Origin: Gemmatimonadaceae bacterium | GTDB taxonomy: Bacteria; Gemmatimonadota; Gemmatimonadetes; Gemmatimonadales; Gemmatimonadaceae | Length of the DNA: 64,000 bases | NCBI GenBank assembly: GCA_019186945.1 | Contig: JABAQJ010000002.1 | Coordinates: 399,897 to 463,896, forward strand | Direction of reading: 5' to 3' | Part shown: positions 1-64,000 of the stretch, piece after piece | How positions within the stretch are numbered: position 1 is the stretch's first letter | Layout: every line of letters begins with the position of its first letter | The notes under the pieces: model-generated | Seen by the model: the letters and a program-made list of their open reading frames with translations, nothing else | Told to the model about the DNA's origin: nothing | The model's database searches: none | Position numbers and translations under genes: made by a program

Positions 1-701
1 GGGGGCGCTGCGAAACTTGCGAGGGAGCAGGGTACCTGCAGATCGAGATGGTCTTCATGGCGGACGTCTACGTTCCGTGCGAGGCCTGCGGCGCCAGGCG
101 GTTCAAGCCGGAAGTCCTGGACGTGAAGGTGCGAGGACGCTCCATCCACGACGTCCTCCAGTTGAGCGTGGACGAGGCAATCCGTTTCTTCCCAACCGAA
201 GACACGCTCGGACAGGATCTCTGGCAGCTACAACAAGTTGGGCTCGGCTACCTCAGGCTGGGACAGCCGGCGACGACGTTGTCGGGTGGCGAGGCACAAC
301 GCGTCAAGATCGCCCGCGAACTAACCCGGGCCGCAAAGGACGCGACTCGGAAGCTCTATATCATGGACGAGCCGACTACCGGACTGCATGTGGAGGATGT
401 CCGCACTCTCGTCGATGTGCTGCAGCGGCTGGTCGATGCCGGCAACACGGTTGTCGTGATCGAGCACAACCTCGACGTGATCAAGCTGGCGGACTGGCTG
501 ATCGACCTCGGTCCGGACGCAGGCGACGACGGCGGACGCATCGTTGCCATGGGCACGCCAGAGGACGTGGCCGGTGTCCTGGCGTCTCACACTGGCGCGT
601 GGCTCAGGAAGGTCGGGATCGTCCCTCGCGCGAGCGGCGGCGGCGCTCCTGGATCGCGCGCACCGTCCGCAGGACAAACCCCCGTGGCAGCAGGCGGCTG
701 A
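1..701 (+). CDS. uvrA: UvrA excinuclease ABC subunit A, C-terminal part (5' end outside window)
   Basis: This is the C-terminal ~230 residues of UvrA, the DNA-damage-sensing ATPase of nucleotide excision repair; the full protein is about 940 residues, so the gene starts before base 1. The frame is open from base 3. Visible in order: the CxxC...CxxC zinc finger (Cys-Glu-Thr-Cys at codons 9-20, second pair in PCEACG at about base 75-92), the UvrA ABC signature LSGGEAQRVKIARELTR, Walker B followed by YIMDEPTTGLH, and the H-loop VIEHNLDVI. The tail after GAWLRKVG is a low-complexity Gly/Ala/Pro stretch. The last 98 bases overlap the 3' end of the convergent SDR gene. Family assignment is certain; only the truncation by the window limits it. 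Confidence 0.97.
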   Translation, partial: GRCETCEGAGYLQIEMVFMADVYVPCEACGARRFKPEVLDVKVRGRSIHDVLQLSVDEAIRFFPTEDTLGQDLWQLQQVGLGYLRLGQPATTLSGGEAQRVKIARELTRAAKDATRKLYIMDEPTTGLHVEDVRTLVDVLQRLVDAGNTVVVIEHNLDVIKLADWLIDLGPDAGDDGGRIVAMGTPEDVAGVLASHTGAWLRKVGIVPRASGGGAPGSRAPSAGQTPVAAGG

Positions 702-1419
702 AGGCGACGACGATCCTGTTACGGATCCCGGTGACCTCGACGCGGGTTCCTCGCATCATGGCATCGAAGCTCAGACGGGCTACCGCAGACGAGGTCATGG
801 CCGGAGCGCCGCTCGTCGGGGCATCCGCATGGAAGCCCGCGGCCACGCCGAACTCGGTCGTCGTCGGTCCAGGACACGCCGCCGTCACGGTCACGCCCGT
901 GCCCTGGCACTCGTTCGCCAGCGCCTCGGAGAGCGAGAGCACGAAAGCCTTGCTGGCGTAGTAGACCGCCATCAGCGGTCCTGGCTGAAACGATGCCACG
1001 CTCGCGATGTTCAGAATGCGGCCCGACCGGTTGGCTATCATCCACGGCAATACCGCCTTCGTCAGCTGCACCAACGCCCGGCAGTTGACGTCGATCATCT
1101 CCAGGTCCCGATCCGTGGGAATGTCGTGGAAGAATCCGTGCGTACCGAAACCGGCGTTGTTGACGAGGATCGCAAGCCGTGACCTGTCCGGTGCCAGCGC
1201 CTCGATGAGCCGCTGAACCTCGGCAGGACTGGCAAGGTCGGCGGCAAACGACGTGCAGGTCACCGCATGCGATACGGAGAGGCGATCTGCCAACTCGCCC
1301 AGCCGATCGAGCCGTCGCGCGGTCAGCAGCAGGTCATAACCGGCCTCCGCCAGCAATTCGGCCAGGTCCGTGCCGATCCCGCTCGAGGCGCCGGTGACAA
1401 CGGCGAGCGACCTGCTCAT
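604..1419 (-). CDS. Short-chain dehydrogenase/reductase (SDR)
   Basis: A 271-residue classical SDR oxidoreductase, predicted cytosolic and NAD(P)-dependent. The Rossmann glycine motif TGASSGIG is at residues 9-16, NNAG at 87-90, the catalytic Ser near 140, and the YxxxK pair at Tyr153/Lys157 (YYASK), followed by the PG motif. The sequence resembles the DltE/YqjQ-like COG0300 group; the substrate cannot be read from the sequence. The basic C-terminal tail (about 30 residues, RRRRSREGRSR) lies in the region that overlaps the 3' end of uvrA on the other strand, so the end of one of the two proteins has probably drifted by loss of a stop codon. The start ATG opens directly on the glycine motif as expected for the family. 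Confidence 0.93.
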   Translation of the reverse strand: MSRSLAVVTGASSGIGTDLAELLAEAGYDLLLTARRLDRLGELADRLSVSHAVTCTSFAADLASPAEVQRLIEALAPDRSRLAILVNNAGFGTHGFFHDIPTDRDLEMIDVNCRALVQLTKAVLPWMIANRSGRILNIASVASFQPGPLMAVYYASKAFVLSLSEALANECQGTGVTVTAACPGPTTTEFGVAAGFHADAPTSGAPAMTSSAVARLSFDAMMRGTRVEVTGIRNRIVVAFSRLLPRGFVLRTVRAIQERRRRSREGRSRPS

Positions 1420-1513
1420 GGAGTGCGCGGAAGGTCATGCATGGTGGATAGGATTCTGCATCGTGGACATGCCGGTATGGTGGACATGATAGTCGCGCTG
1501 TCATCTCTGCGCC

Positions 1514-1541
1514 TTGACCCTGCTCCCCTATGCCATCTAGC
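1514..1541 (+). promoter_or_regulatory. Possible sigma-70-type promoter of tRNA-Asn
   Basis: TTGACC at 1514-1519 is followed after 16 bases by TCTAGC (1536-1541), 12 bases ahead of the first tRNA base. The -35 match is good and the -10 match weak. The placement just before a tRNA is the main argument. Confidence 0.35.
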
Positions 1542-1553
1542 TTTCGCGCCCGA

Positions 1554-1626
1554 TCCCGAGTAGCTCAGTTGGTAGAGCAGGTGACTGTTAATCACCGGGT
1601 CGCAGGTTCGAGTCCTGCCTCGGGAG
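1554..1626 (+). tRNA. tRNA-Asn (GUU)
   Basis: A complete 73-base cloverleaf. The acceptor arm TCCCGAG (1554-1560) pairs with CTCGGGA (1619-1625) with discriminator G1626; the D-arm is GCTC...GAGC; the anticodon stem GGTGA/TCACC encloses loop CTGTTAA, giving anticodon GTT at 1587-1589; the T-arm contains GGTTCGA. CCA is not encoded (CTC follows). All the helices pair, so identity as asparagine tRNA is firm. Confidence 0.97.
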
Positions 1627-2202
1627 CTCTGCAGGACAGCGATCTACGACGAAAGAGATGGCCTGACGGATCGGGACAGGGAGAATGGTGAAATCGGCGG
1701 CTCAGCGAGGCGCGCTTCACCCCAGTGGTGGTAGTGCCCCCACGAGGTGTTCGCGGGCGGAAACCGCCGACGCCCGAGCCGCCAATCGAGGTGAAGGCGC
1801 TCCACGCCATGATCGGCCAGCAGGCCCTGGAACTGGCTTTTTTTCACCTGCGCTCGGACGCGATCCAGGCCTGAGCGGAAAGCGATTCTCGATCGCCGCC
1901 GCCGATTGCCGGACCGGTGCTTGCCTGTACAGCCGTGTCCGTGACGTTTGAGCTGGGGGGCCGGCGGTTCCATACCCTCCACGTTGCCCGATGGACGAGT
2001 TCACGCGCGCGAACTTGCTCTTCGTGAATCGCGAGACGCCGAAAGAAGCAGGCGTCACGCCGGCGGACGCCCAAAGGGCCGATGCCGGGCGTCACGGCAG
2101 CGCTGTATCTTTCCTTTCCACGCTTTCCGCATCTGGCGCCGACGGTTCCCGTTAGGCATGGCCGGCGGATCGCTCACCCTGACGGAAACAGGATTCGTCC
2201 TC
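1627..2202. other. Gap between tRNA-Asn and osmC with no intact gene
   Basis: 576 bases. Apart from the transposase remnant described separately I see no credible gene. Open frames here on both strands lack family features or run into the tRNA. There is no tRNA 3'-end duplication that would mark an attachment site. Confidence 0.6.
1779..1905 (+). pseudogene. Remnant of an IS3-type transposase OrfA
   Basis: The frame starting at 1779 reads PPIEVKALHAMIGQQALELA, which matches the conserved end of IS3-family OrfA (typically PPIDVKALHAKIGQLALENDFLEGALGK). After a run of seven T at about 1840-1846 the match continues one frame over as SPALGRDPGLSGKR, so the fragment carries a frameshift as well as lacking its N-terminal helix-turn-helix, OrfB and terminal repeats. 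It is a dead fragment beside a tRNA gene. The identification rests on remembered family consensus, not on a search. Confidence 0.5.
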
Positions 2203-2628
2203 ATGATCGATCGCACAGCAGGAGCGCGCTGGGAAGGAAACCTCAAGGACGGCAATGGTACGGTCCGGCTCGGCAGTGGCGCGTTCGAAGGCAAGTACGC
2301 ATTCGGGACGCGATTCGAATCGGCAGCCGGAACCAATCCCGAAGAACTGCTGGGCGCGGCTCATGCCGCGTGTTTCTCCATGGCGTTGGCCGCTGGGTTG
2401 GCGCGGGCCGGCCATTCCGTGAAGAGCGTGGATACCAGCGCCGTCGTGCATCTCGCCAAAGTCGGCGATGCCTTCACGATCACCGGAATCGATCTGGTGA
2501 CGACCGGAGACGTCCCGGGGCTGGCGGCGGCGGACTTCGCCAGGGCCGCCGAGGATACGAAGAAGAACTGCATCGTCTCCCGGGCTCTGGCGGCGGTACC
2601 GATGAAGGTCGAAGCGCGCCTGGCGTAG
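2203..2628 (+). CDS. osmC: OsmC organic hydroperoxide resistance peroxiredoxin
   Basis: A 141-residue OsmC protein, the thiol peroxidase that reduces organic hydroperoxides in the cytosol; length matches Escherichia coli OsmC (143). Both redox cysteines are present: Cys57 in GTNPEELLGAAHAACFSMAL and Cys123 in KKNCIVSRAL. The start ATG at 2203 was chosen because it aligns with the family N-terminus (MIDRTAGARWEGNL) and follows AGGA at good spacing; an in-frame ATG at 2158 would add 15 residues. The gene stands alone, convergent with the amidohydrolase (12-base gap). It makes a useful contrast to the second OsmC-like gene at 33.6-34.05 kb, which has TGA at the second cysteine. Confidence 0.95.
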   Translation: MIDRTAGARWEGNLKDGNGTVRLGSGAFEGKYAFGTRFESAAGTNPEELLGAAHAACFSMALAAGLARAGHSVKSVDTSAVVHLAKVGDAFTITGIDLVTTGDVPGLAAADFARAAEDTKKNCIVSRALAAVPMKVEARLA

Positions 2629-2640
2629 GCTGGCGTAGCG

Positions 2641-4062
2641 TCAGCGGATTGGTTGCAGCTGAATATTGTGCGCACGTGGATCGCGACGGACCCGGAACGC
2701 GCGCCCGTTGGCCACAACGACTTCCGGGCTGGCCAACCGTCGTATGTCCTGCAACGGATCTCCATCTAGAAGCAGCAGGTCGGCAATCTTTCCGGCCTGC
2801 ACGGTCCCCAACGAATCCTCGATCCCAAGGAAGCTGGCCGGTTCAAGCGTGGCCGCGCGGAGCGCTTCGAACGGCGTGAATCCAGCCTGGATGAAGTACT
2901 CGAGTTCCTGATGCAGGCCGAATCCGGGCGGACTGTTGCGCAGCGGCGCGTCTGTCCCGGGAAGTATGCGTACGCCGGCGCGGTGCATTGCCCCCACGAT
3001 CTCCACGCGCTTCCGGAACAGAGCCCTGCCAACGACATCCGCACCCGTTGGCACATCCGGCGGCATCGGAAAGATCTCCGCCACATGGTTCTTCAGCGAA
3101 TCTGGCAGGTATGGCGCGAATACGTCGCCAGGCACGTCGCGCACTGGCCAGTTCGCCACCTCGACCTGCGCAGTAAGCGTCGGAACAATCCACGTACCGT
3201 TTCGCACGAACCGGGCGAAATAGGGCGCCAGGTCGTAAGTCGCGCAGCGATAGAACACCGATTGCAGCGGATACTTGGGCTCGAGTGCCTGCTGCTCCCC
3301 TGCACCGCACGAATTGGGGATCGTGAGCAGGTGCTCCAGGCTGAGCTGCCCCGAGTCTGATGCGTCGGCGGCCCCAACGGAGCGTGGCACATGGCCAACG
3401 AACGGAATGCCTCGCGTGCGAGCGGCACGCGCTATTGCATAGTAGCTCTCGCGCGTAAGCTGCCCGTGTACCTTGATGAAGTCCACGCCAAGTTGGACAA
3501 GCGAGTCGACTGCCGCTCGAGCCTCGCGTGGCTCCTTCACGGTGAGATGCGGAACGGGCACGTCGCCGCCCTCGAGATAGGGACCGGACACGACCATGCG
3601 CGGTCCGACTCGTTCTGCTCGCGCAATCTCGTCGCGCCACCGTGTGAGAAGGGCCCAGTCACCTGCCATGTCGCGCACTCCAGTGACGCCATTCGCCACG
3701 TACAACTTCAGAACGTCCGCCCCACCAGGTACCGCGGTATGGACGTGCATGTCCCAGAGGCCCGGCACCAGGAACTTCCCGCGGCCATCCACGACTCGCG
3801 CATCGCTCGGCACCACGACGTCTCCCGCGGCTGCGACCGCCACGATCCGATTGCCGCGAATCACTACGGTGCGATCGTGGAGCGGTACCTGAGTCCGACC
3901 GTCAATGATCGTCACATGCGAAAACGCGAGCTCACGATCTGCCAACGACTGGACAGGCAGCGCGCCGGTCACCACGCCTGTCAATGGCAGGAGCCAGCGT
4001 GACAGGTGCCGACACACGGGAACGCGCAGGCCCCGGCGACGACACTCGCGTTGGCCGAACAT
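2641..4062 (-). CDS. Exported amidohydrolase (imidazolonepropionase/prolidase-like)
   Basis: 473 residues. An N-terminal hydrophobic stretch ending near ALPVQSLA indicates export. The metal-dependent amidohydrolase fold is shown by the N-terminal beta-sandwich (VTIIDGRTQVPL), the HxH motif in WDMHVHTA, the metal-bridging Lys region (FIKVHG), two single metal histidines (FVGHVPR and LEHLL) and the Asp in LPGTDAP, closing with the typical GTVQAGKIADLLLLDGDPL. Related enzymes cleave N-acyl or X-Pro dipeptides, lactams or similar bonds; the substrate is not deducible. It sits 16 bases downstream of the TauE/SafE permease on the same strand, so the two are probably co-transcribed. The ATG at 4062 has no clear Shine-Dalgarno; an internal GTG about 15 codons in is an alternative. 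Confidence 0.88.
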   Translation of the reverse strand: MFGQRECRRRGLRVPVCRHLSRWLLPLTGVVTGALPVQSLADRELAFSHVTIIDGRTQVPLHDRTVVIRGNRIVAVAAAGDVVVPSDARVVDGRGKFLVPGLWDMHVHTAVPGGADVLKLYVANGVTGVRDMAGDWALLTRWRDEIARAERVGPRMVVSGPYLEGGDVPVPHLTVKEPREARAAVDSLVQLGVDFIKVHGQLTRESYYAIARAARTRGIPFVGHVPRSVGAADASDSGQLSLEHLLTIPNSCGAGEQQALEPKYPLQSVFYRCATYDLAPYFARFVRNGTWIVPTLTAQVEVANWPVRDVPGDVFAPYLPDSLKNHVAEIFPMPPDVPTGADVVGRALFRKRVEIVGAMHRAGVRILPGTDAPLRNSPPGFGLHQELEYFIQAGFTPFEALRAATLEPASFLGIEDSLGTVQAGKIADLLLLDGDPLQDIRRLASPEVVVANGRAFRVRRDPRAHNIQLQPIR

Positions 4063-4078
4063 CGAACGAAAACCGTCG

Positions 4079-4987
4079 TCAGCTTCCGGCCGGTGCTCCC
4101 TCCGGCACGGATACGTTTCGTTCCGCCATCGCCGAGCGGAGCATCATGAATGCGGTAACCAGCACGACGACCACCACCAGCACGCGCACGGTGTTGAGTT
4201 CGAGCGACTTGACCCAGAACGCCGCCACCAGCACGGCGGGAATGCCGCCTAACGCCAAACCCAGAGCGGGCTTGAGGCTGTAGCGGCGCTTCTGGATGAA
4301 CTTGGCGCTGCCGATGGGCATCAGGAACGCGCAGGAGCCCATCATGATCGGGTAGGCAGCCGTCGGATCCATGCCGAGCAGCGAGACGAGGATCATGCAA
4401 GGCGCGTACAGGCCGATTCCCAGCGACATCAACGCACCCAATGCGAAGTTGCCGGCCAGGCCGATCGCAAGCTTGATTCCCGATAGCTCCAACGCCGTGC
4501 CGCCTGCGGGGCCGATCCCGAAAATGCGCATCGAGAACAGGATCGCAGCCGCCAGCAGCGCCATCCCCATCCCGATCTGAACGTTCCTGCGAGGCCACGC
4601 CGAGACCACGCCGGCCCCGAGCTTCGCACCAAGGACAGCGGCGGCAATCATCAGGACGAGCGTCCAGAAGTGCACCTGCACGAGCAGCGTGAAGATGAAC
4701 GCCTGCGTGATCGTGGGCAGCGTGTGACCGACGTTCAGCGTACCGGGTATGCGTTCGTCGGGAACCATCTTCGCGAACTTGAACACCGACGTCGTCGGCG
4801 CGAACGATCCAATGCCTAGCGTGTCGAAGAAGTTCGTCAGGAAGCCAAGAATCAGCTGCCCCGGACTCGGCGCGCCAGTGACGTCACCCGGCGGCACGTC
4901 TCCCGCTCTCACCGCGCTCGACCATCGCCAGATGTAGTAGAGCGTAAATGCCGCAAGCGCCGCCAACAGCATGAATCGCAGGTTCAT
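4079..4987 (-). CDS. TauE/SafE (TSUP) family membrane permease
   Basis: 302 residues with about eight hydrophobic segments and the repeated TSUP layout: GFLTNFFDTLGIGSFAPTTS near the N-terminus and a second half-repeat GNFALGALMSLGIGLYAPC. The family exports or imports small anions such as sulfite, sulfoacetate or other organosulfur compounds across the inner membrane. The start is the ATG at 4987 (MNLRFMLLAALAAF); the frame remains open upstream into the terminator region but with no family sequence. It lies downstream of the SusD gene but separated by a strong terminator, and 16 bases upstream of the amidohydrolase. Direction and substrate are unknown. Confidence 0.88.
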   Translation of the reverse strand: MNLRFMLLAALAAFTLYYIWRWSSAVRAGDVPPGDVTGAPSPGQLILGFLTNFFDTLGIGSFAPTTSVFKFAKMVPDERIPGTLNVGHTLPTITQAFIFTLLVQVHFWTLVLMIAAAVLGAKLGAGVVSAWPRRNVQIGMGMALLAAAILFSMRIFGIGPAGGTALELSGIKLAIGLAGNFALGALMSLGIGLYAPCMILVSLLGMDPTAAYPIMMGSCAFLMPIGSAKFIQKRRYSLKPALGLALGGIPAVLVAAFWVKSLELNTVRVLVVVVVLVTAFMMLRSAMAERNVSVPEGAPAGS

Positions 4988-5101
4988 CGCGCAGGACTCC
5001 GCATGGGGTAGGTGTGGCCTCGTGCCCCATCCCGGCCACCCGGTGGTGGATCGCCCTTCAAGTATCACGAAGAACCCATGCGCGCCAGTGTCCCCCCGAC
5101 G

Positions 5102-5131
5102 AAAACCGGGGGAGGCATATGCCTCCCCCGG
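5102..5131 (-). terminator. Intrinsic terminator after the SusD gene
   Basis: Bases 5106-5131 are a perfect 26-base palindrome (arms of 13, centre CATATG), and on the minus strand it is followed by TTTT (5102-5105). It lies 20 bases after the SusD stop. Stem strength, T-tract and position all fit a rho-independent terminator. Confidence 0.85.
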
Positions 5132-5151
5132 CAACGCGCCTTGGACCGGAA

Positions 5152-6528
5152 CTATGCGTTTCGATCCGTGCAGGCCTTGAAGTTCTTGTTGTTCTCCTCG
5201 TCGGTGTGAATCGGGAAGTTCACGTCGTCGCCGTAAGCCGTGGTCTTGTAATGAGTGCCCACCGGGAATGTGGTGGCGGGCGTACGGTTGTACTGGCGGA
5301 TCAAACGGCGCAGGTCGCCCAATCGCTGCCCTCGGCTGAACGTCCAGAACGCTTTCTCGTAGAAGACCAGGTTTACGCGGGCATCCGCCGTCCCGGGGTC
5401 CGTCAAATCCGGCAGTGCGGCGAGCGTTACCGTACCGACAGACGTGACACGATCCGGACCGTTCCTGAGGGCGTTGAGGATCGTCAGCCACGAATCGCTT
5501 CCACGCTTGAGCGCCGCCTCCGCCTCGATCAGGCGCGCATCGACTCCGTTCACGACATCGATCGGCGTCAGACGATCGTAGAGTGTCGTGGTCCGAACGA
5601 AGGTACCTCCATCCTGACCCGGCCGCTTGGTATCCACGACGGGAAGGCGGGGATCCTTCGCGGAATAGAAGGGGATGGCGTTCGCGATCACCAGGTTGCG
5701 GCTGTTGCCTTCCAGGTTATCCGCCACGGTGTATCGCTTCGCACTCATGCCCTGATCCCAGATGATGTTGCTTGTGGTCGTGAGCGAGAACGTGGTTTGA
5801 TACCGGAAGTCAGTGGGTATGCCCGCGACTGTCGCGGCGGCCTCCTGGAGCAGGCCGTTGCCAAGCTGGGCCCGTGCCATTCCCACCTTGGCAGCTCGCT
5901 GGACGAGGACGGACTGGGCATCCGTGCCTGTCGCCGTCTTCAGCGCCGTATCGAACGACGCGATTGCGGCTTCGAATACCTTGGATACCGGGAGCGGCCC
6001 GCCATACTTGATTTCCGTTCCGGATCCATCGCTCAACGGAATCCCGTTGCAGAAGTCCGACGCCAGCTGCAGCTCGGCGAACCCGCGGGCGAAGTACATC
6101 TCGCCAATCAGCGACGTACGCGTGGGCTGGAACTCCTTGAGGAGCGGAATTGCCTGGTTTGCATACGTGCGAACCTGATAGAGCCGCCGCAACATGCCGC
6201 CCACAGAGCTGTTGTTCGGCTGCACTTTTCGCCAATCGGCTTCGTCGTTCTGGATGAACGTCGAACTGGTCCCCCACTCGTCGGCAAGTAGTCCGCCGAA
6301 CAGCCAGGTACTCTCCGATCCGGCGGTGACATTCCTCAAGCGGCCGAGAGCGCCGTTGGCGACGGCGACCGATCCCGCTGCCGAACGGGCGTTCTCAGGC
6401 ATGATCAGATCGGGGTCTTCGGCCTGGAGCAGCGAGTCCGTCAGACTGCCGCATCCGGTACCTGCGACAAGCGCGGCGCCCAGCAGCAACGTCGTGACGC
6501 GCCCGCCGAAATGAAATGCAAATCGCAT
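5152..6528 (-). CDS. SusD/RagB-like outer-membrane nutrient-binding lipoprotein
   Basis: 458 residues. A lipoprotein signal ends at Cys26 (LVAGTGC). The sequence shows the SusD layout: a helical TPR-like core (VRTYANQAIPLLKE..., GEMYFARGFAELQLASDFC, ARAQLGNGLLQEAAATV) and the late motifs ARLIEAEAALKRG and FYEKAFWTFSRGQRLGDLRRLIRQY, characteristic of RagB/SusD. It caps the SusC channel on the cell surface and binds the ligand, usually glycan or peptide. It starts 21 bases after the TonB-receptor stop, so the two form one operon, closed by the palindromic terminator. No glycosidase gene adjoins, so the substrate is open; peptides are as likely as glycans. Confidence 0.93.
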   Translation of the reverse strand: MRFAFHFGGRVTTLLLGAALVAGTGCGSLTDSLLQAEDPDLIMPENARSAAGSVAVANGALGRLRNVTAGSESTWLFGGLLADEWGTSSTFIQNDEADWRKVQPNNSSVGGMLRRLYQVRTYANQAIPLLKEFQPTRTSLIGEMYFARGFAELQLASDFCNGIPLSDGSGTEIKYGGPLPVSKVFEAAIASFDTALKTATGTDAQSVLVQRAAKVGMARAQLGNGLLQEAAATVAGIPTDFRYQTTFSLTTTSNIIWDQGMSAKRYTVADNLEGNSRNLVIANAIPFYSAKDPRLPVVDTKRPGQDGGTFVRTTTLYDRLTPIDVVNGVDARLIEAEAALKRGSDSWLTILNALRNGPDRVTSVGTVTLAALPDLTDPGTADARVNLVFYEKAFWTFSRGQRLGDLRRLIRQYNRTPATTFPVGTHYKTTAYGDDVNFPIHTDEENNKNFKACTDRNA

Positions 6529-6549
6529 GGTTTCGTCTCCCGGTGAGCG

Positions 6550-9500
6550 TTAGAACACGACGTTGAAGCGGACCACGAAGTACGTCGGCGGTCCCAGCGT
6601 CTGGAACTCCGACGGCACGTTGTTGTCTACGGTGGCCGTGTAATCGGATTCCGGATCGGTGCCACGATAGGCGGTCCACAGCTTCAGGTTTCGCGCCGAC
6701 CCCACGAGGTTGGCGCTGCGGGCCCGGAAGAGGCGTCGCGCCACGTTCTCGCTCAGCGTGTACTGGACCGACAGTTCGCGGAACCGCACGTATTCGCCAG
6801 GCTGGAAGTAGCCGGCATTCGTGCGCGCCGGATGCTCGAGGGCGGCGATCACCATCGCCTGATCCTCGAACGAGGCTTTGGGGTTCATCCGCCCGCCACA
6901 GTTCGGCCGGGTGCACCGGATGCGTTCCGTGTTGTTATACCAGCGGTGTCCGCCCCGGTAGTCGAACAACGACTGGATGCGCAGGCGTCGGTTCAGCACG
7001 TCTACTCCCGTGGTGAGCGTCGCCAGGTTCCGCGGCTGCGTGTAGCCGATGAACGAATCGACAGAGTCGACGAACACTTCGTTCTTGTCCGGGTCGGACC
7101 AATAGGTGAGCAGTCCGTCGCCGTTCTTGTCCTTCCAGCCGAGGATCTTGTTCTCCCAGAAGCCGAAGAGCGGATAGCCTTCGACGACGCGCGTGGTCGT
7201 CCCGATCTGCGGCGGTGTACCACCGAGCGACAGCAGCTTGTTGGCGTTGGTGGAGTAGCTGAGCGACATGTCCACGCCAACGGCGCGACGGTCGACGATC
7301 TGCGTCGTTCCCAGGAACTCGAAGCCGCGGTTTTGCACCGCCCCGAGGTTCTGGCGCACGCTGGAGGCGGATCCGGCCGACGGAGCGACGATGGCGGAGA
7401 TCAGCGCGTCCTTGGTACGCTTGGTGTAGTACGTAACGTCGATGCTGGCGCGGCTATCGAACAGCTTGGCCTCGAAGCCGGTCTCGAACTCCGTGCTCCG
7501 CTCCGGCCGCAGGTTAGTGTTGCCTAACGCGCTGATCTGCAGGCCGGACACATCGGTGGACGCGATGTTCTGCGAAGACGTCGCGAAGTAGCGGAGGGCA
7601 TCGTTCGGGCCCGGCTGCACGCCGGAAGCGCCGTAAGCGGCGCGGTACCGGAACTGGTTCAACCAGCCGATCTTCGGGAAGAAAGACTCGTCGGAGAGGA
7701 TCCACGAGATACTCCCCTTGGGGTAATAGACGCGCTGGAAATCCGTGCCGAACGCGCTGTTCTGATCGGTCCGCACGGCTGCCGTCAGGAACAACCTGTC
7801 GTTGAGGGCCGCGGCGCCCTCCACGAACACGCCGAATGTCTTGACCAGCGTCGTCGTTTCGCTGCCGGTACGGGTGACGGCACCGTTAGGCGTCTGTGCA
7901 CCAGGCGGCAGTTCCGTCCCGGATGCCTGACCCATCTGGGAGAGCGAGTTGACGTACTGCGCGCCCACCGTCGCCTTCAGGTTCACCCATGCCAGCGGGT
8001 TGTAGCTGGCGGTACTGCCGAGATCCAGCGTAGTGTTCCGGAGATCCACACGGGTGTTGGTCTTGAAGCCGTTGCGGTACGTGCTCGTGATCGGCGGCCC
8101 TTCGCCATTGGCGAGGAAACGGTCGTCGACGCGGTCTGCGAAGTCGTTGCCAAACGTCATCCGGTTCTGCAACCACGATGTAGGCCGCCAGTTTGCGTTG
8201 GCGCTGAGTATGAACCGGTTGACCCGCTGCTCGTTCTTCTCCGACCAACTGTATCCCGGCGTCCAGGCGCGATATCCGTACAAGGGCGTATTGAGCGGCG
8301 CCGCCGAACCGACCAGGCGATCGGGGAGGCAGGTTCTGCAGCCCGGTCCTCCGAAGACCTGCGAGCCCAACCCGGCCGTGGCGTTCGATTCGAGCGAGAA
8401 CCGCTGCGTCAGGTTGATGAATCCCGAGGACAAAGACATGTCGAGCTTGGGGTTCACGGCCGCGTTCAGATTCATGCGAACGCTGTTCTTGGCCAGCGCG
8501 TTGGGTCGATCCGTCCAATCGTGTATCGGCAGCTTCTGCGCCTTCATGCGTGCGACCTCGAACTCCGGCAGCTTCATCACGCCGGTTTCCTCTTCGCGTT
8601 CGCCGGACAGGAAGTACCGCACTGCCTCAGTCCCACCCGATAGCTGCACGCCGTACTGGTCCCGATAGCCCGTGCCGACGGGCGTCAGATCCGGCTCGGA
8701 GAAGATATTCAGCTTCGCTACGCTGTCGATGCCGCATTGCCCGACACCGACGCGCTGCAGATTGCAGAAGTTGAACGGCGCCTCGTTCGACTGTCCGGGC
8801 TGCTTCCCGAACAGCGTGTAGGCGGTCATGTAGGTATTGCGGTCCTTCAGGATGCCGCCTTCGAAATACGTGGTCCATCGTGCCTGGCCGGCGCGCCCGC
8901 GCTTGGTAGTGATCACCACGACGCCGTTCGCGGCCGCGGTCCCGTACAGCGCCGCCGCCGACGGCCCCTTCACTACTTCGATATTCTCGATTTCCTCGGG
9001 ATTGATGTCCCCCACGCGACTCGGCGTGGCTCCGCCAGTCGGAAGGTTGGTGTCGTCGGCATTGCTCGTCATCCGCACGCCGTCGATGATGAAGATCGGC
9101 TGGTTGCTCAAGCTCAGCGACGACTGCCCACGGATCCGCATGCGGCTTCCTGAACCGGTCTGGTTCCCCTGAGTGACCGCAAGACTCGTGGTTCGCGCCG
9201 TGAGCAAGTCATCGACGTTCTTGATCGGCGTAGCCTCGACCGTCTTGGTCGCGTCGATGGCCGCGACGGCGTTCCCGATCTCTACGCGCCGCTGATCGCC
9301 GGTCGCCGTCGTCACCACAGGCGCCAGGCTGACCGCAACGGCGTCCAGGGCGATCTCGACGTTCGCCTGTTCCCCAGCGGTCACCGTAACCGGTTGTTTC
9401 ACTTCCGAAAATCCGACACGGAGCACACGGACAGTGTGACCTCCGGCCGGGACGCCGCGGATCGTGAACCGACCGTCGGTATTGGTCAGTCCGCCGAGGG

Positions 9501-9672
9501 TGGTGCCGATGATCATTACCTGCGCCTGATCCACGGGCCGGCCACCACTGGCCTCGGTCACGCGGATCGCCACGCTACCGGACTGCGCCTGCACGGCCAC
9601 GGCACTGGCCGAAACCGCCAAGCCAATCGTGGCCAACCGCAGGGCACGTGCGATGAACGAGGGCGTGTTCAT
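6550..9672 (-). CDS. SusC/RagA-type TonB-dependent outer-membrane receptor
   Basis: 1040 residues from ATG 9672, chosen because a signal peptide follows (MNTPSFIARALRLATIGLAV, cleavage near VQAQ) and GAGAGG stands just upstream. Order: carboxypeptidase-regulatory-like domain at about 32-115 (GLTNTDGRFTIRGVPAGGHTVRV), the plug domain at about 125-240 including the SusC-type IFIIDGVRM and IEVVKGPSAAALYGTAAANGV, then a 22-strand-type barrel, ending with aromatic Phe (FVVRFNVVF) for BAM recognition. It imports large ligands with TonB energy together with the SusD partner encoded immediately downstream. The frame is open 158 codons further upstream, but that stretch has no family features and precedes the signal peptide. 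Leader of about 140 bases from the predicted promoter. Confidence 0.95.
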   Translation of the reverse strand: MNTPSFIARALRLATIGLAVSASAVAVQAQSGSVAIRVTEASGGRPVDQAQVMIIGTTLGGLTNTDGRFTIRGVPAGGHTVRVLRVGFSEVKQPVTVTAGEQANVEIALDAVAVSLAPVVTTATGDQRRVEIGNAVAAIDATKTVEATPIKNVDDLLTARTTSLAVTQGNQTGSGSRMRIRGQSSLSLSNQPIFIIDGVRMTSNADDTNLPTGGATPSRVGDINPEEIENIEVVKGPSAAALYGTAAANGVVVITTKRGRAGQARWTTYFEGGILKDRNTYMTAYTLFGKQPGQSNEAPFNFCNLQRVGVGQCGIDSVAKLNIFSEPDLTPVGTGYRDQYGVQLSGGTEAVRYFLSGEREEETGVMKLPEFEVARMKAQKLPIHDWTDRPNALAKNSVRMNLNAAVNPKLDMSLSSGFINLTQRFSLESNATAGLGSQVFGGPGCRTCLPDRLVGSAAPLNTPLYGYRAWTPGYSWSEKNEQRVNRFILSANANWRPTSWLQNRMTFGNDFADRVDDRFLANGEGPPITSTYRNGFKTNTRVDLRNTTLDLGSTASYNPLAWVNLKATVGAQYVNSLSQMGQASGTELPPGAQTPNGAVTRTGSETTTLVKTFGVFVEGAAALNDRLFLTAAVRTDQNSAFGTDFQRVYYPKGSISWILSDESFFPKIGWLNQFRYRAAYGASGVQPGPNDALRYFATSSQNIASTDVSGLQISALGNTNLRPERSTEFETGFEAKLFDSRASIDVTYYTKRTKDALISAIVAPSAGSASSVRQNLGAVQNRGFEFLGTTQIVDRRAVGVDMSLSYSTNANKLLSLGGTPPQIGTTTRVVEGYPLFGFWENKILGWKDKNGDGLLTYWSDPDKNEVFVDSVDSFIGYTQPRNLATLTTGVDVLNRRLRIQSLFDYRGGHRWYNNTERIRCTRPNCGGRMNPKASFEDQAMVIAALEHPARTNAGYFQPGEYVRFRELSVQYTLSENVARRLFRARSANLVGSARNLKLWTAYRGTDPESDYTATVDNNVPSEFQTLGPPTYFVVRFNVVF

Positions 9673-10136
9673 CACTGCCTCTCTTGTGGGGGGACTGGTT
9701 TTCGCACGCGAGCCGGCAAGCACGCGTGCGTGTGGGTAAGCATGCTGTTCTTCCGTGCCAGTCGCGCTTGGGTGGTAGGCGGGGTAACGCGTGGCCAAAG
9801 CGGTCAGGACAGCGCGACCAGAATAGGACGCGGATGTCGGTCCGTCAATCATGGGGACGCCTTGGCAGGTATTCCGATAACGTACATCATTCTGCGCTTG
9901 CGGTTCTTTCGCGCGCGGCGATGGGAGCCGGGACATCTGCTGGTTGCGGTGCTCCAACCGAACCCGGCGCACGCGCCATCGCCCGGTTCGACGCGGCCGG
10001 CAGATCGCTGGACGCCGGCGTCGTCCCGTGCCATGGGCCTGGGGGCGACGGCATCGCGCGGATCGATTAGTTTTCGCGCACGACCGCGTCGAGCGACGTC
10101 GCGTTAGGCTCCGGCGCTTCACTCCCTTCCTGCTCC
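9673..10136. other. Divergent intergenic region between the TonB receptor and purE
   Basis: 464 bases with no credible gene. It holds the leader and promoter of the SusC/D operon (minus) and must hold the purEK promoter (plus), for which I see no clear hexamers. Confidence 0.6.
9820..9848 (-). promoter_or_regulatory. Sigma-70-like promoter of the SusC/SusD operon
   Basis: On the minus strand TTGACG (9843-9848) and TATTCT (9820-9825) are separated by exactly 17 bases. It points at the TonB-receptor gene and would give a leader of about 140 bases, long enough for post-transcriptional control. Hexamer match is 5/6 and 4/6. Confidence 0.5.
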
Positions 10137-10622
10137 GTGTCCACACCGCTCGTCGCCGTCATCATGGGCTCCACGTCCGACTGGGAGCACATGCAGCACG
10201 CTTGCGCAACGCTGACGCAACTTGGCGTGCCTTTCGAGGCGCGCGTGGTGTCTGCGCATCGGACTCCGGATCTGATGTTCGAGTATGCGTCCCAGGCGGA
10301 GTCGCGCGGTCTGATGGCGATCATCGCCGGGGCGGGCGGCGCGGCTCATCTGCCCGGTATGACGGCCGCCAGGACACTGGTGCCGGTGCTTGGCGTGCCG
10401 ATCCCGGCCACGGTACTGAACGGCCAGGATGCGCTGATGTCGATCGTGCAGATGCCTGCTGGCGTCCCTGTGGGCACGCTGGCGATCGGGAAGCCGGGAG
10501 CGATCAACGCCGCGATTCTCGCCGCCGAGATCGTCGGCACGATGCACAAGGATGTGCGGGAACGGCTGCGCGCGTGGCGAGATGCGCGGCGCGACGAGGT
10601 GCTGGGGCAGACGCTTCCGTGA
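10137..10622 (+). CDS. purE: 5-(carboxyamino)imidazole ribonucleotide mutase PurE
   Basis: 161 residues, class I PurE length. It converts N5-CAIR to CAIR in de novo purine synthesis. Seen: MGSTSDWEHM phosphate-binding start, VSAHRTPD, the AGAGGAAHLPGM loop, and PVLGVPIP...NGQDALMSIVQMPAGVPVGTLAIGK with GAINAAILAAEI, all diagnostic. The start is a GTG at 10137; no convincing Shine-Dalgarno precedes it. Its TGA stop overlaps the GTG start of purK (GTGA, 10619-10622), so the two are translationally coupled. Confidence 0.97.
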   Translation: MSTPLVAVIMGSTSDWEHMQHACATLTQLGVPFEARVVSAHRTPDLMFEYASQAESRGLMAIIAGAGGAAHLPGMTAARTLVPVLGVPIPATVLNGQDALMSIVQMPAGVPVGTLAIGKPGAINAAILAAEIVGTMHKDVRERLRAWRDARRDEVLGQTLP

Positions 10623-11764
10623 CGCTGACAGCGGTGCTGCCGGGCGGCAGTGCGACGATCGGGCTGCTTGGCGGCGGGCAACTGGGGCGCATGACCGGCA
10701 TGGCCGCGCGCTCGTTAGGTTACGACGTCCAGGTACTGGACCCTGATCCGCAGTGCCCGGCACGGGCGATTGCGTCGCGCACGATCACGGCGCGCTTCGA
10801 CGATGCTGATGCGGCTGTCCGACTAGCTCGCGAGTGCGACGTCGTGACGCTGGAGATCGAGCAGATCGCGCCGCCGGTGCTGGCCGCGGTCGCCCGCGAG
10901 ACGCGGCTGTGCCCGAATGCCGAGGCGGTAATCGTGGTGCAGGACCGAATCCGCCAGCGGACGTGGCTCGACCGGCACGGTTTCCCGATCGGGGCGTTTC
11001 GCATCGCCCGCAGCGCCGCGGAATGCGCCGCGGCGGTGATCGCGATGGACCGCTGCATTCTCAAGGCGCCCCATGGAGGGTACGACGGGCGCGGACAGGT
11101 GCGCGTCGCCACGACTGGCGAGGCCGAGCGAGGCTGGGAATCGTTAGGCTCGCGGCCGGTAGTGGTCGAGCAGTTCCTCGATCTGGAACTCGAACTCAGC
11201 GTGATGATCGCCCGCCGCGCCGACGGCGAGGCCCGTGCGTTCCCGCCGGCTGTCAACCACCACGAACAGGGTGTGCTCGACTGGTCGGTGTGCCCGGGCC
11301 AGTTGCCCCCGGCGGTCGGCGACGAAGCCGTGCGCATCGGTCATGCGATCGCCGACGCACTGGACATCGTCGGCGTGATCGCGATCGAACTGTTTCTGGT
11401 GCGCGACGGACGGCTGCTGGTGAACGAACTCGCACCACGGCCGCATAACACCTATCACCACACGGAACGGGGCTGCTCGACGTCGCAGTTCGAGCAGTTC
11501 GTGCGTGCCATCTGCGGATTGCCGCTGGGCTCCGTCAACGTGGTTCGGCCTGCGGCCATCGCCAACTTGCTGGGAGACCTGTGGCGGGAGGGCGAGCAGC
11601 TCGACTTCGGCCGGGCACTGGCCGTACCGGAAGTCCGGCTGCACCTGTACGGCAAGACGTCGGCGCGCCCCGGTAGAAAGATGGGCCACCTGTCCGCGTT
11701 AGGCGGCACGACGGAAGAAGCGCGCCAACGGGTGCTTGAGGCGCGTCGCCTGCTCGCGCGCTAG
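10619..11764 (+). CDS. purK: N5-carboxyaminoimidazole ribonucleotide synthase PurK
   Basis: 381 residues, ATP-grasp enzyme that makes N5-CAIR from AIR, bicarbonate and ATP and hands it to PurE. Seen: [11 protein letters not shown] near residue 15, the ATP-binding [25 protein letters not shown], and the PurK signature [18 protein letters not shown]...[16 protein letters not shown]. The start is the GTG overlapping the purE stop, which is coupled and places the glycine loop at the usual distance. The stop TAG shares the palindrome CTAG (11761-11764) with the stop of uppS on the opposite strand. Confidence 0.96.
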
Positions 11765-12537
11765 CCGGCGCTGGCGGCGCGCAGCCCGCCGAATCGCCGC
11801 TCCCGGCCGCCGAACTCGGCGATCGCCGTCTCGAAATCCTCCGCACCGAAATCCGGCCACAGGCAGCGAAGGAATACCAGCTCCGCGTAGGCCGATTCCC
11901 AGAGGAGGAAGTCGCTGATCCGCTGCTCTCCACCCGTACGGATCAGCAGGTCGACGTCCGGCGTGCCCGCATGATCGTGGATCGCCTCCGCCATCGCGCG
12001 TGACAGAGAGGCGCGCGTGACCGGTTCCCCATCCCGCAGCGCATCCGCCGCCGCAACGATCGCCTCCCTGGCGGAATAATCGACGGCCAACCTCAACTGC
12101 AATGCACGACATCGACCGGTGGCGGCCTCCGCCGCCTCGATCGCGCGCACCAGATCCGGCGCCAACCGATCGCGCCTCCCGATGACGGTGAGCCTGATAT
12201 CGTGTTCAACGCACCGCGGCACTTCAGATGCGAGGTAGCGACGGAACAGCATCATCAGCGACTGGATTTCCTCCTGCGGGCGAGCCCAGTTGTCCGCCGA
12301 AAAGGAGTACAGCGTGAGGACGCGGACGCCGCGACGTCGCGCGAACTCGATCGCGCGACGAACCGCCTTCGCGCCGGCGATGTGTCCGGCCGTCCGCGGC
12401 CGACCCCGCTTCTGGGCCCAGCGCCCGTTGCCGTCCATGATGATCGCCACGTGCGCCGGATCGCCAGCGCATGGCAGTTCCCTCCCCTGACGTGCCGCCC
12501 CGCCAGCAACAACTGCGGTCCGGGAACCGATGTCCAT
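11761..12537 (-). CDS. uppS: Undecaprenyl diphosphate synthase (cis-prenyltransferase)
   Basis: 258 residues. UppS elongates farnesyl diphosphate with isopentenyl diphosphate to the C55 lipid carrier for peptidoglycan; soluble or membrane-associated. The motifs are complete: [13 protein letters not shown] with catalytic Asp35, the [10 protein letters not shown] loop, and the C-terminal [27 protein letters not shown]. The first 25 residues are an extra poorly conserved segment. It is not beside cdsA or dxr as in many genomes but is the third gene of an operon with a membrane protein and a winged-helix regulator; its ATG overlaps the regulator stop by one base (TAATG). Whether this is the only uppS of the genome cannot be told here. 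Confidence 0.95.
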
Positions 12538-13025
12538 TACCGTTCTCTCGTTTGCCTGATGAGTGCTTCCATGTGCTCGAGGTACCGCTCGAGCGCGCGC
12601 CGGCCGGCTGACGTCAGCGCGTAGTCCGTTCGCGGAACTCGCCCGTCGAACGATTTCCTGCAGGACACATACCCGGCCTCCTCGAGCTTGCGCGCGTGCA
12701 CACTGAGATTCCCGTCGGTCGTTCGCATCAGTCCCTTCAGTTCGCTGAACGTGAGGGACTCGTTTACGGCGAGCGCGCTCACGATCCCGAGCCGCATGCG
12801 CTCGTGTATCAGACGATCCAGGTCGATGGGAGTCGCATCGGCAAGGCGCCCGTCTCCTTTCAGGGGACGAAGCCCTCCCGACCTGGCCACGCGCGCGTCA
12901 CGCGACGCGGGTGCACGGTCGCCACGCCCCGTCGTGCCGCGTGACGTGAGGCCGTCGCGCTCCGGACCGGCCCCCGCGCTCCGGCCATGACGGCGCTCAT
13001 CCGCCAGTGCGTTTCGTTTACCCAC
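12537..13025 (-). CDS. Winged-helix DNA-binding transcriptional regulator (ArsR/MarR-like, HTH_34 type)
   Basis: 162 residues from a GTG at 13025, chosen because GGAGG stands at ideal spacing inside the end of the upstream gene, giving an 8-base overlap. The C-terminal ~90 residues form a compact winged helix: [40 protein letters not shown] as recognition helix, [14 protein letters not shown] and the wing [20 protein letters not shown]. The first ~70 residues are Arg/Gly/Ala-rich and probably disordered. Regulators of this type sit next to a membrane protein gene in many Gemmatimonadota and Acidobacteriota; coupling to uppS here suggests a role in envelope control. Effector unknown. Confidence 0.85.
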
Positions 13026-13644
13026 CGTACCTCCGGGCGATGCAGGCGCCAAACAGAATGTGAAGTCCACCGAATCCGGCGAGCATGAGCCACGGCTGCC
13101 ACGACGCCGGCGACAACAGCGCCACGCCTCCAACCAGAATGAACGAGACGCCCATCACGGGGACGACAGGAACCGAGAGCGCACCGCCAGCGGCTACGCC
13201 TGTGCCGTACAACAACAACCAGGTGCCCGGCACCAGCGACATCAAGCCGTGACGGATGAGCACCACTGTCACGAGAGCGCCGGCGAGCAGGGCTGGAGCG
13301 AAAGCCAGCAGCAGTTTGCGTCCAGGACCGGAAGTCACCGGAACGCCCAAAGCCCGCGCCTTGCGAATCGTGAGACCGCCAGACAGGGCTGCCGCCACGA
13401 CCGCGGCAGACACCCAGCACGCGAACCATCGAACCGTGGCCGCATCGCGACCGGCCAGCGCGAATGCCAGCGCACCGGTGAGCCCGGCAGCGACGATGCC
13501 CGATCCGGACACCGCCGTGAACGTACCGGCCCGTTCCATCGTCTCGCGAATGAAACGGAGGTTGTCGATGGCACGATCCTGCAGAGCGGGCGGACTGTCG
13601 GTCTCCGCCAAACCGTGCGGACTGGCGGAGCGCGGCGTGGTCAC
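13018..13644 (-). CDS. Multi-pass membrane protein, partner of the winged-helix regulator
   Basis: 208 residues from GTG 13644, with about five to six hydrophobic segments after a soluble N-terminus (ALQDRAIDNLRFIRETMERAGTFTAVSG, which looks like a conserved helical hairpin of this family). No enzymatic motif is visible. The start was chosen because a good promoter ends 6 bases upstream, implying a leaderless mRNA. The last 8 bases overlap the regulator gene. The pair membrane protein plus winged helix suggests that the membrane protein senses the envelope or sequesters the regulator; this is inference. I do not recognise a named family. Confidence 0.75.
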   Translation of the reverse strand: MTTPRSASPHGLAETDSPPALQDRAIDNLRFIRETMERAGTFTAVSGSGIVAAGLTGALAFALAGRDAATVRWFACWVSAAVVAAALSGGLTIRKARALGVPVTSGPGRKLLLAFAPALLAGALVTVVLIRHGLMSLVPGTWLLLYGTGVAAGGALSVPVVPVMGVSFILVGGVALLSPASWQPWLMLAGFGGLHILFGACIARRYGG

Positions 13645-13650
13645 GGCAGC

Positions 13651-13679
13651 AGTATCGCGATTGCCGCGACTATCGTCAA
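13651..13679 (-). promoter_or_regulatory. Promoter of the membrane protein-regulator-uppS operon, probably leaderless
   Basis: TTGACG (13674-13679) and GATACT (13651-13656) on the minus strand are 17 bases apart. Only six bases separate the -10 element from the GTG at 13644, so transcription would start at or next to the first codon. Confidence 0.55.
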
Positions 13680-13812
13680 GTACTTTGCGCCAAAGAGTGC
13701 GACGGCCGATGCCGTCCACGTTGCGCCGGTCGAAGCACGATAGGCAACCAAGCCGCTCCGCACGGCAGGATGCCAGATGTGGCACCTGCCGCGCGCGAGC
13801 GGTCCAGGGACG

Positions 13813-16800
13813 CTACATCACGCGGTTCGCCGGCAGCAGCGCCTTCGCTTCCTTCTGCCGTTCGTCCAGTTCCACGCGCAGCGTCCGCAGTCGTTCGACG
13901 GCATCACGCCCGACCTTCTGATCTGCGCCCAGCGTCATGCCGTAGAGGTACTGGATCTGTGCCTGCAATTCCGGTTTCGAGTAGCGGATCGGCGGTGTCA
14001 CCAGTTTGGCGCGAAGATCGTTGAGTCTGGCCAGAGTGTCGGCGGCGGCGCCAGACGCTCCCGCGAAACCCTTCCGGGCGGCATCCACTCGAGCCACCAG
14101 CTGATTCACCTCGGTCACCAGATCCCGGGTGCGCCTGTTGTGCGCGTACTGCTCCTGGATCGTGGCGACCGTGACGCCGTCTCTTATCACTCGAGGATCC
14201 GCCTTGACCACGAGCGGCACTTCGGACTGCCAGCTGCCCACCTTCATCCGGAGTGTGTAGGTGCCGGGCGGCACCATCGGGCCATTACGGCCGCTCTGCC
14301 GCGTGTCGGCGGTCCACGGCCCCGGCGCCGTCAGATCCCAGAAAAAGCGATTGACGCCGGCGGCATGAGGCAGCGCCGGTGTTCCGACCCGGACCATCTC
14401 CGGGGCGCGCATCCCCGGTTGTTCCGGATCCTGGAGCGTCTCGCCGGCGCCGCCGCTGGAGAACGACCGCACCACGTTGCGGCTGGCGTCGAGCACATCG
14501 AGCTGGACGGCGTCCGCGCGAGCCGATGCGGCCGAGAGCCAGTAATCGATCTGCGCTCCAACCGGCGGGTATTGCGGATCTGCCGGTGCGCTCCGGCTCG
14601 ATTCCACGCCGCCGAATCCGGCGTAACGGAACCGGACGGCGTCGCGTGGAGCAAACAGGTGTGCCGCGGCCCTGCCGGCAACGTCACCCGCCTGGTGCAA
14701 CGACGTCAGATTGTCGAGAACCCAGAAAGAACGCCCCTGCGTCGAGAGTATCAGATCCTTTCCGTGCACACGGATGTCGGTCACCGGTACGTGCGGCAGG
14801 TTCAACTGGAAGTCCTGCCAATGCGCGCCGTTGTCGAACGAGACGAACATCCCATACTCGGTTCCGGCGTAGAGCAGTCCCTCGCGATCAGGATCCTCTC
14901 TGACGACGCGAGTCGGCTGGTCCGTCGGCATACCGTTGTCACCGGGGGTCAGCAATGTCCATGACCGGCCATAGGTATCGGTGCGCCAGATGTACGGGCG
15001 GAAATCGCCCAACTGATAGCACAGCACGGCGTAGTACGCGCTGCCCGCACGGTGTGGCGACGGCTCGATGTTCTGGACTCTGCAGCCCGGCGGCTGGTCC
15101 GGCGGAGTAATCTTCGTCCACGTCTTCCCATTGTCCCGGGTGATGTGGAATGGTCCGTCGTTCGCGCCGACCCAGATGACGCCCGCTTCCTTCAGCGATT
15201 CGCGGATGGCGTAGGTGACGCTGTAGTACTCTTCTCCCGTCACGTCGATCGTGATCGGTTCCCCACTCGACTTCTGCTGGCGTTCCGGCGGGAACCAGGT
15301 CAGGTCGGGTGAGATCGTCTCCCACGTCACGCCTTCGTCGCGCGTCCTGTGAACATACTGCGAACCGTAGTAGACGACGCGCGAATCGTGGGGCGAGATC
15401 TCCAGCGGCGCGACGCGCTGGAAACGATAGATCATGTCCTTGCCTGGATTGCCGTAGAGGGACTGCGCGCCAACCCAGTAGTTCTTCTCCTGGCCCGCGC
15501 TCATCCGCATGCGCGAAAACTGACCCTTGCACGCCCCGTATACCGTATCAGCATTGGTCGGGTGCGGCATGATCGGCCCTGTCTCACAGCCCGGACCGGC
15601 CTTCCATTCCTGCATCGGGTCGTCCGGCCGGCCCATGGTCAGCGGCAGGTTGGGGACGATGAGCGTCGAGTTGTCCTGCTGTGCACCGTACACGCGGTAC
15701 GGGAACTGGTTGTCGCCGATGACCTGATAGAGTTCTGCCGTCGGCTGGTTGTAGATCGAACTCCACGTGCGGCCGTTGTTCAAGCTGACCGTCGCGCCGC
15801 CGTCGTTGGCCTCGATCATGATATCCGTATTGAACGGATTGATCCACAGATCGTGATTGTCGCCGTGCGGAACCGGCAGCGACTTCCAGCTGCGTCCTCC
15901 ATCCATCGACACCCAGGATCCCTCCGAGCCAACCCAGACCTTGTCCGGGTTCTTCGGGTCTGCGGAGATGTTCGTGTAGTAGAAGGGGCGCGTGTACAGC
16001 TGCGCGAAATCGCTCACGCGCGTCCACGTCTCGCCGACGTCTTCCGAGCGATAGAGTCCCGGGCCCGGCTTGGCCTCGATCAACGCGTACACGCGGTTGG
16101 GTGCCGCGGCAGTCACCGCCACGTTGCTCTTGCCGAACAACTGGTTAGGCAGTCCACCGCCCAGCTTCTTCCAGGTCGTACCGCCATCGGTCGACTTGAA
16201 CAGGCCGCCTTCCATCGAACCGGAAATGATCGTCCACGGCTTGCGCTCCGCGCGCCAGATCGAGGCAAAGACCACTTGCGGATTTCCCGGCTGGAACTCC
16301 ACATCCACGGCACCGGTGGAGTCGTTCACATACAGCACCTTCTCCCAGTGCCGCCCGCCGTCCCGCGTCCGGTAGACGCCCCGATCGACGTTCGGCTTGA
16401 ACGGATTCCCGATGGCAGCGACGAATGCGACGTTCGGGTCCGTCGGGTGGATGATGACGCCGCCGATGTTTCCGACATCCGTCAGACCGACGTGCGCCCA
16501 CGTTGCACCTGCATCGGTGGACTTGTAGACGCCTTTGCCGATCGACACGTTCGATCTCAGTCCGTCGGATCCGGTCCCTGCGTAGATCACGTTCGGGTCG
16601 CTCTCGCTGACGGCGATATCCCCCATCGAACCGACGGCGAAATACTTGTCCGTGAGGTTCGTCCAGTTCTGTCCGGCGTCGGTGGTTTTCCAGACGCCGC
16701 CACCCGTCGAGCCCATGTAAAACACGAGCGGCTGCGTCGGCACGCCGGTGACCGTGGTAACTCGACCGCCTCGCGCCGGTCCGATCATTCGGTACTTGAG

Positions 16801-16983
16801 GGCGCCGAACGATCCCGAATCCACGGGCATCGCGACTGGCTTCTGTGGACGCGGCGGCGTCAGGGTGGACGGACGCGGCACGGATCGCTGCTGCGCCATC
16901 GCGCCGGGAAGGATCGTCAGGCCCGCGAGCAGGGTCGCAGCGAGGTAGCGCAGGCCGGTGAGTCGGTGGCTGAGATCAGGCAT
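13813..16983 (-). CDS. Large exported BNR-repeat (VPS10/sortilin-like) beta-propeller protein
   Basis: 1056 residues with a signal peptide (LAATLLAGLTILPGAMAQQ). It is built from many Asp-box/BNR repeats of the form KTTDAGQNWTNL, KSTDAGATWAHV, RTRDGGRHWEKV, KSTDGGTTWKKL, RSEDVGETWTRV, forming one or two beta-propellers over about residues 50-740, then a FlgD-like Ig segment (ANGLE: PPGTYTLRMKVG) and a helical C-terminal tail (QEQYAHNRRTRDLVTEVNQL). Annotated relatives are called glycosyl hydrolase, sialidase or xyloglucanase-like, but no catalytic residues are established. A clear paralogue lies at 40-43 kb. Probably secreted or surface attached. Function unknown. Confidence 0.85.
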   Translation of the reverse strand: MPDLSHRLTGLRYLAATLLAGLTILPGAMAQQRSVPRPSTLTPPRPQKPVAMPVDSGSFGALKYRMIGPARGGRVTTVTGVPTQPLVFYMGSTGGGVWKTTDAGQNWTNLTDKYFAVGSMGDIAVSESDPNVIYAGTGSDGLRSNVSIGKGVYKSTDAGATWAHVGLTDVGNIGGVIIHPTDPNVAFVAAIGNPFKPNVDRGVYRTRDGGRHWEKVLYVNDSTGAVDVEFQPGNPQVVFASIWRAERKPWTIISGSMEGGLFKSTDGGTTWKKLGGGLPNQLFGKSNVAVTAAAPNRVYALIEAKPGPGLYRSEDVGETWTRVSDFAQLYTRPFYYTNISADPKNPDKVWVGSEGSWVSMDGGRSWKSLPVPHGDNHDLWINPFNTDIMIEANDGGATVSLNNGRTWSSIYNQPTAELYQVIGDNQFPYRVYGAQQDNSTLIVPNLPLTMGRPDDPMQEWKAGPGCETGPIMPHPTNADTVYGACKGQFSRMRMSAGQEKNYWVGAQSLYGNPGKDMIYRFQRVAPLEISPHDSRVVYYGSQYVHRTRDEGVTWETISPDLTWFPPERQQKSSGEPITIDVTGEEYYSVTYAIRESLKEAGVIWVGANDGPFHITRDNGKTWTKITPPDQPPGCRVQNIEPSPHRAGSAYYAVLCYQLGDFRPYIWRTDTYGRSWTLLTPGDNGMPTDQPTRVVREDPDREGLLYAGTEYGMFVSFDNGAHWQDFQLNLPHVPVTDIRVHGKDLILSTQGRSFWVLDNLTSLHQAGDVAGRAAAHLFAPRDAVRFRYAGFGGVESSRSAPADPQYPPVGAQIDYWLSAASARADAVQLDVLDASRNVVRSFSSGGAGETLQDPEQPGMRAPEMVRVGTPALPHAAGVNRFFWDLTAPGPWTADTRQSGRNGPMVPPGTYTLRMKVGSWQSEVPLVVKADPRVIRDGVTVATIQEQYAHNRRTRDLVTEVNQLVARVDAARKGFAGASGAAADTLARLNDLRAKLVTPPIRYSKPELQAQIQYLYGMTLGADQKVGRDAVERLRTLRVELDERQKEAKALLPANRVM

Positions 16984-17058
16984 CGGCGGTGTCGTGTGGG
17001 GGGGTGGGAAACGTGAAGGAAGCGGTTCGCAGAAACAGAGTTCGAGAAGACGAGTGCC

Positions 17059-18105
17059 TCAACGAGCGAGCACGCGCGCTGTATACGCGACGCCATCCGG
17101 AGTATCTCCGGCGGCGACATGGCCAACGACGACGCGCTTGCGCAAGTCGATGATGGCGACGCGCGCCTGTGCGCTGAGCGACGCCATGGCAAAACGGCTA
17201 TCTGGCGTTACCGTGATGCCCTGCGGAGCCCCACCGGGAAACGACAGCCGTGCAAGCTCGCGACGGCTGGCGCGGTCGAGGATGCGCAGCTCTTCGCGCT
17301 TCAGATCCGGCAGCAGCACGGTGACCAGATCCGGCGCGAAAAGAACGCGATACGGCCAGCCAAACCCTTCGGCAGCCGCCGTCACCGTCGACGTGGCGGG
17401 ATCGATCACGCTCACCTTTCCGGTGGCATTGCTGCCGACCCAGACCTCCGAACCATCCGGCGTGACGCCGATTGCTTCCGGCTGGGCGGGCACATCGAGC
17501 GACCGTACGAGGCGTCGCGTCAGCAGGTTCAACTCCGAGACGGTATTGCTGCCGATGTTGCCGGTAAATGCACGACTCCCGTCAGCAACGACTCCGACCA
17601 TGTGGGAACCGTTCTGTCCGGTCGGTATCGCATAGAGAACGGCGCCTGCCACGACGTTCACGACTACGAGGTGCCGACTGGCCTCGGACGTTACAGCCAC
17701 GAGACTGTCGCCGCGCAGGAATACCATACCGTGCGGGCGCCGGTAATCGCCCAGATCGATCGTACGGACTACGCGCAAGGCAGAGACATCGATCACGGTG
17801 AGCGTCCTGCCCGATTGGCCGCCGTAGTCGGTTACCACCGCAAGCCTGCCATCCGACGAGACCACGACTTCATGCGGTCCCTCGCCGGTCGGCAACGTGG
17901 CGAGCGTTCGTCCGGATGCCAGGTCGACGATCGTCGCGGTCGATGGCGCCTTGTTGGTGACGATCAGCGTGCCCGTCAGGCCGTCGGCCTGCGCGAAGGC
18001 AGAACGCGGAATCGCGCCAGCGCTCGCGGCCAGCAGCAGCCCCAGCAACCTGCGCGCCGCCAGATCGACTGCATGGAGGAGCGTGCCCGACATATCCATC
18101 GTCAT
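17059..18105 (-). CDS. Exported YncE-like YVTN beta-propeller protein
   Basis: 348 residues. A signal sequence (RLLGLLLAASAGAIPRSAFAQA) precedes about seven ~42-residue YVTN-type blades: IVTNKAPSTATIVDLASGRTLATLPTG, VVTDYGGQSGRTLTVIDVS, VTSEASRHLVVVNVVAG, TGNIGSNTVSELNLL, VGSNATGKVSVIDPATS and so on. Start ATG 18105 has GGAGC seven bases upstream. YncE-like propellers are periplasmic or extracellular and bind DNA, quinones or other partners in characterised cases; the role here is unknown. It lies between the BNR protein (75-base gap, same strand) and the trypsin-NACHT gene (152-base gap). Confidence 0.85.
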   Translation of the reverse strand: MTMDMSGTLLHAVDLAARRLLGLLLAASAGAIPRSAFAQADGLTGTLIVTNKAPSTATIVDLASGRTLATLPTGEGPHEVVVSSDGRLAVVTDYGGQSGRTLTVIDVSALRVVRTIDLGDYRRPHGMVFLRGDSLVAVTSEASRHLVVVNVVAGAVLYAIPTGQNGSHMVGVVADGSRAFTGNIGSNTVSELNLLTRRLVRSLDVPAQPEAIGVTPDGSEVWVGSNATGKVSVIDPATSTVTAAAEGFGWPYRVLFAPDLVTVLLPDLKREELRILDRASRRELARLSFPGGAPQGITVTPDSRFAMASLSAQARVAIIDLRKRVVVGHVAAGDTPDGVAYTARVLAR

Positions 18106-18257
18106 TAGGTAGCTCCGTGGTGGTATTGCTGCGTCGGCTCGCTATGGTACGTCGCGCAGCCGCACTCCCGATAAACTACGCAGGTCCTCATCGATTGCGC
18201 TGACGCGAGGACGACCGCTACCCGGTGGCACGCTGCGATCCGGCCATCCCACGCCGC

Positions 18258-21200
18258 TCACGCACGACGTTCCAGCGCTGCAATCCAGGAAAACCTCCGA
18301 TCGTCACGGTCGATCAGGCGAATGGCGCTGGCAAGCAGGTCGCGCCACTCGGGTCGCCAGAAATCGCTGTCGGAGAGTGCGGAGATGCGATTCGCGATCA
18401 GTTTGGCGTTCGCTCGCGTCGCTGGGCCGGCCGTGGCGAGCCATCCGTCTGCCAGTCGCACCGCGCGTTCCGACTCGCCGATTCCAGCCATCGCTCCAAG
18501 GATCGTGGCTGCCTCCCACGCATCGTCCGCTCGATCGAACTTCTCCTCTAGCTCGCGGCCGCTCGACGATTCCACACGGTCGCCGGCAGCTTCGTCGGCG
18601 GCGACGGAACCGGCAAGCGCCCGGAGCGCGAAGTTCGCGAAGGGCGTGTCGCGAGAAGCGTCCGCTCCCGCGAGCAGGAAATCCCGCCCTGTATCCTGCC
18701 TGAGGACATGCGCGAACCAGCTCTGGGCAACCGCGCCGATGCCTGACCTGTTCCACACGACTTCGAGCTGGCGGGCGTCCGCCACCGGATCGCCGGTTCG
18801 ATAGAGCGTATCCAGCCACCCGAATAGAGCGCCTGGATCGAGTCGCCACGCGACGTCTACGATGCGCCGGTTCAGGTCTTCCGTAATGACATCCGTGCCG
18901 TGCTTCAACAGTCCGCGCAGGACTGCCAGCGCTGCCACGCCTTGTCCCCGATTGAGGAGAGCGTCAGCGATGCGCTCGCCTTCCCACCGGAAGACCGTCT
19001 CCTGTCCCAGAAGATGCAACAGCACGGGCACGATGCGATCCTCGTCCGGACAGTGACAGAGGGCAAATACGACCGCGCTTCGACGCGACCGATCGGTCAG
19101 CGTAACGTCGACAACGTAGTCGGCCATGGCAGCGATCGCTCGTGGCCTCAGTTCCGGAACTTGCTCGACGATCCGTGGACCCAGGTACCAAAGAAGATCC
19201 GGATGGTCGAGCGTCGACTCGAGGAGCGCGAGGAGTCCGGGCGTACATTGCAGCTGCACCAGATCGAAGGCTGGATTCAGATCCGACCGCAAGCGATCGG
19301 AACCAGCGAAGTCGGTGGCGCCGGTCTTGACGGTCCTGTGGACTGTTGCCAGGGCGTCCTCGAGGAGCGGATTCGTCGGTGCGATGCGCCCCCGCTGGCA
19401 CGCCCACACGAGGTCTGCGAGATCCGGACCTCGTGCCAGCATTCGGTCGATCAGCGCATCCGCCGTTTCGACGTCGCCCACCTCTCGCAACACCCGATCG
19501 ATCGTCTGACGATCCGTCAGGTCGCCCGCGTCCTCGAAGAGCGCCTGGAGCCGCAATCGCGCGGTGCTGGCGTCGCCCCACTCGCTTCGTAGCTTCAGGC
19601 ATGTCAGGGTACTCTCGAGGTCGGGGGCGTCAGGTTCCACCAGTTCCAGGTGTCGCAATCCGGCTGCAGATCCTTCCGCGCGGGCCAGCGCTTCCACTGC
19701 GCGCAACCGCCACGGATAGGATACCGACGACCTGGAAACTCCCCCGTATCCGGGAGTAGCGGGCGCCAGTGCATCGCCCGCCGCCATCGCAGCGAGGGGC
19801 GCCCGGGCTTCCGCATGCCGGGCGAGTCCGATGAGAGCCGCACAGGCGTCCTGTTGCCGGTAGCCGCGCCCATCGATCACCACCGCCAGCTGCGATACCG
19901 TGGCAGCGACCAGGTCCCGTTCCGGATTCGCGACCTTCGACAACAGCCATGCCACCAGACGGACGCGGCGGTGCAACAGATCCTCGCTTGGCTCGTCGAG
20001 GTCCCGTACGGCACGCAGCAGGTCGTTGTGGAGATCGCCATCGTTCGCCATCTGCGACACCGCAAAGCCAAGTGGCTCGCGCCAGTCGTCGCGGTACCAT
20101 TTCCCGGCCATGGCACCGATGAAGCCTGACGCGTCGTCCGCGAACATCGCGGCAGCGTGCGCGCCAGCCAGGAACTCCTGGATCTGCAGGTGCGCGAACT
20201 GGAGCAGCGGCGCGGCGTGCGGACTCGAATCGCCCGAAACGCGAACCAGGAGACCGCTTCGGAGCACGGCCCAATCGAGCATGGCGTCGCGGGCGGCCGT
20301 CGACACTCCGCCGAAGATCTCCCTGAGCGCCTGACGTGCAAGCTGGCGGGAGAACGTCGCCGCCGGCTCTCCGCGCTCCTGGACAGCCCACGCCAGCACC
20401 TGCAACGCATCGAGTCGCCGTGCCAGTTCGTCGTCGCTGGCACGTTCGCCCTTCGCTTCCTCCCAGGAGACGCACATCGTACGAACCCACCGCTCGAAGA
20501 CGGACGCGGCGCTCGAGGGGAGACCCTGGCGTGCGGCGACGCCGGCAAGCATCGTCAACGTGAGCGGCGTGCGCGTCAGCGGCTCGAGATCGTCCCTGGC
20601 GGCGATCGCTGCCGCCAGAGTCCCGTCGTCGTCAGCTGCCACTTTCAGAAACTCCCGCATGTCGGCGGGGCTCAGCGGTCGCACATCGAGTCGCGGCCAT
20701 CGTGGAGTCTCGTCAGGCCGCTGAGTGCCGGAAGGTTCGGGGAAAGGCCCTTCATCGTATGCCGCGGGACGCGAACCGAGCCACATGCGACACGCCGGCC
20801 AGGTCTGGCTGAAGCTGGCAATGGCATCACGCACCTGCTGCCGCCTTGCCTGACCGCCAGCCTCATCGAGGCCATCGAAGGCGATCGCGGCAACGCCTTC
20901 CGACAGCAGGCTCCTGAAGAACTCGGGATTCACTTCTTCCAGAAGGAGCTGGCGGCGGGCCTGTTCGACGAGGACGTCCACCAGTCGAGGAGCCGCGATG
21001 GCGCCTCTGTCCGGCAGCTCCGCCAGGGACAACCAGATCGGGACCGTGCCCGGCCGATCGCTGGCGATCTTCAGTGCCAGTTTTAGCGCCGTGGACTTCC
21101 CTGCCCCAGGTTGCCCGGTGATCGCGGCCCGCGGCAGCTGCGCCAGATCGCGCACGCCGAGCGCCGGTCCACCCGACGGCGCGACAGGCGACAGCGTCAT

Positions 21201-22010
21201 CGCCGTGTAGAAGGTGCGTCCCTGCGGCGCGGCAGCAAGGCCGGTGGTTGGAAGCCCGCTCCGGTCCAGCTGGCACCAGGTGTCGAGGACAGCTCGCGCA
21301 TAACGCGCCCGCAGCCCTCGCCAGTGCCCGCTGGCCGGAATCGCCGCCAGTTGCGCCGCGTCGACTACCGGGAACGGAAGCGCAATGCCAGTCGCTCGCA
21401 GCATCGCCAGCGCATCCTGATCCTCGGCGAGCCGCGACACCGGTATCGCGACCAGAGCCGCGCTGCCCAATCCCTGTGGCACGTGCACGAGGTGTGCGAC
21501 AAGAGCGTCCCCGGCGAACACCGGGCCGCCGGAAATCCCTTTCCAGTCGCGGGCGTCGGTCGGCGCGACTCCGCGCACGTCCAGTGTCAGCGTGCCTGAG
21601 CGGACTCCCGTGGCCGCGTTGATCGACGCCTTCAGCTGCACAAGGTCGGTTTGCGCACCGTGTGAGGCATACCGAGGGAACCCCGCTGCGTCTACCATCA
21701 GTTCCTCGCCAATCGCCGGTCGCGCAAGCCGTGCGGCACCGACGTCCGCCACAAAGACGCCGCCGCCCCGCGGGGAAAGCAGCGCCGTATCGCGCTCTTC
21801 CGAAACCCACAACACCTCCGCATCGAGGAATGGCGTTGGCAATGCCGAATCGCCGCCTGCAGGAAACGTCAGGCGTCGCCACCGACAGACGGCACCCAGG
21901 CCGCCCACGACATGCGCCGCCGTCAGGATGACGCTCGCGCCGATTAGGCAGCCGCTGCCCCGCGACCCGCTGCCGGGGACATGCAGTTCGACGACGCGAT
22001 CGAGATCCAT
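18258..22010 (-). CDS. Trypsin-NACHT fusion: STAND NTPase with N-terminal serine protease and helical repeats
   Basis: 1250 residues, no signal peptide, so cytosolic. Residues ~1-190 are a trypsin-like protease with an intact triad: His33 (TAAHVV), Asp74 (ERDTALL), Ser160 (GISGGPVF). A linker leads to a NACHT/STAND NTPase at ~290-500: Walker A GQPGAGKST (Lys305), Walker B AIAFDGLDEA (Asp379), LGSRP sensor at 411-415 and the LTRTPLTLTMLAG winged/helical element. From ~640 to the end the protein is alpha-helical HEAT/TPR-like repeats, the usual ligand-sensing arm. Known logic of such STAND proteins: a trigger bound by the repeats drives NTP-dependent oligomerisation, here bringing proteases together, presumably leading to cleavage of a host target and growth arrest or death. 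It follows a TRYPCO2 gene by 15 bases, a pairing known from predicted conflict systems. Trigger and substrate are unknown. Confidence 0.9.
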   Translation of the reverse strand: MDLDRVVELHVPGSGSRGSGCLIGASVILTAAHVVGGLGAVCRWRRLTFPAGGDSALPTPFLDAEVLWVSEERDTALLSPRGGGVFVADVGAARLARPAIGEELMVDAAGFPRYASHGAQTDLVQLKASINAATGVRSGTLTLDVRGVAPTDARDWKGISGGPVFAGDALVAHLVHVPQGLGSAALVAIPVSRLAEDQDALAMLRATGIALPFPVVDAAQLAAIPASGHWRGLRARYARAVLDTWCQLDRSGLPTTGLAAAPQGRTFYTAMTLSPVAPSGGPALGVRDLAQLPRAAITGQPGAGKSTALKLALKIASDRPGTVPIWLSLAELPDRGAIAAPRLVDVLVEQARRQLLLEEVNPEFFRSLLSEGVAAIAFDGLDEAGGQARRQQVRDAIASFSQTWPACRMWLGSRPAAYDEGPFPEPSGTQRPDETPRWPRLDVRPLSPADMREFLKVAADDDGTLAAAIAARDDLEPLTRTPLTLTMLAGVAARQGLPSSAASVFERWVRTMCVSWEEAKGERASDDELARRLDALQVLAWAVQERGEPAATFSRQLARQALREIFGGVSTAARDAMLDWAVLRSGLLVRVSGDSSPHAAPLLQFAHLQIQEFLAGAHAAAMFADDASGFIGAMAGKWYRDDWREPLGFAVSQMANDGDLHNDLLRAVRDLDEPSEDLLHRRVRLVAWLLSKVANPERDLVAATVSQLAVVIDGRGYRQQDACAALIGLARHAEARAPLAAMAAGDALAPATPGYGGVSRSSVSYPWRLRAVEALARAEGSAAGLRHLELVEPDAPDLESTLTCLKLRSEWGDASTARLRLQALFEDAGDLTDRQTIDRVLREVGDVETADALIDRMLARGPDLADLVWACQRGRIAPTNPLLEDALATVHRTVKTGATDFAGSDRLRSDLNPAFDLVQLQCTPGLLALLESTLDHPDLLWYLGPRIVEQVPELRPRAIAAMADYVVDVTLTDRSRRSAVVFALCHCPDEDRIVPVLLHLLGQETVFRWEGERIADALLNRGQGVAALAVLRGLLKHGTDVITEDLNRRIVDVAWRLDPGALFGWLDTLYRTGDPVADARQLEVVWNRSGIGAVAQSWFAHVLRQDTGRDFLLAGADASRDTPFANFALRALAGSVAADEAAGDRVESSSGRELEEKFDRADDAWEAATILGAMAGIGESERAVRLADGWLATAGPATRANAKLIANRISALSDSDFWRPEWRDLLASAIRLIDRDDRRFSWIAALERRA

Positions 22011-22025
22011 CGCCGCGCCTGGCTG

Positions 22026-22325
22026 CTACTCTGGCTCCTGCTGCTGTTCGTCGCCCACGAGCACGGGCCCGCCGTCGACGGAGGGTGTCAGGACGAACTT
22101 GATCCGGTGAGCACTGGTCGTCATGGCCTTGGCCTCGCCACCAATGGAAACGACCACCCACTTGAGGCCCGCGCTCGCGGTAGCCGTTGACTGGAGCTGA
22201 AGCTGGAGCTCGACTTCCACCGGCCCGAGGGCGAACTGCAGCGAATCGTCCCGCGCCATGCGCATCGCTTCCGAGATGTCGTTGCGCAATTGCGCGATGG
22301 CATGCGCCACGCCCAGTTCCTTCAT
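22026..22325 (-). CDS. Small TRYPCO2-type (trypsin-co-occurring domain 2) protein
   Basis: 99 residues from ATG 22325, which has GGGGAG eight bases upstream; the frame upstream carries no family sequence. The fold reads as an N-terminal helix (VAHAIAQLRNDISEAMRMAR) followed by FALGPVEVELQLQLQ, WVVVSIGGEAKA and the ending AHRIKFVLTP, matching the trypsin-co-occurring domain 2 family. These small proteins are encoded next to trypsin-like effectors in NTP-dependent conflict systems and are thought to act as adaptor or signalling partner. Here the gene precedes the trypsin-NACHT gene by 15 bases on the same strand. The C-terminus is an acidic Gln/Glu tail. Assignment from recalled family pattern, not a search. 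Confidence 0.8.
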   Translation of the reverse strand: MKELGVAHAIAQLRNDISEAMRMARDDSLQFALGPVEVELQLQLQSTATASAGLKWVVVSIGGEAKAMTTSAHRIKFVLTPSVDGGPVLVGDEQQQEPE

Positions 22326-22530
22326 GTGGCAGTCTCCCCGTTTGGACCGGCTGACGCGCGACGCCAAAGGGTAAGGAATGCCAGGCACCCACGCAACCAT
22401 GTCGAGCGAACGTGCGGAGAGCCGATGCCCGTTACGTATGGAGTGGCAAGCTCGAGGCGATCTCGACATACTAGACGCCACGTTGCGCCGACAACCACTT
22501 CCCCAGGACGCCCCCCTACTCCGCCAGATC
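22326..22530. other. Divergent promoter region of the TRYPCO2/trypsin-NACHT cassette
   Basis: 205 bases between the divergent cassette and the M24 peptidase gene. On the minus strand TTGTCG followed 15 bases later by TAGTAT could serve the cassette, but the spacing is short and I do not rely on it. No inverted repeat that would mark an operator is obvious. Confidence 0.4.
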
Positions 22531-23859
22531 ATGTATCTCGTTATGCGCTGGTTGCCGCTAGTGGCCATGCTGCCACTCTCCTGGTCGCAGACACCGCTGC
22601 GCGCCCAGTCGGCCAATGAAGCGCGGGATCGCTGGGCCCGGTTATGTCAGATCCGCCGGGAGAAGTTCGACTACATCCTTCCCGAAGCCATGCGGGAGAA
22701 CGGGATCGACATGTGGGTCGTGGCCATGAAAGAGGGTAACGTCGATCCTCAATGGGATCTCCTGGGCAGGGGATACGTGGGCAGCACGGGGTATTTCGTC
22801 TTCACGGACCGTGGCGGCGATCGCATCGAGCGCGCGGCGCTGGGCATCGAGGATCACCATCGTGAGGCGTGTGGCGACTACGACATTCCCGATGGAAGTA
22901 CGGACCTCCTCAAGTTCGTCCGGGAGCGAAACCCGAAGAAGATCGGCCTCAACATGTCCGAGGAGATCGGACGGGCGGATGGACTGACGCACACGATGTA
23001 CAATCGCATCGTGAAGACGTTAGGTCCGGAATACGCATCCCGGATCGTCAGTGCCGAAAAGCTTGTCTCGGATTTCAGTTCACGGCGCGTCGCATCCGAG
23101 ATCGTCGCCTTTGGCGATGCCGGCGAGATTGGCCGAGTCCTGCTCGAACGTGCGCTCTCGAACGAGGTCATCGTACCGGGGAGGACGACACTCGCCGACG
23201 TCTCGTGGTGGCTACAGAACCAGATGCTGCAACGCGGCCTGGGTTCGTCGTTCGAAGCGCCATCCGTCTACATCACCGGCCCGACAGGGATCGAGGCGAC
23301 GTCGAACGATCGTGTGATCCAGCGCGGCGACGTCGTCATGATCGACTTTGGGGTCGGCTATCTGAATATGTGGACGGACCAGAAGCGAATCGCCTACATC
23401 CTGAAGGAAGGCGAAACGCAGGCGCCACGCTGGCTCCAGAACGCCTTCGACCAGGCACGCAGGATCCGTGACGTCATTCACCGCACGATCAAGCCGGGGA
23501 AGACGGCCGGTGCGATGTTGCAGCTGCTGGAGCAGGAGATCGCGAACGCGGGCTTCCGTAAGGCCGCGGCGTTCGACCGTATCGCCAACGATGCCGTCAC
23601 CGAGTTCTTCATCGGCTGCCATTCCGTCGGCGATTGGGGGCACGGCCTCGGCCCATCGATCGCCTTCTTCAATCCCACGCAGCTCACGTACGAGATCCGG
23701 CCGACCAACCTGTTCTCGATCGAGCTCTTCGCGTGGGTACCGGTCGATGCCTGGGGCGGCCGGAAAGTACGCATTCCGCTCGAGGACGACGCGATCGTGA
23801 CCGGTCGCGGCGTGGAATGGTTGTACCCGGCGAATCAGCGCATCCTGCTCGTCGGGTAG
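22531..23859 (+). CDS. Exported M24 metallopeptidase (Xaa-Pro aminopeptidase-like)
   Basis: 442 residues from ATG 22531, chosen because a signal peptide follows (MRWLPLVAMLPLSWSQTPLRAQ); an ATG at 22543 is equally possible. An N-terminal creatinase-like domain (EAMRENGIDMWVVAM...) precedes the pita-bread catalytic domain with metal-ligand candidates Asp in VVMIDFGVGY, Asp in WTDQKRIA, His in WGHGLGPS and Glu in FSIELFAW plus one Glu in IPLEDDAIV. Such enzymes remove N-terminal residues before proline; being exported it would act on peptides in the periplasm. It is divergent from the defence cassette and convergent with the S9 peptidase, sharing a terminator with it. Confidence 0.9.
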   Translation: MYLVMRWLPLVAMLPLSWSQTPLRAQSANEARDRWARLCQIRREKFDYILPEAMRENGIDMWVVAMKEGNVDPQWDLLGRGYVGSTGYFVFTDRGGDRIERAALGIEDHHREACGDYDIPDGSTDLLKFVRERNPKKIGLNMSEEIGRADGLTHTMYNRIVKTLGPEYASRIVSAEKLVSDFSSRRVASEIVAFGDAGEIGRVLLERALSNEVIVPGRTTLADVSWWLQNQMLQRGLGSSFEAPSVYITGPTGIEATSNDRVIQRGDVVMIDFGVGYLNMWTDQKRIAYILKEGETQAPRWLQNAFDQARRIRDVIHRTIKPGKTAGAMLQLLEQEIANAGFRKAAAFDRIANDAVTEFFIGCHSVGDWGHGLGPSIAFFNPTQLTYEIRPTNLFSIELFAWVPVDAWGGRKVRIPLEDDAIVTGRGVEWLYPANQRILLVG

Positions 23860-23885
23860 CAAGGCGCCAGCGGTCTGCAGGCAGC

Positions 23886-23914
23886 GAAGGCGCGCGGCGA
23901 TGCCGCGCGCCTTC
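23886..23914. terminator. Bidirectional hairpin between two convergent peptidase genes
   Basis: A 13-base perfect stem (23886-23898 with 23902-23914) and a 3-base loop GAT lie between the M24 stop (23859) and the S9 stop (23935). T-rich tracts are weak on both sides, but stem length and position between convergent genes argue for termination. Confidence 0.65.
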
Positions 23915-23934
23915 TGTCGTGGAGCGTCAGTTCG

Positions 23935-26487
23935 CTACTGGATCACGGCGGAATGACGTGTGGTGTCATCCCCCATCAGGTGCTCGACGAAATACTCCAT
24001 CATCATGCGGTTGAAGTAGGGTTGCATATTGCCGTACCCGTGCGGTTTCCCCGGGAACACCATGTAATCGAAGCGCTTGTTCGCCTTGATGAGCGCATTC
24101 ACGAGACGGACCGTATTGCCCGGGTGCACGTTGTTGTCCATATCCCCGGTCGTCAGCAGCAACTTTCCCTTCAGGTTGGGAGCGAGTTCGATGTTGGTCG
24201 GGACGTGGATGGTGTAGACGAGCGAGTCATCCACGAACCCGGTATCGACCCCAACCGGGCTCCCGCCTCCGCTGCTGACGCGCCCGCGGCGCGCCGTATC
24301 CGCCCGACTGCGCGGCACGGCTTTCAGTCCATGATACTGCTCGCTCCAGTTCTGGTTGTAGATGTTGTTATCGTGATTTCCTGACGAAGACACCCCGACC
24401 TTGAAGAAGTCGTTGTAGGGCGGCAGCATGAGCGCTGCGGCCGTCAGGAAGCCACCCCCCGAGTGCCCGAAAATGCCGACCTTGTCCACATCGATCCAGG
24501 GATACCGCGCCGCCAACTGTTCGATACCGGTCTTCTTGTCGGCCAGGGCGTAGTCGCGCAGGTTGCCATAGCTGAAGTTCTGGTAGGCGTTCGATCGCAG
24601 GGGGTTGCCGCCACGATTGCCGATCTGGATGACGATGAAGCCGAGTTGTGACAGTTGCTGCTGCACCCCCCCGGAGACGAAGCCGGTGTTCACCTGCTCG
24701 GTTTGCGGACCGGGATAGACGTTGGCGATGATCGGGTACTTACGCGTGGAGTCGAAGTCGGCCGGTTTCCACAAGTTGCCGTAGATGTCGGTGACGCCAT
24801 CGGCTGCCTTCACCACGAACGGCATTGGGGGCGTCCAGCCCAGCGCCTTGAATCCGCCGACATCCATTTCCTCGAGGTTCATGACCACCTGTCCGGCGGC
24901 ATCTCGAACCACGCTCTTGAAGGGCACGTCCGGCCGCGAGTAACTGTCGACGACGTACTTTCGCGTGGGCGACAGCGCGGCCGTGTGATCGAAGTTGCCG
25001 GCATTGACGATCTGGAACCCGGATCCATCGGCGTTCACACGATAGAGGTGCCGGAAATACGGGTTCTCTCCTGGCTCGCGTCCCACGCCGCTCACCCAGA
25101 TCACACCGCCGATGGAGTCGATTTCGGCAATCTGGTCCGCGCGCCACGCACCCTGCGTCAGGGGCCGCTTGTACGTTCCGTTGTGATCATACAGGTAGTA
25201 GGCGCCCCATCCGGACCGCTCTGACCACCAGATCATGTCGCCACCACCCTTCACATAGCGTGGCGCCTGCGACTCCAGGTTTGCGTGCTGCACCGATTCC
25301 GTCAGCAGCGACTTGATCGCCCCAGTGGCCAGGTCTATCTCGATCAATTCCAGCGTGCGCTGCGGGCGGTCACGCCTGACGAGCCGCAGCTTTTCGGACC
25401 CGGTGGTGAAGTGGGGATAAAGGAGCCGCTGGTCACGCCACTTCCTGACGTTCACCGGTTGCACGGACGCGTCGCCACGCCGGTAGGTGTACAGCTCCAT
25501 TTGCGCGACGCTTTCCTCGCCCGGCATCGCGTACGAATAGGACGACAGCACCGGCCGTGGGTCCACCACGACGTTCACCAAGTACAGTTCCCGTACCTTG
25601 CGCTGGTCCTGCCGCGTGACCGCGAAAGCCCTCGAATCCGGCGACCACACCACGTTCGGGCGCACGCGTGGGTCGCGACTGCGGGACTGTCCGCCGCCAT
25701 CCTGCTGCTGCGTGTTGTCCTGCAACTGGCTGAAGGTCGTATCCCGCGCGCCGAAGGAGTGGTTCTTCTCGCCGTCAGTCGTGATCCGTACGGTATCTGA
25801 CCGCCCCTTTTCAACCAGATACAGGTTGTGATCGCGCGCAAACACGAATGCCGTGCTGTCCGGCGACCAGTTCCGGAAATCGGCGTTCTGGTTACCGAAG
25901 GGTCCGCCGCCACCGCCGAACTGCTGCTGGCGCTGAACCTCGCGCTCCTCGTCAGGCGGTAAGGAATCGTCACGAGGCGGTCGTCCCATGTTTCTGATGG
26001 TTTCCGTCGCGAGATTCCATTCGTACCTGGTGCTGTCCACAGTGAACCGGATCGCCTTGTGATCCCTGGTGAAGTTGAGCGTGGTGAACGGGAGCTTGTT
26101 GGGATCGAACGGCTTGCGATGCGCCGTTGCGAGTTCAGCCGCCAGCCTCACGTGGTCGAACAGCGGACGCTTCAGCTTGAGCGGCGGCACGACCAGGTAG
26201 AACGTCGACCCGTTGTGGTCCCGCCAGTTGTACCAGAGCGAATCGGTCCTGCCCAGCCACCGCGGCTGGACGGTGGTGCTGTACGTGATCTGGCGCAGCG
26301 CGTCTGGCGAGAACCTCGATGCAAGTTCCCAGTTCGCGCGAACTCCCGACGTGACGGCTCCTACGGATGCGCCCTGGGCCCCTGCCGGCGCCGACAGCGC
26401 CACCAATAGGACCGTCGCACCGACGGCGCCTGGAATCGCGCTACGCGACCGAAACCGGGGTCGCTCGATCAGAACCGGCGGATGCAT
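23935..26487 (-). CDS. Exported S9 (dipeptidyl-peptidase IV-like) serine peptidase
   Basis: 850 residues from ATG 26487, with AGGAG six bases upstream and a signal peptide (AIPGAVGATVLLVALSAPAGAQG). Residues ~60-560 are the DPP-IV type N-terminal propeller (FRNWSPDSTAFVFARDHNLYLVE, NVVWSPDSRAFAVTRQDQ), followed by the alpha/beta-hydrolase domain with Ser about 676 in GIFGHSGGGF, Asp about 784 in TGDMDNNVHPGN and His about 816 in GKPHGYG. DPP-IV enzymes release N-terminal dipeptides, usually after Pro or Ala. The frame continues upstream without family sequence. A Gly-rich insert (FGGGGGPFGNQN) interrupts the propeller. Fits the peptide-scavenging theme of the window. Confidence 0.93.
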   Translation of the reverse strand: MHPPVLIERPRFRSRSAIPGAVGATVLLVALSAPAGAQGASVGAVTSGVRANWELASRFSPDALRQITYSTTVQPRWLGRTDSLWYNWRDHNGSTFYLVVPPLKLKRPLFDHVRLAAELATAHRKPFDPNKLPFTTLNFTRDHKAIRFTVDSTRYEWNLATETIRNMGRPPRDDSLPPDEEREVQRQQQFGGGGGPFGNQNADFRNWSPDSTAFVFARDHNLYLVEKGRSDTVRITTDGEKNHSFGARDTTFSQLQDNTQQQDGGGQSRSRDPRVRPNVVWSPDSRAFAVTRQDQRKVRELYLVNVVVDPRPVLSSYSYAMPGEESVAQMELYTYRRGDASVQPVNVRKWRDQRLLYPHFTTGSEKLRLVRRDRPQRTLELIEIDLATGAIKSLLTESVQHANLESQAPRYVKGGGDMIWWSERSGWGAYYLYDHNGTYKRPLTQGAWRADQIAEIDSIGGVIWVSGVGREPGENPYFRHLYRVNADGSGFQIVNAGNFDHTAALSPTRKYVVDSYSRPDVPFKSVVRDAAGQVVMNLEEMDVGGFKALGWTPPMPFVVKAADGVTDIYGNLWKPADFDSTRKYPIIANVYPGPQTEQVNTGFVSGGVQQQLSQLGFIVIQIGNRGGNPLRSNAYQNFSYGNLRDYALADKKTGIEQLAARYPWIDVDKVGIFGHSGGGFLTAAALMLPPYNDFFKVGVSSSGNHDNNIYNQNWSEQYHGLKAVPRSRADTARRGRVSSGGGSPVGVDTGFVDDSLVYTIHVPTNIELAPNLKGKLLLTTGDMDNNVHPGNTVRLVNALIKANKRFDYMVFPGKPHGYGNMQPYFNRMMMEYFVEHLMGDDTTRHSAVIQ

Positions 26488-26815
26488 GAGGTCTCCTGTG
26501 CGTTGTGTGGTCCCTGGTGGATTGTCCCCGGAATCGCTCATCAGCGTCCAGATGTCGGGCAGTTGGCTCGGCAATGCGTCGAAGTTATCGATGGAGCGGA
26601 AGGTCGGCTGTGACACGATTCGAGTCGTGGCTCTCCGCGCTGCGGTGGCGCGCTCCAGGATCGTGGTAGCTTGGCCCGCGGCCTGCAAACCAGCCACGCA
26701 ACACGTTTACGAAGCACGTACCGGGAGTGTTCGGAGAGGTGAAGCGCTAGACCTCGCCGGCAGAAGAACCGATCGCCATCTTTCGCCATTCGCGCCCGCA
26801 TCGGAGCAGTGCCAC
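26488..26815. other. Divergent intergenic region between the S9 peptidase and the HExxH gene
   Basis: 328 bases. I see no gene and no clear promoter. It includes the good Shine-Dalgarno of the S9 gene. The downstream coding frame is open through this stretch but shows no conserved sequence before 26816. Confidence 0.45.
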
Positions 26816-27421
26816 GTGCTCAAGGACTTACTCGCTCGATTGACGCATCTCGGTGGCGAGCCCGCACGCGCCGGTACGGAAGGCCTGCCGATCGTACGCG
26901 GCATCCCGGTCCTGGTGGAGAACAGCAGGCCTGACATCGCCACGGCGGACGTCATGGAGCGACTGGACGAGGCGCTTGGCTTGATCGAGCGGTTCCAGCC
27001 GTGGCGCATGGCGCACCTCCGCCGCGACCTGCATCGCATCTGGATCGTGCGTTACCCGTGCCGGGGAGCCTACCTGCCCGAAGAACGCACGTGCATGACC
27101 GAACTGACGTTCCTCGCGCGACGGGATATCAGTGCCGCGCCCGTGGCATCGTCGATCCTGCATGAAGGCGTCCATGCGAGGATCGATCGCATGGGAGTTC
27201 GACGCGAGGGACGCGATCGCGCACGCGAGGAACGGATCTGCCGGCGCGCGGAACTGGACTTCGGCCGCGCCCTGCCCACGGATCTGGGCGCACCAGTCAT
27301 CGAGCGCGCGCTGGCCAGCCTCGAGATGACGGACGATGACGTAGCCCCACGGATCGACTGGGCCGTGGCCATGCAACGAACCGCCGACGTCGATCGCGGT
27401 GCGAACCACGGCCTGCACTGA
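26816..27421 (+). CDS. Hypothetical protein with HExxH zinc-peptidase-like motif
   Basis: About 201 residues from GTG 26816 (start uncertain; GGAG lies about ten bases upstream). Not recognised as a named family. The visible clue is SSILHEGVHARIDRMG, giving HEGVH at residues 116-120, the zinc-binding helix of many metallopeptidases, preceded by a strand-like TELTFLARRDIS. A downstream Glu as third ligand may be in RAREERICRRAELDF. No signal peptide or membrane segment. Codon use is like its neighbours. It ends 109 bases before the GH172 start, same strand. It could be a minimal metallopeptidase or a structural descendant without activity. Confidence 0.55.
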   Translation: MLKDLLARLTHLGGEPARAGTEGLPIVRGIPVLVENSRPDIATADVMERLDEALGLIERFQPWRMAHLRRDLHRIWIVRYPCRGAYLPEERTCMTELTFLARRDISAAPVASSILHEGVHARIDRMGVRREGRDRAREERICRRAELDFGRALPTDLGAPVIERALASLEMTDDDVAPRIDWAVAMQRTADVDRGANHGLH

Positions 27422-27530
27422 GAGCCGGCCGTCGATGCAGCCAAGTGACCGCGGTTTCGGAGGCGAACGCGTAGCCGAGCGACTGAATCGTGTTCGTCGC
27501 TCTGGCCGAGTCCACCGATCGAGACCGCAA

Positions 27531-29504
27531 ATGGCACGTGCCCTGTTCTGCCTGACCGTCGCGCTCCTGGTGCCGTTCGCCACTCACGCCCAGGTCCCGG
27601 GCATGGGTCTGTCGGCGTACACGCGTCTCTACGAACTACCCCGACTTCGGCAGTCGATCGTCATCGGCAACGTGTCGAGCCATGACCCGAGCGGAAAGAA
27701 TGACGACGGGTTCAGTGGCGCACACTCGTTCCTGAGGAAGGAAGGCGACGGGCTGGTAATAGCCGACATCGCCGGACCCGGCATCCTGTATCGCTTCTTT
27801 ACGCCGACGCCAACGGAGGACTCCATCGAATTCTACTTCGACGGCGAGGAGCGACCGAGGTTGAAGCTTCCGATGCGCGATCTCTTCTCGGGGAGGTATC
27901 CGCCGTTCACCGCGCCACTCTCCGTCCATGGTGTGGGCGGCTACGTCACATACGTGCCGATCGCCTTCGCTCAATCGCTCAAGCTCGTGATTCGGACAAA
28001 GCTGGTGCAGTTCATCCAGCTCAACTATGCGCGGTATGCATCGTCCGCGGGGATTCAGTCATGGCGGCCGTCCGGCGGTATTGGCGAGGATGCGGTACAG
28101 CTGGGACGAGCACGTGACGTGCTGTCACGCTCCACGCAGAACGTCAGCGCGCTCGCCGCGCCGCCTGGCGCGCATATCGTAACGCGGCGGGTTACGCGAA
28201 GCATCCAGCCGGGCGTTCCTGCGACGCTGCTCGACGTCGCCACGCCGGGTCGGATAGTGGGAATCCGGTTGAGTCCCGCCAGCGCTTTCGCCGGGACGGC
28301 GCGGTCCACGCAGCTGCGCATCTACTTCGACGGGAACCCGACACCGGCGATCGCGGGGCCGGTGGGCGATCTCTTTCTCTACGCATGGGGAAAGCCGACG
28401 GGAGCCTCCCTGCTTGTCGGGTCGGCGCGCGATACGGCGTACATGTACTTCCCCATGCCCTACGACCGACGTGCGCGCGTCGAACTGGCGCTCGATCCCG
28501 GCTTGGCACCGATCGCCATCCACGCCGAGTTTGATCTGGCGGACGTGCCGCGCCGGGAGGATGAAGGACGGTTCCATGCCCGCTGGCACCGCGAGAACCC
28601 GACAGCGCCCGGGCGACCCTTCACGTTGCTGCGTACCGAAGGGCGCGGGCATATCGTCGGCGTCGCATTGCTGGCGCAGGGCATCGGCACGGACGGTACG
28701 CCCTTCTTCGAGGGAGACGACCGCGTCGTGATCGACGGCGACACGACGGTTCGCGGCACCGGCTCCGAGGATGCGTTCAACGGCGGATGGTACGACGTGC
28801 CGGGACGATGGGACCGCGCTCGTTCGTTCCCGCTGTCCGGTTCGTTAGGCTACAGCAACGCCTTGGCCCGGACGGGCGGATATCGCCTCTTCCTCGGCGA
28901 CGCATACCCATATTCCCGCAGTATCGATTTCACGATCGAACATGGCGAAGACGTCTCCAACGGTATTTCCGGCGACTACTCGGCTGTTACCTACTACTAC
29001 ACGCGGGATGAGACCCGCGTCACGTGGAGCGATCTGCCGCCGGACGGGCGTGCCGTCCGCGATGTGGATCGTATCACCCTGAATCCGGGATGGGTCGCAC
29101 CAGTGGCGTCGTTCTCCATCAGGAACGCGACCCTCGAGAAAGGCGGTGAACGGGAGATCGGGCGATTCCTCCGGCTTGCCGCGGACAGCACTTGGACGGA
29201 CTTCGGGCCGCACGGCGTTGACCTGATCGCCCCGGCCACTACCGCTGGACGCTACCGGGTCAGCGTTCAGATGGTCGAAGGTCCCGCTCAAGGCATCGTC
29301 CAGCTGTTCGAGAATGACCAGCCGGTTGGACGCGCAGTCGACACGTACGCATCCGAGCGGCGCAAGGGCTCGATCGAGTATCTCGCAACCGTTCAGTTGG
29401 AGCCGGGCGACAACGTGCTTCGGTTCAAGCTGGTGGGGAAAAACCCGGGCGCGACTCGGCTGGCGTTCGATCTGATGCGCGTCGTCCTCGAGCGGGAACG
29501 CTAG
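27531..29504 (+). CDS. Exported GH172 / DUF2961 glycoside hydrolase
   Basis: 657 residues from ATG 27531, which directly opens a signal peptide (MARALFCLTVALLVPFATHAQ). The DUF2961 domain spans ~30-400: GPGILYRFFTPTPTEDSIEFYFDGE, the region RREDEGRFHARWHRENPT, and the signature GTGSEDAFNGGWYDVPG, followed by a jelly-roll C-terminal domain (RYRVSVQMVEGPAQGIVQLFEN). GH172 members act on difructose dianhydride, fructofuranosides or arabinan D-linkages and form oligomers through these jelly rolls. Substrate here is unknown. A second GH172 gene lies at 44.1-46.3 kb. The last 80 bases overlap the 3' end of the convergent secreted protein. Confidence 0.88.
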   Translation: MARALFCLTVALLVPFATHAQVPGMGLSAYTRLYELPRLRQSIVIGNVSSHDPSGKNDDGFSGAHSFLRKEGDGLVIADIAGPGILYRFFTPTPTEDSIEFYFDGEERPRLKLPMRDLFSGRYPPFTAPLSVHGVGGYVTYVPIAFAQSLKLVIRTKLVQFIQLNYARYASSAGIQSWRPSGGIGEDAVQLGRARDVLSRSTQNVSALAAPPGAHIVTRRVTRSIQPGVPATLLDVATPGRIVGIRLSPASAFAGTARSTQLRIYFDGNPTPAIAGPVGDLFLYAWGKPTGASLLVGSARDTAYMYFPMPYDRRARVELALDPGLAPIAIHAEFDLADVPRREDEGRFHARWHRENPTAPGRPFTLLRTEGRGHIVGVALLAQGIGTDGTPFFEGDDRVVIDGDTTVRGTGSEDAFNGGWYDVPGRWDRARSFPLSGSLGYSNALARTGGYRLFLGDAYPYSRSIDFTIEHGEDVSNGISGDYSAVTYYYTRDETRVTWSDLPPDGRAVRDVDRITLNPGWVAPVASFSIRNATLEKGGEREIGRFLRLAADSTWTDFGPHGVDLIAPATTAGRYRVSVQMVEGPAQGIVQLFENDQPVGRAVDTYASERRKGSIEYLATVQLEPGDNVLRFKLVGKNPGATRLAFDLMRVVLERER

Positions 29505-31365
29505 CCGTCGCCGGGCGGCAGCCCGGCATCCGGAACGCGCCGATACGCGTCGAGTAATCGACGGCGCCACGCTTCAGATAGTCGCCGACATACCAGATCG
29601 TGCAGTCGTCGGACGGGTCGACTGCCGTCTGCGTATAGTCCTCCCAGCGCGACGTTCCGGTCTGCGATGCCTCTCCGTCGACGAGCACCGCTTCCCTTAG
29701 TGTCAACACCCCTTTCGGATCGCCGACGAGACGCCCGGCGAAACGCTGACCCGCGAAGTGCGGCGTGCCACCATACGAATAGCCGATGCCGATATTCCCT
29801 CGAGCATCCATGGCCGGACTCGCCATCCAGCGGTAGGCGATGTCCGGCGCGTAAGTACCCTGCTGAAAGAGTCCGAGCTGGCGGTGCCTGTCGAACCGGA
29901 ACTCGTACCACCGCACCCCACCGGCGCCGGCGGCCGTATTCACGGAATGCACCGCAACGATCGACTCCCGATTCCCGATGCGCCGATACACCACTCGGGA
30001 CATCAACTTGTCGCCCTGCGCATCCAGCCGTCGCTCCGTGCCCGGCTGCGGAACGCAACTCGTGAGCTGACCGCCACAGAGGTACCGATACGGCGCCACC
30101 GGAATGCGGCGGGGACCGGAAAGCGTGGTCCTGTCCGGGTCATCCCAATCCACGTGAAAATCCCAGGCGTAGATGGCATCGTCCGCCAGAACCTGCTTCA
30201 ACTGCGTACCGCCGGCGGCGAGCACCACGTTCGGCGCGCCTGGCGGCGGCGGCCGCGTGCCATCGAGATCCGCATCGTTGAGGAAGTTCACGCCGTCGAT
30301 GATGACGCACTGCTCGGTGGCATCCTCGCCACGCAACATGCGTGTACGATCCACTACGCAGGCGTGCTTCTGGATGACGTCATCTCCCGTGCTCGACGGC
30401 ACGTAATATCCGTCCGGCCATACTGCCGGACGCGGATAGTCGGGGAAAAGCGGTCGAACGAACTCGTAGCGATAGTAGGGACCGAACGGGTCCGTTCCGA
30501 CGCTCACCGCATAGCACATCGCATACGACCCCTTCTCCGATGGAGGCGCTTGCGCCGGCCGAGCATCCGGGCCGGGTGGCGGAGCGGCCGGAGCGACGAG
30601 ACGCTCCGCCGCACCGGGTTGCGTCTGACGGCCAGCCACGCTGCGCCGAGCGCCGTCGCCGGACACGCCGGGCACAGGTTCATCCGGACGCAGCGGCTCA
30701 CGAGAGAAGATCGGCATCACGATCAGCCAGCGATTCGCCAGTTGATCGTATCGAACCACCGCATCGCCGTTGTTCCGGCGCTCGCACGGCCCGCCGAAGT
30801 CCCTGAACACAGTGTTCGTCGGCGCCGCTCCGAACAGCACCCGACCGGTCGTATCGAACAGCGCGCCACGCTTGGTGAAGATCGCCATACGGGTGTTCAC
30901 GACCTGGACGATGTGATCCGGGCCGACGGCGAGCGAGTTGTCCGAGGGATTGCGCTGCGCGGAACCTCCCTGCGGCCCAACGAACCCAACGCCGAGTCCA
31001 TCGAAGCTCGCAACGAGCTGCGCCGGTGCGCGCGCGCCCATCGTCCGCTGCTCCACGTCCTCGAAGCTGGTTTGCACCTTCGCCAGCATCGCCGGATCGG
31101 CCACCAGCGCCGATGAGGTCGGCACCGCGTAAGACAGCGCAGATGCGCCGGGACGCGTCGGCCGAGCTCCGATTGCGGTCAGCCCGTCGGAGGCGGCAGC
31201 GCCGAGACGTGGCGAGAGATCGCGCGCCGCGGCATGCCTTACGGTCGCCACGCGCGCGTGACGGGATGATGAAACGTCGGACACCAGCCGCACATTGTCG
31301 CCCACGACCAGAAAACACGTGACGAGTGGCACAAAACGGACAATGGCGACGCGCGGATACCGCAT
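29425..31365 (-). CDS. Large exported protein of unknown function
   Basis: 646 residues from ATG 31365 (MRYPRVAIVRFVPLVTCFLVVGDNV, a signal or anchor). I do not recognise a named family. Conserved-looking blocks: NPSDNSLAVGPDHIVQVVNTRMAIFTKRG, VVRYDQLANRWLIVMPIFSRE, YAMCYAVSVGTDPFGPYYRYEF, DYPRPAVWPDGYYVPSS, and DDCTIWYVGDYLKRGAV...RIGAF, a pattern of repeated beta-strands that suggests a propeller. Even number of cysteines in the C-terminal half fits an oxidising compartment. A Pro/Ala-rich insert sits at ~245-280. It overlaps GH172 by 80 bases at the 3' ends. Relatives occur as secreted proteins in environmental bacteria, as I recall. Confidence 0.75.
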   Translation of the reverse strand: MRYPRVAIVRFVPLVTCFLVVGDNVRLVSDVSSSRHARVATVRHAAARDLSPRLGAAASDGLTAIGARPTRPGASALSYAVPTSSALVADPAMLAKVQTSFEDVEQRTMGARAPAQLVASFDGLGVGFVGPQGGSAQRNPSDNSLAVGPDHIVQVVNTRMAIFTKRGALFDTTGRVLFGAAPTNTVFRDFGGPCERRNNGDAVVRYDQLANRWLIVMPIFSREPLRPDEPVPGVSGDGARRSVAGRQTQPGAAERLVAPAAPPPGPDARPAQAPPSEKGSYAMCYAVSVGTDPFGPYYRYEFVRPLFPDYPRPAVWPDGYYVPSSTGDDVIQKHACVVDRTRMLRGEDATEQCVIIDGVNFLNDADLDGTRPPPPGAPNVVLAAGGTQLKQVLADDAIYAWDFHVDWDDPDRTTLSGPRRIPVAPYRYLCGGQLTSCVPQPGTERRLDAQGDKLMSRVVYRRIGNRESIVAVHSVNTAAGAGGVRWYEFRFDRHRQLGLFQQGTYAPDIAYRWMASPAMDARGNIGIGYSYGGTPHFAGQRFAGRLVGDPKGVLTLREAVLVDGEASQTGTSRWEDYTQTAVDPSDDCTIWYVGDYLKRGAVDYSTRIGAFRMPGCRPATASVPARGRRASDRTPAESRPGFSPPA

Positions 31366-31624
31366 CAGCACTCCGTCGGTCAGATGTCGTGGTGCCAAGT
31401 TACTCGCGCCTGCTGGCGAGTCCAGCCCGAGCGCAGTTGGAGCTGAAACACGACGCGCAGCGCGCGCGGAACGCCATGCGTAATACTGGGTACGTTAGGC
31501 CCCTCTCATGAAGTCGATGTGCACTCCGTATCGCACCACCAGTCAAGCTAGATTCACTGCGATACACGCCACCGCTCGCATGAGCCGCAGTCATCCCACG
31601 TTGAAAAATTGGAGCAGGTAATAC

Positions 31625-32578
31625 ATGCGGTACGTAGCCGTTCTCCTCGCCGGGGTCGGGCTTCTGGCGAGTTGCAACCAGACCCCAGAACTTGCCGCCG
31701 GAGCAGACACCGGCCTGGCCATCGCACGGTCCAAGCGAGCGAAGGACTCGCTCATCATGCTAAAGGACAGTCTCCTGGCCGAGAAGGAAAAGCAACTCAG
31801 CGCGCAAAGCCAGCTGATCGGCGATGCCGCAACCAGTGCGCGCCTGGTTGCTGAAATCGATCGCGACCTTTCCAAGGTCCGTGGACTTCGTGTGGCGAAG
31901 GACACTGCCACGAGCGAGTCCTCGATGGAGAATGCGACACAGGAACTGGCCGCCGTGCAGAAGAAGGTCAACCTGCTGATCGCACGACTCAACTCCAGCG
32001 AGACGCGACTCAGGAAGATGCGCGAGGACAGCACTACGCATGCGAGCCTGGATGCCGCGCAGCTCACGCAATTGCGGGAGTACGAGCGGTCGATCGCGGA
32101 TCTGCGGGCAAGCGTCGAGCAGCAGCGGCAGGAGATCGCGGTGCTGACGCAGCGGGTAGACAGCATGGGGCGCGCCAACCTCGTGCTCGCCGCCCGCAAT
32201 GACTCGGTAGTGGCCCGCGTGAACGCCCTTCAGGCACATGACGACTCGATGTTCGTCGCCATCGGCACCCGGGACGAACTGTTGACCAAGGGGCTGATCA
32301 CTCGCGAGGGAGGTACGTTGCTGATGTTTGGCCGCGGGAAGACGCTCGTCCCGGCCCGCACTCTGGATCCGTCAGCCTTCCAGGTTGTCTCGAAGTCTCG
32401 CGACCTGACGATCACGCTCCCGCGCACGGACAAGGACTATCAGGTCGTGTCGCGACAGAGCCTCGAGTATACGAGCCTTGCCAACATCAAGGACGCAAAG
32501 GTGCGTGGCTCGATCACGATCACGGATCCTCAGAGGTTTTGGGCCCCATCCCGCTACCTGATTCTCGTGCAGCGTTAG
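31625..32578 (+). CDS. Coiled-coil lipoprotein
   Basis: 317 residues. A lipobox LLASC puts the lipidated residue at Cys17. From ~35 to ~225 the sequence is nearly all heptad-repeat helix rich in Lys, Glu, Gln, Ser and Asp (SKRAKDSLIMLKDSLLAEKEKQL, LRASVEQQRQEIAVLTQRV), then a small beta domain (GGTLLMFGRGKTLVPARTLD, SKSRDLTITLPRTDKDYQVVS, VRGSITITDPQRFWAPSRYLIL). The layout is that of a cell-envelope spacer or sensor: lipid anchor, coiled-coil stalk and head. GGAG about ten bases before ATG. A strong terminator follows, so it is transcribed alone. No named family recognised. Confidence 0.85.
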   Translation: MRYVAVLLAGVGLLASCNQTPELAAGADTGLAIARSKRAKDSLIMLKDSLLAEKEKQLSAQSQLIGDAATSARLVAEIDRDLSKVRGLRVAKDTATSESSMENATQELAAVQKKVNLLIARLNSSETRLRKMREDSTTHASLDAAQLTQLREYERSIADLRASVEQQRQEIAVLTQRVDSMGRANLVLAARNDSVVARVNALQAHDDSMFVAIGTRDELLTKGLITREGGTLLMFGRGKTLVPARTLDPSAFQVVSKSRDLTITLPRTDKDYQVVSRQSLEYTSLANIKDAKVRGSITITDPQRFWAPSRYLILVQR

Positions 32579-32599
32579 GACGACCAAAGGAGAAATCGG

Positions 32600-32635
32600 T
32601 GCCCGCCGGCGCACAAGCGTCGGCGGGCATTTTTT
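32600..32635 (+). terminator. Intrinsic terminator after the coiled-coil lipoprotein gene
   Basis: A 13-base stem with a single G-T pair (arms 32600-32612 and 32617-32629), loop ACAA, then six T (32630-32635), about 20 bases after the stop at 32578. A textbook rho-independent terminator. Confidence 0.92.
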
Positions 32636-32686
32636 CTTCGCTGGTGCTACTGGACGCCCGATTCGAACACACCCCCGGAACGGTCG

Positions 32687-33547
32687 TCAGGCCGGCGCGA
32701 TTCGCTCGAGCAGCGCGACACCCGCCATGCGCCGTGTCTCCTCGCGCCGTTTCGGTGCCTGCATCCGATCGACCAGCCTCCACATCCAGCCAAGGCGCGC
32801 CTCTCGCTTCAGTCGATGTGCCTCCTCGACCGAGGAGCGGAACTCCCGCTCGCGCCAGCCGAACGATTCGAAGAACCCAGTGCCGCTATCGGGCGCAAAG
32901 CGAAACGGAGCGTTGCCTTGCTCAGTAGCCTTCCCCCACGACCGGGACATCCACTTCAGCAACCTGGGACTGGCGATATCGATCGCCCACCAGGCGAACG
33001 AAGGCTGCGCGGCCAGATCGGCGGCCAGGGCGCCAACATCGGCCTCGCTCAGATAGATGAGGAGCCCTTCGGTGACGACCATCGCTCGCCGCTCTTTCGC
33101 ACCGAGGCGCGCGAACATCTCGCGACGCTCCGCAGTACTCGTGAGATCGGCGTGGATCGCCTCATACTGGCACACGGGACGCTCGTCCCGAAGGGCGTCC
33201 GTCTTGTACGAGAGAATGCCGGGCAGGTCCACGTCGACCCACTGGATAGCAGGGAGCAGAGACAATCGCCATGGACGGGTGTCCAGACCCGCCGCCAGGT
33301 TCACGACGAGAGTGACCGCATCTGCGCGGATGGCGTTCAGGATCAGCTCGTCGAAAACGGCGGTGCGCACGATCATGGCCCAGGCCATCGCGCGGCCGCG
33401 CCTCACCCCATCGACGATCTCCTCTCCCTTCGTGCCAGCGAGGCGGCGCGCGAACGGATCGCGGAAGATCGCGTCCGGACGCTCCGTTTCCATGGCCCGA
33501 TACACCGCGACCCAACGTGCCGTATCCGAAACACTCTCTATCGGCAT
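32687..33547 (-). CDS. Class I SAM-dependent methyltransferase, TIGR00027 / leucine carboxyl methyltransferase-like
   Basis: 286 residues from ATG 33547 (GGAAGGTCAGGAC upstream). The N-terminus SVSDTARWVAVYRAMETERPDAIFRDPFARRLAG and the block VVNLAAGLDTRPWRL (the SAM-binding glycine loop) are diagnostic for the TIGR00027 family, with VTEGLLIYLSEADV further on. These enzymes O-methylate small acids or peptides; the substrate is not known. The gene starts 52 bases downstream of the extended stop of the OsmC-like gene on the same strand, so it may be co-transcribed with it. Confidence 0.9.
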   Translation of the reverse strand: MPIESVSDTARWVAVYRAMETERPDAIFRDPFARRLAGTKGEEIVDGVRRGRAMAWAMIVRTAVFDELILNAIRADAVTLVVNLAAGLDTRPWRLSLLPAIQWVDVDLPGILSYKTDALRDERPVCQYEAIHADLTSTAERREMFARLGAKERRAMVVTEGLLIYLSEADVGALAADLAAQPSFAWWAIDIASPRLLKWMSRSWGKATEQGNAPFRFAPDSGTGFFESFGWREREFRSSVEEAHRLKREARLGWMWRLVDRMQAPKRREETRRMAGVALLERIAPA

Positions 33548-33599
33548 GTCCTGACCTTCCCGTCGGGCCGCACCTGCGTCAATGCCGCCCAAGCACAAG

Positions 33600-34052
33600 T
33601 CATTCCGGAACGACCCGGTGAACCACTACCACATCGGCGGTCGCGACCGCGACCGTACCATAGAGCGGTCAACGCCGCTTGAACCCCTCGACCAGGGCAG
33701 CCGCCTGCGCTCCGTCGGCGCCCGAGAGCTCAAACTCCATGCGGACGCTGTTGAAGAGCGTCACGTCGGAACGCTGCTGCTGCCCGCGGTCCACCATCGC
33801 CAACATGCGCGCGCCGATCCGCCGCACCGGAATCCCCTGCTCCCGCGCTATCACCTGAAGCAGCTCCACGCCACATGACGCAACCGCACTCAGGAAGGCT
33901 TCTGGCGGCGTCAGTTCTTCCCCGGGACAGCCGTTCTGGACGGGACCGTCCACGATGAAGTAGTGCTGTCTCGCGTTGCAGAGGACGCGGCCGAACGTAT
34001 CGGTGGATTGGGCACGAGCCTCGTACTCACGCACGGTACTGGGAGCGGCCAT
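33600..34052 (-). CDS. OsmC-like thiol peroxidase with in-frame TGA at the second redox cysteine (candidate selenoprotein)
   Basis: Read with one in-frame TGA as residue 128 the product is 150 residues. The first redox cysteine is Cys60 in PPEAFLSAVASCGVELLQ. The first stop (33669-33671) follows LVEGFKRR; beyond it the same frame runs PLYGTVAVATADVVVVHRVV to a second TGA at 33600-33602. Family members read ...KRR-Cys-Pro-Leu-Tyr-Gly-Thr at this place, so the TGA replaces exactly the Cys codon (TGC/TGT). Stopping at 33669 would remove the last strand and the redox centre. A hairpin of SECIS type starts just after the TGA. I therefore favour selenocysteine; alternatives are a nonsense mutation or a sequencing error. 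Start ATG 34052 has AGGTG four bases upstream. Selenium genes cannot be checked inside the window. Confidence 0.7.
33636..33671 (-). promoter_or_regulatory. Candidate bacterial SECIS element downstream of the in-frame TGA
   Basis: Counting from the base after TGA, nucleotides 14-20 pair perfectly with 25-31 (33649-33655 with 33638-33644), closing the tetraloop GGUC at 21-24 (33645-33648). Nucleotides 10-11 can pair with 32-33 across a UA bulge. A G and U in the apical loop about 20 bases after UGA and a bulged U are features of the Escherichia coli fdhF-type SECIS. GC-rich sequence makes chance hairpins common, so this is support, not proof. Confidence 0.5.
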
Positions 34053-34231
34053 GTTCACCTCGATGACGTTGTTTCCACAGTGCCGACGCGCCATCTCCCA
34101 ACAGGCGAATCGTCGAAGGCACATCAATTTCGCGTGCGGACTCGCGATGAGGGAATGGGTCTGCGTACCCGATCGGCGCACTCCGACACGCAGGAAGTGC
34201 GCACCGGTCCGCGGCCGACCCGCATCGGCCG

Positions 34232-35026
34232 CTATCTCTTCTTCCGCTTGCTGGCTGGCCGCGAAGGCTTCAGCCGTGCCCGGACAAAGGCCGTGACGCG
34301 AGAGCGAACCTGATAGTAGATCGCCATCGCATGCCCGTCACCTGCAACCACGAGCGGTGTCACCTGCCCGGCCCCTTCGGACCACGATCGTACGCTGGCA
34401 GCGCCATCGAACGGATCTCCCTCGGACGAGGCGAGCAGATACGGGACGGTCGTGCCGACGCACTGCTCCCGAATCAGCGTCGGCGCGTATTCCCCGTGGG
34501 CGAGCGCGCCGGCGGCCCCAAGCGTCACTACACCCATCAGGGCCTCACCCAGGCGCGATGCCGCCAACAGCACGCCGGTCCCACCGACGCTCGCACCAAC
34601 GAGGAGGATACGGCGACTGTCGACGAAGTTCTGCGCGGCACCCCAGGACGCCACGCGAACGATGTCGTCCGCGATGTGCGGGAACGCCACCTTCGCGATG
34701 CTCGACATGAACGCGTTCGCGAAATCCCTGGCGGTGAGCCCGACAGGCGTATCGATCACCAGGTCGGCTGCGCCGCTGTGGCCGGATATCCGCGTGGACT
34801 TCCCGTGGCCGCGCATGTCGAACGCGAGCGTCGCATATCCCGATGACAGCAGATCGGCGACGAGTGGTGCGAAGCTGTCCTGCGTTGCCGGATACTGATG
34901 GGCGAGCACAGCCAGCGGCGAACGCTTGCCCGCGACCGCGCGCGGGTAGCTGAGCGTGCCGCGAAGGAGGAGACCGTCAGCGGCCGGAATGGTCATGCGG
35001 AGTGGCAAGAGCGATGACGTTGGCAT
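34232..35026 (-). CDS. Alpha/beta hydrolase, dienelactone-hydrolase-like
   Basis: 264 residues, no signal peptide. The fold shows PLAVLAHQYPATQDSFAPL (oxyanion region), YATLAFDMRGHGKS, the nucleophile elbow VGASVGGTG, a candidate acid in SSEGDPFDG and the His in GDGHAMAIY. This is the pattern of the dienelactone hydrolase/peptidase-S9-like cluster of esterases. The C-terminus is a short basic tail (SRPASKRKKR). The start ATG at 35026 is one of two; an internal ATG gives MTIPAADG. Substrate unknown. It lies upstream of the OsmC-like gene with a 179-base gap, same strand. Confidence 0.85.
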   Translation of the reverse strand: MPTSSLLPLRMTIPAADGLLLRGTLSYPRAVAGKRSPLAVLAHQYPATQDSFAPLVADLLSSGYATLAFDMRGHGKSTRISGHSGAADLVIDTPVGLTARDFANAFMSSIAKVAFPHIADDIVRVASWGAAQNFVDSRRILLVGASVGGTGVLLAASRLGEALMGVVTLGAAGALAHGEYAPTLIREQCVGTTVPYLLASSEGDPFDGAASVRSWSEGAGQVTPLVVAGDGHAMAIYYQVRSRVTAFVRARLKPSRPASKRKKR

Positions 35027-35259
35027 GGCAACGATGGGCTGAGTACAGGAGACAATGACCTCGGCGAAATCTATCAGAAGTCGGCTCGTGGTCGCGCGAT
35101 CTCCTGGATCCGAGGCAGCAGCCGCTTGGCGCAGCCGATATCGCTCCCGTATGCTTCGGACCGCAATTCGAATCCGCGCTACGGCGCCGCGTCATCCGCT
35201 CATGCACAGTCTCCATCCGTCAACTCCGGAATCCAACGAGTACGATGCGAGGCACGGGC

Positions 35260-35844
35260 ATGGCTAACGCACAGGCCATCGCTGGCCCGGAGTTCGATCC
35301 TGGCGCCCCCTACGCGATCGAGCTTCTCTCACGTGCCCTCCAGCGCCTGACCCGTAACGGTACGAGCCTGTGCGAGTCGATCCCTGTCGCGACGTTCTTT
35401 GCGCCGCAGCGGGATCGATGGTCGCCTGCCGAGCATGTTCGCCACCTGACCATGGGATCCCGACCGCTGCGGCTGGCGTATCGCCTCCCGTCCTGGTTGC
35501 TTCGAGCCCGCTTCGGTGCGGCAACGTCGCCTTCACGCACCTTCGATGCCTTGCGTGCCGATTATCTCCGCGCTCTGGAGTCGGGAGCGAGCGCTGGTCG
35601 TTTTTCCCCACGGCCAGAACGCGCACCGGCCGATCCGGAACAACGTCGACGGCAGATCCTGGCGCGCTGGGCCAGCGTCAACGACTCCCTGACATCGGCG
35701 TGGGGGACATGGCGCTCCCTCGAACTCGATCGCATCCGGCTGCCGCACCCGATCCTGGGAAGGCTGACTGCCCGCGAGATGGCGATCTTCACGGTTTACC
35801 ACACCGCCCACCACCTGACGCTACTGGCCGGTCGATTACGCTGA
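35260..35844 (+). CDS. DinB-superfamily protein
   Basis: 194 residues from ATG 35260, chosen for GAGG at seven bases; ATG 35245 would add five residues. DinB proteins are four-helix bundles with a metal bound by three histidines and serve as thiol-dependent transferases or damage-inducible proteins. Seen: WSPAEHVRHLTMGSR with the first His pair, and FTVYHTAHHLTLLAGRL with the second. The sequence between is Arg- and Ala-rich helix. No neighbour suggests a pathway. Its end overlaps the SET gene on the other strand by nine bases. Confidence 0.8.
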   Translation: MANAQAIAGPEFDPGAPYAIELLSRALQRLTRNGTSLCESIPVATFFAPQRDRWSPAEHVRHLTMGSRPLRLAYRLPSWLLRARFGAATSPSRTFDALRADYLRALESGASAGRFSPRPERAPADPEQRRRQILARWASVNDSLTSAWGTWRSLELDRIRLPHPILGRLTAREMAIFTVYHTAHHLTLLAGRLR

Positions 35845-36396
35845 CGGGCGCGTCGGACCCGCTGCGCGCTTGGGCTTGAGGATACTGCCACGGCATGTCG
35901 CCGCTCCGCACGAGCACGGATACCGCCGCTTCGCTGAGGGAGTATGCCGTTCCGGAAGCACGTACGCGTAGTCGTAGACCAGTTCCTGCCTCGGTTGCAC
36001 CTCACGGATAGTCTCGATCCAGATGCGTTTGTCTTCGATGACAGCGTCACAGTTCGGATCGCAGCTGTGGTTGATGAATCGAGCGTCGTTGCCCCCGACG
36101 GATGCATCGACGACGACATCGTCATCGATCGCGAACAGGAAGGTGTGGTGTCGCTCGCCATGTCGGTCCGGGTAACGGCCTTCCGCCATTTCCGGCGTGA
36201 GCCGCTCGCCAGTGTACTCGATCAAGCGCACGCCGGCAGGTATCCTCCGTGTGGCGAAGGCGCCGAATCCCTGGATCGGCGAGTGTCGGATCTCGAACGG
36301 CAGGGAAGGGCTGGCATCACGGTCCGGCATGCCGACAAGATAGACGCGTTCCGAGCGATCGTCTGGCGTACCCGCGTCGCGTGGGCCATATCCCAT
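35836..36396 (-). CDS. SET-domain protein-lysine methyltransferase
   Basis: 186 residues from ATG 36396 (GGAG just upstream; an internal ATG at 36330 is possible). A complete minimal SET domain: GFGAFATRRIPAGVRLIEYTGERL with the SAM-binding start, the pseudoknot motif RFINHSCDPNCDA at ~106-117, ELVYDYAY with the catalytic Tyr at ~141-143, and a post-SET zinc motif with Cys161, Cys163 and Cys168 (CSCGAATCRG), whose fourth ligand is the Cys of NHSC. Such enzymes methylate lysines of histones in eukaryotes and of histone-like or other proteins in bacteria. Next gene is the M28 peptidase, divergent with 25 bases between starts. A very basic small DNA-binding-like protein two genes away is a possible substrate, by inference. 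Confidence 0.92.
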   Translation of the reverse strand: MGYGPRDAGTPDDRSERVYLVGMPDRDASPSLPFEIRHSPIQGFGAFATRRIPAGVRLIEYTGERLTPEMAEGRYPDRHGERHHTFLFAIDDDVVVDASVGGNDARFINHSCDPNCDAVIEDKRIWIETIREVQPRQELVYDYAYVLPERHTPSAKRRYPCSCGAATCRGSILKPKRAAGPTRPSA

Positions 36397-36421
36397 CGTG
36401 CTCCGCCACCGAGAGAGTCCC

Positions 36422-38059
36422 ATGCTTCGAAAATCGTTAGTTCTCGTGCTCCTCGCTGTCATCGCCAGACCTGCATGCGGTCAGGGAAGCGCGCCAGCCA
36501 TCGATCTGATCACCGCTGCCAAGCTTCGTGCGGACCTGACTTTCCTTGCGGGAGATGGATTCCGTGGCCGTCTGACGAACACGCCAGAGAACGATTTGGC
36601 GATCGAGTGGGTGAAGTCGCGGTTCGAGGCCTTCGGCCTGAAGCCAGGAGGATCCGCGGGTTCGTACTTCATGCCGTACAACCTGATGACGGCTACACTC
36701 GGAGGGACCAACCAGTTGCAGGTATCGATCGGTGGTGGAACCGCGACGTACGCCATCGGAACCGACTTCTACCCGCACCGATTCAGCGCCAGCGGCCAGA
36801 CCACCGCGCCGGTCGTCTTCGCTGGTTTCGGCATTTCGGCATCGGCGTTAGGTCACGACGATCTCGCCGGAGACGTTCGCGGGAAGATCCTCCTCGTGCT
36901 CAATCACGAACCGGGCGAGAACGACGCCGACTCACCGTTCGATGGCCTCGTGACGTCCGAATACGCGAACCAGCTTCGGAAGACCTTGGCCGCCCAGGAT
37001 CGTGGAGCCGCCGGCGTCCTCTTCGTTTCCGACGTGCACAACCATCCGGGGCCGGAGAACCTGGACGCCGCCGCACGCTTTTATTGGCCAGCGACGCCAC
37101 CGCGCATGGAGCGGTACATGCTCGGGCTCTGGGCCGAACGCGTCCGGATCCCGGCAGCAGAGATCTCCGTGGCCCTCGCCGAGTCGATGGTACGCGGAAG
37201 CGGTCAGACCCTGGCACAGCTCGGGCGGACGGCTGAGGGGCGGAGGGTGACATCGGCACCGGTCGCGCTGCCATCGGTGGCGGCCACCATGACGACGTCT
37301 GTGCACCGCCATGTGGTGCGAGACCGCAACGTGCTGGCAGTGCTGGAAGGAAGCGATGCGCGGCTCAAGGAAGAATACGTCGTGATCAGCAGTCACCCCG
37401 ATCACGACGGAGCCGATGGCGCGCAGATCTTCAATGGCGCAGACGACAACGGATCGGGGACGGTAGGTCTCGTGGCCATCGCCGAGGCATTCGCCACGGC
37501 GGCCCGGAACGGCCAGCGTCCGCGCCGATCCATCCTGTTCGCGTCGTTCAACTCGGAGGAACGGGGGCTGTTAGGCGCGTGGGCATTCGCGGAGGATCCG
37601 CTGATCCCGCTGGACAGGATCGTGGCGGTCCTGAACATGGACATGATCGGTCGCAACGAGGAAGTACCCGAGGGTGGCGGGATGCGATTCCGCGGGCTTC
37701 CGGTGCAGACGGCAGAATCGAACGCGAACTCGGTCTCCATCCTGGGATGGAGCCGGAGCGCGTCCTTGACGTCCGTAATCGAAGCGGCGAACGCTTCCTT
37801 TGGCCTGACGCTGAAAAAGTCGTACGACAACAACCTTTCGAATCTGATCAGGCGCAGCGATCACTGGCCCTTCCTGCAGCATGGCGTGCCCGGCGTCTGG
37901 TTCCACACCGGTCTGCATCCGGACTACCACCTGGCCGGCGACCGTCCCGAGAAGATCAACTACGCGAAGATGGAGAAGATTGCGCGACTCGTGCATCAGG
38001 CCGGCTGGGATCTGGCGAATGCCGCCACGCGGCCGCGATTGAACGGCGGCACGCAGTAG
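36422..38059 (+). CDS. Exported M28 metallopeptidase with PA-like insert
   Basis: 545 residues from ATG 36422 (GAGAGAG upstream) with signal peptide MLRKSLVLVLLAVIARPACG. The peptidase core has the cocatalytic zinc ligands His325 and Asp327 (SSHPDHDG), Asp341 (GADDNGSG), Glu379-Glu380 as base and ligand (NSEERGLLGA), Asp407 (VLNMDMIG), and a late His in FHTGLHPDYHL. A protease-associated (PA) domain is inserted between about 125 and 260. M28 enzymes act as aminopeptidases on peptides. All key residues are intact, unlike the second M28 gene at 46.6 kb. Confidence 0.93.
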   Translation: MLRKSLVLVLLAVIARPACGQGSAPAIDLITAAKLRADLTFLAGDGFRGRLTNTPENDLAIEWVKSRFEAFGLKPGGSAGSYFMPYNLMTATLGGTNQLQVSIGGGTATYAIGTDFYPHRFSASGQTTAPVVFAGFGISASALGHDDLAGDVRGKILLVLNHEPGENDADSPFDGLVTSEYANQLRKTLAAQDRGAAGVLFVSDVHNHPGPENLDAAARFYWPATPPRMERYMLGLWAERVRIPAAEISVALAESMVRGSGQTLAQLGRTAEGRRVTSAPVALPSVAATMTTSVHRHVVRDRNVLAVLEGSDARLKEEYVVISSHPDHDGADGAQIFNGADDNGSGTVGLVAIAEAFATAARNGQRPRRSILFASFNSEERGLLGAWAFAEDPLIPLDRIVAVLNMDMIGRNEEVPEGGGMRFRGLPVQTAESNANSVSILGWSRSASLTSVIEAANASFGLTLKKSYDNNLSNLIRRSDHWPFLQHGVPGVWFHTGLHPDYHLAGDRPEKINYAKMEKIARLVHQAGWDLANAATRPRLNGGTQ

Positions 38060-38304
38060 GCCCGGTGAGGGGTCGCCAGCTTCATCGGGTTGGGCGGCCG
38101 GGCCGGCCCGGCTGGCTGGCACCGGGCAGCGCGAGCTGCAACGGCGACGGACGCGAAGCGTCGGCCGTGTCTCGCGGGCGCTCGCGCTCGGCGGTGGCAT
38201 TCGCCATACTGTCGTTGTCGCGAGCCTCAACACTATTTGGCACCCGCGCGTAGAACCGGTACTTCCGCCGTTTTTCCCACTTCCCTCCCACCACACCTCG
38301 ACGT

Positions 38305-38559
38305 ATGCCAGCACGCCGCCCTGCCAAGAAGGCTCGTACGCAATTCTCGAGCACCCGCCAGCCCCGGAAGTACGGAGGCGCCGCTCACCGCAGAGGAAGC
38401 GACAACTTCGCGTCGAAGCTGACGGAGAAGGACGTCGTCAAGGCCCGCCAGGCGCACAAGAAGGGGGCAAGCGTCACGGACCTCGCTGCGAAGTACAAGG
38501 TCAACAAGTCGACGATGTCTCTCGCACTTCGTCGCAAGACGTTCAAGCACGTCAAGTAG
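38305..38559 (+). CDS. Small very basic helix-turn-helix DNA-binding protein
   Basis: 84 residues, with a Lys/Arg/Gly-rich N-terminal half (ARRPAKKARTQF, RQPRKYGGAAHRRG) and a C-terminal helix-turn-helix of resolvase/Hin type: VVKARQAHKKGASVTDLAAKYKVNKSTMSLALRRK. No acidic residues to speak of in the first 35, predicted pI very high. No recombinase catalytic domain. A basic disordered arm plus HTH suggests a nucleoid-associated or regulatory protein. No family name recognised. The preceding 245 bases have no gene; a 16-base palindrome is at 38097-38112. Confidence 0.7.
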   Translation: MPARRPAKKARTQFSSTRQPRKYGGAAHRRGSDNFASKLTEKDVVKARQAHKKGASVTDLAAKYKVNKSTMSLALRRKTFKHVK

Positions 38560-38707
38560 TCGGCGCGCTACGGGCGTTCCGGTCACCGGGCGTCCGAGGC
38601 CGGCAGATGCGACGGCAGAGGGAGCGGGTGGGCAGTGCCGGTCGTATCGGCCCGGCCCCGGGCGCTCCCGCTGACCGTCGCATCCTTGCATCTTGTCCCG
38701 ACGGACA

Positions 38708-39295
38708 ATGACCTACACGACCCTCGGGCGCGACACGGCTTGCAGCCGCTGGCGAATCGCACACACGGCTTCCCTGGCGCTCGCCGTCGCCATGACGTAC
38801 ACCAACCCTCTCCAGGCGCAGCTGCGGGCAACCGTGATCCTGCCCGGGTTTCGATCCCCGGTCAACATGGATACGCTCGGTCGAGCAACACCCGTGGCAG
38901 CACCGGCTGGTGCGGTATTCGCCGCGCTTGTGCGAGCCTTCGACCGACTGAGGCTGGAACCGGACGTCCGCGATTCGGCATCGCTCGCGGTCGGCAGGCT
39001 CAAGTTGCAGGCGCTTCACAGTTTCATGGGGGCGCCGCTCTCGCGCTCCGTCGATTGTGGCACCGGCACAGGGCTTCGCGGTTCGCGTGCCGATTTCGAT
39101 CGCGTGCATCTGGCGATTCTCGCCACGGTCAGAGCGGTCTCCGATGGCGCATCGGAATTGAAACTCGCGGTAGGCGCCGGATCCCAGGCGCTGGGAGGTA
39201 CCCTCAATGACCAGATCTCCTGCGTCAGCACCGGTCGCATCGAGGAGCGATTGCAGAAACTGGTGGACGATGACTTGGCAAGAAGACGTCCGTGA
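38708..39295 (+). CDS. Exported protein of unknown function
   Basis: 195 residues. A signal sequence (SLALAVAMTYTNPLQAQ) precedes a mixed helix/strand domain: AGAVFAALVRAFDRLRLEPD, VGRLKLQALHSFMGAPLSRSVDCGTGTGLRGSRADFDRVHLAILATV, a conserved-looking cysteine pair (VDCGTG and ISCVSTG) that could form a disulfide, and a C-terminal helix. Start ATG 38708; a TTG at 38693 would add five residues. No named family. It lies between the small basic protein and the membrane protein, all plus strand but with gaps of about 100-150 bases, so operon membership is unclear. Confidence 0.6.
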   Translation: MTYTTLGRDTACSRWRIAHTASLALAVAMTYTNPLQAQLRATVILPGFRSPVNMDTLGRATPVAAPAGAVFAALVRAFDRLRLEPDVRDSASLAVGRLKLQALHSFMGAPLSRSVDCGTGTGLRGSRADFDRVHLAILATVRAVSDGASELKLAVGAGSQALGGTLNDQISCVSTGRIEERLQKLVDDDLARRRP

Positions 39296-39390
39296 GAGCC
39301 AGCGGCAATGCCACCGTGGACCGCGTCAGGGCGGACGCGGCAAGGCGACTGACCGCCTCAAGGGCACTCCTGCTACGTTAGGCGGCCGGC

Positions 39391-39963
39391 GTGACTGACG
39401 TTTCGCGATCGGCTGGCTCTGCAGCGACGGTACACCGGCGATGGCGTCGTGGCTTGGCCGCAATCCTGCTCGTCGTGGCGGCATCGGCGTGGCAGCGCTC
39501 GTCAACCTCGCCCTGGGGTGAGGCAACGACGGCAGCGGGAGATCGAATCGAAGTGAGCCCCATTGGCCTCTCCGGCACCGATGCAGCAGGCGGCGTGCAC
39601 AGCTGCCGCTGGTGGCCGGTCGACGGCGATGAAGACCTCTGTCGTGCATCCACCAGCGATGCGGCAATGTCCCGTCTGAGGCTTGCGTATCCGTTGCTCC
39701 AGATCGGCTTCTGGTTGGGGATGATAGCGCTCTTTCTGGTGGTGCTGCGTGCGCCCCGACGCCCGATCCTGCGTGTTGCAGCTACGTCGACGGCCACGGC
39801 GTGCGTCGCAGCCGGCATGTATTTGGCGATGCGCGTGACGCCGGCGGCGCTCGACGTCCTGACAGGCGTTTCCATCAGCTTTCAGATGAGCGGTGCGCTC
39901 CTGGCTTGGGCCGGCCTGGGCGCCGCGCTCGTGAGCCTGCTGCTGCAGACGGCCGGCGACTGA
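39391..39963 (+). CDS. Membrane protein of unknown function
   Basis: About 190 residues from a GTG at 39391. An N-terminal membrane segment (LAAILLVVAASAW) is followed by a ~75-residue external part with two cysteines (HSCRWWPVDGDEDLCRAS), then three hydrophobic helices (LLQIGFWLGMIALFLVVL, ATACVAAGMYLAM, ALLAWAGLGAALVSLLL). Not recognised. It ends 112 bases before the second BNR-propeller gene. Confidence 0.55.
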   Translation: MTDVSRSAGSAATVHRRWRRGLAAILLVVAASAWQRSSTSPWGEATTAAGDRIEVSPIGLSGTDAAGGVHSCRWWPVDGDEDLCRASTSDAAMSRLRLAYPLLQIGFWLGMIALFLVVLRAPRRPILRVAATSTATACVAAGMYLAMRVTPAALDVLTGVSISFQMSGALLAWAGLGAALVSLLLQTAGD

Positions 39964-40075
39964 CTGCGTGGCGAATAGTGTGCGCCACAGGCAGATTCTG
40001 CTTCGCCCCGCCCATCATGACCGTGCCCGTGCGCGACCGCGCGCGGTGTAATCCTCGTTCTGTCCTGGATTGACG

Positions 40076-43000
40076 ATGCTCTCGATGATTCGATTGGTGG
40101 CGTTCTGGAGCGCCATACTGGTGGCGTTCAGTCCTCTCTCCGCACAGCAGTTCGATCGAGGCCTGTTTCGGGAGCTGCGTTGGCGAGGTATCGGCCCGCA
40201 CCGTGCCGGCCGAATCAAGGCCGGGGTCGGCGTGCCACAGCAGCCTAACGTTTTCTATTTCGGAGCCGTCAACGGAGGCGTGTGGAAGTCGACGGACTAC
40301 GGGCGGACCTGGATGCCGGTTTTCGATGCCGCCGGAACGGGGTCGATCGGCGCCATTGCGGTCGCTCCATCCGACCCGAACGTCATCTACGTTGGAAGCG
40401 GCGAAGGACTGCAGCGCCCAGACCTGTCGACGGGCGACGGGATCTACAAGAGCACGGATGCCGGTCGAACCTGGACTCACCTCGGCCTGCGCGATGGACA
40501 GCAGATACCGCAGATCGTCGTCGATCCGCGAAACCCGGATCGGCTGTTCGTGGCGGTCCTCGGCCATCCGTACGGTCCTAACGCGGAACGCGGTGTTTTT
40601 CGCAGCACGGACGGCGGCCGAACCTTCGAAAAGGTGCTCTACCGAGACGAGAACACGGGCGCGATCGACGTCATCTTCGCTCCCAACGACCCGAACACGC
40701 TTTATGCCGCGTTGTGGGAATCACGGCAGGGTCCCTGGGAAAACGGGCAATGGCAGGGACCGAATTCCGGCCTCTTCAAGTCGACCGACGGCGGCACCAC
40801 ATGGCGTCCGATCATGAGCGGACTCCCCACGTACGAGCAGGGTCTGGGGCGCATCGGTATCGCAGTCGCTCAGAGCGATCCGAACCGGTTGTACCTCTCG
40901 GTCGACGAGATACGCAGCAACGCGATCTATCGCAGCGACGATGCCGGTGAGAGCTGGCGGAAATCCACCGATGACCCGAGGATAAATACCCGCGCCTCGG
41001 ATTTCGCCGAAGTTCGCGTCGACCCGAAGAATGCGGACATCGTCTACTCCGCAAGCATCGCGCTCTGGAAATCGACGGACGGCGGCAGGACGTTCCACAT
41101 GATTCGCGGAGCACCGGGAGGCGACGACTATCATCGGATCTGGATCAACCCCGACAACCCGGACGTGCTCCTCGTCGTGAGCGACCAGGGAGCGATCGTG
41201 ACGGTGAACGGAGGAAGCACCTGGTCGTCATGGTACAACCAATCGACAGCGCAGTTCTACCATGTGAGCACGGACAACGCGTGGCCGTATCGTGTGTGTG
41301 GCGGACAGCAGGAGAGCGGGTCGGCGTGTGTGGACAGCCGCGGCAACGACGGCCAGCTGACGTTCCGCGAGTGGCGTCCGGTGGGCGTGGAGGAATACGG
41401 CTACGTCGCGCCCGATCCGCTCAACCCGGACATCGTATACGGCGGCAAGGTCACGAGGTTCGATCGGCGCACGGGACAGACGCAGAACGTCGCCCCGAAG
41501 GCGTTTCGAGACGCCAACTACCGTGCGCTGCGCACCGCCCCCGTGCTGTTCGCACCGACCAACCCGAGAAAGCTGTACTACGCAGGGAACACGCTCTGGC
41601 AAACGACTGACGGCGGGAACAATTGGCAGGAGATTTCGCCTGACCTTTCTAGACGCGACTCGATAGTCCCGCCAAACGTGGGGAAGTACAGCGATACGCC
41701 GTCGGCGCGAGCCAGGCATCCTGGCGTGATATATACGGTCGCGCCATCGTACCTGAAGGAAAACATCGTCTGGGCAGGAACCGACGACGGCCTCATTCAC
41801 GTGACATGGAACGGCGGGCGAACCTGGAACAACGTCACGCCACCGGCGCTGAAACCATGGGCCAAGGTCTCGTTGATGGACGCCTCGCACTTCGATACGC
41901 TGACCGCATACGCCGCGATCAACACGTTGCGGCTGGATGACCTTCGACCGCACATCTACCGCACGCGCGACGGTGGCAAGACCTGGAAAGAGATCGTGTC
42001 CGGGATCGACAGCGGCGCGACGATCAATGCCGTGCGCGAGGATCCCAAGCGGCGCGGCCTGCTTTTCGCCGGTTCGGAGACTCAGGTCTGGGTATCGTTC
42101 GACGACGGCGAGCAGTGGCAGTCGCTCCGCATCGACATGCCGGCGACCTCCGTGCGGGATCTCGTCATCAAGGACGATGACCTGGTGGCCGGCACGCATG
42201 GGCGTGGCTTCTGGATCCTCGATGACATCACGCCGCTGCGCCAGATATCGCCTGAACTGGTGAACAGACCCGCCCATCTGTTCGCCCCGCAGTTGGCGAC
42301 GCGGGTGCGGTTCAGCATGTACACGGATACGCCGCTTCCACCCGACGAGCCCCGCTCGCCGAACCCGCCGGATGGCGCAATTCTGCACTATTACCTGCGG
42401 AACCCGGCCAGCACGCTCACGCTCCAGATCCTCGATGCCTCTGGGAGAGTGGTGCGAACGTACAACAAGGGATTGAACCCTGATCCCGATCCGCGCGATG
42501 CCGGCAACTGGGCGGACTACTGGATTCGTCCTTCACCTGTGCTCAGCCCGGAACCCGGCTTGCATCGCTTCGTCTGGGACATGCACCACGAGCGGCCGAA
42601 CGTGACATCGTTCTCGTTCCCGATCAGCGCCATTCCCGGTCAGACGGTCCCGGAGCCGCTGGGGCCGTGGGCGGCGCCGGGCGTCTATACGGTGAGGCTG
42701 ACGGTGGATGGCATCATGTATTCGCAGCGGCTCGCGATTCGTATGGACCCGCGCGTGAAAACATCTGCCATCGACCTGGCTGCCAACCATGCACTGTCCA
42801 TGCGACTGTACGATGGGATCAACCGTGCTGGCGACGTCCTTGCTCGACTGCGACCTCTCCTGGATGCTGCGCGGCGCGCCGGCGATCAGCAGCGCACGCG
42901 CGAACTCGGCGAACTGATCGGAACCGGCGGCGGGTTCGGGGGAGGCGGCGGACCGCCCAGCTTGTCGCGAGTCAGTTCGAACCTGACGCAACTCCTGGGC

Positions 43001-43108
43001 GCACTCGAGGAAGCGGATCGCGCCCCCACCGCGGCAACACGAACCGCCGCGGCCCAGACGCTGAGGGCGCTGGATTCTCTCCTCGCCAGGGCGAACGCGA
43101 TCCGATGA
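40076..43108 (+). CDS. Large exported BNR-repeat (VPS10/sortilin-like) beta-propeller protein, second copy
   Basis: 1010 residues from ATG 40076, with signal peptide (MIRLVAFWSAILVAFSPLSAQQ). Paralogue of the 13.8-17.0 kb protein: both share GGVWKSTD, SDPNVIYVGSG, GIYKSTDAGRTWTHLGL and GVFRSTDGGRTFEKVLY, and both end with a FlgD-like part and a helical tail. Asp boxes are spread over ~40-740. A Gly-rich linker (GTGGGFGGGGGPPS) precedes the last helix. Commonly annotated as glycosyl hydrolase, with no known catalytic residues. It is followed convergently by the sugar isomerase-like gene. Confidence 0.85.
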   Translation: MLSMIRLVAFWSAILVAFSPLSAQQFDRGLFRELRWRGIGPHRAGRIKAGVGVPQQPNVFYFGAVNGGVWKSTDYGRTWMPVFDAAGTGSIGAIAVAPSDPNVIYVGSGEGLQRPDLSTGDGIYKSTDAGRTWTHLGLRDGQQIPQIVVDPRNPDRLFVAVLGHPYGPNAERGVFRSTDGGRTFEKVLYRDENTGAIDVIFAPNDPNTLYAALWESRQGPWENGQWQGPNSGLFKSTDGGTTWRPIMSGLPTYEQGLGRIGIAVAQSDPNRLYLSVDEIRSNAIYRSDDAGESWRKSTDDPRINTRASDFAEVRVDPKNADIVYSASIALWKSTDGGRTFHMIRGAPGGDDYHRIWINPDNPDVLLVVSDQGAIVTVNGGSTWSSWYNQSTAQFYHVSTDNAWPYRVCGGQQESGSACVDSRGNDGQLTFREWRPVGVEEYGYVAPDPLNPDIVYGGKVTRFDRRTGQTQNVAPKAFRDANYRALRTAPVLFAPTNPRKLYYAGNTLWQTTDGGNNWQEISPDLSRRDSIVPPNVGKYSDTPSARARHPGVIYTVAPSYLKENIVWAGTDDGLIHVTWNGGRTWNNVTPPALKPWAKVSLMDASHFDTLTAYAAINTLRLDDLRPHIYRTRDGGKTWKEIVSGIDSGATINAVREDPKRRGLLFAGSETQVWVSFDDGEQWQSLRIDMPATSVRDLVIKDDDLVAGTHGRGFWILDDITPLRQISPELVNRPAHLFAPQLATRVRFSMYTDTPLPPDEPRSPNPPDGAILHYYLRNPASTLTLQILDASGRVVRTYNKGLNPDPDPRDAGNWADYWIRPSPVLSPEPGLHRFVWDMHHERPNVTSFSFPISAIPGQTVPEPLGPWAAPGVYTVRLTVDGIMYSQRLAIRMDPRVKTSAIDLAANHALSMRLYDGINRAGDVLARLRPLLDAARRAGDQQRTRELGELIGTGGGFGGGGGPPSLSRVSSNLTQLLGALEEADRAPTAATRTAAAQTLRALDSLLARANAIR

Positions 43109-43266
43109 ACGAGCGCGGTTGACAGTCGAGAGACGGACGCGCGTCGGAACTGGCAAATCGACTCCGTGCACCGGCGTTGCGCTCCGTCAGCGCCGATGTC
43201 GCCTGTCGTAAGGCGCAACACCGACGGGACGGAGCCGGCACACTGGTGCTGGGCTCTCGATGCGCT

Positions 43267-44124
43267 TCAGAACTCCAGGTTCCGCAGATAGGCGAAGTCT
43301 TCGGCGGCGCTGGCCAGGGGATCGGTCGCCCCTTCCTGCTCCACGAAGCAGGGCTTGGCGTCGAGATCGGAAACACCGGCGAGGAATCGAGCGATCGGCA
43401 GCCGCCCCATGCCCAGCCCCGTGTCCCTCGATCCGTCAGCAACCACGTCCTTGATATGGAAGCTCCAGAAGCGATCCGGATAGCGCTCCAGATATCGGAT
43501 GGGATCGCCGCCGCCCATCGCCATGTTTCCGATGTCCAGTTGCAGGCGCACCACATCGGGTGCAGTGCGCTCGATGAAGACATCGAGCGGAGTCCCTCCA
43601 TCGACCTGTCGTACATGCTCCGGCTCGTTATGGAAGGCGAGCCAGATCCCGGCTTCCCGGGCGCGTGCACCGGCGGCGTTGAACCGATCCGCCCACTCTC
43701 TCCAGTCGTCCAGCGTACCGGCCGTCTCCCCCGGAAGACTCGGGACGATCAAATAGCTGTGGCCGAGCGTGCGGGCAATGTCGAGCGACCGTTCCCAGCC
43801 AACCAGAATCGTGGCGGCTGACATGTGCGCCGATGGCGCGGACAGCCCGGTGTTGTCCAGCGCCGCGCGCACCTGGGCCACCGTGCGTCCGAAGTTGCCG
43901 AACGACCACAGGAGTTCGACGTCCCGATAGCCGATCCCGGCCACCGCCGCCATGGTCCGCTCGGGGTCGCGTTGCATCTCCGCACGAACGGAATAGAGTT
44001 GGAGTCCGATGCGTTTGAGCCGCCGAGCTGTTGCGGGAATCGGGTCTACCGGCGAGCGGGCGCTGACACCGGCGGTGAGGGCCAAGGTCGCGGTCCGTCG
44101 CAGGAACTCTCGACGATCGATCAC
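43267..44124 (-). CDS. Tat-exported sugar phosphate isomerase/epimerase-like TIM barrel
   Basis: 285 residues. The start MIDRREFLRRTATLALTAG carries a twin-arginine motif (RREFLRR at 4-10), so the folded, metal-loaded protein is exported. The AP-endonuclease-2 type TIM barrel shows GLQLYSVRAEM, GYRDVELLW, the metal residues in LAFHNEPEH, RLQLDIGNMA, FWSFHIKDV and CFVEQEG. Such proteins include xylose isomerase-like and 3-dehydroshikimate or inosose enzymes. The ATG overlaps the stop of the GH172-HEAT gene (ATGA, 44121-44124), so the two are coupled and probably work on the same glycan. Confidence 0.9.
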   Translation of the reverse strand: MIDRREFLRRTATLALTAGVSARSPVDPIPATARRLKRIGLQLYSVRAEMQRDPERTMAAVAGIGYRDVELLWSFGNFGRTVAQVRAALDNTGLSAPSAHMSAATILVGWERSLDIARTLGHSYLIVPSLPGETAGTLDDWREWADRFNAAGARAREAGIWLAFHNEPEHVRQVDGGTPLDVFIERTAPDVVRLQLDIGNMAMGGGDPIRYLERYPDRFWSFHIKDVVADGSRDTGLGMGRLPIARFLAGVSDLDAKPCFVEQEGATDPLASAAEDFAYLRNLEF

Positions 44125-46319
44125 TTCTCGATGTTGCGAATTGCCGCCTGCGCCTGCCAGCGAATGAGCGGCACGGCGGCCAGTTCGCGCAGGACTGGCA
44201 GTGCTATACGGGCATCGGCCCCTATCGAGCCTAACGCCGTGGCAACGCTACGCAGCACGTGCCGGTGCTCACCTGGAACCTTCGCGGCTGCGATCAGCTG
44301 CGTCAGCCCGCGTTTGGCGACGTCCGGGTGCGCGGCGATGGCATTGGCCACCACCATGCGCACGTTCTCGTCCGGATCGACCAGGTGAGCGAGCAGAGAA
44401 TCGCCGGCGGCGGCGTCCAGCTTGCCGACTGCACCCATGGCGATAGCCGCCAGTCCCCGTACCACCGGATCGCTGTCCGCCAAGGCAGCCGTCAACGCGG
44501 GCACGAGGGCCGGAGTTGCAGCGCCAAGTTGCGTGGCCACCCAGGCCGCTGCCTCGCGGACCTCCGGATTCGCGCTGGTGAGCCCAGCCACCACCGAATC
44601 GGTCTGACGCGCTGTGCTGCCGCGGAGCAGTACGCGCCGCATGGCATCCGCCGGATTGGCCGCCGAAGCGGAATCCTGCGTGACGACACCGGCGCTACCG
44701 GCCACCCGTGAGAGCACCAGACCGTCGAGTCCCAGATTGTAGCCGCTGGACTGCGGATTCTTCCCGATACAAATGAAGCTCACGAGGTGGCGTCCCTTGG
44801 TCAGCGTCGGCCAAGCGATGACTCGATCCTCGCCTACGAACACTTCGTTGAAATAGCCATCCATCGCCCCCTGACTCCCGACATTCGCGCCAGGCTCGTG
44901 TTCCAGTTGCCCGCTGGCGCTGGGCACTCGGCCGTCGATCAGGACGCGATAGATCCCATAGTCCGGCGCTTGGGCAACCTGCGCCAGCAATTCGTACCGG
45001 CCATCAGCCTCGACTTCGAGCGGCACGTCGAGCCGCGATCCTGGGCCCCTGGCGCTAAAGAACAGGAGATCCTTGCCCCAGAATACCTCCTTCTGGACCT
45101 CCGTCTGCCCGCCTAATGCTTTCGTCTCGCCAATCAGACGTTCGACTTCTATCTGCCGCGCGTTCCCATGCGGGAGACGGGCAACGCCATATGGCGGCTC
45201 AGGTTGATCTCCAGCGATCCCTTTCTGGTACCAGAATGCGACGGAACTGAACAAGTCGGGCCGTTCTTCGAACGCGCTGCGTGCGCTCCCATCTTCGTTG
45301 AAGGTCCATCCCCCATGCTCGATCGATGCTCGAAGCTGTCGCGTGAAAGGAATCGGATCGAGCAAGTGCCAGCGGTAGGCCGTCATTCGCGCACCGGTCT
45401 CGGTGCCATCCGCCACGGTCACTCCCGTGTACGGACCGTCACCGATCCGGAAACTCCATGCGTCGTTGGCATAGTCCTCGGTTCCCGTGCCTTCGATCAC
45501 CGGCTTGGGACTGCCGTCGACGTAGAACAAGTCGTCACCTTCCCCGAACCACCCAGCAGCAACCTGGACGGCGTTGAGTACCGTGCCCACGTAGAATCCC
45601 TCGCCCTTCACGCGCAGGAAGTCGTACCAGTCCCCGCCCTTCGCGGGGAGTGCCTGACGGTACAGTGCATGGAAGTAGCCGGTGTTCTCCGGGAGCGACT
45701 TGTACGTCTGGTAGTCGACATGGTAGTAGAGGTTGTAGAGGCGGCGCTTCCCTTCATTCGTGATCGTGATCCTGATCGACTTGCGGTAGGGCATCGGCCA
45801 GTACGAATTGCGCGACCGACCGCTGGAGGAGTTCCGGATCACGACCGAATTCAGCGGTCGCTCGAGACCGTGCCCCACGCCGAAGAAGTCGCCCACGGGT
45901 GCGTCGACGCTGGGGATGGGGCTGTCGTCGTAATACACGCGGAGCCGCAGCAGTCGCGGCCACGCGTACTCGTTCCCTGCCACCGTCAACCAGATGTGCG
46001 TGACGACCCCGGGTCCCTTGAGGTCGGCCAGGACTGTGGTCTCCCCGGGAATCGGGCGCTTGCTGTCGTCGTTGGATGTGGAGTCGGCGTTGTTGCTGGA
46101 CACGCGGTGCGCGGTGAACTCCTTGAGTTGCGGGAAGCCTAACGCGTCGATTGCACCGACACCGGGAATTGCGGGCGTATCGCGACCCGCGCTGCAGGCC
46201 ATGCCCAGGCTCGCGATTGCCACGATCGCAAGACGACGGCCGGTTCCGACGCGGGTTCCGTTCCGGGACGCCCTGCTCGCTCCAAGTCTGTCGGAGGGCA
46301 CGATCCGACCATCTCGCAT
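44121..46319 (-). CDS. GH172 / DUF2961 lipoprotein with C-terminal HEAT repeats
   Basis: 732 residues from ATG 46319 (GGAG seven bases upstream). An N-terminal basic stretch then a lipobox LGMAC at Cys42. The DUF2961 domain covers ~60-330 (GPGVVTHIWLTVAG, DAPVGDFFGVGHG, GYFHALYRQALPAKGGDWYDFL, the signature EGTGTEDYANDAWSF), then a jelly-roll part (EVEADGRYELLAQVAQAPDYG), and the last ~160 residues are HEAT/armadillo repeats (NPEVREAAAWVATQLG, DPVVRGLAAIAMGAVG, DENVRMVVANAIA). The HEAT fusion is unusual for GH172. The downstream isomerase-like gene is coupled by ATGA. Confidence 0.88.
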   Translation of the reverse strand: MRDGRIVPSDRLGASRASRNGTRVGTGRRLAIVAIASLGMACSAGRDTPAIPGVGAIDALGFPQLKEFTAHRVSSNNADSTSNDDSKRPIPGETTVLADLKGPGVVTHIWLTVAGNEYAWPRLLRLRVYYDDSPIPSVDAPVGDFFGVGHGLERPLNSVVIRNSSSGRSRNSYWPMPYRKSIRITITNEGKRRLYNLYYHVDYQTYKSLPENTGYFHALYRQALPAKGGDWYDFLRVKGEGFYVGTVLNAVQVAAGWFGEGDDLFYVDGSPKPVIEGTGTEDYANDAWSFRIGDGPYTGVTVADGTETGARMTAYRWHLLDPIPFTRQLRASIEHGGWTFNEDGSARSAFEERPDLFSSVAFWYQKGIAGDQPEPPYGVARLPHGNARQIEVERLIGETKALGGQTEVQKEVFWGKDLLFFSARGPGSRLDVPLEVEADGRYELLAQVAQAPDYGIYRVLIDGRVPSASGQLEHEPGANVGSQGAMDGYFNEVFVGEDRVIAWPTLTKGRHLVSFICIGKNPQSSGYNLGLDGLVLSRVAGSAGVVTQDSASAANPADAMRRVLLRGSTARQTDSVVAGLTSANPEVREAAAWVATQLGAATPALVPALTAALADSDPVVRGLAAIAMGAVGKLDAAAGDSLLAHLVDPDENVRMVVANAIAAHPDVAKRGLTQLIAAAKVPGEHRHVLRSVATALGSIGADARIALPVLRELAAVPLIRWQAQAAIRNIEK

Positions 46320-46618
46320 GACAGTCTCCACCTGGCGAACGAAGGAAAGCCGGCATGGCGCACGGCTACGAACGTCGCGATCGCGGCGAAAATGTCGCCC
46401 CGGTCGCGCCATCACAAGCGCCGCGCGCGGTTCCCGCTCCCGGTCGCGACATTCCGGGCGCGGCAAGGGTGCGGGCTGCAAGCGCAGCGGCTGGTCGCTG
46501 CGTTTCGCGAATTCGGGAATTGCGTCGCCGCGTCTTGACTCCGCCCCGTCTGGCGTGCATCTGCCAGCGGCGCGGCAGGATGTCCCTTGCCTGCCGCCGA
46601 CCACTCTCCGACCGAACC
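46320..46618. other. Divergent intergenic region between GH172-HEAT and M28 genes
   Basis: 299 bases with no convincing gene. The downstream frame is open throughout but without family sequence before 46619. No clear promoter hexamers recognised. Confidence 0.5.
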
Positions 46619-48361
46619 ATGTTGACCGAAGCGCAGACGTCAGCCCTCGATTCCATCTCGCTCGATCTCCCTTGGCCGCTGATCGAGCGGTTCAGCACAC
46701 TGCAGCGGGAACATCCCGACGACGTTCGCGTTGCTGCCGAGGAGATCTCGGCGCGCCTTCGCGCCCATGGCGTGCCGGTCGAGGTTCACGATCCCGAAGT
46801 GTTCCTGAGTCTCCCCGGTGCGGCCAGTCTGACGGCTGGCGACTTCACCTGCCGAGCCAAACCGATGGCGATGAGCGTGTCCTTTCCCGACGGTGTGACG
46901 GCGCCGCTCGCCTACGTGCCTGCTCGTTATGCACGCAATGCCGACGAGATGTTCTCCAAGGGATTCGTGAGCGACGACGACATGGAGATTGCCGGCAGGA
47001 TCGTGGTAAGCGAGGGATTCGGCATGCCGGGTAAGGTCGCCTACTTCGAACAGCGCGGCGCGATAGGCATGATCGCAGTGAATCCCGGAAGGAATCCGCA
47101 TTGGGGAATCTGCACGACCGTCTGGGGAACTCCCGATTTGCGCGACCTGCCGCGGAAACCGAAGATCGCGGTGGTAGCGGTAAACAACCCCGACGGCCAG
47201 GCGCTGATCGCGCGGGCGCGCGAGGGCGGCGACGTGACATTGAGATCTGTCGTGACCGAGGGCTGGTATCGCTCCCCGATCCCGACGGTCACGATTCCCG
47301 GCACCGACGAACCGGACACCTTCGTGCTGCTGCACGGTCACTACGACTCATGGGACGTCGGCGTGGGAGACAACGCCGTTGGCGACGCCACGCTCATGGA
47401 GGTGGCGCGTGTCCTGTGGCTGCACCGCGCCCAGCTCAAGCGAAGCGTTCGTATCGCGTGGTGGCCAGGGCATTCCACGGGCCGCTATGCGGGCTCCACA
47501 TGGTTCGCTGACCGCTTCGCCATCGACCTCTACGAGAACTGCATCGCCCAAGTGAACTGCGATTCGCCCGGATGCCGCTGGGCAACCGAGTATATCGACG
47601 TGTCCCTGATGGACGAGACGGAAGCGTTCTGCGCGTCCATCATCCGTGACGTCGCGGGCAAGACGCTGCACGCCGAACGCCCGCATCAGGCTGGAGACTA
47701 CTCATTCAATAACATCGGGATCTCGTCGTTCTTCATGCTATTGTCCACGATGCCGCACGAGCTTCGCGAAAAGCTCGGCTACTATGCCGTGGGCGGCTGT
47801 GGCGCGAACATCGAGTGGCACACCGAGGAGGACCGGATGCATGTCGCGGACAAGGAGATCCTGCAGATGGACATGCGGATCTACTGCGCAGCGGTCATGG
47901 GTGTGGCCAACGCTACTATCGCGCCATTCGACTTCCAGGCAACCCTGGACGGGTTTGCGAGAACGCTGGACAAGTACCAGCAGGCGATCGGCTCGGCGTT
48001 TGACTTCGGCCCGGCTCGGGACGCCAACCGCGAGCTGCGTGCCGCGTTAGGCGACTTCGCCGAGTACACGCGCGATCTCGTGACGCTCGATGTGGGAAAT
48101 CCAGCCGTGCGACGCGCCAACCGGGCGATCCGGCGTCTTGCTCGCCTGCTGGTGCCAGTGAACTTTACGCGCGGTCCGGAGTTCTTCCACGATCCCGCGG
48201 AAACGACGCCGCCGCTACCCGACCTGGCGCCGGCGCTGGCCGCGGCCACGACGCCGCCGGAATCGTCCGGATTCCTGCTGACACACCTGATGCGCGGACA
48301 GAACCGGCTGGTGGCAGCGCTCCGGGATGCGCGCCGCGTCGTCCAGGACGCGATGGCGTGA
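46619..48361 (+). CDS. M28-like peptidase with altered catalytic motif
   Basis: 580 residues, no signal peptide, so cytosolic. It has the M28/carboxypeptidase-Q-like layout: a PA-type N-terminal half (IAGRIVVSEGFGMPGKVAYFEQRGAIGMIAVNP) and zinc-site candidates His241 and Asp243 in LLHGHYDSWD, Asp251 in GVGDNAVGDA, Asp in VNCDSPG and His in IEWHTEEDRM. Where M28 has Glu-Glu (EEqGLlGS) the sequence reads GHSTGRYAGS, His285-Ser286, so the usual base and one ligand are changed; this clade with GHSxGRYAGS exists in other bacteria. Its stop overlaps the GTG of the peptide-binding protein (GTGA), placing it first in a peptide-uptake operon. Confidence 0.88.
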   Translation: MLTEAQTSALDSISLDLPWPLIERFSTLQREHPDDVRVAAEEISARLRAHGVPVEVHDPEVFLSLPGAASLTAGDFTCRAKPMAMSVSFPDGVTAPLAYVPARYARNADEMFSKGFVSDDDMEIAGRIVVSEGFGMPGKVAYFEQRGAIGMIAVNPGRNPHWGICTTVWGTPDLRDLPRKPKIAVVAVNNPDGQALIARAREGGDVTLRSVVTEGWYRSPIPTVTIPGTDEPDTFVLLHGHYDSWDVGVGDNAVGDATLMEVARVLWLHRAQLKRSVRIAWWPGHSTGRYAGSTWFADRFAIDLYENCIAQVNCDSPGCRWATEYIDVSLMDETEAFCASIIRDVAGKTLHAERPHQAGDYSFNNIGISSFFMLLSTMPHELREKLGYYAVGGCGANIEWHTEEDRMHVADKEILQMDMRIYCAAVMGVANATIAPFDFQATLDGFARTLDKYQQAIGSAFDFGPARDANRELRAALGDFAEYTRDLVTLDVGNPAVRRANRAIRRLARLLVPVNFTRGPEFFHDPAETTPPLPDLAPALAAATTPPESSGFLLTHLMRGQNRLVAALRDARRVVQDAMA

Positions 48362-49920
48362 AGCGCGCGACGGCTTGCCTGGTGGCGGCGATCGCCGGCT
48401 TCATCCTCGCATCCTGCGGGGAGCCGACAGCGCGCCCCAACGCACTGCGCCTGCCGCTGATCAACGATCCCGTCTTCAATCCGATCATTGCCGCCGACCT
48501 CGGATCGATACTCCCCAACAAGATCATCTTCTCCGGCCTTGTCAGGCCGGACGAGAACCTCCGGCCCACGCCGGACCTGGCCGAGTCATGGACGGAATCG
48601 GCTGACGGACTGACGTATACGTTCAAGCTCCGACCAGGAGTCTATTGGCATGATGGCACGCCGTTCTCTGCGGTGGATGTCAAGTTCACGTTCGATCGGA
48701 TCGCCGACTCCACGTCCGGCTCACGACTCCGTTCAGACTTCGCGGCTGTTGCGCGCACCGAGGTTGTCGACTCGCTCACCGTGCGTTTTCACCTCAAAGC
48801 GCCGTTCGCTCCGTTTCTTGCCCTGCTCGGCTACAATGCCGGGATCGTGCCAGCACATGCTTTCACGGGCACGACGCTGTCGGCGGCCACGGATTTCAAC
48901 CGCTCGCGTCCGATCGGAACTGGACCGTTTCGCGTGACAGAAAGCATTCCGGGGAGCGTGGTAGTGCTGGAACGGAACCCGCGATATTACCGCGATCCGC
49001 CGGCCCTGGATCGCGTCATCTTCAAGGTCGTGCCGGACATCAACGTCCAGGTCGCACAATTGCGCGCCGGAGAGATGGACATCGTCCAGCTCGAGCCGGC
49101 CAACCTCGCGAGCGTACAGGACGCGAAGGACGTGGCGATCGTCCAGACCCCGGTGGTGCAGCATTATTACGTCGCATTCAACGCCGATAATCGCCTGTTC
49201 TCGCCCCCCGATGTTCGTCGCGCGTTAGGCATGGCCGTGAACCGCCAGGCCATCATCGACGGAGTTCTCAAGGGTTACGGCGACTTGCCTCGAGGCACTA
49301 TCCCGGCGGCGCTCAAGGATTTCTTCGCCGACTCGCTCCCGCCAGTTCCCTATGCGCCGGACTCGGCACGCGCACTGCTCGCGCTCGCCGGATGGACGCC
49401 GGGGCCGGACTCCCTCTTGCGCAATGCGCGCGGTGAGCCGTTCCGATTCGCCCTCCTCGTCGACAAGGGGAACCCTACGCGCGAGCAGTCCGCGCTCGCC
49501 GTGCAACAGGATCTGCGCTACATCGGGATCGACGTGACGATCCAGACAATGGAATTCGCGTCCGTCGTTCGCGATTTCGTCGTACCTGGGAAGTTCGAGG
49601 CGAACCTGATCTGGTGGACGACACCGCCAGACCCCGACCAGTTCGGCTTCTACGCCACGGGGCAGGATAACAACAACGTCCGGTACTCGAACCGGCGCGT
49701 CGATTCCCTGTTGGCGCTTGGGCGCGCCACGCGCGATCCGGCGCAACGCCGCGAGATCTACCGCGCTTTTCAAGCCGAGGAACAGCAGGATCCTCCCGTC
49801 CTGGTGCTTTTCTATCCACGGGAGATCCTCGCCGTCAGCGCCGCGCTTCGCGGCATGCCAGCGCTCACGCTCAGGGACGCCCTTCGCTGGAGCGAGCGCT
49901 TACGCATCGATAATCGTTAG
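48358..49920 (+). CDS. ABC transporter substrate-binding lipoprotein, peptide/nickel (SBP_bac_5) family
   Basis: 520 residues from the GTG that overlaps the M28 stop. Lipobox ILASC (Cys20). SBP_bac_5 blocks are visible: LAESWTESADGLTYTFKLRPGVYWHDGTPFSAVDVKFTFDRI, GTGPFRVTESIPGSVVVLERNPRY, YVAFNADNRLFSPPDVRRALGMAVNR, and the C-terminal PDPDQFGFYATGQDNNNVRYSN. It captures di- or oligopeptides in the periplasm for the two permeases encoded next (12-base gap). Confidence 0.93.
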   Translation: MKRATACLVAAIAGFILASCGEPTARPNALRLPLINDPVFNPIIAADLGSILPNKIIFSGLVRPDENLRPTPDLAESWTESADGLTYTFKLRPGVYWHDGTPFSAVDVKFTFDRIADSTSGSRLRSDFAAVARTEVVDSLTVRFHLKAPFAPFLALLGYNAGIVPAHAFTGTTLSAATDFNRSRPIGTGPFRVTESIPGSVVVLERNPRYYRDPPALDRVIFKVVPDINVQVAQLRAGEMDIVQLEPANLASVQDAKDVAIVQTPVVQHYYVAFNADNRLFSPPDVRRALGMAVNRQAIIDGVLKGYGDLPRGTIPAALKDFFADSLPPVPYAPDSARALLALAGWTPGPDSLLRNARGEPFRFALLVDKGNPTREQSALAVQQDLRYIGIDVTIQTMEFASVVRDFVVPGKFEANLIWWTTPPDPDQFGFYATGQDNNNVRYSNRRVDSLLALGRATRDPAQRREIYRAFQAEEQQDPPVLVLFYPREILAVSAALRGMPALTLRDALRWSERLRIDNR

Positions 49921-49932
49921 GCGCAGGCTGTC

Positions 49933-50895
49933 ATGACGCGTTTCCTGCTCGAACGTCTGGCTCACGCGATCACGGTAATCGCCGTCGTCTCGCTGCTCAC
50001 GTTCTTCATCATCCATCTCGCGCCGGGTGGTCCGAGTCTGCTGGCGGACCCAAAGCTCAGCCGCGTGGAGCGCGCAGCGATCGAACGGGAACTGGGAGTC
50101 GATCGGCCACTGCCGCAGCAATTCGCCACCTGGGTGACTCGAGTGGCACGCGGCGATCTGGGCCGTTCTTTCCTCTATCAGACACCGAACGTCGACACGA
50201 TTCTCGCCCGGTTCCCGAATACACTCCTCCTTGCCGGGAGCGCCCTGCTGCTGTCGATCGTGCTCGCCATCCCGCTCGGCGCGTACGCCGCGGCCCACCC
50301 CGGCTCGCTGCTCGACCGGACCCTGGGGCTCGCCAGCTTCACCATAATGGCCGTCCCTGCCTTCTGGCTGGGGATTGGCGCGATTCTCGTGTTTGCGGTT
50401 GGAACTCACCTGCTGCCCGCGGGCGGCGCGTCCACGCCGGGACTCGGCTGGTCGGTGGCGGATCGCCTCCGGCATCTCTTACTGCCGGCCGTGGTGTTGT
50501 CGGCGGCTACTTCGGCCGAACTCTTCCGCTACGCCCGAACGAGCGCCGGTGCCGCGTTCAAGCTTCCGCTTGTCCGGACGGTCAGGGCCAAGGGCGGTCG
50601 ACGGCGCACTGTGGCGTGGCATGCGTTGCGGAACGCATTGATCCCTGTGCTGACCGTCATCGGATTGCAGCTGCCGCGACTCGTCGGTGGGGCGGCGATC
50701 ACCGAGACAGTGTTCGCGTGGCCCGGCATGGGGCGTCTTGGCGTCGAAGCAGCGCTCGGCCGCGACTACCCACTCGTCATGGCCATGACGTTGTTCGTCT
50801 CCGCGGCAGTGGTTCTGGTCAATATCGCGATCGATCTGTGTTACGCATGGGCCGATCCACGCATTCGCCTCGACGCGACGGGCGCTCGTGGCTGA
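49933..50895 (+). CDS. ABC transporter permease, DppB/OppB type
   Basis: 320 residues, six membrane segments. The DppB-like start FLLERLAHAITVIAVVSLLTFFIIHLAPGGP, the periplasmic loop (DRPLPQQFATWVTRVARGDLGRSF) and the EAA motif (RYARTSAGAAFKLPLVRTVRAKG...WHALRNALIPVLTVIG) identify it. It is the partner of the downstream DppC-like permease; the genes overlap by 8 bases. The substrate is probably peptides, by the SBP and the flanking peptidase and amidase genes. Confidence 0.94.
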   Translation: MTRFLLERLAHAITVIAVVSLLTFFIIHLAPGGPSLLADPKLSRVERAAIERELGVDRPLPQQFATWVTRVARGDLGRSFLYQTPNVDTILARFPNTLLLAGSALLLSIVLAIPLGAYAAAHPGSLLDRTLGLASFTIMAVPAFWLGIGAILVFAVGTHLLPAGGASTPGLGWSVADRLRHLLLPAVVLSAATSAELFRYARTSAGAAFKLPLVRTVRAKGGRRRTVAWHALRNALIPVLTVIGLQLPRLVGGAAITETVFAWPGMGRLGVEAALGRDYPLVMAMTLFVSAAVVLVNIAIDLCYAWADPRIRLDATGARG

Positions 50896-51754
50896 CAACC
50901 AAGCCATGCCCACGACGCCGAGCGGGTCGCTCCGACGCGCGATCGCCTCGACTGGGGCCCGCTGGTCGTTGCTGCTGCTGGGCATGATGCTCGCGGCAAT
51001 CGTGTTCGGACCTGTGATTCGCCCGGTCGACCCGAACGCCCTGGATCTGGCGAATGCCGCCGCGCCGCCCTCAGTCGCGCACCCGCTCGGGACCGACGAA
51101 AGCGGCCGCGACGTCATGGCCCGACTTCTGTACGGGGGCCGCGTGTCGCTCGCAGTCGGTCTCGCATCCGTCGTCTGTTCGCTGATGGTCGGCATCTCGT
51201 TAGGGACCGTCGCCGGCACCCACCGGGGTACGGTGGATGCGGTCGTGATGCGGTTCACGGATGCCATGCTGTCGATCCCGACGATCTTCCTCGTGATCGC
51301 GGCCCTGACGTTTCTTGGCGCCTCGACCGTCGGCCTGATCGCCGCCATCGGTGCGACCTCGTGGATGGGATTGGCGCGGCTGGTGCGCGGCGAGATGCTG
51401 TCACTGCGCGAGCAGCCGTTCGTCGAGGCCTCGCGCGCCCTCGGCGCTCCCGAAGCACGCGTGGCCTGGCGCCATGTCCTTCCGCATGTCGTCCCGAGCA
51501 TCGTGATCACAGCCACACTGGGTGTCGGGACAGCGATTCTGACGGAGTCGGCGTTGTCGTTTCTGGGTCTGGGGGTGCAACCGCCAGCGGCCAGCTGGGG
51601 CAACATGTTGAGCGGCGCCCAGAACTACCTTGCGTCGACACCCCGGCTGGCTCTTTTCCCCGGCCTTTCCATCGTTGCCACCGTTGTTGCCATAAACGTG
51701 CTGGGCGATGCAATGCGGGACGCGCTCGAGCCGTCCGGCGCATCGCCGCGATGA
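50888..51754 (+). CDS. ABC transporter permease, DppC/OppC type
   Basis: 288 residues from a GTG at 50888 that overlaps the end of the DppB gene; an ATG at 50906 is an alternative. The DppC hallmarks are HPLGTDESGRDVMARLLYGGRVSLAVGL, the EAA loop (VRGEMLSLREQPFVEASRALGAPEARVAWRHVLPHV) and PPAASWGNMLSGAQNYL. No DppD or DppF ATPase gene follows; the next gene is an amidase. The ATPases must come from another locus. Confidence 0.94.
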   Translation: MADNQAMPTTPSGSLRRAIASTGARWSLLLLGMMLAAIVFGPVIRPVDPNALDLANAAAPPSVAHPLGTDESGRDVMARLLYGGRVSLAVGLASVVCSLMVGISLGTVAGTHRGTVDAVVMRFTDAMLSIPTIFLVIAALTFLGASTVGLIAAIGATSWMGLARLVRGEMLSLREQPFVEASRALGAPEARVAWRHVLPHVVPSIVITATLGVGTAILTESALSFLGLGVQPPAASWGNMLSGAQNYLASTPRLALFPGLSIVATVVAINVLGDAMRDALEPSGASPR

Positions 51755-51859
51755 GGCGACAGACTGTACTCGTCGGGCAGGCCAGTGCGGCAATCGCGCC
51801 ACAGTCGCATGCCGCCACGCGTTCCCGCCGCGATCGACTTGCCCCTGGAGGCCCGCTTC

Positions 51860-53401
51860 GTGCTCAGCCGACTCGTTCTGATTCTCGGCGTTCTTCTTCC
51901 GACAGTCGTCGCCGGCCAGGCGCCGACTCCCTTCCGTGTCGAGGAAGCGACAATCACCGATATTCACGCAGCCATGCGGCAGGGCCGGATCGACTGCCAT
52001 GGCCTCGTTCGCACGTATCTACAGCGCATCGAGCGCGTCGATCCCGCGATCAATTCGCTGATCGTCGTCAACAGCAGGGCCCTCGACGTCGCGGATTCGC
52101 TCGACCGACAGTATCGCTCGTCAGGCATGATCGGGCCGCTCCACTGCGTGCCGGTCATCGTCAAGGACAACTTCCAGACGACGGACCTGCCGACGACGGC
52201 TGGCTCCCTGTCGTTCGCGGGGTGGGTGCCACGACGCGATGCCTTCATGGTGCGTCGCCTTCGAGAAGCTGGAGCGATCATACTCGCCAAGTCCAACATG
52301 GCGGAGTTTGCCTTTACTCCGTACGAGACGGTGAGCTCGATCCTGCCGGGTTACACCCGGAACCCGTATGCGTTGGACCGCGTGACGGCAGGATCGAGCG
52401 GTGGAACGGCCGCGGCTGTGGCGGCGAGCCTTGGCGCGGTGGGCTTGGGAACGGACACCGGCAACTCGATCCGCGGTCCGTCGTCGCACCAGGCGCTGGT
52501 GGGGATTCGCTCGACGATGGGCCTGACGAGCCGCGCGGGCGTTGTACCGCTGATCCTGGCATCGGACATCGCGGGCCCGATGGCCCGCACTGTCGCGGAC
52601 GCAGTGGCGGTGTTTCAGGTCGTAGTTGGCGAGGATCCCGCTGATCCGGTGACGTCGGCGGCGCACGATCATCCCGCCCCCGACTACTCCCGGTCGCTCC
52701 GCCCGGATGGCTTGCGAGGCACTCGGCTCGGTGTGCTCCGGCAGGCCTACGAACGTCCCTCCACCGACTCCGCGATCCTCGACCTCTTTGGAGGCGCACT
52801 CGATGACCTGCGGCGCGCCGGAGCGGAAATCGTCGATCCGGCGACCATTCCCGGCCTCGATTCGCTGCTCCGCATCGCAACCGGCGCCTGCAACCCATTC
52901 AAGCATGACATCAACGCGTACCTCGACGCGTTAGGTGCTGATGGCCCACCGGTTCGCTCGCTGACGGACATCGTCCGGTCCGGACGCTTTCATCCCACGA
53001 TCCAGCGTCGGCTGGAACAGGCAGACCTCGTCGCCGCGACACCGGAAGATACTCCCGGCTGCCAGGCGCGTGACCGCTTTCGCGCCGCACTGCGCACCGC
53101 AGTGCTCGGTGTCATGGACTCGTTGCGCCTGGACGCATTCGTCTATCCGACGTGGAGCAATCCACCGCGGCTCATCGGTGACCTGAACACGCCGCATGGT
53201 GACAACAGCCAGCTGTTTTCGCCAAGCACCGGTTTCCCGTCGATCAACGTTCCCATGGGCTACACGCGTGGCAACACGCTGCCGGCTGGGCTAACGCTGT
53301 ACGGGCGGCCCTGGGACGAGGCGACGCTCATCCGGCTGGCCTATTCCTACGAGCAAACTACACATCACCGTCGCCCGCCTCCGCTCGCAAACTCACCGTA
53401 G
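51860..53401 (+). CDS. Exported amidase (amidase-signature family)
   Basis: 513 residues from GTG 51860, preferred because GGAGG stands eight bases upstream and a 20-residue signal peptide follows (LSRLVLILGVLLPTVVAGQ); an ATG at 51809 would place 17 residues before it. The Ser-cisSer-Lys triad is seen: Lys102 in PVIVKDNF, cis-Ser in AGSSGGTAAA (179/180) and nucleophile Ser203 in GTDTGNSIRGP. It hydrolyses amides such as peptide amides or amino-acid amides. The gene is 105 bases after the permease, same strand, and fits the peptide-processing operon. Confidence 0.92.
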   Translation: MLSRLVLILGVLLPTVVAGQAPTPFRVEEATITDIHAAMRQGRIDCHGLVRTYLQRIERVDPAINSLIVVNSRALDVADSLDRQYRSSGMIGPLHCVPVIVKDNFQTTDLPTTAGSLSFAGWVPRRDAFMVRRLREAGAIILAKSNMAEFAFTPYETVSSILPGYTRNPYALDRVTAGSSGGTAAAVAASLGAVGLGTDTGNSIRGPSSHQALVGIRSTMGLTSRAGVVPLILASDIAGPMARTVADAVAVFQVVVGEDPADPVTSAAHDHPAPDYSRSLRPDGLRGTRLGVLRQAYERPSTDSAILDLFGGALDDLRRAGAEIVDPATIPGLDSLLRIATGACNPFKHDINAYLDALGADGPPVRSLTDIVRSGRFHPTIQRRLEQADLVAATPEDTPGCQARDRFRAALRTAVLGVMDSLRLDAFVYPTWSNPPRLIGDLNTPHGDNSQLFSPSTGFPSINVPMGYTRGNTLPAGLTLYGRPWDEATLIRLAYSYEQTTHHRRPPPLANSP

Positions 53402-53437
53402 CGGCGAACAGGGAACGCCTCGCGTTACATTCATCGC

Positions 53438-54511
53438 ATGCCGATAGTGCCGCTTTACGGCCATATGGTTCTGCGCGAACGATTCGAGCGGGCGCGTCGG
53501 CATGGCGTGCTCCCGCAGAGCCTGCTGTTGCACGGCCCCCATGGCGTGGGGAAGCAGCGCCTCGCGCTCTGGCTGGCCCAGTCCCTCGTGTGCGAACGCG
53601 CGGACGCGCCGTGCGACCGATGCCGGCATTGCGACTATGCGCGCCGGCTCACTCACCCGGACATCAAGTGGGCGTTTCCGCAACCGCGTCCGAAGGGCGG
53701 GGACCGTGACTTCGATGAGGCCAAGAGGGATCTCGAGGCAGCGAATGCAGAACGCGCGAACGATCACGGTCTATACGGCGCCCCTTCGGGATCCGACGGC
53801 ATCTTCGTCGCCACGGTCAGGATGCTGGTGATGAGCGCGGCGATCTCGCCGGCCATGGCCAGGCATAAGGTCTACGTCGTCGGCGACGCCGAGCGAATGG
53901 TGGCCCAGGAGGGAGCCGAGCAGGCAGCGAACGCGTTCCTGAAGCTGTTGGAGGAACCGCTGGCCGATACGTTCGTGATCCTCACCAGCAGCGCCGTGGG
54001 CGCATTGCTCCCGACGATTCGATCCCGTACGGTAGCGGTGCGGGTGCCGCCATTGAGCGCGCACGATGTCGGGGCTTTTCTCGACGATCCGATTGTCTCC
54101 GATGTGCTGGGCAAACGCAAGGTGCCACCCTTGCGCGCGGATCGCGTCGCGCTAGCCGGCGGCGCGCCCGGACGATTGCTGTCGTCAGCGGAAGCCGATG
54201 CGGCCAACCGCGCGGCGCAACTGCTTCTGGACGCTGCCCTCGGCGGAGACAGGGCTACGGTCCTGCGCACCGTGCTTGCCCAGGGAGCGGCGGGAGCGCG
54301 TGGCCCGTTCAGCGACACGCTGGAGGCACTCACGTTGAAGCTCCACGCACGTGCCAGGCACGCCGTGGAACGCGGAGACGCGCGAACGGCATTGGCCGCG
54401 AGCCGTGCCGTCGATGCCGTCGAGGATGCGAGGCTCCTCGCATTCAACAACATCAACCCGCAGTTGCTGAGCGCACGTCTGATGAACGACCTCGTGTCCA
54501 CGCTTGCCTAA
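53438..54511 (+). CDS. holB: DNA polymerase III delta' subunit (clamp loader)
   Basis: 357 residues. Walker-type P-loop GPHGVGKQ at residues 33-40, the four-cysteine zinc module with Cys51, Cys58, Cys61 and Cys64, the sensor region ANAFLKLLEEPLADTFVILTSS, and TIRSRTVAVRV in place of the SRC motif. Delta' is the rigid stator of the clamp loader; P-loop is often non-functional in delta'. The GKQ in place of GKS/T supports that. Start ATG 53438 gives the family N-terminus (MPIVPLYGHMVLRERF). Followed by moaC after two bases. Confidence 0.92.
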   Translation: MPIVPLYGHMVLRERFERARRHGVLPQSLLLHGPHGVGKQRLALWLAQSLVCERADAPCDRCRHCDYARRLTHPDIKWAFPQPRPKGGDRDFDEAKRDLEAANAERANDHGLYGAPSGSDGIFVATVRMLVMSAAISPAMARHKVYVVGDAERMVAQEGAEQAANAFLKLLEEPLADTFVILTSSAVGALLPTIRSRTVAVRVPPLSAHDVGAFLDDPIVSDVLGKRKVPPLRADRVALAGGAPGRLLSSAEADAANRAAQLLLDAALGGDRATVLRTVLAQGAAGARGPFSDTLEALTLKLHARARHAVERGDARTALAASRAVDAVEDARLLAFNNINPQLLSARLMNDLVSTLA

Positions 54512-54513
54512 CG

Positions 54514-55014
54514 ATGACGGCATCGACCCCTGACGACTCGATGCGTCTGACGCATACCGACGAAACCGGCCAGGCCCGCATGGTCAACGTCGGCAGGAAG
54601 GCAAGTACGCGGCGCTTTGCAATGGCTCGCGGTGTCATCCGGATGCGGCCGGAGACGCTCGAAGCGATACGAACCAACACCCTCCAGAAGGGCGATGCCC
54701 TCGGCGTTGCACGCGTCGCCGGGATCCTCGCGGCCAAGCGTACCAGCGATATGGTGCCGCTGTGTCATCCGCTCCAGCTCACCGATGTGCAAGTCCGGTG
54801 CGAACTTGACGCCGACCTGCCCGGCGTGGCCGTGGAGGCCTCTGCCGAAACGACAGCTCCAACCGGCGTCGAAATGGAGGCGATCATGGCAGTGAGCGTG
54901 ACGTTGATCACACTCTTCGACATGGCGAAAAGCATGGATAAAACGATGTGCATCGGCGAGATTTGTGTCGTCGAGAAGCGCGGCGGAAAGAGCGGCGACT
55001 GGCGTCGCGCCTAA
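54514..55014 (+). CDS. moaC: Cyclic pyranopterin monophosphate synthase MoaC
   Basis: 166 residues. MoaC converts the MoaA product to cyclic pyranopterin monophosphate in molybdenum cofactor synthesis. Signatures: KRTSDMVPLCHPLQLTDV, GVEMEAIMAVSVTLITLFDMAKSMDK and GDALGVARVAGILAAK. The catalytic Asp and Lys of the DMAKxxDK block are present. Two bases after holB, so co-transcribed. Other moa genes are not in the window. Presence implies molybdoenzymes in the cell. Confidence 0.97.
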   Translation: MTASTPDDSMRLTHTDETGQARMVNVGRKASTRRFAMARGVIRMRPETLEAIRTNTLQKGDALGVARVAGILAAKRTSDMVPLCHPLQLTDVQVRCELDADLPGVAVEASAETTAPTGVEMEAIMAVSVTLITLFDMAKSMDKTMCIGEICVVEKRGGKSGDWRRA

Positions 55015-55098
55015 CGGGCGAACTCGGCTTCCTGACCGACAGCATGCGAGGCGCGACACTACGGTGCTCGCGCGTCCTGTTTCAAGAGGTGTCGATAA

Positions 55099-55785
55099 AT
55101 GAAGAACCTGCGCGGAACGTACGTCCACCGCGGCGATGTGGAACGTTTCAAGCGCCGGATGCGCGCGACGATGATGGCGATCGGGCTGGTGACCACGGCG
55201 GTGATGGCCTCGCAACACTGGGCTCCGCTCGATGCCGACGCAGCACCGCTTCCTTCGTTGTCCTCACGACCTGAGCTGCGACTGCTCTCTGCACGTATCG
55301 CCCAGGTCCGCACCGGCTTCTCGCCAGCCGATCACCAGCTCGAACGATGGAGCAGCATCTTCGGGTATTCGCGCCGGTACCGCGTCGATGACGTGCTGGC
55401 CGCGAAAGTCTACGACGCCGCCGTTGCCACGGGTATCGACCCCGAACTGGCCTTCCCCCTCGTGCGAATCGAGAGCGGCTTCATTCCGACGGCGGTCAGT
55501 CCGGTTGGCGCCCTGGGGCTGACACAGCTGATGCTCCCCACCGCGCGTGCCTACGAACGGCATGTGACGCGCGAAGACCTCCTGACGCCAGAGGTCAACC
55601 TCCGCATCGGATTCAGCTACCTGAGAGATCTCATTCGCGAGCACGGCAGCGTGCCGCTGGCTCTACTGGTGTACAATCGCGGCCCCGCGGCGGTCGAGCT
55701 CGACCGCGAGCTTGGCGTCGATCCGTCCAACGGATACGAACGCGTGGTGCTCAGGAGCTATCGGGGAACGGGACTCCTCGACTGA
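55099..55785 (+). CDS. Membrane-anchored lytic transglycosylase (SLT domain)
   Basis: 228 residues. A basic cytoplasmic N-terminus and one hydrophobic segment (MMAIGLVTTAVMASQHW) anchor it. The SLT goose-lysozyme fold has catalytic Glu125 in LVRIESGFIPTAVSPVGALGLTQLM, then PEVNLRIGFSYLRDLI and ALLVYNRGPAAVE. It cleaves the MurNAc-GlcNAc bond of peptidoglycan with 1,6-anhydro product. AGGTG nine bases upstream of ATG. Convergent with the MltD-like gene at 12 bases; its terminator lies inside that gene. Confidence 0.92.
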   Translation: MKNLRGTYVHRGDVERFKRRMRATMMAIGLVTTAVMASQHWAPLDADAAPLPSLSSRPELRLLSARIAQVRTGFSPADHQLERWSSIFGYSRRYRVDDVLAAKVYDAAVATGIDPELAFPLVRIESGFIPTAVSPVGALGLTQLMLPTARAYERHVTREDLLTPEVNLRIGFSYLRDLIREHGSVPLALLVYNRGPAAVELDRELGVDPSNGYERVVLRSYRGTGLLD

Positions 55786-55797
55786 CGGAGCCTGACG

Positions 55798-57450
55798 CTA
55801 CCGACTGGAGGCCGCCTTCCCTGTGGGGGCGGCCGTTTTTCTGCTTTGGGGGGTCGCCTTCCGAGTCGACGTCGACGACTTCTTTGCCGAGACCCTCGAT
55901 TTTGCCGAGGCGCTCGACGCCTTGCGCGTTGCGGATCGAGAGCTGCTTCCCGAGACGACGATCGTCTGACCGGCATAGATCACATGGCGCTTCAGCCCGT
56001 TTAGCTTGGCCAGCGTATTCACACTGGTTCCATACCGCCGCGCGATTCCCCCGAGCGTTTCACCGCGCCGAACGACGTGTGTGCGAGCACCGCGCACGGA
56101 ACTGCCATAGCGCTCGATTGCCGGATCCGGGACATCGAACGCGGCGAGCACCACGTCTGCTGTCGGTACCTGCACCACCTGACCAGCGGTCAAGGTTCCT
56201 CGCTTGCCGGTCTTGAGCCGCGGGTTGTACCACGCCAGTTGGTGCACGCTGATCGCGTTGGCACTGGCGATCCGCGCCATCGTGTCCCCCTTCTTCGCCT
56301 TGTGCGGCCTGAGCGCAATGCGCTCGGAATCCGGCAGGGTCACGAAAACCGACTCGGCGCCGATGGCCGTTCCCAGCGGAACGCGCACGTAGATCGAGTC
56401 GGCCGGCGGTGTGAGGCCGCGCAGGATGAACGGATTCAACTCGCGAATCCGGGCCAGAGGGGTGCCCGCCGATCGCGCCACCGCTGCGAGCGCTGTCGAC
56501 GGAGGGACACGAAGCGAATCGTAGACGTAAGGGGGAGAGGAGTCGAGTGCGATGCCGAACCGCAATGGATCCTTGCCGATGTACGCGGCAGCAATCAGCT
56601 GTGGCACGTAGTTCAGCGTCTCCGTACGCAGATACCCAGTCTCCGCGAGCGCGAAGAAACTGTCCTCACCGGAACTCTCCTCCATGTCGTCCGCATGACG
56701 GGCGAGCCCGCGTTTCACGCGCCCCGGGCCCCCATTGTACGCAGCAGCCGCCAGGTAGAACGATCCAAACTGATCCTTGAGCGAGGCAAGAAAGCGTGCA
56801 GCGGCGTCGGTTGCCTTCATGGGATCCCGGCGCTCGTCCAGCCACCAATCGACGCGAAGACCGAACCCGCGCGCCGTGGCGGTCATGAACTGCCACATCC
56901 CGACAGCGTACGCACGCGATACCGCATGCGGATCGTAGCCACTCTCCACAGCCGCCAGATAGTACATGTCCTCGGGAACCCCACGCGCCCGGAACGTCGA
57001 TCGGATCATCGGCTCGTACGCACGTCCACGCTGCAGCCACGTAGAGAATCGGTCGCGCGCCGTCCCGGTGAAGAGCTGAATGTACCGGTCCACGCGCTCG
57101 TGGGTGACGAACGACCGGACCTCGATGTCCCAGGATGGCTCCAGCGGCCGCGCATTGAAGCTGGCCGGCGCCGAATCGTCCGGCGTCTCGCCGCCAGCAG
57201 AAACGGCGATCGACGAGTCATCGAACAGATCGAGGGCCTGGATGGCGAGGTCGACCTTTCCCCGCACACTGTCGGGAACGGGAGGCGGCAGACGCGGCTC
57301 GCCATCCGTGGCGGAGCGAGAGTCCTCGTCCGACCCGGGTAGCTGCGGCGCCGACGGCCCGGTCACGGGCGCTATCATCGGCGTGAGCGGGCGTGCGCAC
57401 GCTGCCGCGCACACAATGATCGTTAGGTCGAGCAGGCGCCGTAACCGCAC
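55798..57450 (-). CDS. mltD: MltD-like lytic transglycosylase with two LysM domains
   Basis: 550 residues from GTG 57450, chosen because GGAG is eight bases upstream and a lipoprotein-like signal (LLDLTIIVCAAAC) follows; the frame is open a long way upstream without family sequence. The SLT domain has Glu169 in YYLAAVESGYDPHAVSRAYAVGMWQFM and the AAYNGGPGRV motif. LysM domains at ~383-429 (KKGDTMARIASANAISVHQLAWYN) and ~457-500 (RRGETLGGIARRYGTSVNTLAKLN) bind peptidoglycan. The last 50 residues are a Ser/Lys/Arg tail. The 3' end carries the terminator of the convergent slt gene. Confidence 0.93.
   Translation of the reverse strand: MRLRRLLDLTIIVCAAACARPLTPMIAPVTGPSAPQLPGSDEDSRSATDGEPRLPPPVPDSVRGKVDLAIQALDLFDDSSIAVSAGGETPDDSAPASFNARPLEPSWDIEVRSFVTHERVDRYIQLFTGTARDRFSTWLQRGRAYEPMIRSTFRARGVPEDMYYLAAVESGYDPHAVSRAYAVGMWQFMTATARGFGLRVDWWLDERRDPMKATDAAARFLASLKDQFGSFYLAAAAYNGGPGRVKRGLARHADDMEESSGEDSFFALAETGYLRTETLNYVPQLIAAAYIGKDPLRFGIALDSSPPYVYDSLRVPPSTALAAVARSAGTPLARIRELNPFILRGLTPPADSIYVRVPLGTAIGAESVFVTLPDSERIALRPHKAKKGDTMARIASANAISVHQLAWYNPRLKTGKRGTLTAGQVVQVPTADVVLAAFDVPDPAIERYGSSVRGARTHVVRRGETLGGIARRYGTSVNTLAKLNGLKRHVIYAGQTIVVSGSSSRSATRKASSASAKSRVSAKKSSTSTRKATPQSRKTAAPTGKAASSR
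55810..55840 (+). terminator. Intrinsic terminator of the slt gene inside the 3' end of mltD
   Basis: GGCCGCC (55810-55816) pairs with GGCGGCC (55828-55834); GTTTTT follows (55835-55840). It lies 25 bases after the slt stop and within the last codons of the opposite-strand mltD gene. Confidence 0.8.
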
Positions 57451-57591
57451 CAGATCGGCTCCGGAATCGAGTGACGTGCCCAATCTGGCACCGGAACGCC
57501 AGTTCCGGTACCGCTTCCTCCTCTTTACGACGGATGTCGGCGACACAGGTGACCATTTGCCCCGTTTCCGCACATGGCGATATTCCGGGCC

Positions 57592-58509
57592 ATGACATCC
57601 TTCACGCTTGGTCGTGCTGCTGGTGTGGCGTTCGTCACGTCGTTGTCGTGCATTCCCGCCCGCACCCACGCCCAATCGCGCGCCAGTGCATTGCGCGACA
57701 GCCTGCAGGCGCGAATCGCGCAGGTTCCCGGCGCGGTCGTGGGACTGGTCTTTCACGATCTCGCCTCTGGCGCCCTCGTGAAGATCAACGCCGACACGCT
57801 CTTTCACGCAGCGTCCACGATGAAGGTTCCGGTGATGATCGAGTATTTCCGCGCTCGGGACGCAGGCCGCGTCGCACCCGGTCAGACCGTGCTGCTCCTG
57901 AACCGGTTCGCATCTATCGTGGATGGATCTCCATACAGCCTCGATGCGGGAGAGGACTCGGACAGTGCGCTCTACGGGATGATCGGCACACGCATCCCGG
58001 TGTCTCAACTGGTCGACCGCATGATCACTCGGTCCAGCAACCTCGCGACAAACGCGGTGATCGCGCTTCTGGGCGCGACAGCGACGACCGAGACCGCACG
58101 CCATCTGGGTGCATCGACGATTCGCGTACTGCGCGGTGTGGAGGATGGCCTCGCCTACCAACATGGGCTCAACAACGTCACCTCAGCGGCTGACATGGCC
58201 GCCTTGCTGGAGGCGATCGAGACGCATCGCGCCGCCTCACCCGCCAGTTGCAACGCCATGATCCAGACCCTGGAACGGCAGGAGTTCAATGACGAGATTC
58301 CCGCCGGACTGCCGAAGGGAACTCGAGTCGCACACAAGACGGGATGGATCGCAGGCGTCCTGCACGACGCTGCCCTGGTATATCCACGCGGACGCGCGCC
58401 GTACGTTCTGGTGGTGCTTACCAGAGGCATTCCGGACGACAAGCTGGCGCGAGCCCTGATCGCCGATCTCTCGCGCATCGTCTGGCAAGCCCTGCCTGGG
58501 CTGCGGTAG
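57592..58509 (+). CDS. Exported serine hydrolase, class-A beta-lactamase-like fold
   Basis: 305 residues from ATG 57592 (an ATG at 57574 is possible). Signal sequence GAAGVAFVTSLSCIPARTHAQS. The three active-site motifs are SxxK (Ser75-Thr-Met-Lys78, AASTMKVP), SxN (Ser148-Ser-Asn150) and KTG (Lys249-Thr-Gly251). A Glu at ~184 (RGVEDGLAYQ) sits where Glu166 would be. So it is either a penicillin-hydrolysing enzyme or a related peptidase; the family often has no beta-lactamase activity. It is divergent from mltD with about 140 bases between. Note that the context is peptidoglycan metabolism. Confidence 0.88.
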   Translation: MTSFTLGRAAGVAFVTSLSCIPARTHAQSRASALRDSLQARIAQVPGAVVGLVFHDLASGALVKINADTLFHAASTMKVPVMIEYFRARDAGRVAPGQTVLLLNRFASIVDGSPYSLDAGEDSDSALYGMIGTRIPVSQLVDRMITRSSNLATNAVIALLGATATTETARHLGASTIRVLRGVEDGLAYQHGLNNVTSAADMAALLEAIETHRAASPASCNAMIQTLERQEFNDEIPAGLPKGTRVAHKTGWIAGVLHDAALVYPRGRAPYVLVVLTRGIPDDKLARALIADLSRIVWQALPGLR

Positions 58510-58627
58510 GCCGTGTCGCACTCCTCGTGAATCGCAGCCCTGCGCCGTCACCTCGTACCGACCGCTTTATCCAGCGTGGACGCTACCGTCGCTGCTGGAC
58601 GTTTGTTTTCGCCGTCAGACTCCCCTC

Positions 58628-60934
58628 ATGATTCTTCCGACCATCACACTACTGCTGTTGCAAGCTGCCCAAGGAGTGCAGGCTTATCCCGGCGCCGGGC
58701 GCCCGTCGGTCCCGGTCCCGCGTATTGCTGCCGAACCCGCCATTGACGGCGACCTCGCCGATTCGTCCTGGCAGAAGGCAGCCCGCCTGACCGGTTTCAA
58801 CACGTACCAACCCGCCTCCGGACGAGCGGCAACCGAAGAAACGGAAGTGCGAGTGATGTACTCGCGCTCGGCCATTTACTTCGCCGTAACAAGCCGAACG
58901 CCGAACCGGAAGGCGAACGCCACGCTGGCCAAGAGGGACAACATCGGGAACGACGATCGCTTCATCATCTACCTCGACACGTTCAACGACCGCCGGCGCG
59001 CCTTCATGTTCGGTGCGAACCCGTTAGGTGTGCAGCTGGATGGCGTCCGGAGCGACGCCGGTGTCAGCGCGGGGAGTTTCTTTGGCGGCTCGATGGACTT
59101 CAATCCGGACTACCACTTCGAATCGCAAGGTCGCATCACGGACGACGGCTATGAGGTCGAGATGCGCATTCCCTTCCGAAGCTTGCGATTCCCTTCGTCG
59201 CCGGAGCAGGTCTGGGGGATCAACATTTCGCGCTTCAACCCGTCGGGTGGAACCGAGGACACGTGGACCGACGCGACACCCTCGGCGGCATCGTTCCTGG
59301 CACAGTCGGCGACGCTCGTCGGCATAAGGGACATCGACCGCGGCATCGTTACCGAAGCGCAACCGTTCGTGACGTCATCGCTCGATGGCACGCGAGACGA
59401 AGGTACGGGAGCGTTCGACCGCGACAGCCCGAACACTCAGATCGGCGCCAACCTGCGAGTCGGGTTTTCGGCCGTCTCGCTCGACGCCACACTCAATCCC
59501 GACTTTTCGCAGGTCGAAACCGATGCCGGCCTGGTCACGGTGAACGAGCGCTTTGCGCTCTTTCTCCCGGAGAAGCGACCGTTCTTCCTGGAAGGAATCG
59601 AACTGTTCGGCGGCCCCGGAATCTTCCTCAGCGGCGGGCTCAGTCAACTCGTCTACACCAGGCAGATTGCCTCTCCGATCGCGGGAGGCAAAGTGACGGG
59701 CAAGATTGGCCGCTTCGGCGTCGCCTACCTGACGGCCCTGGACGACACGCCTCATGAGAACGCCCTGTTCAACATCGCCCGGTTGCGCACTGACCTGGGT
59801 GGCAGTTCGGTGCTCGGGTTCACCGCCACCGACCGCCGGCAGGGGAGCACGAGCAACAGCGTGGCGTCGGCGGACACCCGTGTGGTATTCCGGGACGTTT
59901 ACTACGTCGAGGCGCAGGCGGCTCTCTCGCGCACGACGCGCGGCACTGCCATCGCGACGTCGCCAATGTTCAAGGCGGAACTTGACCGGACGGGTCGAAC
60001 CTGGGGCTTCAACGTACTCCTCGCAGGCGTCGGAGACGATTTCGAAAGCCAGGCAGGCTTCATCCCCCGCACCGACATGGTCACGGCCCATGTCTTCAAT
60101 CGGATCGCATTCTATGGGAAGACCAGTGCGTCGCCGATCCAGAGCATCTCGATCTTCGGCGGTCCGACGCGCTTCTGGCGATACCGGCATTTCGATAGCT
60201 CCACCCCCGAGGAAGGAGAGGTCAACGCGATGCTGATGGCTAACCTGCGCGGCGGATGGATGCTCAACGCCACGGCGGCTCGACAGTTCTTCACGTTCGA
60301 CACGGCATCGCTCGGTCGATTCCGGGTGCTGGACAGCGGCGGACAGTTCGTACGCTATGCACCGGCGACGCGCATCGATGGCCTCACGTATCTGACGGCG
60401 ACGCTGACCACGCCGGTGTTCGCGACGTTCAACGCCAACGCGTCAGCGAACGTCGGCGACATCCCCATTTTCGGCGAAGGCTCACGAGGGCGTGAGTTGC
60501 GCCTGACGGCATCGCTCGGCGTTCGGCCATCGCAGGGCATACGCGTCGAGGGACAGCTCACTCGCTCCCGCATCGCGCGCCACCGCGATGCCTCGGAATA
60601 TGCCCGTACCACGATCCCACGTCTCAAGGCGGAGTACCAGCCGGCGCGTGCGCTCTTCTTCCGCGTCATCAGCGAACTGCGCGACGAACGCATCGCCGCG
60701 CCGCGCGATGCCACGAATGGCTCTCCCCTGTACCTTGGCGATTCGATCGCCAGTGGCGCCCGACTGCGGATGCTGCGAACCGACTGGCTGATATCGTTCG
60801 AACCGGCACCCGGCACGGTGGCCTTCTTCGGCTACGGCTCCATGCACGACAATCAGGACAGCGTCCGACTCGAACGCATCAGGAGAGCCAGCGACGGATT
60901 CTTCATCAAGCTGGCGTACCAGTTCCGTAGCTGA
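58628..60934 (+). CDS. DUF5916 outer-membrane barrel-like protein with CBM9-type N-terminus
   Basis: 768 residues with signal peptide (MILPTITLLLLQAAQGVQA). Residues ~30-220 form a CBM9-like jelly roll (IDGDLADSSWQKAARLTGF, EETEVRVMYSRSAIYFAV, YEVEMRIPFRSLRF), followed by DUF5916 (FSQVETDAGLVTVNERFALFLPEKRPFFLEG) and beta-strand-rich sequence to an end in FIKLAYQFRS that looks like the closing strand of an outer-membrane barrel. Common in Bacteroidota and Gemmatimonadota; the function is unknown, with binding or import of a glycan likely. Confidence 0.9.
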   Translation: MILPTITLLLLQAAQGVQAYPGAGRPSVPVPRIAAEPAIDGDLADSSWQKAARLTGFNTYQPASGRAATEETEVRVMYSRSAIYFAVTSRTPNRKANATLAKRDNIGNDDRFIIYLDTFNDRRRAFMFGANPLGVQLDGVRSDAGVSAGSFFGGSMDFNPDYHFESQGRITDDGYEVEMRIPFRSLRFPSSPEQVWGINISRFNPSGGTEDTWTDATPSAASFLAQSATLVGIRDIDRGIVTEAQPFVTSSLDGTRDEGTGAFDRDSPNTQIGANLRVGFSAVSLDATLNPDFSQVETDAGLVTVNERFALFLPEKRPFFLEGIELFGGPGIFLSGGLSQLVYTRQIASPIAGGKVTGKIGRFGVAYLTALDDTPHENALFNIARLRTDLGGSSVLGFTATDRRQGSTSNSVASADTRVVFRDVYYVEAQAALSRTTRGTAIATSPMFKAELDRTGRTWGFNVLLAGVGDDFESQAGFIPRTDMVTAHVFNRIAFYGKTSASPIQSISIFGGPTRFWRYRHFDSSTPEEGEVNAMLMANLRGGWMLNATAARQFFTFDTASLGRFRVLDSGGQFVRYAPATRIDGLTYLTATLTTPVFATFNANASANVGDIPIFGEGSRGRELRLTASLGVRPSQGIRVEGQLTRSRIARHRDASEYARTTIPRLKAEYQPARALFFRVISELRDERIAAPRDATNGSPLYLGDSIASGARLRMLRTDWLISFEPAPGTVAFFGYGSMHDNQDSVRLERIRRASDGFFIKLAYQFRS

Positions 60935-60951
60935 CCCTGGAGGAGCCGTCA

Positions 60952-62262
60952 CTACATGACCGGGCGGCCGCTCTCCTTCAACACTTTCCCGGACTGCATC
61001 ACGAATACGACCCGCTCCGTGGTCGTGATGTCGTCGAGTGGGTTGCCTGGCACCGCAACGATATCGGCCAGCTTGCCCGGCGCGATGACTCCCCGGTCGT
61101 CAAGACCTAACAAGTCGGCGGCGTTAACCGTTCCCGTGCGCAGCGCCTCCGCGGGCGACATGCCCAGCTTGACGTAGATACCGAACTCGTGCGCGTTCTC
61201 GCCGTGCGGGAAGACGCCGGCATCCGTGCCGAAGGCAATCCTGACGTTGGCGGCGATCGCCTTTCGCAGCCGCTCGCGAGCCACCGGGATGATCGTCTGC
61301 GCTTTCGCTCGCACGACGGGAGGCAGTACGGCGAGGTCGATGCGGTCGATCAGGTACGTAGTGGGCACGAAGTACGTCCCGCGCTCCTTCATCATTGCGA
61401 TGGCCTCGTCGTCCAGCATGGAGCCGTGTTCGATCGATGCGACGCCGGCGCGAATAGCGGCCTTGATGCCCTCCGTTCCATGCGCATGCGCCGCGACCTT
61501 CACGCCGTGTCTCGCTGCCTCGTCGACCATCGCTTTCAGTTCTTCGTAGGTGTATTGCTGCGCTCCAACCGGCCCTTCCATCGAAAGCACGCCTGCGGTC
61601 GCGCATGTCTTGATCACCTTGGCGCCATGCTTGATCTGGTAGCGCACTGCGTCCACAACTTCCCACGGACCGTTCGCCACACCGTCTTTCGGCCCCTGTT
61701 CGAGCACACCTGGAGCATAACCGGTCACGTCGCAATGCCCGCCGGTGATGCCGAGTGCGTTGCGCGACGGCACGATGTGGGGCGACGTGACGTCACCCCG
61801 CTCCACCGCCTTCCCCAACGCAACGGTCACGCTCCCGCCGAAGTCCCGCACCGTCGTGAAACCGGCCAGAACCGTCGTCCTTCCGTTCCTGGCCGCGTGA
61901 TACGCGCCATCGACGTCCGTCTCCGTCACCGGAAGGAGTTGCATGTTCGGACCGATCTCGCCGGCAAGATGCGTATGTGCGTCGATGAAACCCGGCAGCA
62001 GCGTCACGTCACCGGCGTCAATCACGCGGGCGCCGGCTGGAAGAGTCGCCGGGTTGACGCTGACGATTCGGCTGCCCTCGATCACGATGCGCGGGTTAGC
62101 CACCAGCTGGCCAGTCGTCACATCGACCATGCGGGCAGCCCGTAATACCACCGGTGTCGTTGCGGGCGCCGGCTTCTGAGCGATCGTCGAGCGCGGACAG
62201 AGCCCGGCGATGGTCGCGAGCCCAACAACGAGAACGAGTGAAGTGGCGCGTGAAGGAACCAT
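60952..62262 (-). CDS. Exported amidohydrolase (Xaa-Pro dipeptidase-like)
   Basis: 436 residues with a signal sequence (LVLVVGLATIAGLCPRSTIAQ). Metal-site motifs are complete: HxH in GFIDAHTHLAGE, the Lys region HGAKVIKTCATAG, His in AAHAHGTEG and SIEHGSM, Asp in AFGTDAGV. The family of imidazolonepropionase-like hydrolases includes prolidases and organophosphate-hydrolysing enzymes. Ends 17 bases from the DUF5916 stop (convergent). The upstream stretch is a decayed relative of a different amidohydrolase subfamily. Confidence 0.92.
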   Translation of the reverse strand: MVPSRATSLVLVVGLATIAGLCPRSTIAQKPAPATTPVVLRAARMVDVTTGQLVANPRIVIEGSRIVSVNPATLPAGARVIDAGDVTLLPGFIDAHTHLAGEIGPNMQLLPVTETDVDGAYHAARNGRTTVLAGFTTVRDFGGSVTVALGKAVERGDVTSPHIVPSRNALGITGGHCDVTGYAPGVLEQGPKDGVANGPWEVVDAVRYQIKHGAKVIKTCATAGVLSMEGPVGAQQYTYEELKAMVDEAARHGVKVAAHAHGTEGIKAAIRAGVASIEHGSMLDDEAIAMMKERGTYFVPTTYLIDRIDLAVLPPVVRAKAQTIIPVARERLRKAIAANVRIAFGTDAGVFPHGENAHEFGIYVKLGMSPAEALRTGTVNAADLLGLDDRGVIAPGKLADIVAVPGNPLDDITTTERVVFVMQSGKVLKESGRPVM

Positions 62263-62318
62263 GGATGTTCAGCATGTGGACGGAGACAATCGACGCAATC
62301 GCATTGCGGTCCAAACTA

Positions 62319-63195
62319 CTGCCGCGTGCCGGACGAGTGCCACCACGGCGTCGGCGGCGCCTTCCTTACTGGCCCGATCTCGGCCAGCCCCATGGCGTCG
62401 TAGAGACGTCCGTTCTTCATGACGTAACGGATCGAAGTGGTGTTGCGAATGTTCTCCAGCGGATTCGCGTCCGCACCTGCAGGTCGGCCAACTTCCCGGC
62501 TTCGAGCGATCCCAGGTCGCCGCCAACACCGATCGCTCCGCGCCCAGGATCGTACCGACACGAATGACATCGAGCGGCGCCATGCCACCGGATGCCAGCG
62601 ACCACATCTCCCAATGCACGCCCAGCCCCTGCATCTGACGGTGGCCGCCCAAGACTACTCGACCGCCAGCTGCAAGGATCTCCCGCGCCTGCTGCGCCAT
62701 CGCCACCTGGACGTACTGGTCGTCCCGGAACCACTGTGGGCGACGCAGGGCGCGTTGCGCGATGTCGGCCGGCGGCATGAAGCGCCGGACCCTGTGGTCC
62801 GCACCGATGTCGTAGTGCTCGTACCAGTAGTTCTAGGTCCAGGGACCGCCGTACGCGACCGGCAGCGTGGGCGTATAGGTGATGCCGCTCTGCGCCACCA
62901 GTTCCACCACGTCCCTGGACAGCGGATAGGTCGGGTAGTTGTGTTCGTGCCCGGGATAACCGTCGAGCAGTTCCGTGATGTTCATCTTGAGGTCGAGGCT
63001 GCCTTCGGTCGTCGGCATCAGGCCGAGTTCGCTGGCCGCCATGATCACCCACTGACGGACGTTGCGCTGGCCCGTTTCGTACTGCTTTATGGTTGGCGTC
63101 GCATAGAACTCGGAGTATCGGCGAAGGATGTTCCGCGCATCGTCGAGCGACCGGATGCGCTCGAGCGGGTTCGGCTCGCAGTCGCAGTGAACCTT
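62319..63195 (-). pseudogene. Decayed C-terminal part of a TolB-propeller amidohydrolase
   Basis: On the minus strand the reading frame around 63180-62840 gives NPLERIRSLDDARNILRRYS...TELLDGYPGHEHNYPTYPL and ends at a TAG (62833-62835) after GGPWT. The same frame continues NYWYEHYDIGADHRVRRFMP and ...GRVVLGGHRQMQGLGVHWEMW. Near 62535 the frame shifts (GGDLGSLEAGKLADLQV) and again near 62470 (ADANPLENIRNTTSIRYVMK, ending near 62319). One stop and two frameshifts, and the N-terminal propeller is absent, so it is a 5'-truncated pseudogene. The pattern matches TolB-like amidohydrolases whose intact copy would be over 1000 residues. Confidence 0.8.
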
Positions 63196-63525
63196 GGGGG
63201 TCGCACTCCACGATGTCAGTGTCGGTCAAAGGCCAGTGTCACCTCTCGCACGGCCACCGAGCGTTCTCGCTCCGCCTCCTGTAGTCATCCGCCGAACGAT
63301 GGATGCCGGGCGACGGTCAAACATGGCTGGCGTCGTCCTGTAACGTCGCAAGACGAAATCTGACGTTGGCGCGCCATAGGGCGCACGCAAGGGCCAGCGC
63401 CGCCTCGTGTCAGCGCTATCGCAAGCTCCCTTGGTAAAACGTTTTGGACAACTGGCAATCCCAGGTCGACGGCGGCACGATCAATGCTCCGGCCTGAACC
63501 GATTCTGGGTCACGTGAGGAGTCAA
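63196..63525. other. Gap upstream of the last gene
   Basis: 330 bases between the pseudogene and the partial membrane protein. I see no gene, tRNA or clear promoter. AT-richer spot around 63435-63455 (AAAACGTTTTGG). Confidence 0.45.
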
Positions 63526-64000
63526 TTGAGCGATGGTTCTCTGAGGGTCGTCGGCGCCTGGAGGCTCCCGGTGAGGATTCTCCTCTCGGGTTTGTGGTTC
63601 GCGATTTGGGCCGCATGGGGTGAGTTGGCCATCCTCGGCTTCCGCAAGTACGTGCTCCATCGGCCCACGTTTTCGATGGATCAGAAGATGTCGTTGCTGT
63701 CGGACTACCGTGTGTTCTGGATGGTGCCGCTGGCCGATGTCCTGGTGTTCCTGATCCCGATCGCCTTTCTCGCGCTCCTCGCCCGGCGCTGGTCGGGGCC
63801 GCGCACGCTCTTTGCCGCGACGGCCGTCTTCGCGACTCTCACCGTCCTCAGTCTCCTCTTCAACTTCACGTGGCTGCATTGGGGCGCAGCTATCCTGCTC
63901 AGTGCAGGAGCGGGAATCCAGCTTGCCCGCTTCGCGACCCCGCGAGCCGACGCCCTGCACGCAGTCGTCAGGCGGTCATTGCCGGTCATGGTGCTGATCA
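63526..64000 (+). CDS. Multi-pass membrane protein, N-terminal part (cut by window end)
   Basis: 158 residues visible, open to the window end. Start TTG 63526 is preferred because GAGGAG stands five bases upstream; GTG 63571 is an alternative. At least four hydrophobic segments: LLSGLWFAIWAAWGELAIL, FWMVPLADVLVFLIPIAFLALLA, TLFAATAVFATLTVLSLLFNF and WGAAILLSAGAGIQLA. Membrane leaders of this kind occur at the N-terminus of sulfatase/phosphoethanolamine-transferase-like proteins, but the catalytic part lies outside the window, so the assignment is a guess. Confidence 0.65.
   Translation, partial: MSDGSLRVVGAWRLPVRILLSGLWFAIWAAWGELAILGFRKYVLHRPTFSMDQKMSLLSDYRVFWMVPLADVLVFLIPIAFLALLARRWSGPRTLFAATAVFATLTVLSLLFNFTWLHWGAAILLSAGAGIQLARFATPRADALHAVVRRSLPVMVLI

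Follow-up and report, generated by a model that had tools for sequence, protein, structure and literature searches.

A predicted multi-phylum selenoprotein family of the OsmC/Ohr fold with selenocysteine at the resolving position

The locus and its in-frame TGA

The window, a 64,000-nucleotide stretch of a Gemmatimonadaceae bacterium assembly, carries on its minus strand an OsmC-like gene with a TGA codon inside its reading frame, and on its plus strand a canonical OsmC gene (Table 1). The minus-strand gene starts with an ATG at 34052, and its codon 128, immediately after LVEGFKRR, is TGA (33671..33669 as read). Past this codon the frame continues as PLYGTVAVATADVVVVHRVVPE and ends at a second in-frame TGA (33602..33600). 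Translation thus confirmed the frame given in the original prediction, of which the quoted C-terminal tail was correct as far as it went, ending, trivially, six residues before the stop. When the TGA was read through, the product matched the Pfam OsmC domain (PF02566) with 41.0 bits over residues 44-135 (cut-off 27.5), versus 29.6 bits over residues 44-122 for a product ending at the TGA. The column that the TGA interrupts is the second conserved redox Cys of OsmC, and the lengthening of the match through the TGA agrees with the earlier claim that this is the residue replaced. A six-frame search of the whole genome to which the window belongs identified four OsmC genes, the window locus being an OsmC gene with one TGA inside. 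The canonical OsmC that had been noted elsewhere in the window, with Cys at the matching place, was likewise confirmed by its match to TIGR03562.

Table 1. Features of the predicted selenoprotein locus and of the OsmC paralogue in the window
Feature	Position	Strand	Remarks
Canonical OsmC paralogue, both redox Cys	2203..2628	+	TIGR03562, 165.7 bits
Predicted OsmC/Ohr-fold selenoprotein, full CDS	33600..34052	-	150 residues, predicted Sec at 128, stop codon included
In-frame TGA, predicted Sec128, resolving-Cys position	33669..33671	-	TGA in 47 family genes, TGC in 3
Cys60, peroxidatic-Cys position of Ohr/OsmC	33873..33875	-	Invariant in family
Glu51, catalytic-Glu position of Ohr	33900..33902	-	Invariant in family
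Predicted SECIS stem-loop	33639..33654	-	7 covarying pairs around GU (33646-33647); 20 nt behind UGA, GGUC counted as loop

An AlphaFold2 model of the protein had a mean pLDDT of 91.8, and its best structural matches were all OsmC/Ohr proteins (1lql, Z 16.2; 2egt, 15.7; 1ml8, 15.3; 6mjn, 14.8), with a Z of 13.4 for the match to Ohr of X. fastidiosa. In a PDB profile alignment, PEQLFAAGYAAC of Ohr lined up with Glu51 and Cys60, and the C of its CP motif with residue 128; the equivalent residues serve in Ohr as catalytic Glu, peroxidatic Cys and resolving Cys, respectively (PMC5962072). The earlier assignment of the Sec site to the second redox Cys therefore stands and can be refined, in that the site aligns with the resolving and not the peroxidatic Cys of Ohr. 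Residue 128 is, like Glu51 and Cys60, among the invariant residues of the family, as are Arg22 and Arg28, one of which may correspond to the catalytic Arg in the mobile loop of Ohr. Cys42 of the NGCPGE motif is replaced by Ala in several members and is therefore considered non-essential.

Codon 128 and the Sec machinery across genomes

In a search of 179 genomes belonging to the same taxonomic family, twelve orthologues, 53-69% identical, were found outside the own genome; within that family, the window gene included, codon 128 is TGA in 11 genes and TGC in two. Both of these Cys genes belong to one genus (g32), which also has two TGA genes. A scan of GTDB genomes yielded 45 loci, with records from Gemmatimonadota, Acidobacteria, Betaproteobacteria/Burkholderiales, Anaeromyxobacter and Deltaproteobacteria, Chloroflexi and Actinobacteria. 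The deduplicated set comprised 45 TGA and two TGC genes, to which two further TGA genes (L081 and L093) and a third TGC gene (L108) were added. Across the 50 collected members, from six phyla, codon 128 is thus TGA in 47 and TGC in three, and close relatives showed no unrelated stop codons at this column. The presence of this TGA in the window gene is not a matter of chance, as 46 other genes have it at the matching place.

The own genome (3.95 Mb, estimated 100% complete) was found to hold all four genes of the Sec machinery above their cut-offs, a search that had been suggested with the original prediction. These were the tRNA-Sec gene selC (C6:6596-6688, 70.5 bits; tRNA-SeC with anticodon tca according to ARAGORN), the adjoining selD (C6:6788-7708, 373 bits), selB (C6:77645-79489, 350 bits) and selA (C6:264610-265926, 508 bits). 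The selD gene (L021) is itself a UGA gene, with FARCAG-UGA-AAKMGPGDL at the position where selenophosphate synthetase usually has its Sec, the tabulated motif being UxxK (PMC13188914).

In the same taxonomic family, selB was seen in eight of the 11 TGA carriers and was not found by our search in the other three, of which two have selA over the cut-off and the third is an assembly that is 72% complete. This co-occurrence is weak evidence, since selB is common in the family anyway (104 of 179 genomes). Stronger is that selB was over its cut-off in all 22 tested carrier genomes outside the family, a sample made up of named records of carriers only. No selA was detected in the genome of the TGC member L108.

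In the family tree, the root of which is arbitrary and the deeper branches of which are weakly supported, the window gene lies within a Gemmatimonadota clade that also contains a copy from Anaeromyxobacter soli, of the Myxococcota (L066:6001-6447), a placement that suggests gene transfer between phyla. This copy is one in which Ala replaces Cys42. Plasmid and viral copies of the family were looked for and none was found.

A candidate SECIS element

The original prediction invoked decoding through the hairpin directly behind the TGA. In the window this hairpin reads GGUCGC-G-GU-C-GCGACC, and, numbered from the U of the UGA, its stem positions 18-24 pair with positions 27-33 around GU. Every cell of the seven stem pairs is standard-paired in all 41 distinct sequences (100%), and four of the seven pairs show double-sided changes. 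The number of double-change cells was 41, versus 11.6 +/- 5.6 in shuffles, with none of 500 shuffles as high, although this test is inflated by the relatedness of the sequences. Independent of the shuffle test are the slid controls, in which moving the pairing partner by 1-3 columns destroyed the covariation signal, and the distinct stem versions that occur in the family (GGUUGC/GCAACC, GAUCGC/GCGGUC, CGUCGC/GCGACG and GCUUGC/GCAAGC).

Constraint on the hairpin was also apparent at silent sites. The six codons that span it use just two bases at each third position, and their mean third-position entropy is 0.68 bits, whereas the other four-fold codons, 44 in number, have 1.45 (Mann-Whitney p = 0.0002). 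In 24 of 45 genes the pair flanking the GU is A-U instead of G-C, a switch made by two coupled silent changes. In the published model of bacterial SECIS elements the loop is N1-G-[G/U]-N2 with N1 and N2 paired, at 16-37 nt from the UGA, with a stem of 4-16 bp and an MFE of -7.5 or lower (PMC13188914), and the family hairpin agrees with this model (G-GU-C or A-GU-U, 20 nt, 6-7 bp, -13.1 kcal/mol). A bulged U has been described for the classical element (PMC8704476) and is absent from the stem of the family hairpin, and Rfam gave no match at the window locus. The unusually clear covariation and the fit to the published model support the predicted route of decoding. The conserved part of the hairpin, at 33639-33654, is narrower than the 33636-33671 originally proposed. 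Folded by itself, the window sequence also readily forms a longer hairpin (33620-33671, z -2.7), which was rejected as a family element because the consensus fold of the family keeps just the inner stem-loop there.

The hairpin is lost in two of the three Cys genes, namely those of genus g32, in both of which at least four stem pairs are broken. The third, L108 (L108:1501-1938), keeps a five-pair CUCGC-GGUC-GCGAG behind its TGC, which could be the relic of a former Sec gene or could have been produced by GC-rich codon use.

Predicted function and relation to known OsmC-type proteins

The overall reading of the gene as encoding a Sec-containing OsmC-like protein is supported, and each check named with it that was run came out in its favour. 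Decoding of UGA 128 as selenocysteine is, in our judgment, almost certain, being strongly supported by the comparative sequence evidence of a UGA at a Cys column, the SECIS element, the Sec machinery, the conservation of the family and the fold. Very probably the product is an OsmC/Ohr-fold selenoprotein with an OsmC/Ohr-like thiol-redox role, and the likely role is that of an organic hydroperoxide reductase with Sec as its resolving residue; here peroxidase activity, reaction order and reductant are predicted by homology only. We propose that SelB with Sec-tRNA-Sec would bind the hairpin directly downstream of UGA 128, which would be read as Sec to give a full protein with Glu51, Cys60 at the peroxidatic position and Sec128 at the resolving position. 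Cys60 would reduce an organic hydroperoxide and become a sulfenic acid, which Sec128 would attack to form a selenenylsulfide, and a dithiol or possibly lipoylated partner would then reduce the selenenylsulfide and so recycle the enzyme. We lean slightly towards this order of events, with Cys60 attacking and Sec128 resolving.

The two residues may instead exchange roles, with Sec128, the stronger nucleophile of the pair, attacking the peroxide and Cys60 resolving the selenenic acid so formed. The attacking residue in selenoperoxidases is usually Sec, and positions 60 and 128 are both invariant, but Glu51 stays with Cys60, as in the Ohr triad, and L138, a member of the related family NF041052 discussed below, has its Sec at the first position; we therefore regard the exchange as possible, if doubtful. 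That the protein is an OsmC-fold selenoprotein serving as a disulfide or other redox carrier, and not as a peroxidase, appears unlikely to us. Pointing in that direction are the description of an organic-peroxide-response protein that lacks thiol peroxidase activity (PMC4069020), a score of just 20.8 bits against the Ohr model TIGR03561 (cut-off 88.85), and the lack of any neighbouring gene that points to peroxide stress; against it, the fold and the positions of the Glu and of the peroxidatic and resolving residues agree with Ohr and OsmC. The neighbours in the window (an LCM-type methyltransferase, an alpha/beta hydrolase, a DinB_2-like protein, a SET protein and an M28 peptidase) gave no clue to function, and among the 45 loci no operon partner proved to be widely shared, once the gene and its shadow frames were set aside. 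Finally, it is extremely improbable that the TGA is a true stop behind a truncated OsmC of 127 residues: such a product would still pass the Pfam cut-off and read-through of UGA is rarely complete, but the identical TGA recurs in 47 genes of independent assemblies from six phyla, both protein and silent sites are conserved behind it, the hairpin covaries and the Sec machinery is present, so that a pseudogene, an assembly error and a plain stop can be dismissed.

On balance, we consider it probable that the window gene belongs to an unlisted selenoprotein family of several phyla with Sec at the resolving position of OsmC/Ohr, operating by a Cys60-Sec128 selenenylsulfide cycle or with Sec as the attacking residue. 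What sets the family apart is that, across six phyla, its Sec is predicted to occupy the resolving position of an OsmC-type fold and not the peroxidatic one. Cys and Sec forms occur naturally side by side in one genus, which provides material for studying the benefit that an enzyme gains from Sec.

Ohr proteins (TIGR03561), as represented by the structures from Xylella, Deinococcus and Chromobacterium, share the fold of the window protein (Z 12.6-14.2), and their catalytic Glu, peroxidatic and resolving positions align with it; the difference is that the window protein would have Sec where Ohr has its resolving Cys. Canonical OsmC (TIGR03562) likewise shares the fold and the two redox positions, but has Cys at both, and the selenoprotein gave no match to that model at E 0.001. 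Nor were family members above the cut-off of any other NCBIfam model.

A different OsmC-like gene was observed in another family of the same order (L129-L136). In this gene an in-frame UGA takes the place of the first Cys (LGA-UGA-TSMTIALYARR) and the second Cys is retained (CPVHRTLTSEI); a conserved hairpin, UCGCGC-UGUAU-GCGCGA, follows some 19 nt after the UGA. These genes probably represent a second, separate type of OsmC selenoprotein in the phylum Gemmatimonadota.

OsmC-like selenoproteins with the motif UxxT have been listed since 2005 (PMC1088965, PMC2398784, PMC9312934, PMC13188914), their source being the Sargasso Sea and GOS sets (PMC1088965, PMC2398784), in agreement with the earlier statement that such proteins had been reported from environmental sequence. 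Judged from the open-licence literature, the window family appears to be absent from present-day lists of selenoproteins, and the list of 2026 has a single OsmC-like entry, with a motif different from that of the family. The family seemingly escaped the inventories because the Sec codon is taken as a stop in standard gene calling.

The closest comparison is with the OsmC-related (seleno)proteins of NCBIfam NF041052, which, like the window family, have a PF02566 domain, Sec at a redox position and a SECIS element directly behind the UGA. In the member L138 (L138:1441-1947, 156.8 bits) the UGA replaces the codon of the first, peroxidatic Cys (AAVGF-UGA-MFSQL) and the second Cys is retained, and a Cys member, L109, has GFCYMT at the first position, consistent with UxxT. 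Behind the UGA of L138 lies a strong hairpin (-21.7 kcal/mol for 48 nt). Another NF041052 match of that genome, L146, also contains a TGA, and L137 is a further match to the model. Membership of the window protein in NF041052 was ruled out both by its score (27.6 bits, below the cut-off of 95) and by the position of its Sec relative to L138. With Sec at the second Cys, in the motif U-P-L-Y-G, and the Sec position of the known subfamily as read in L138, the window family is a subfamily separate from the OsmC-like selenoprotein of the literature.
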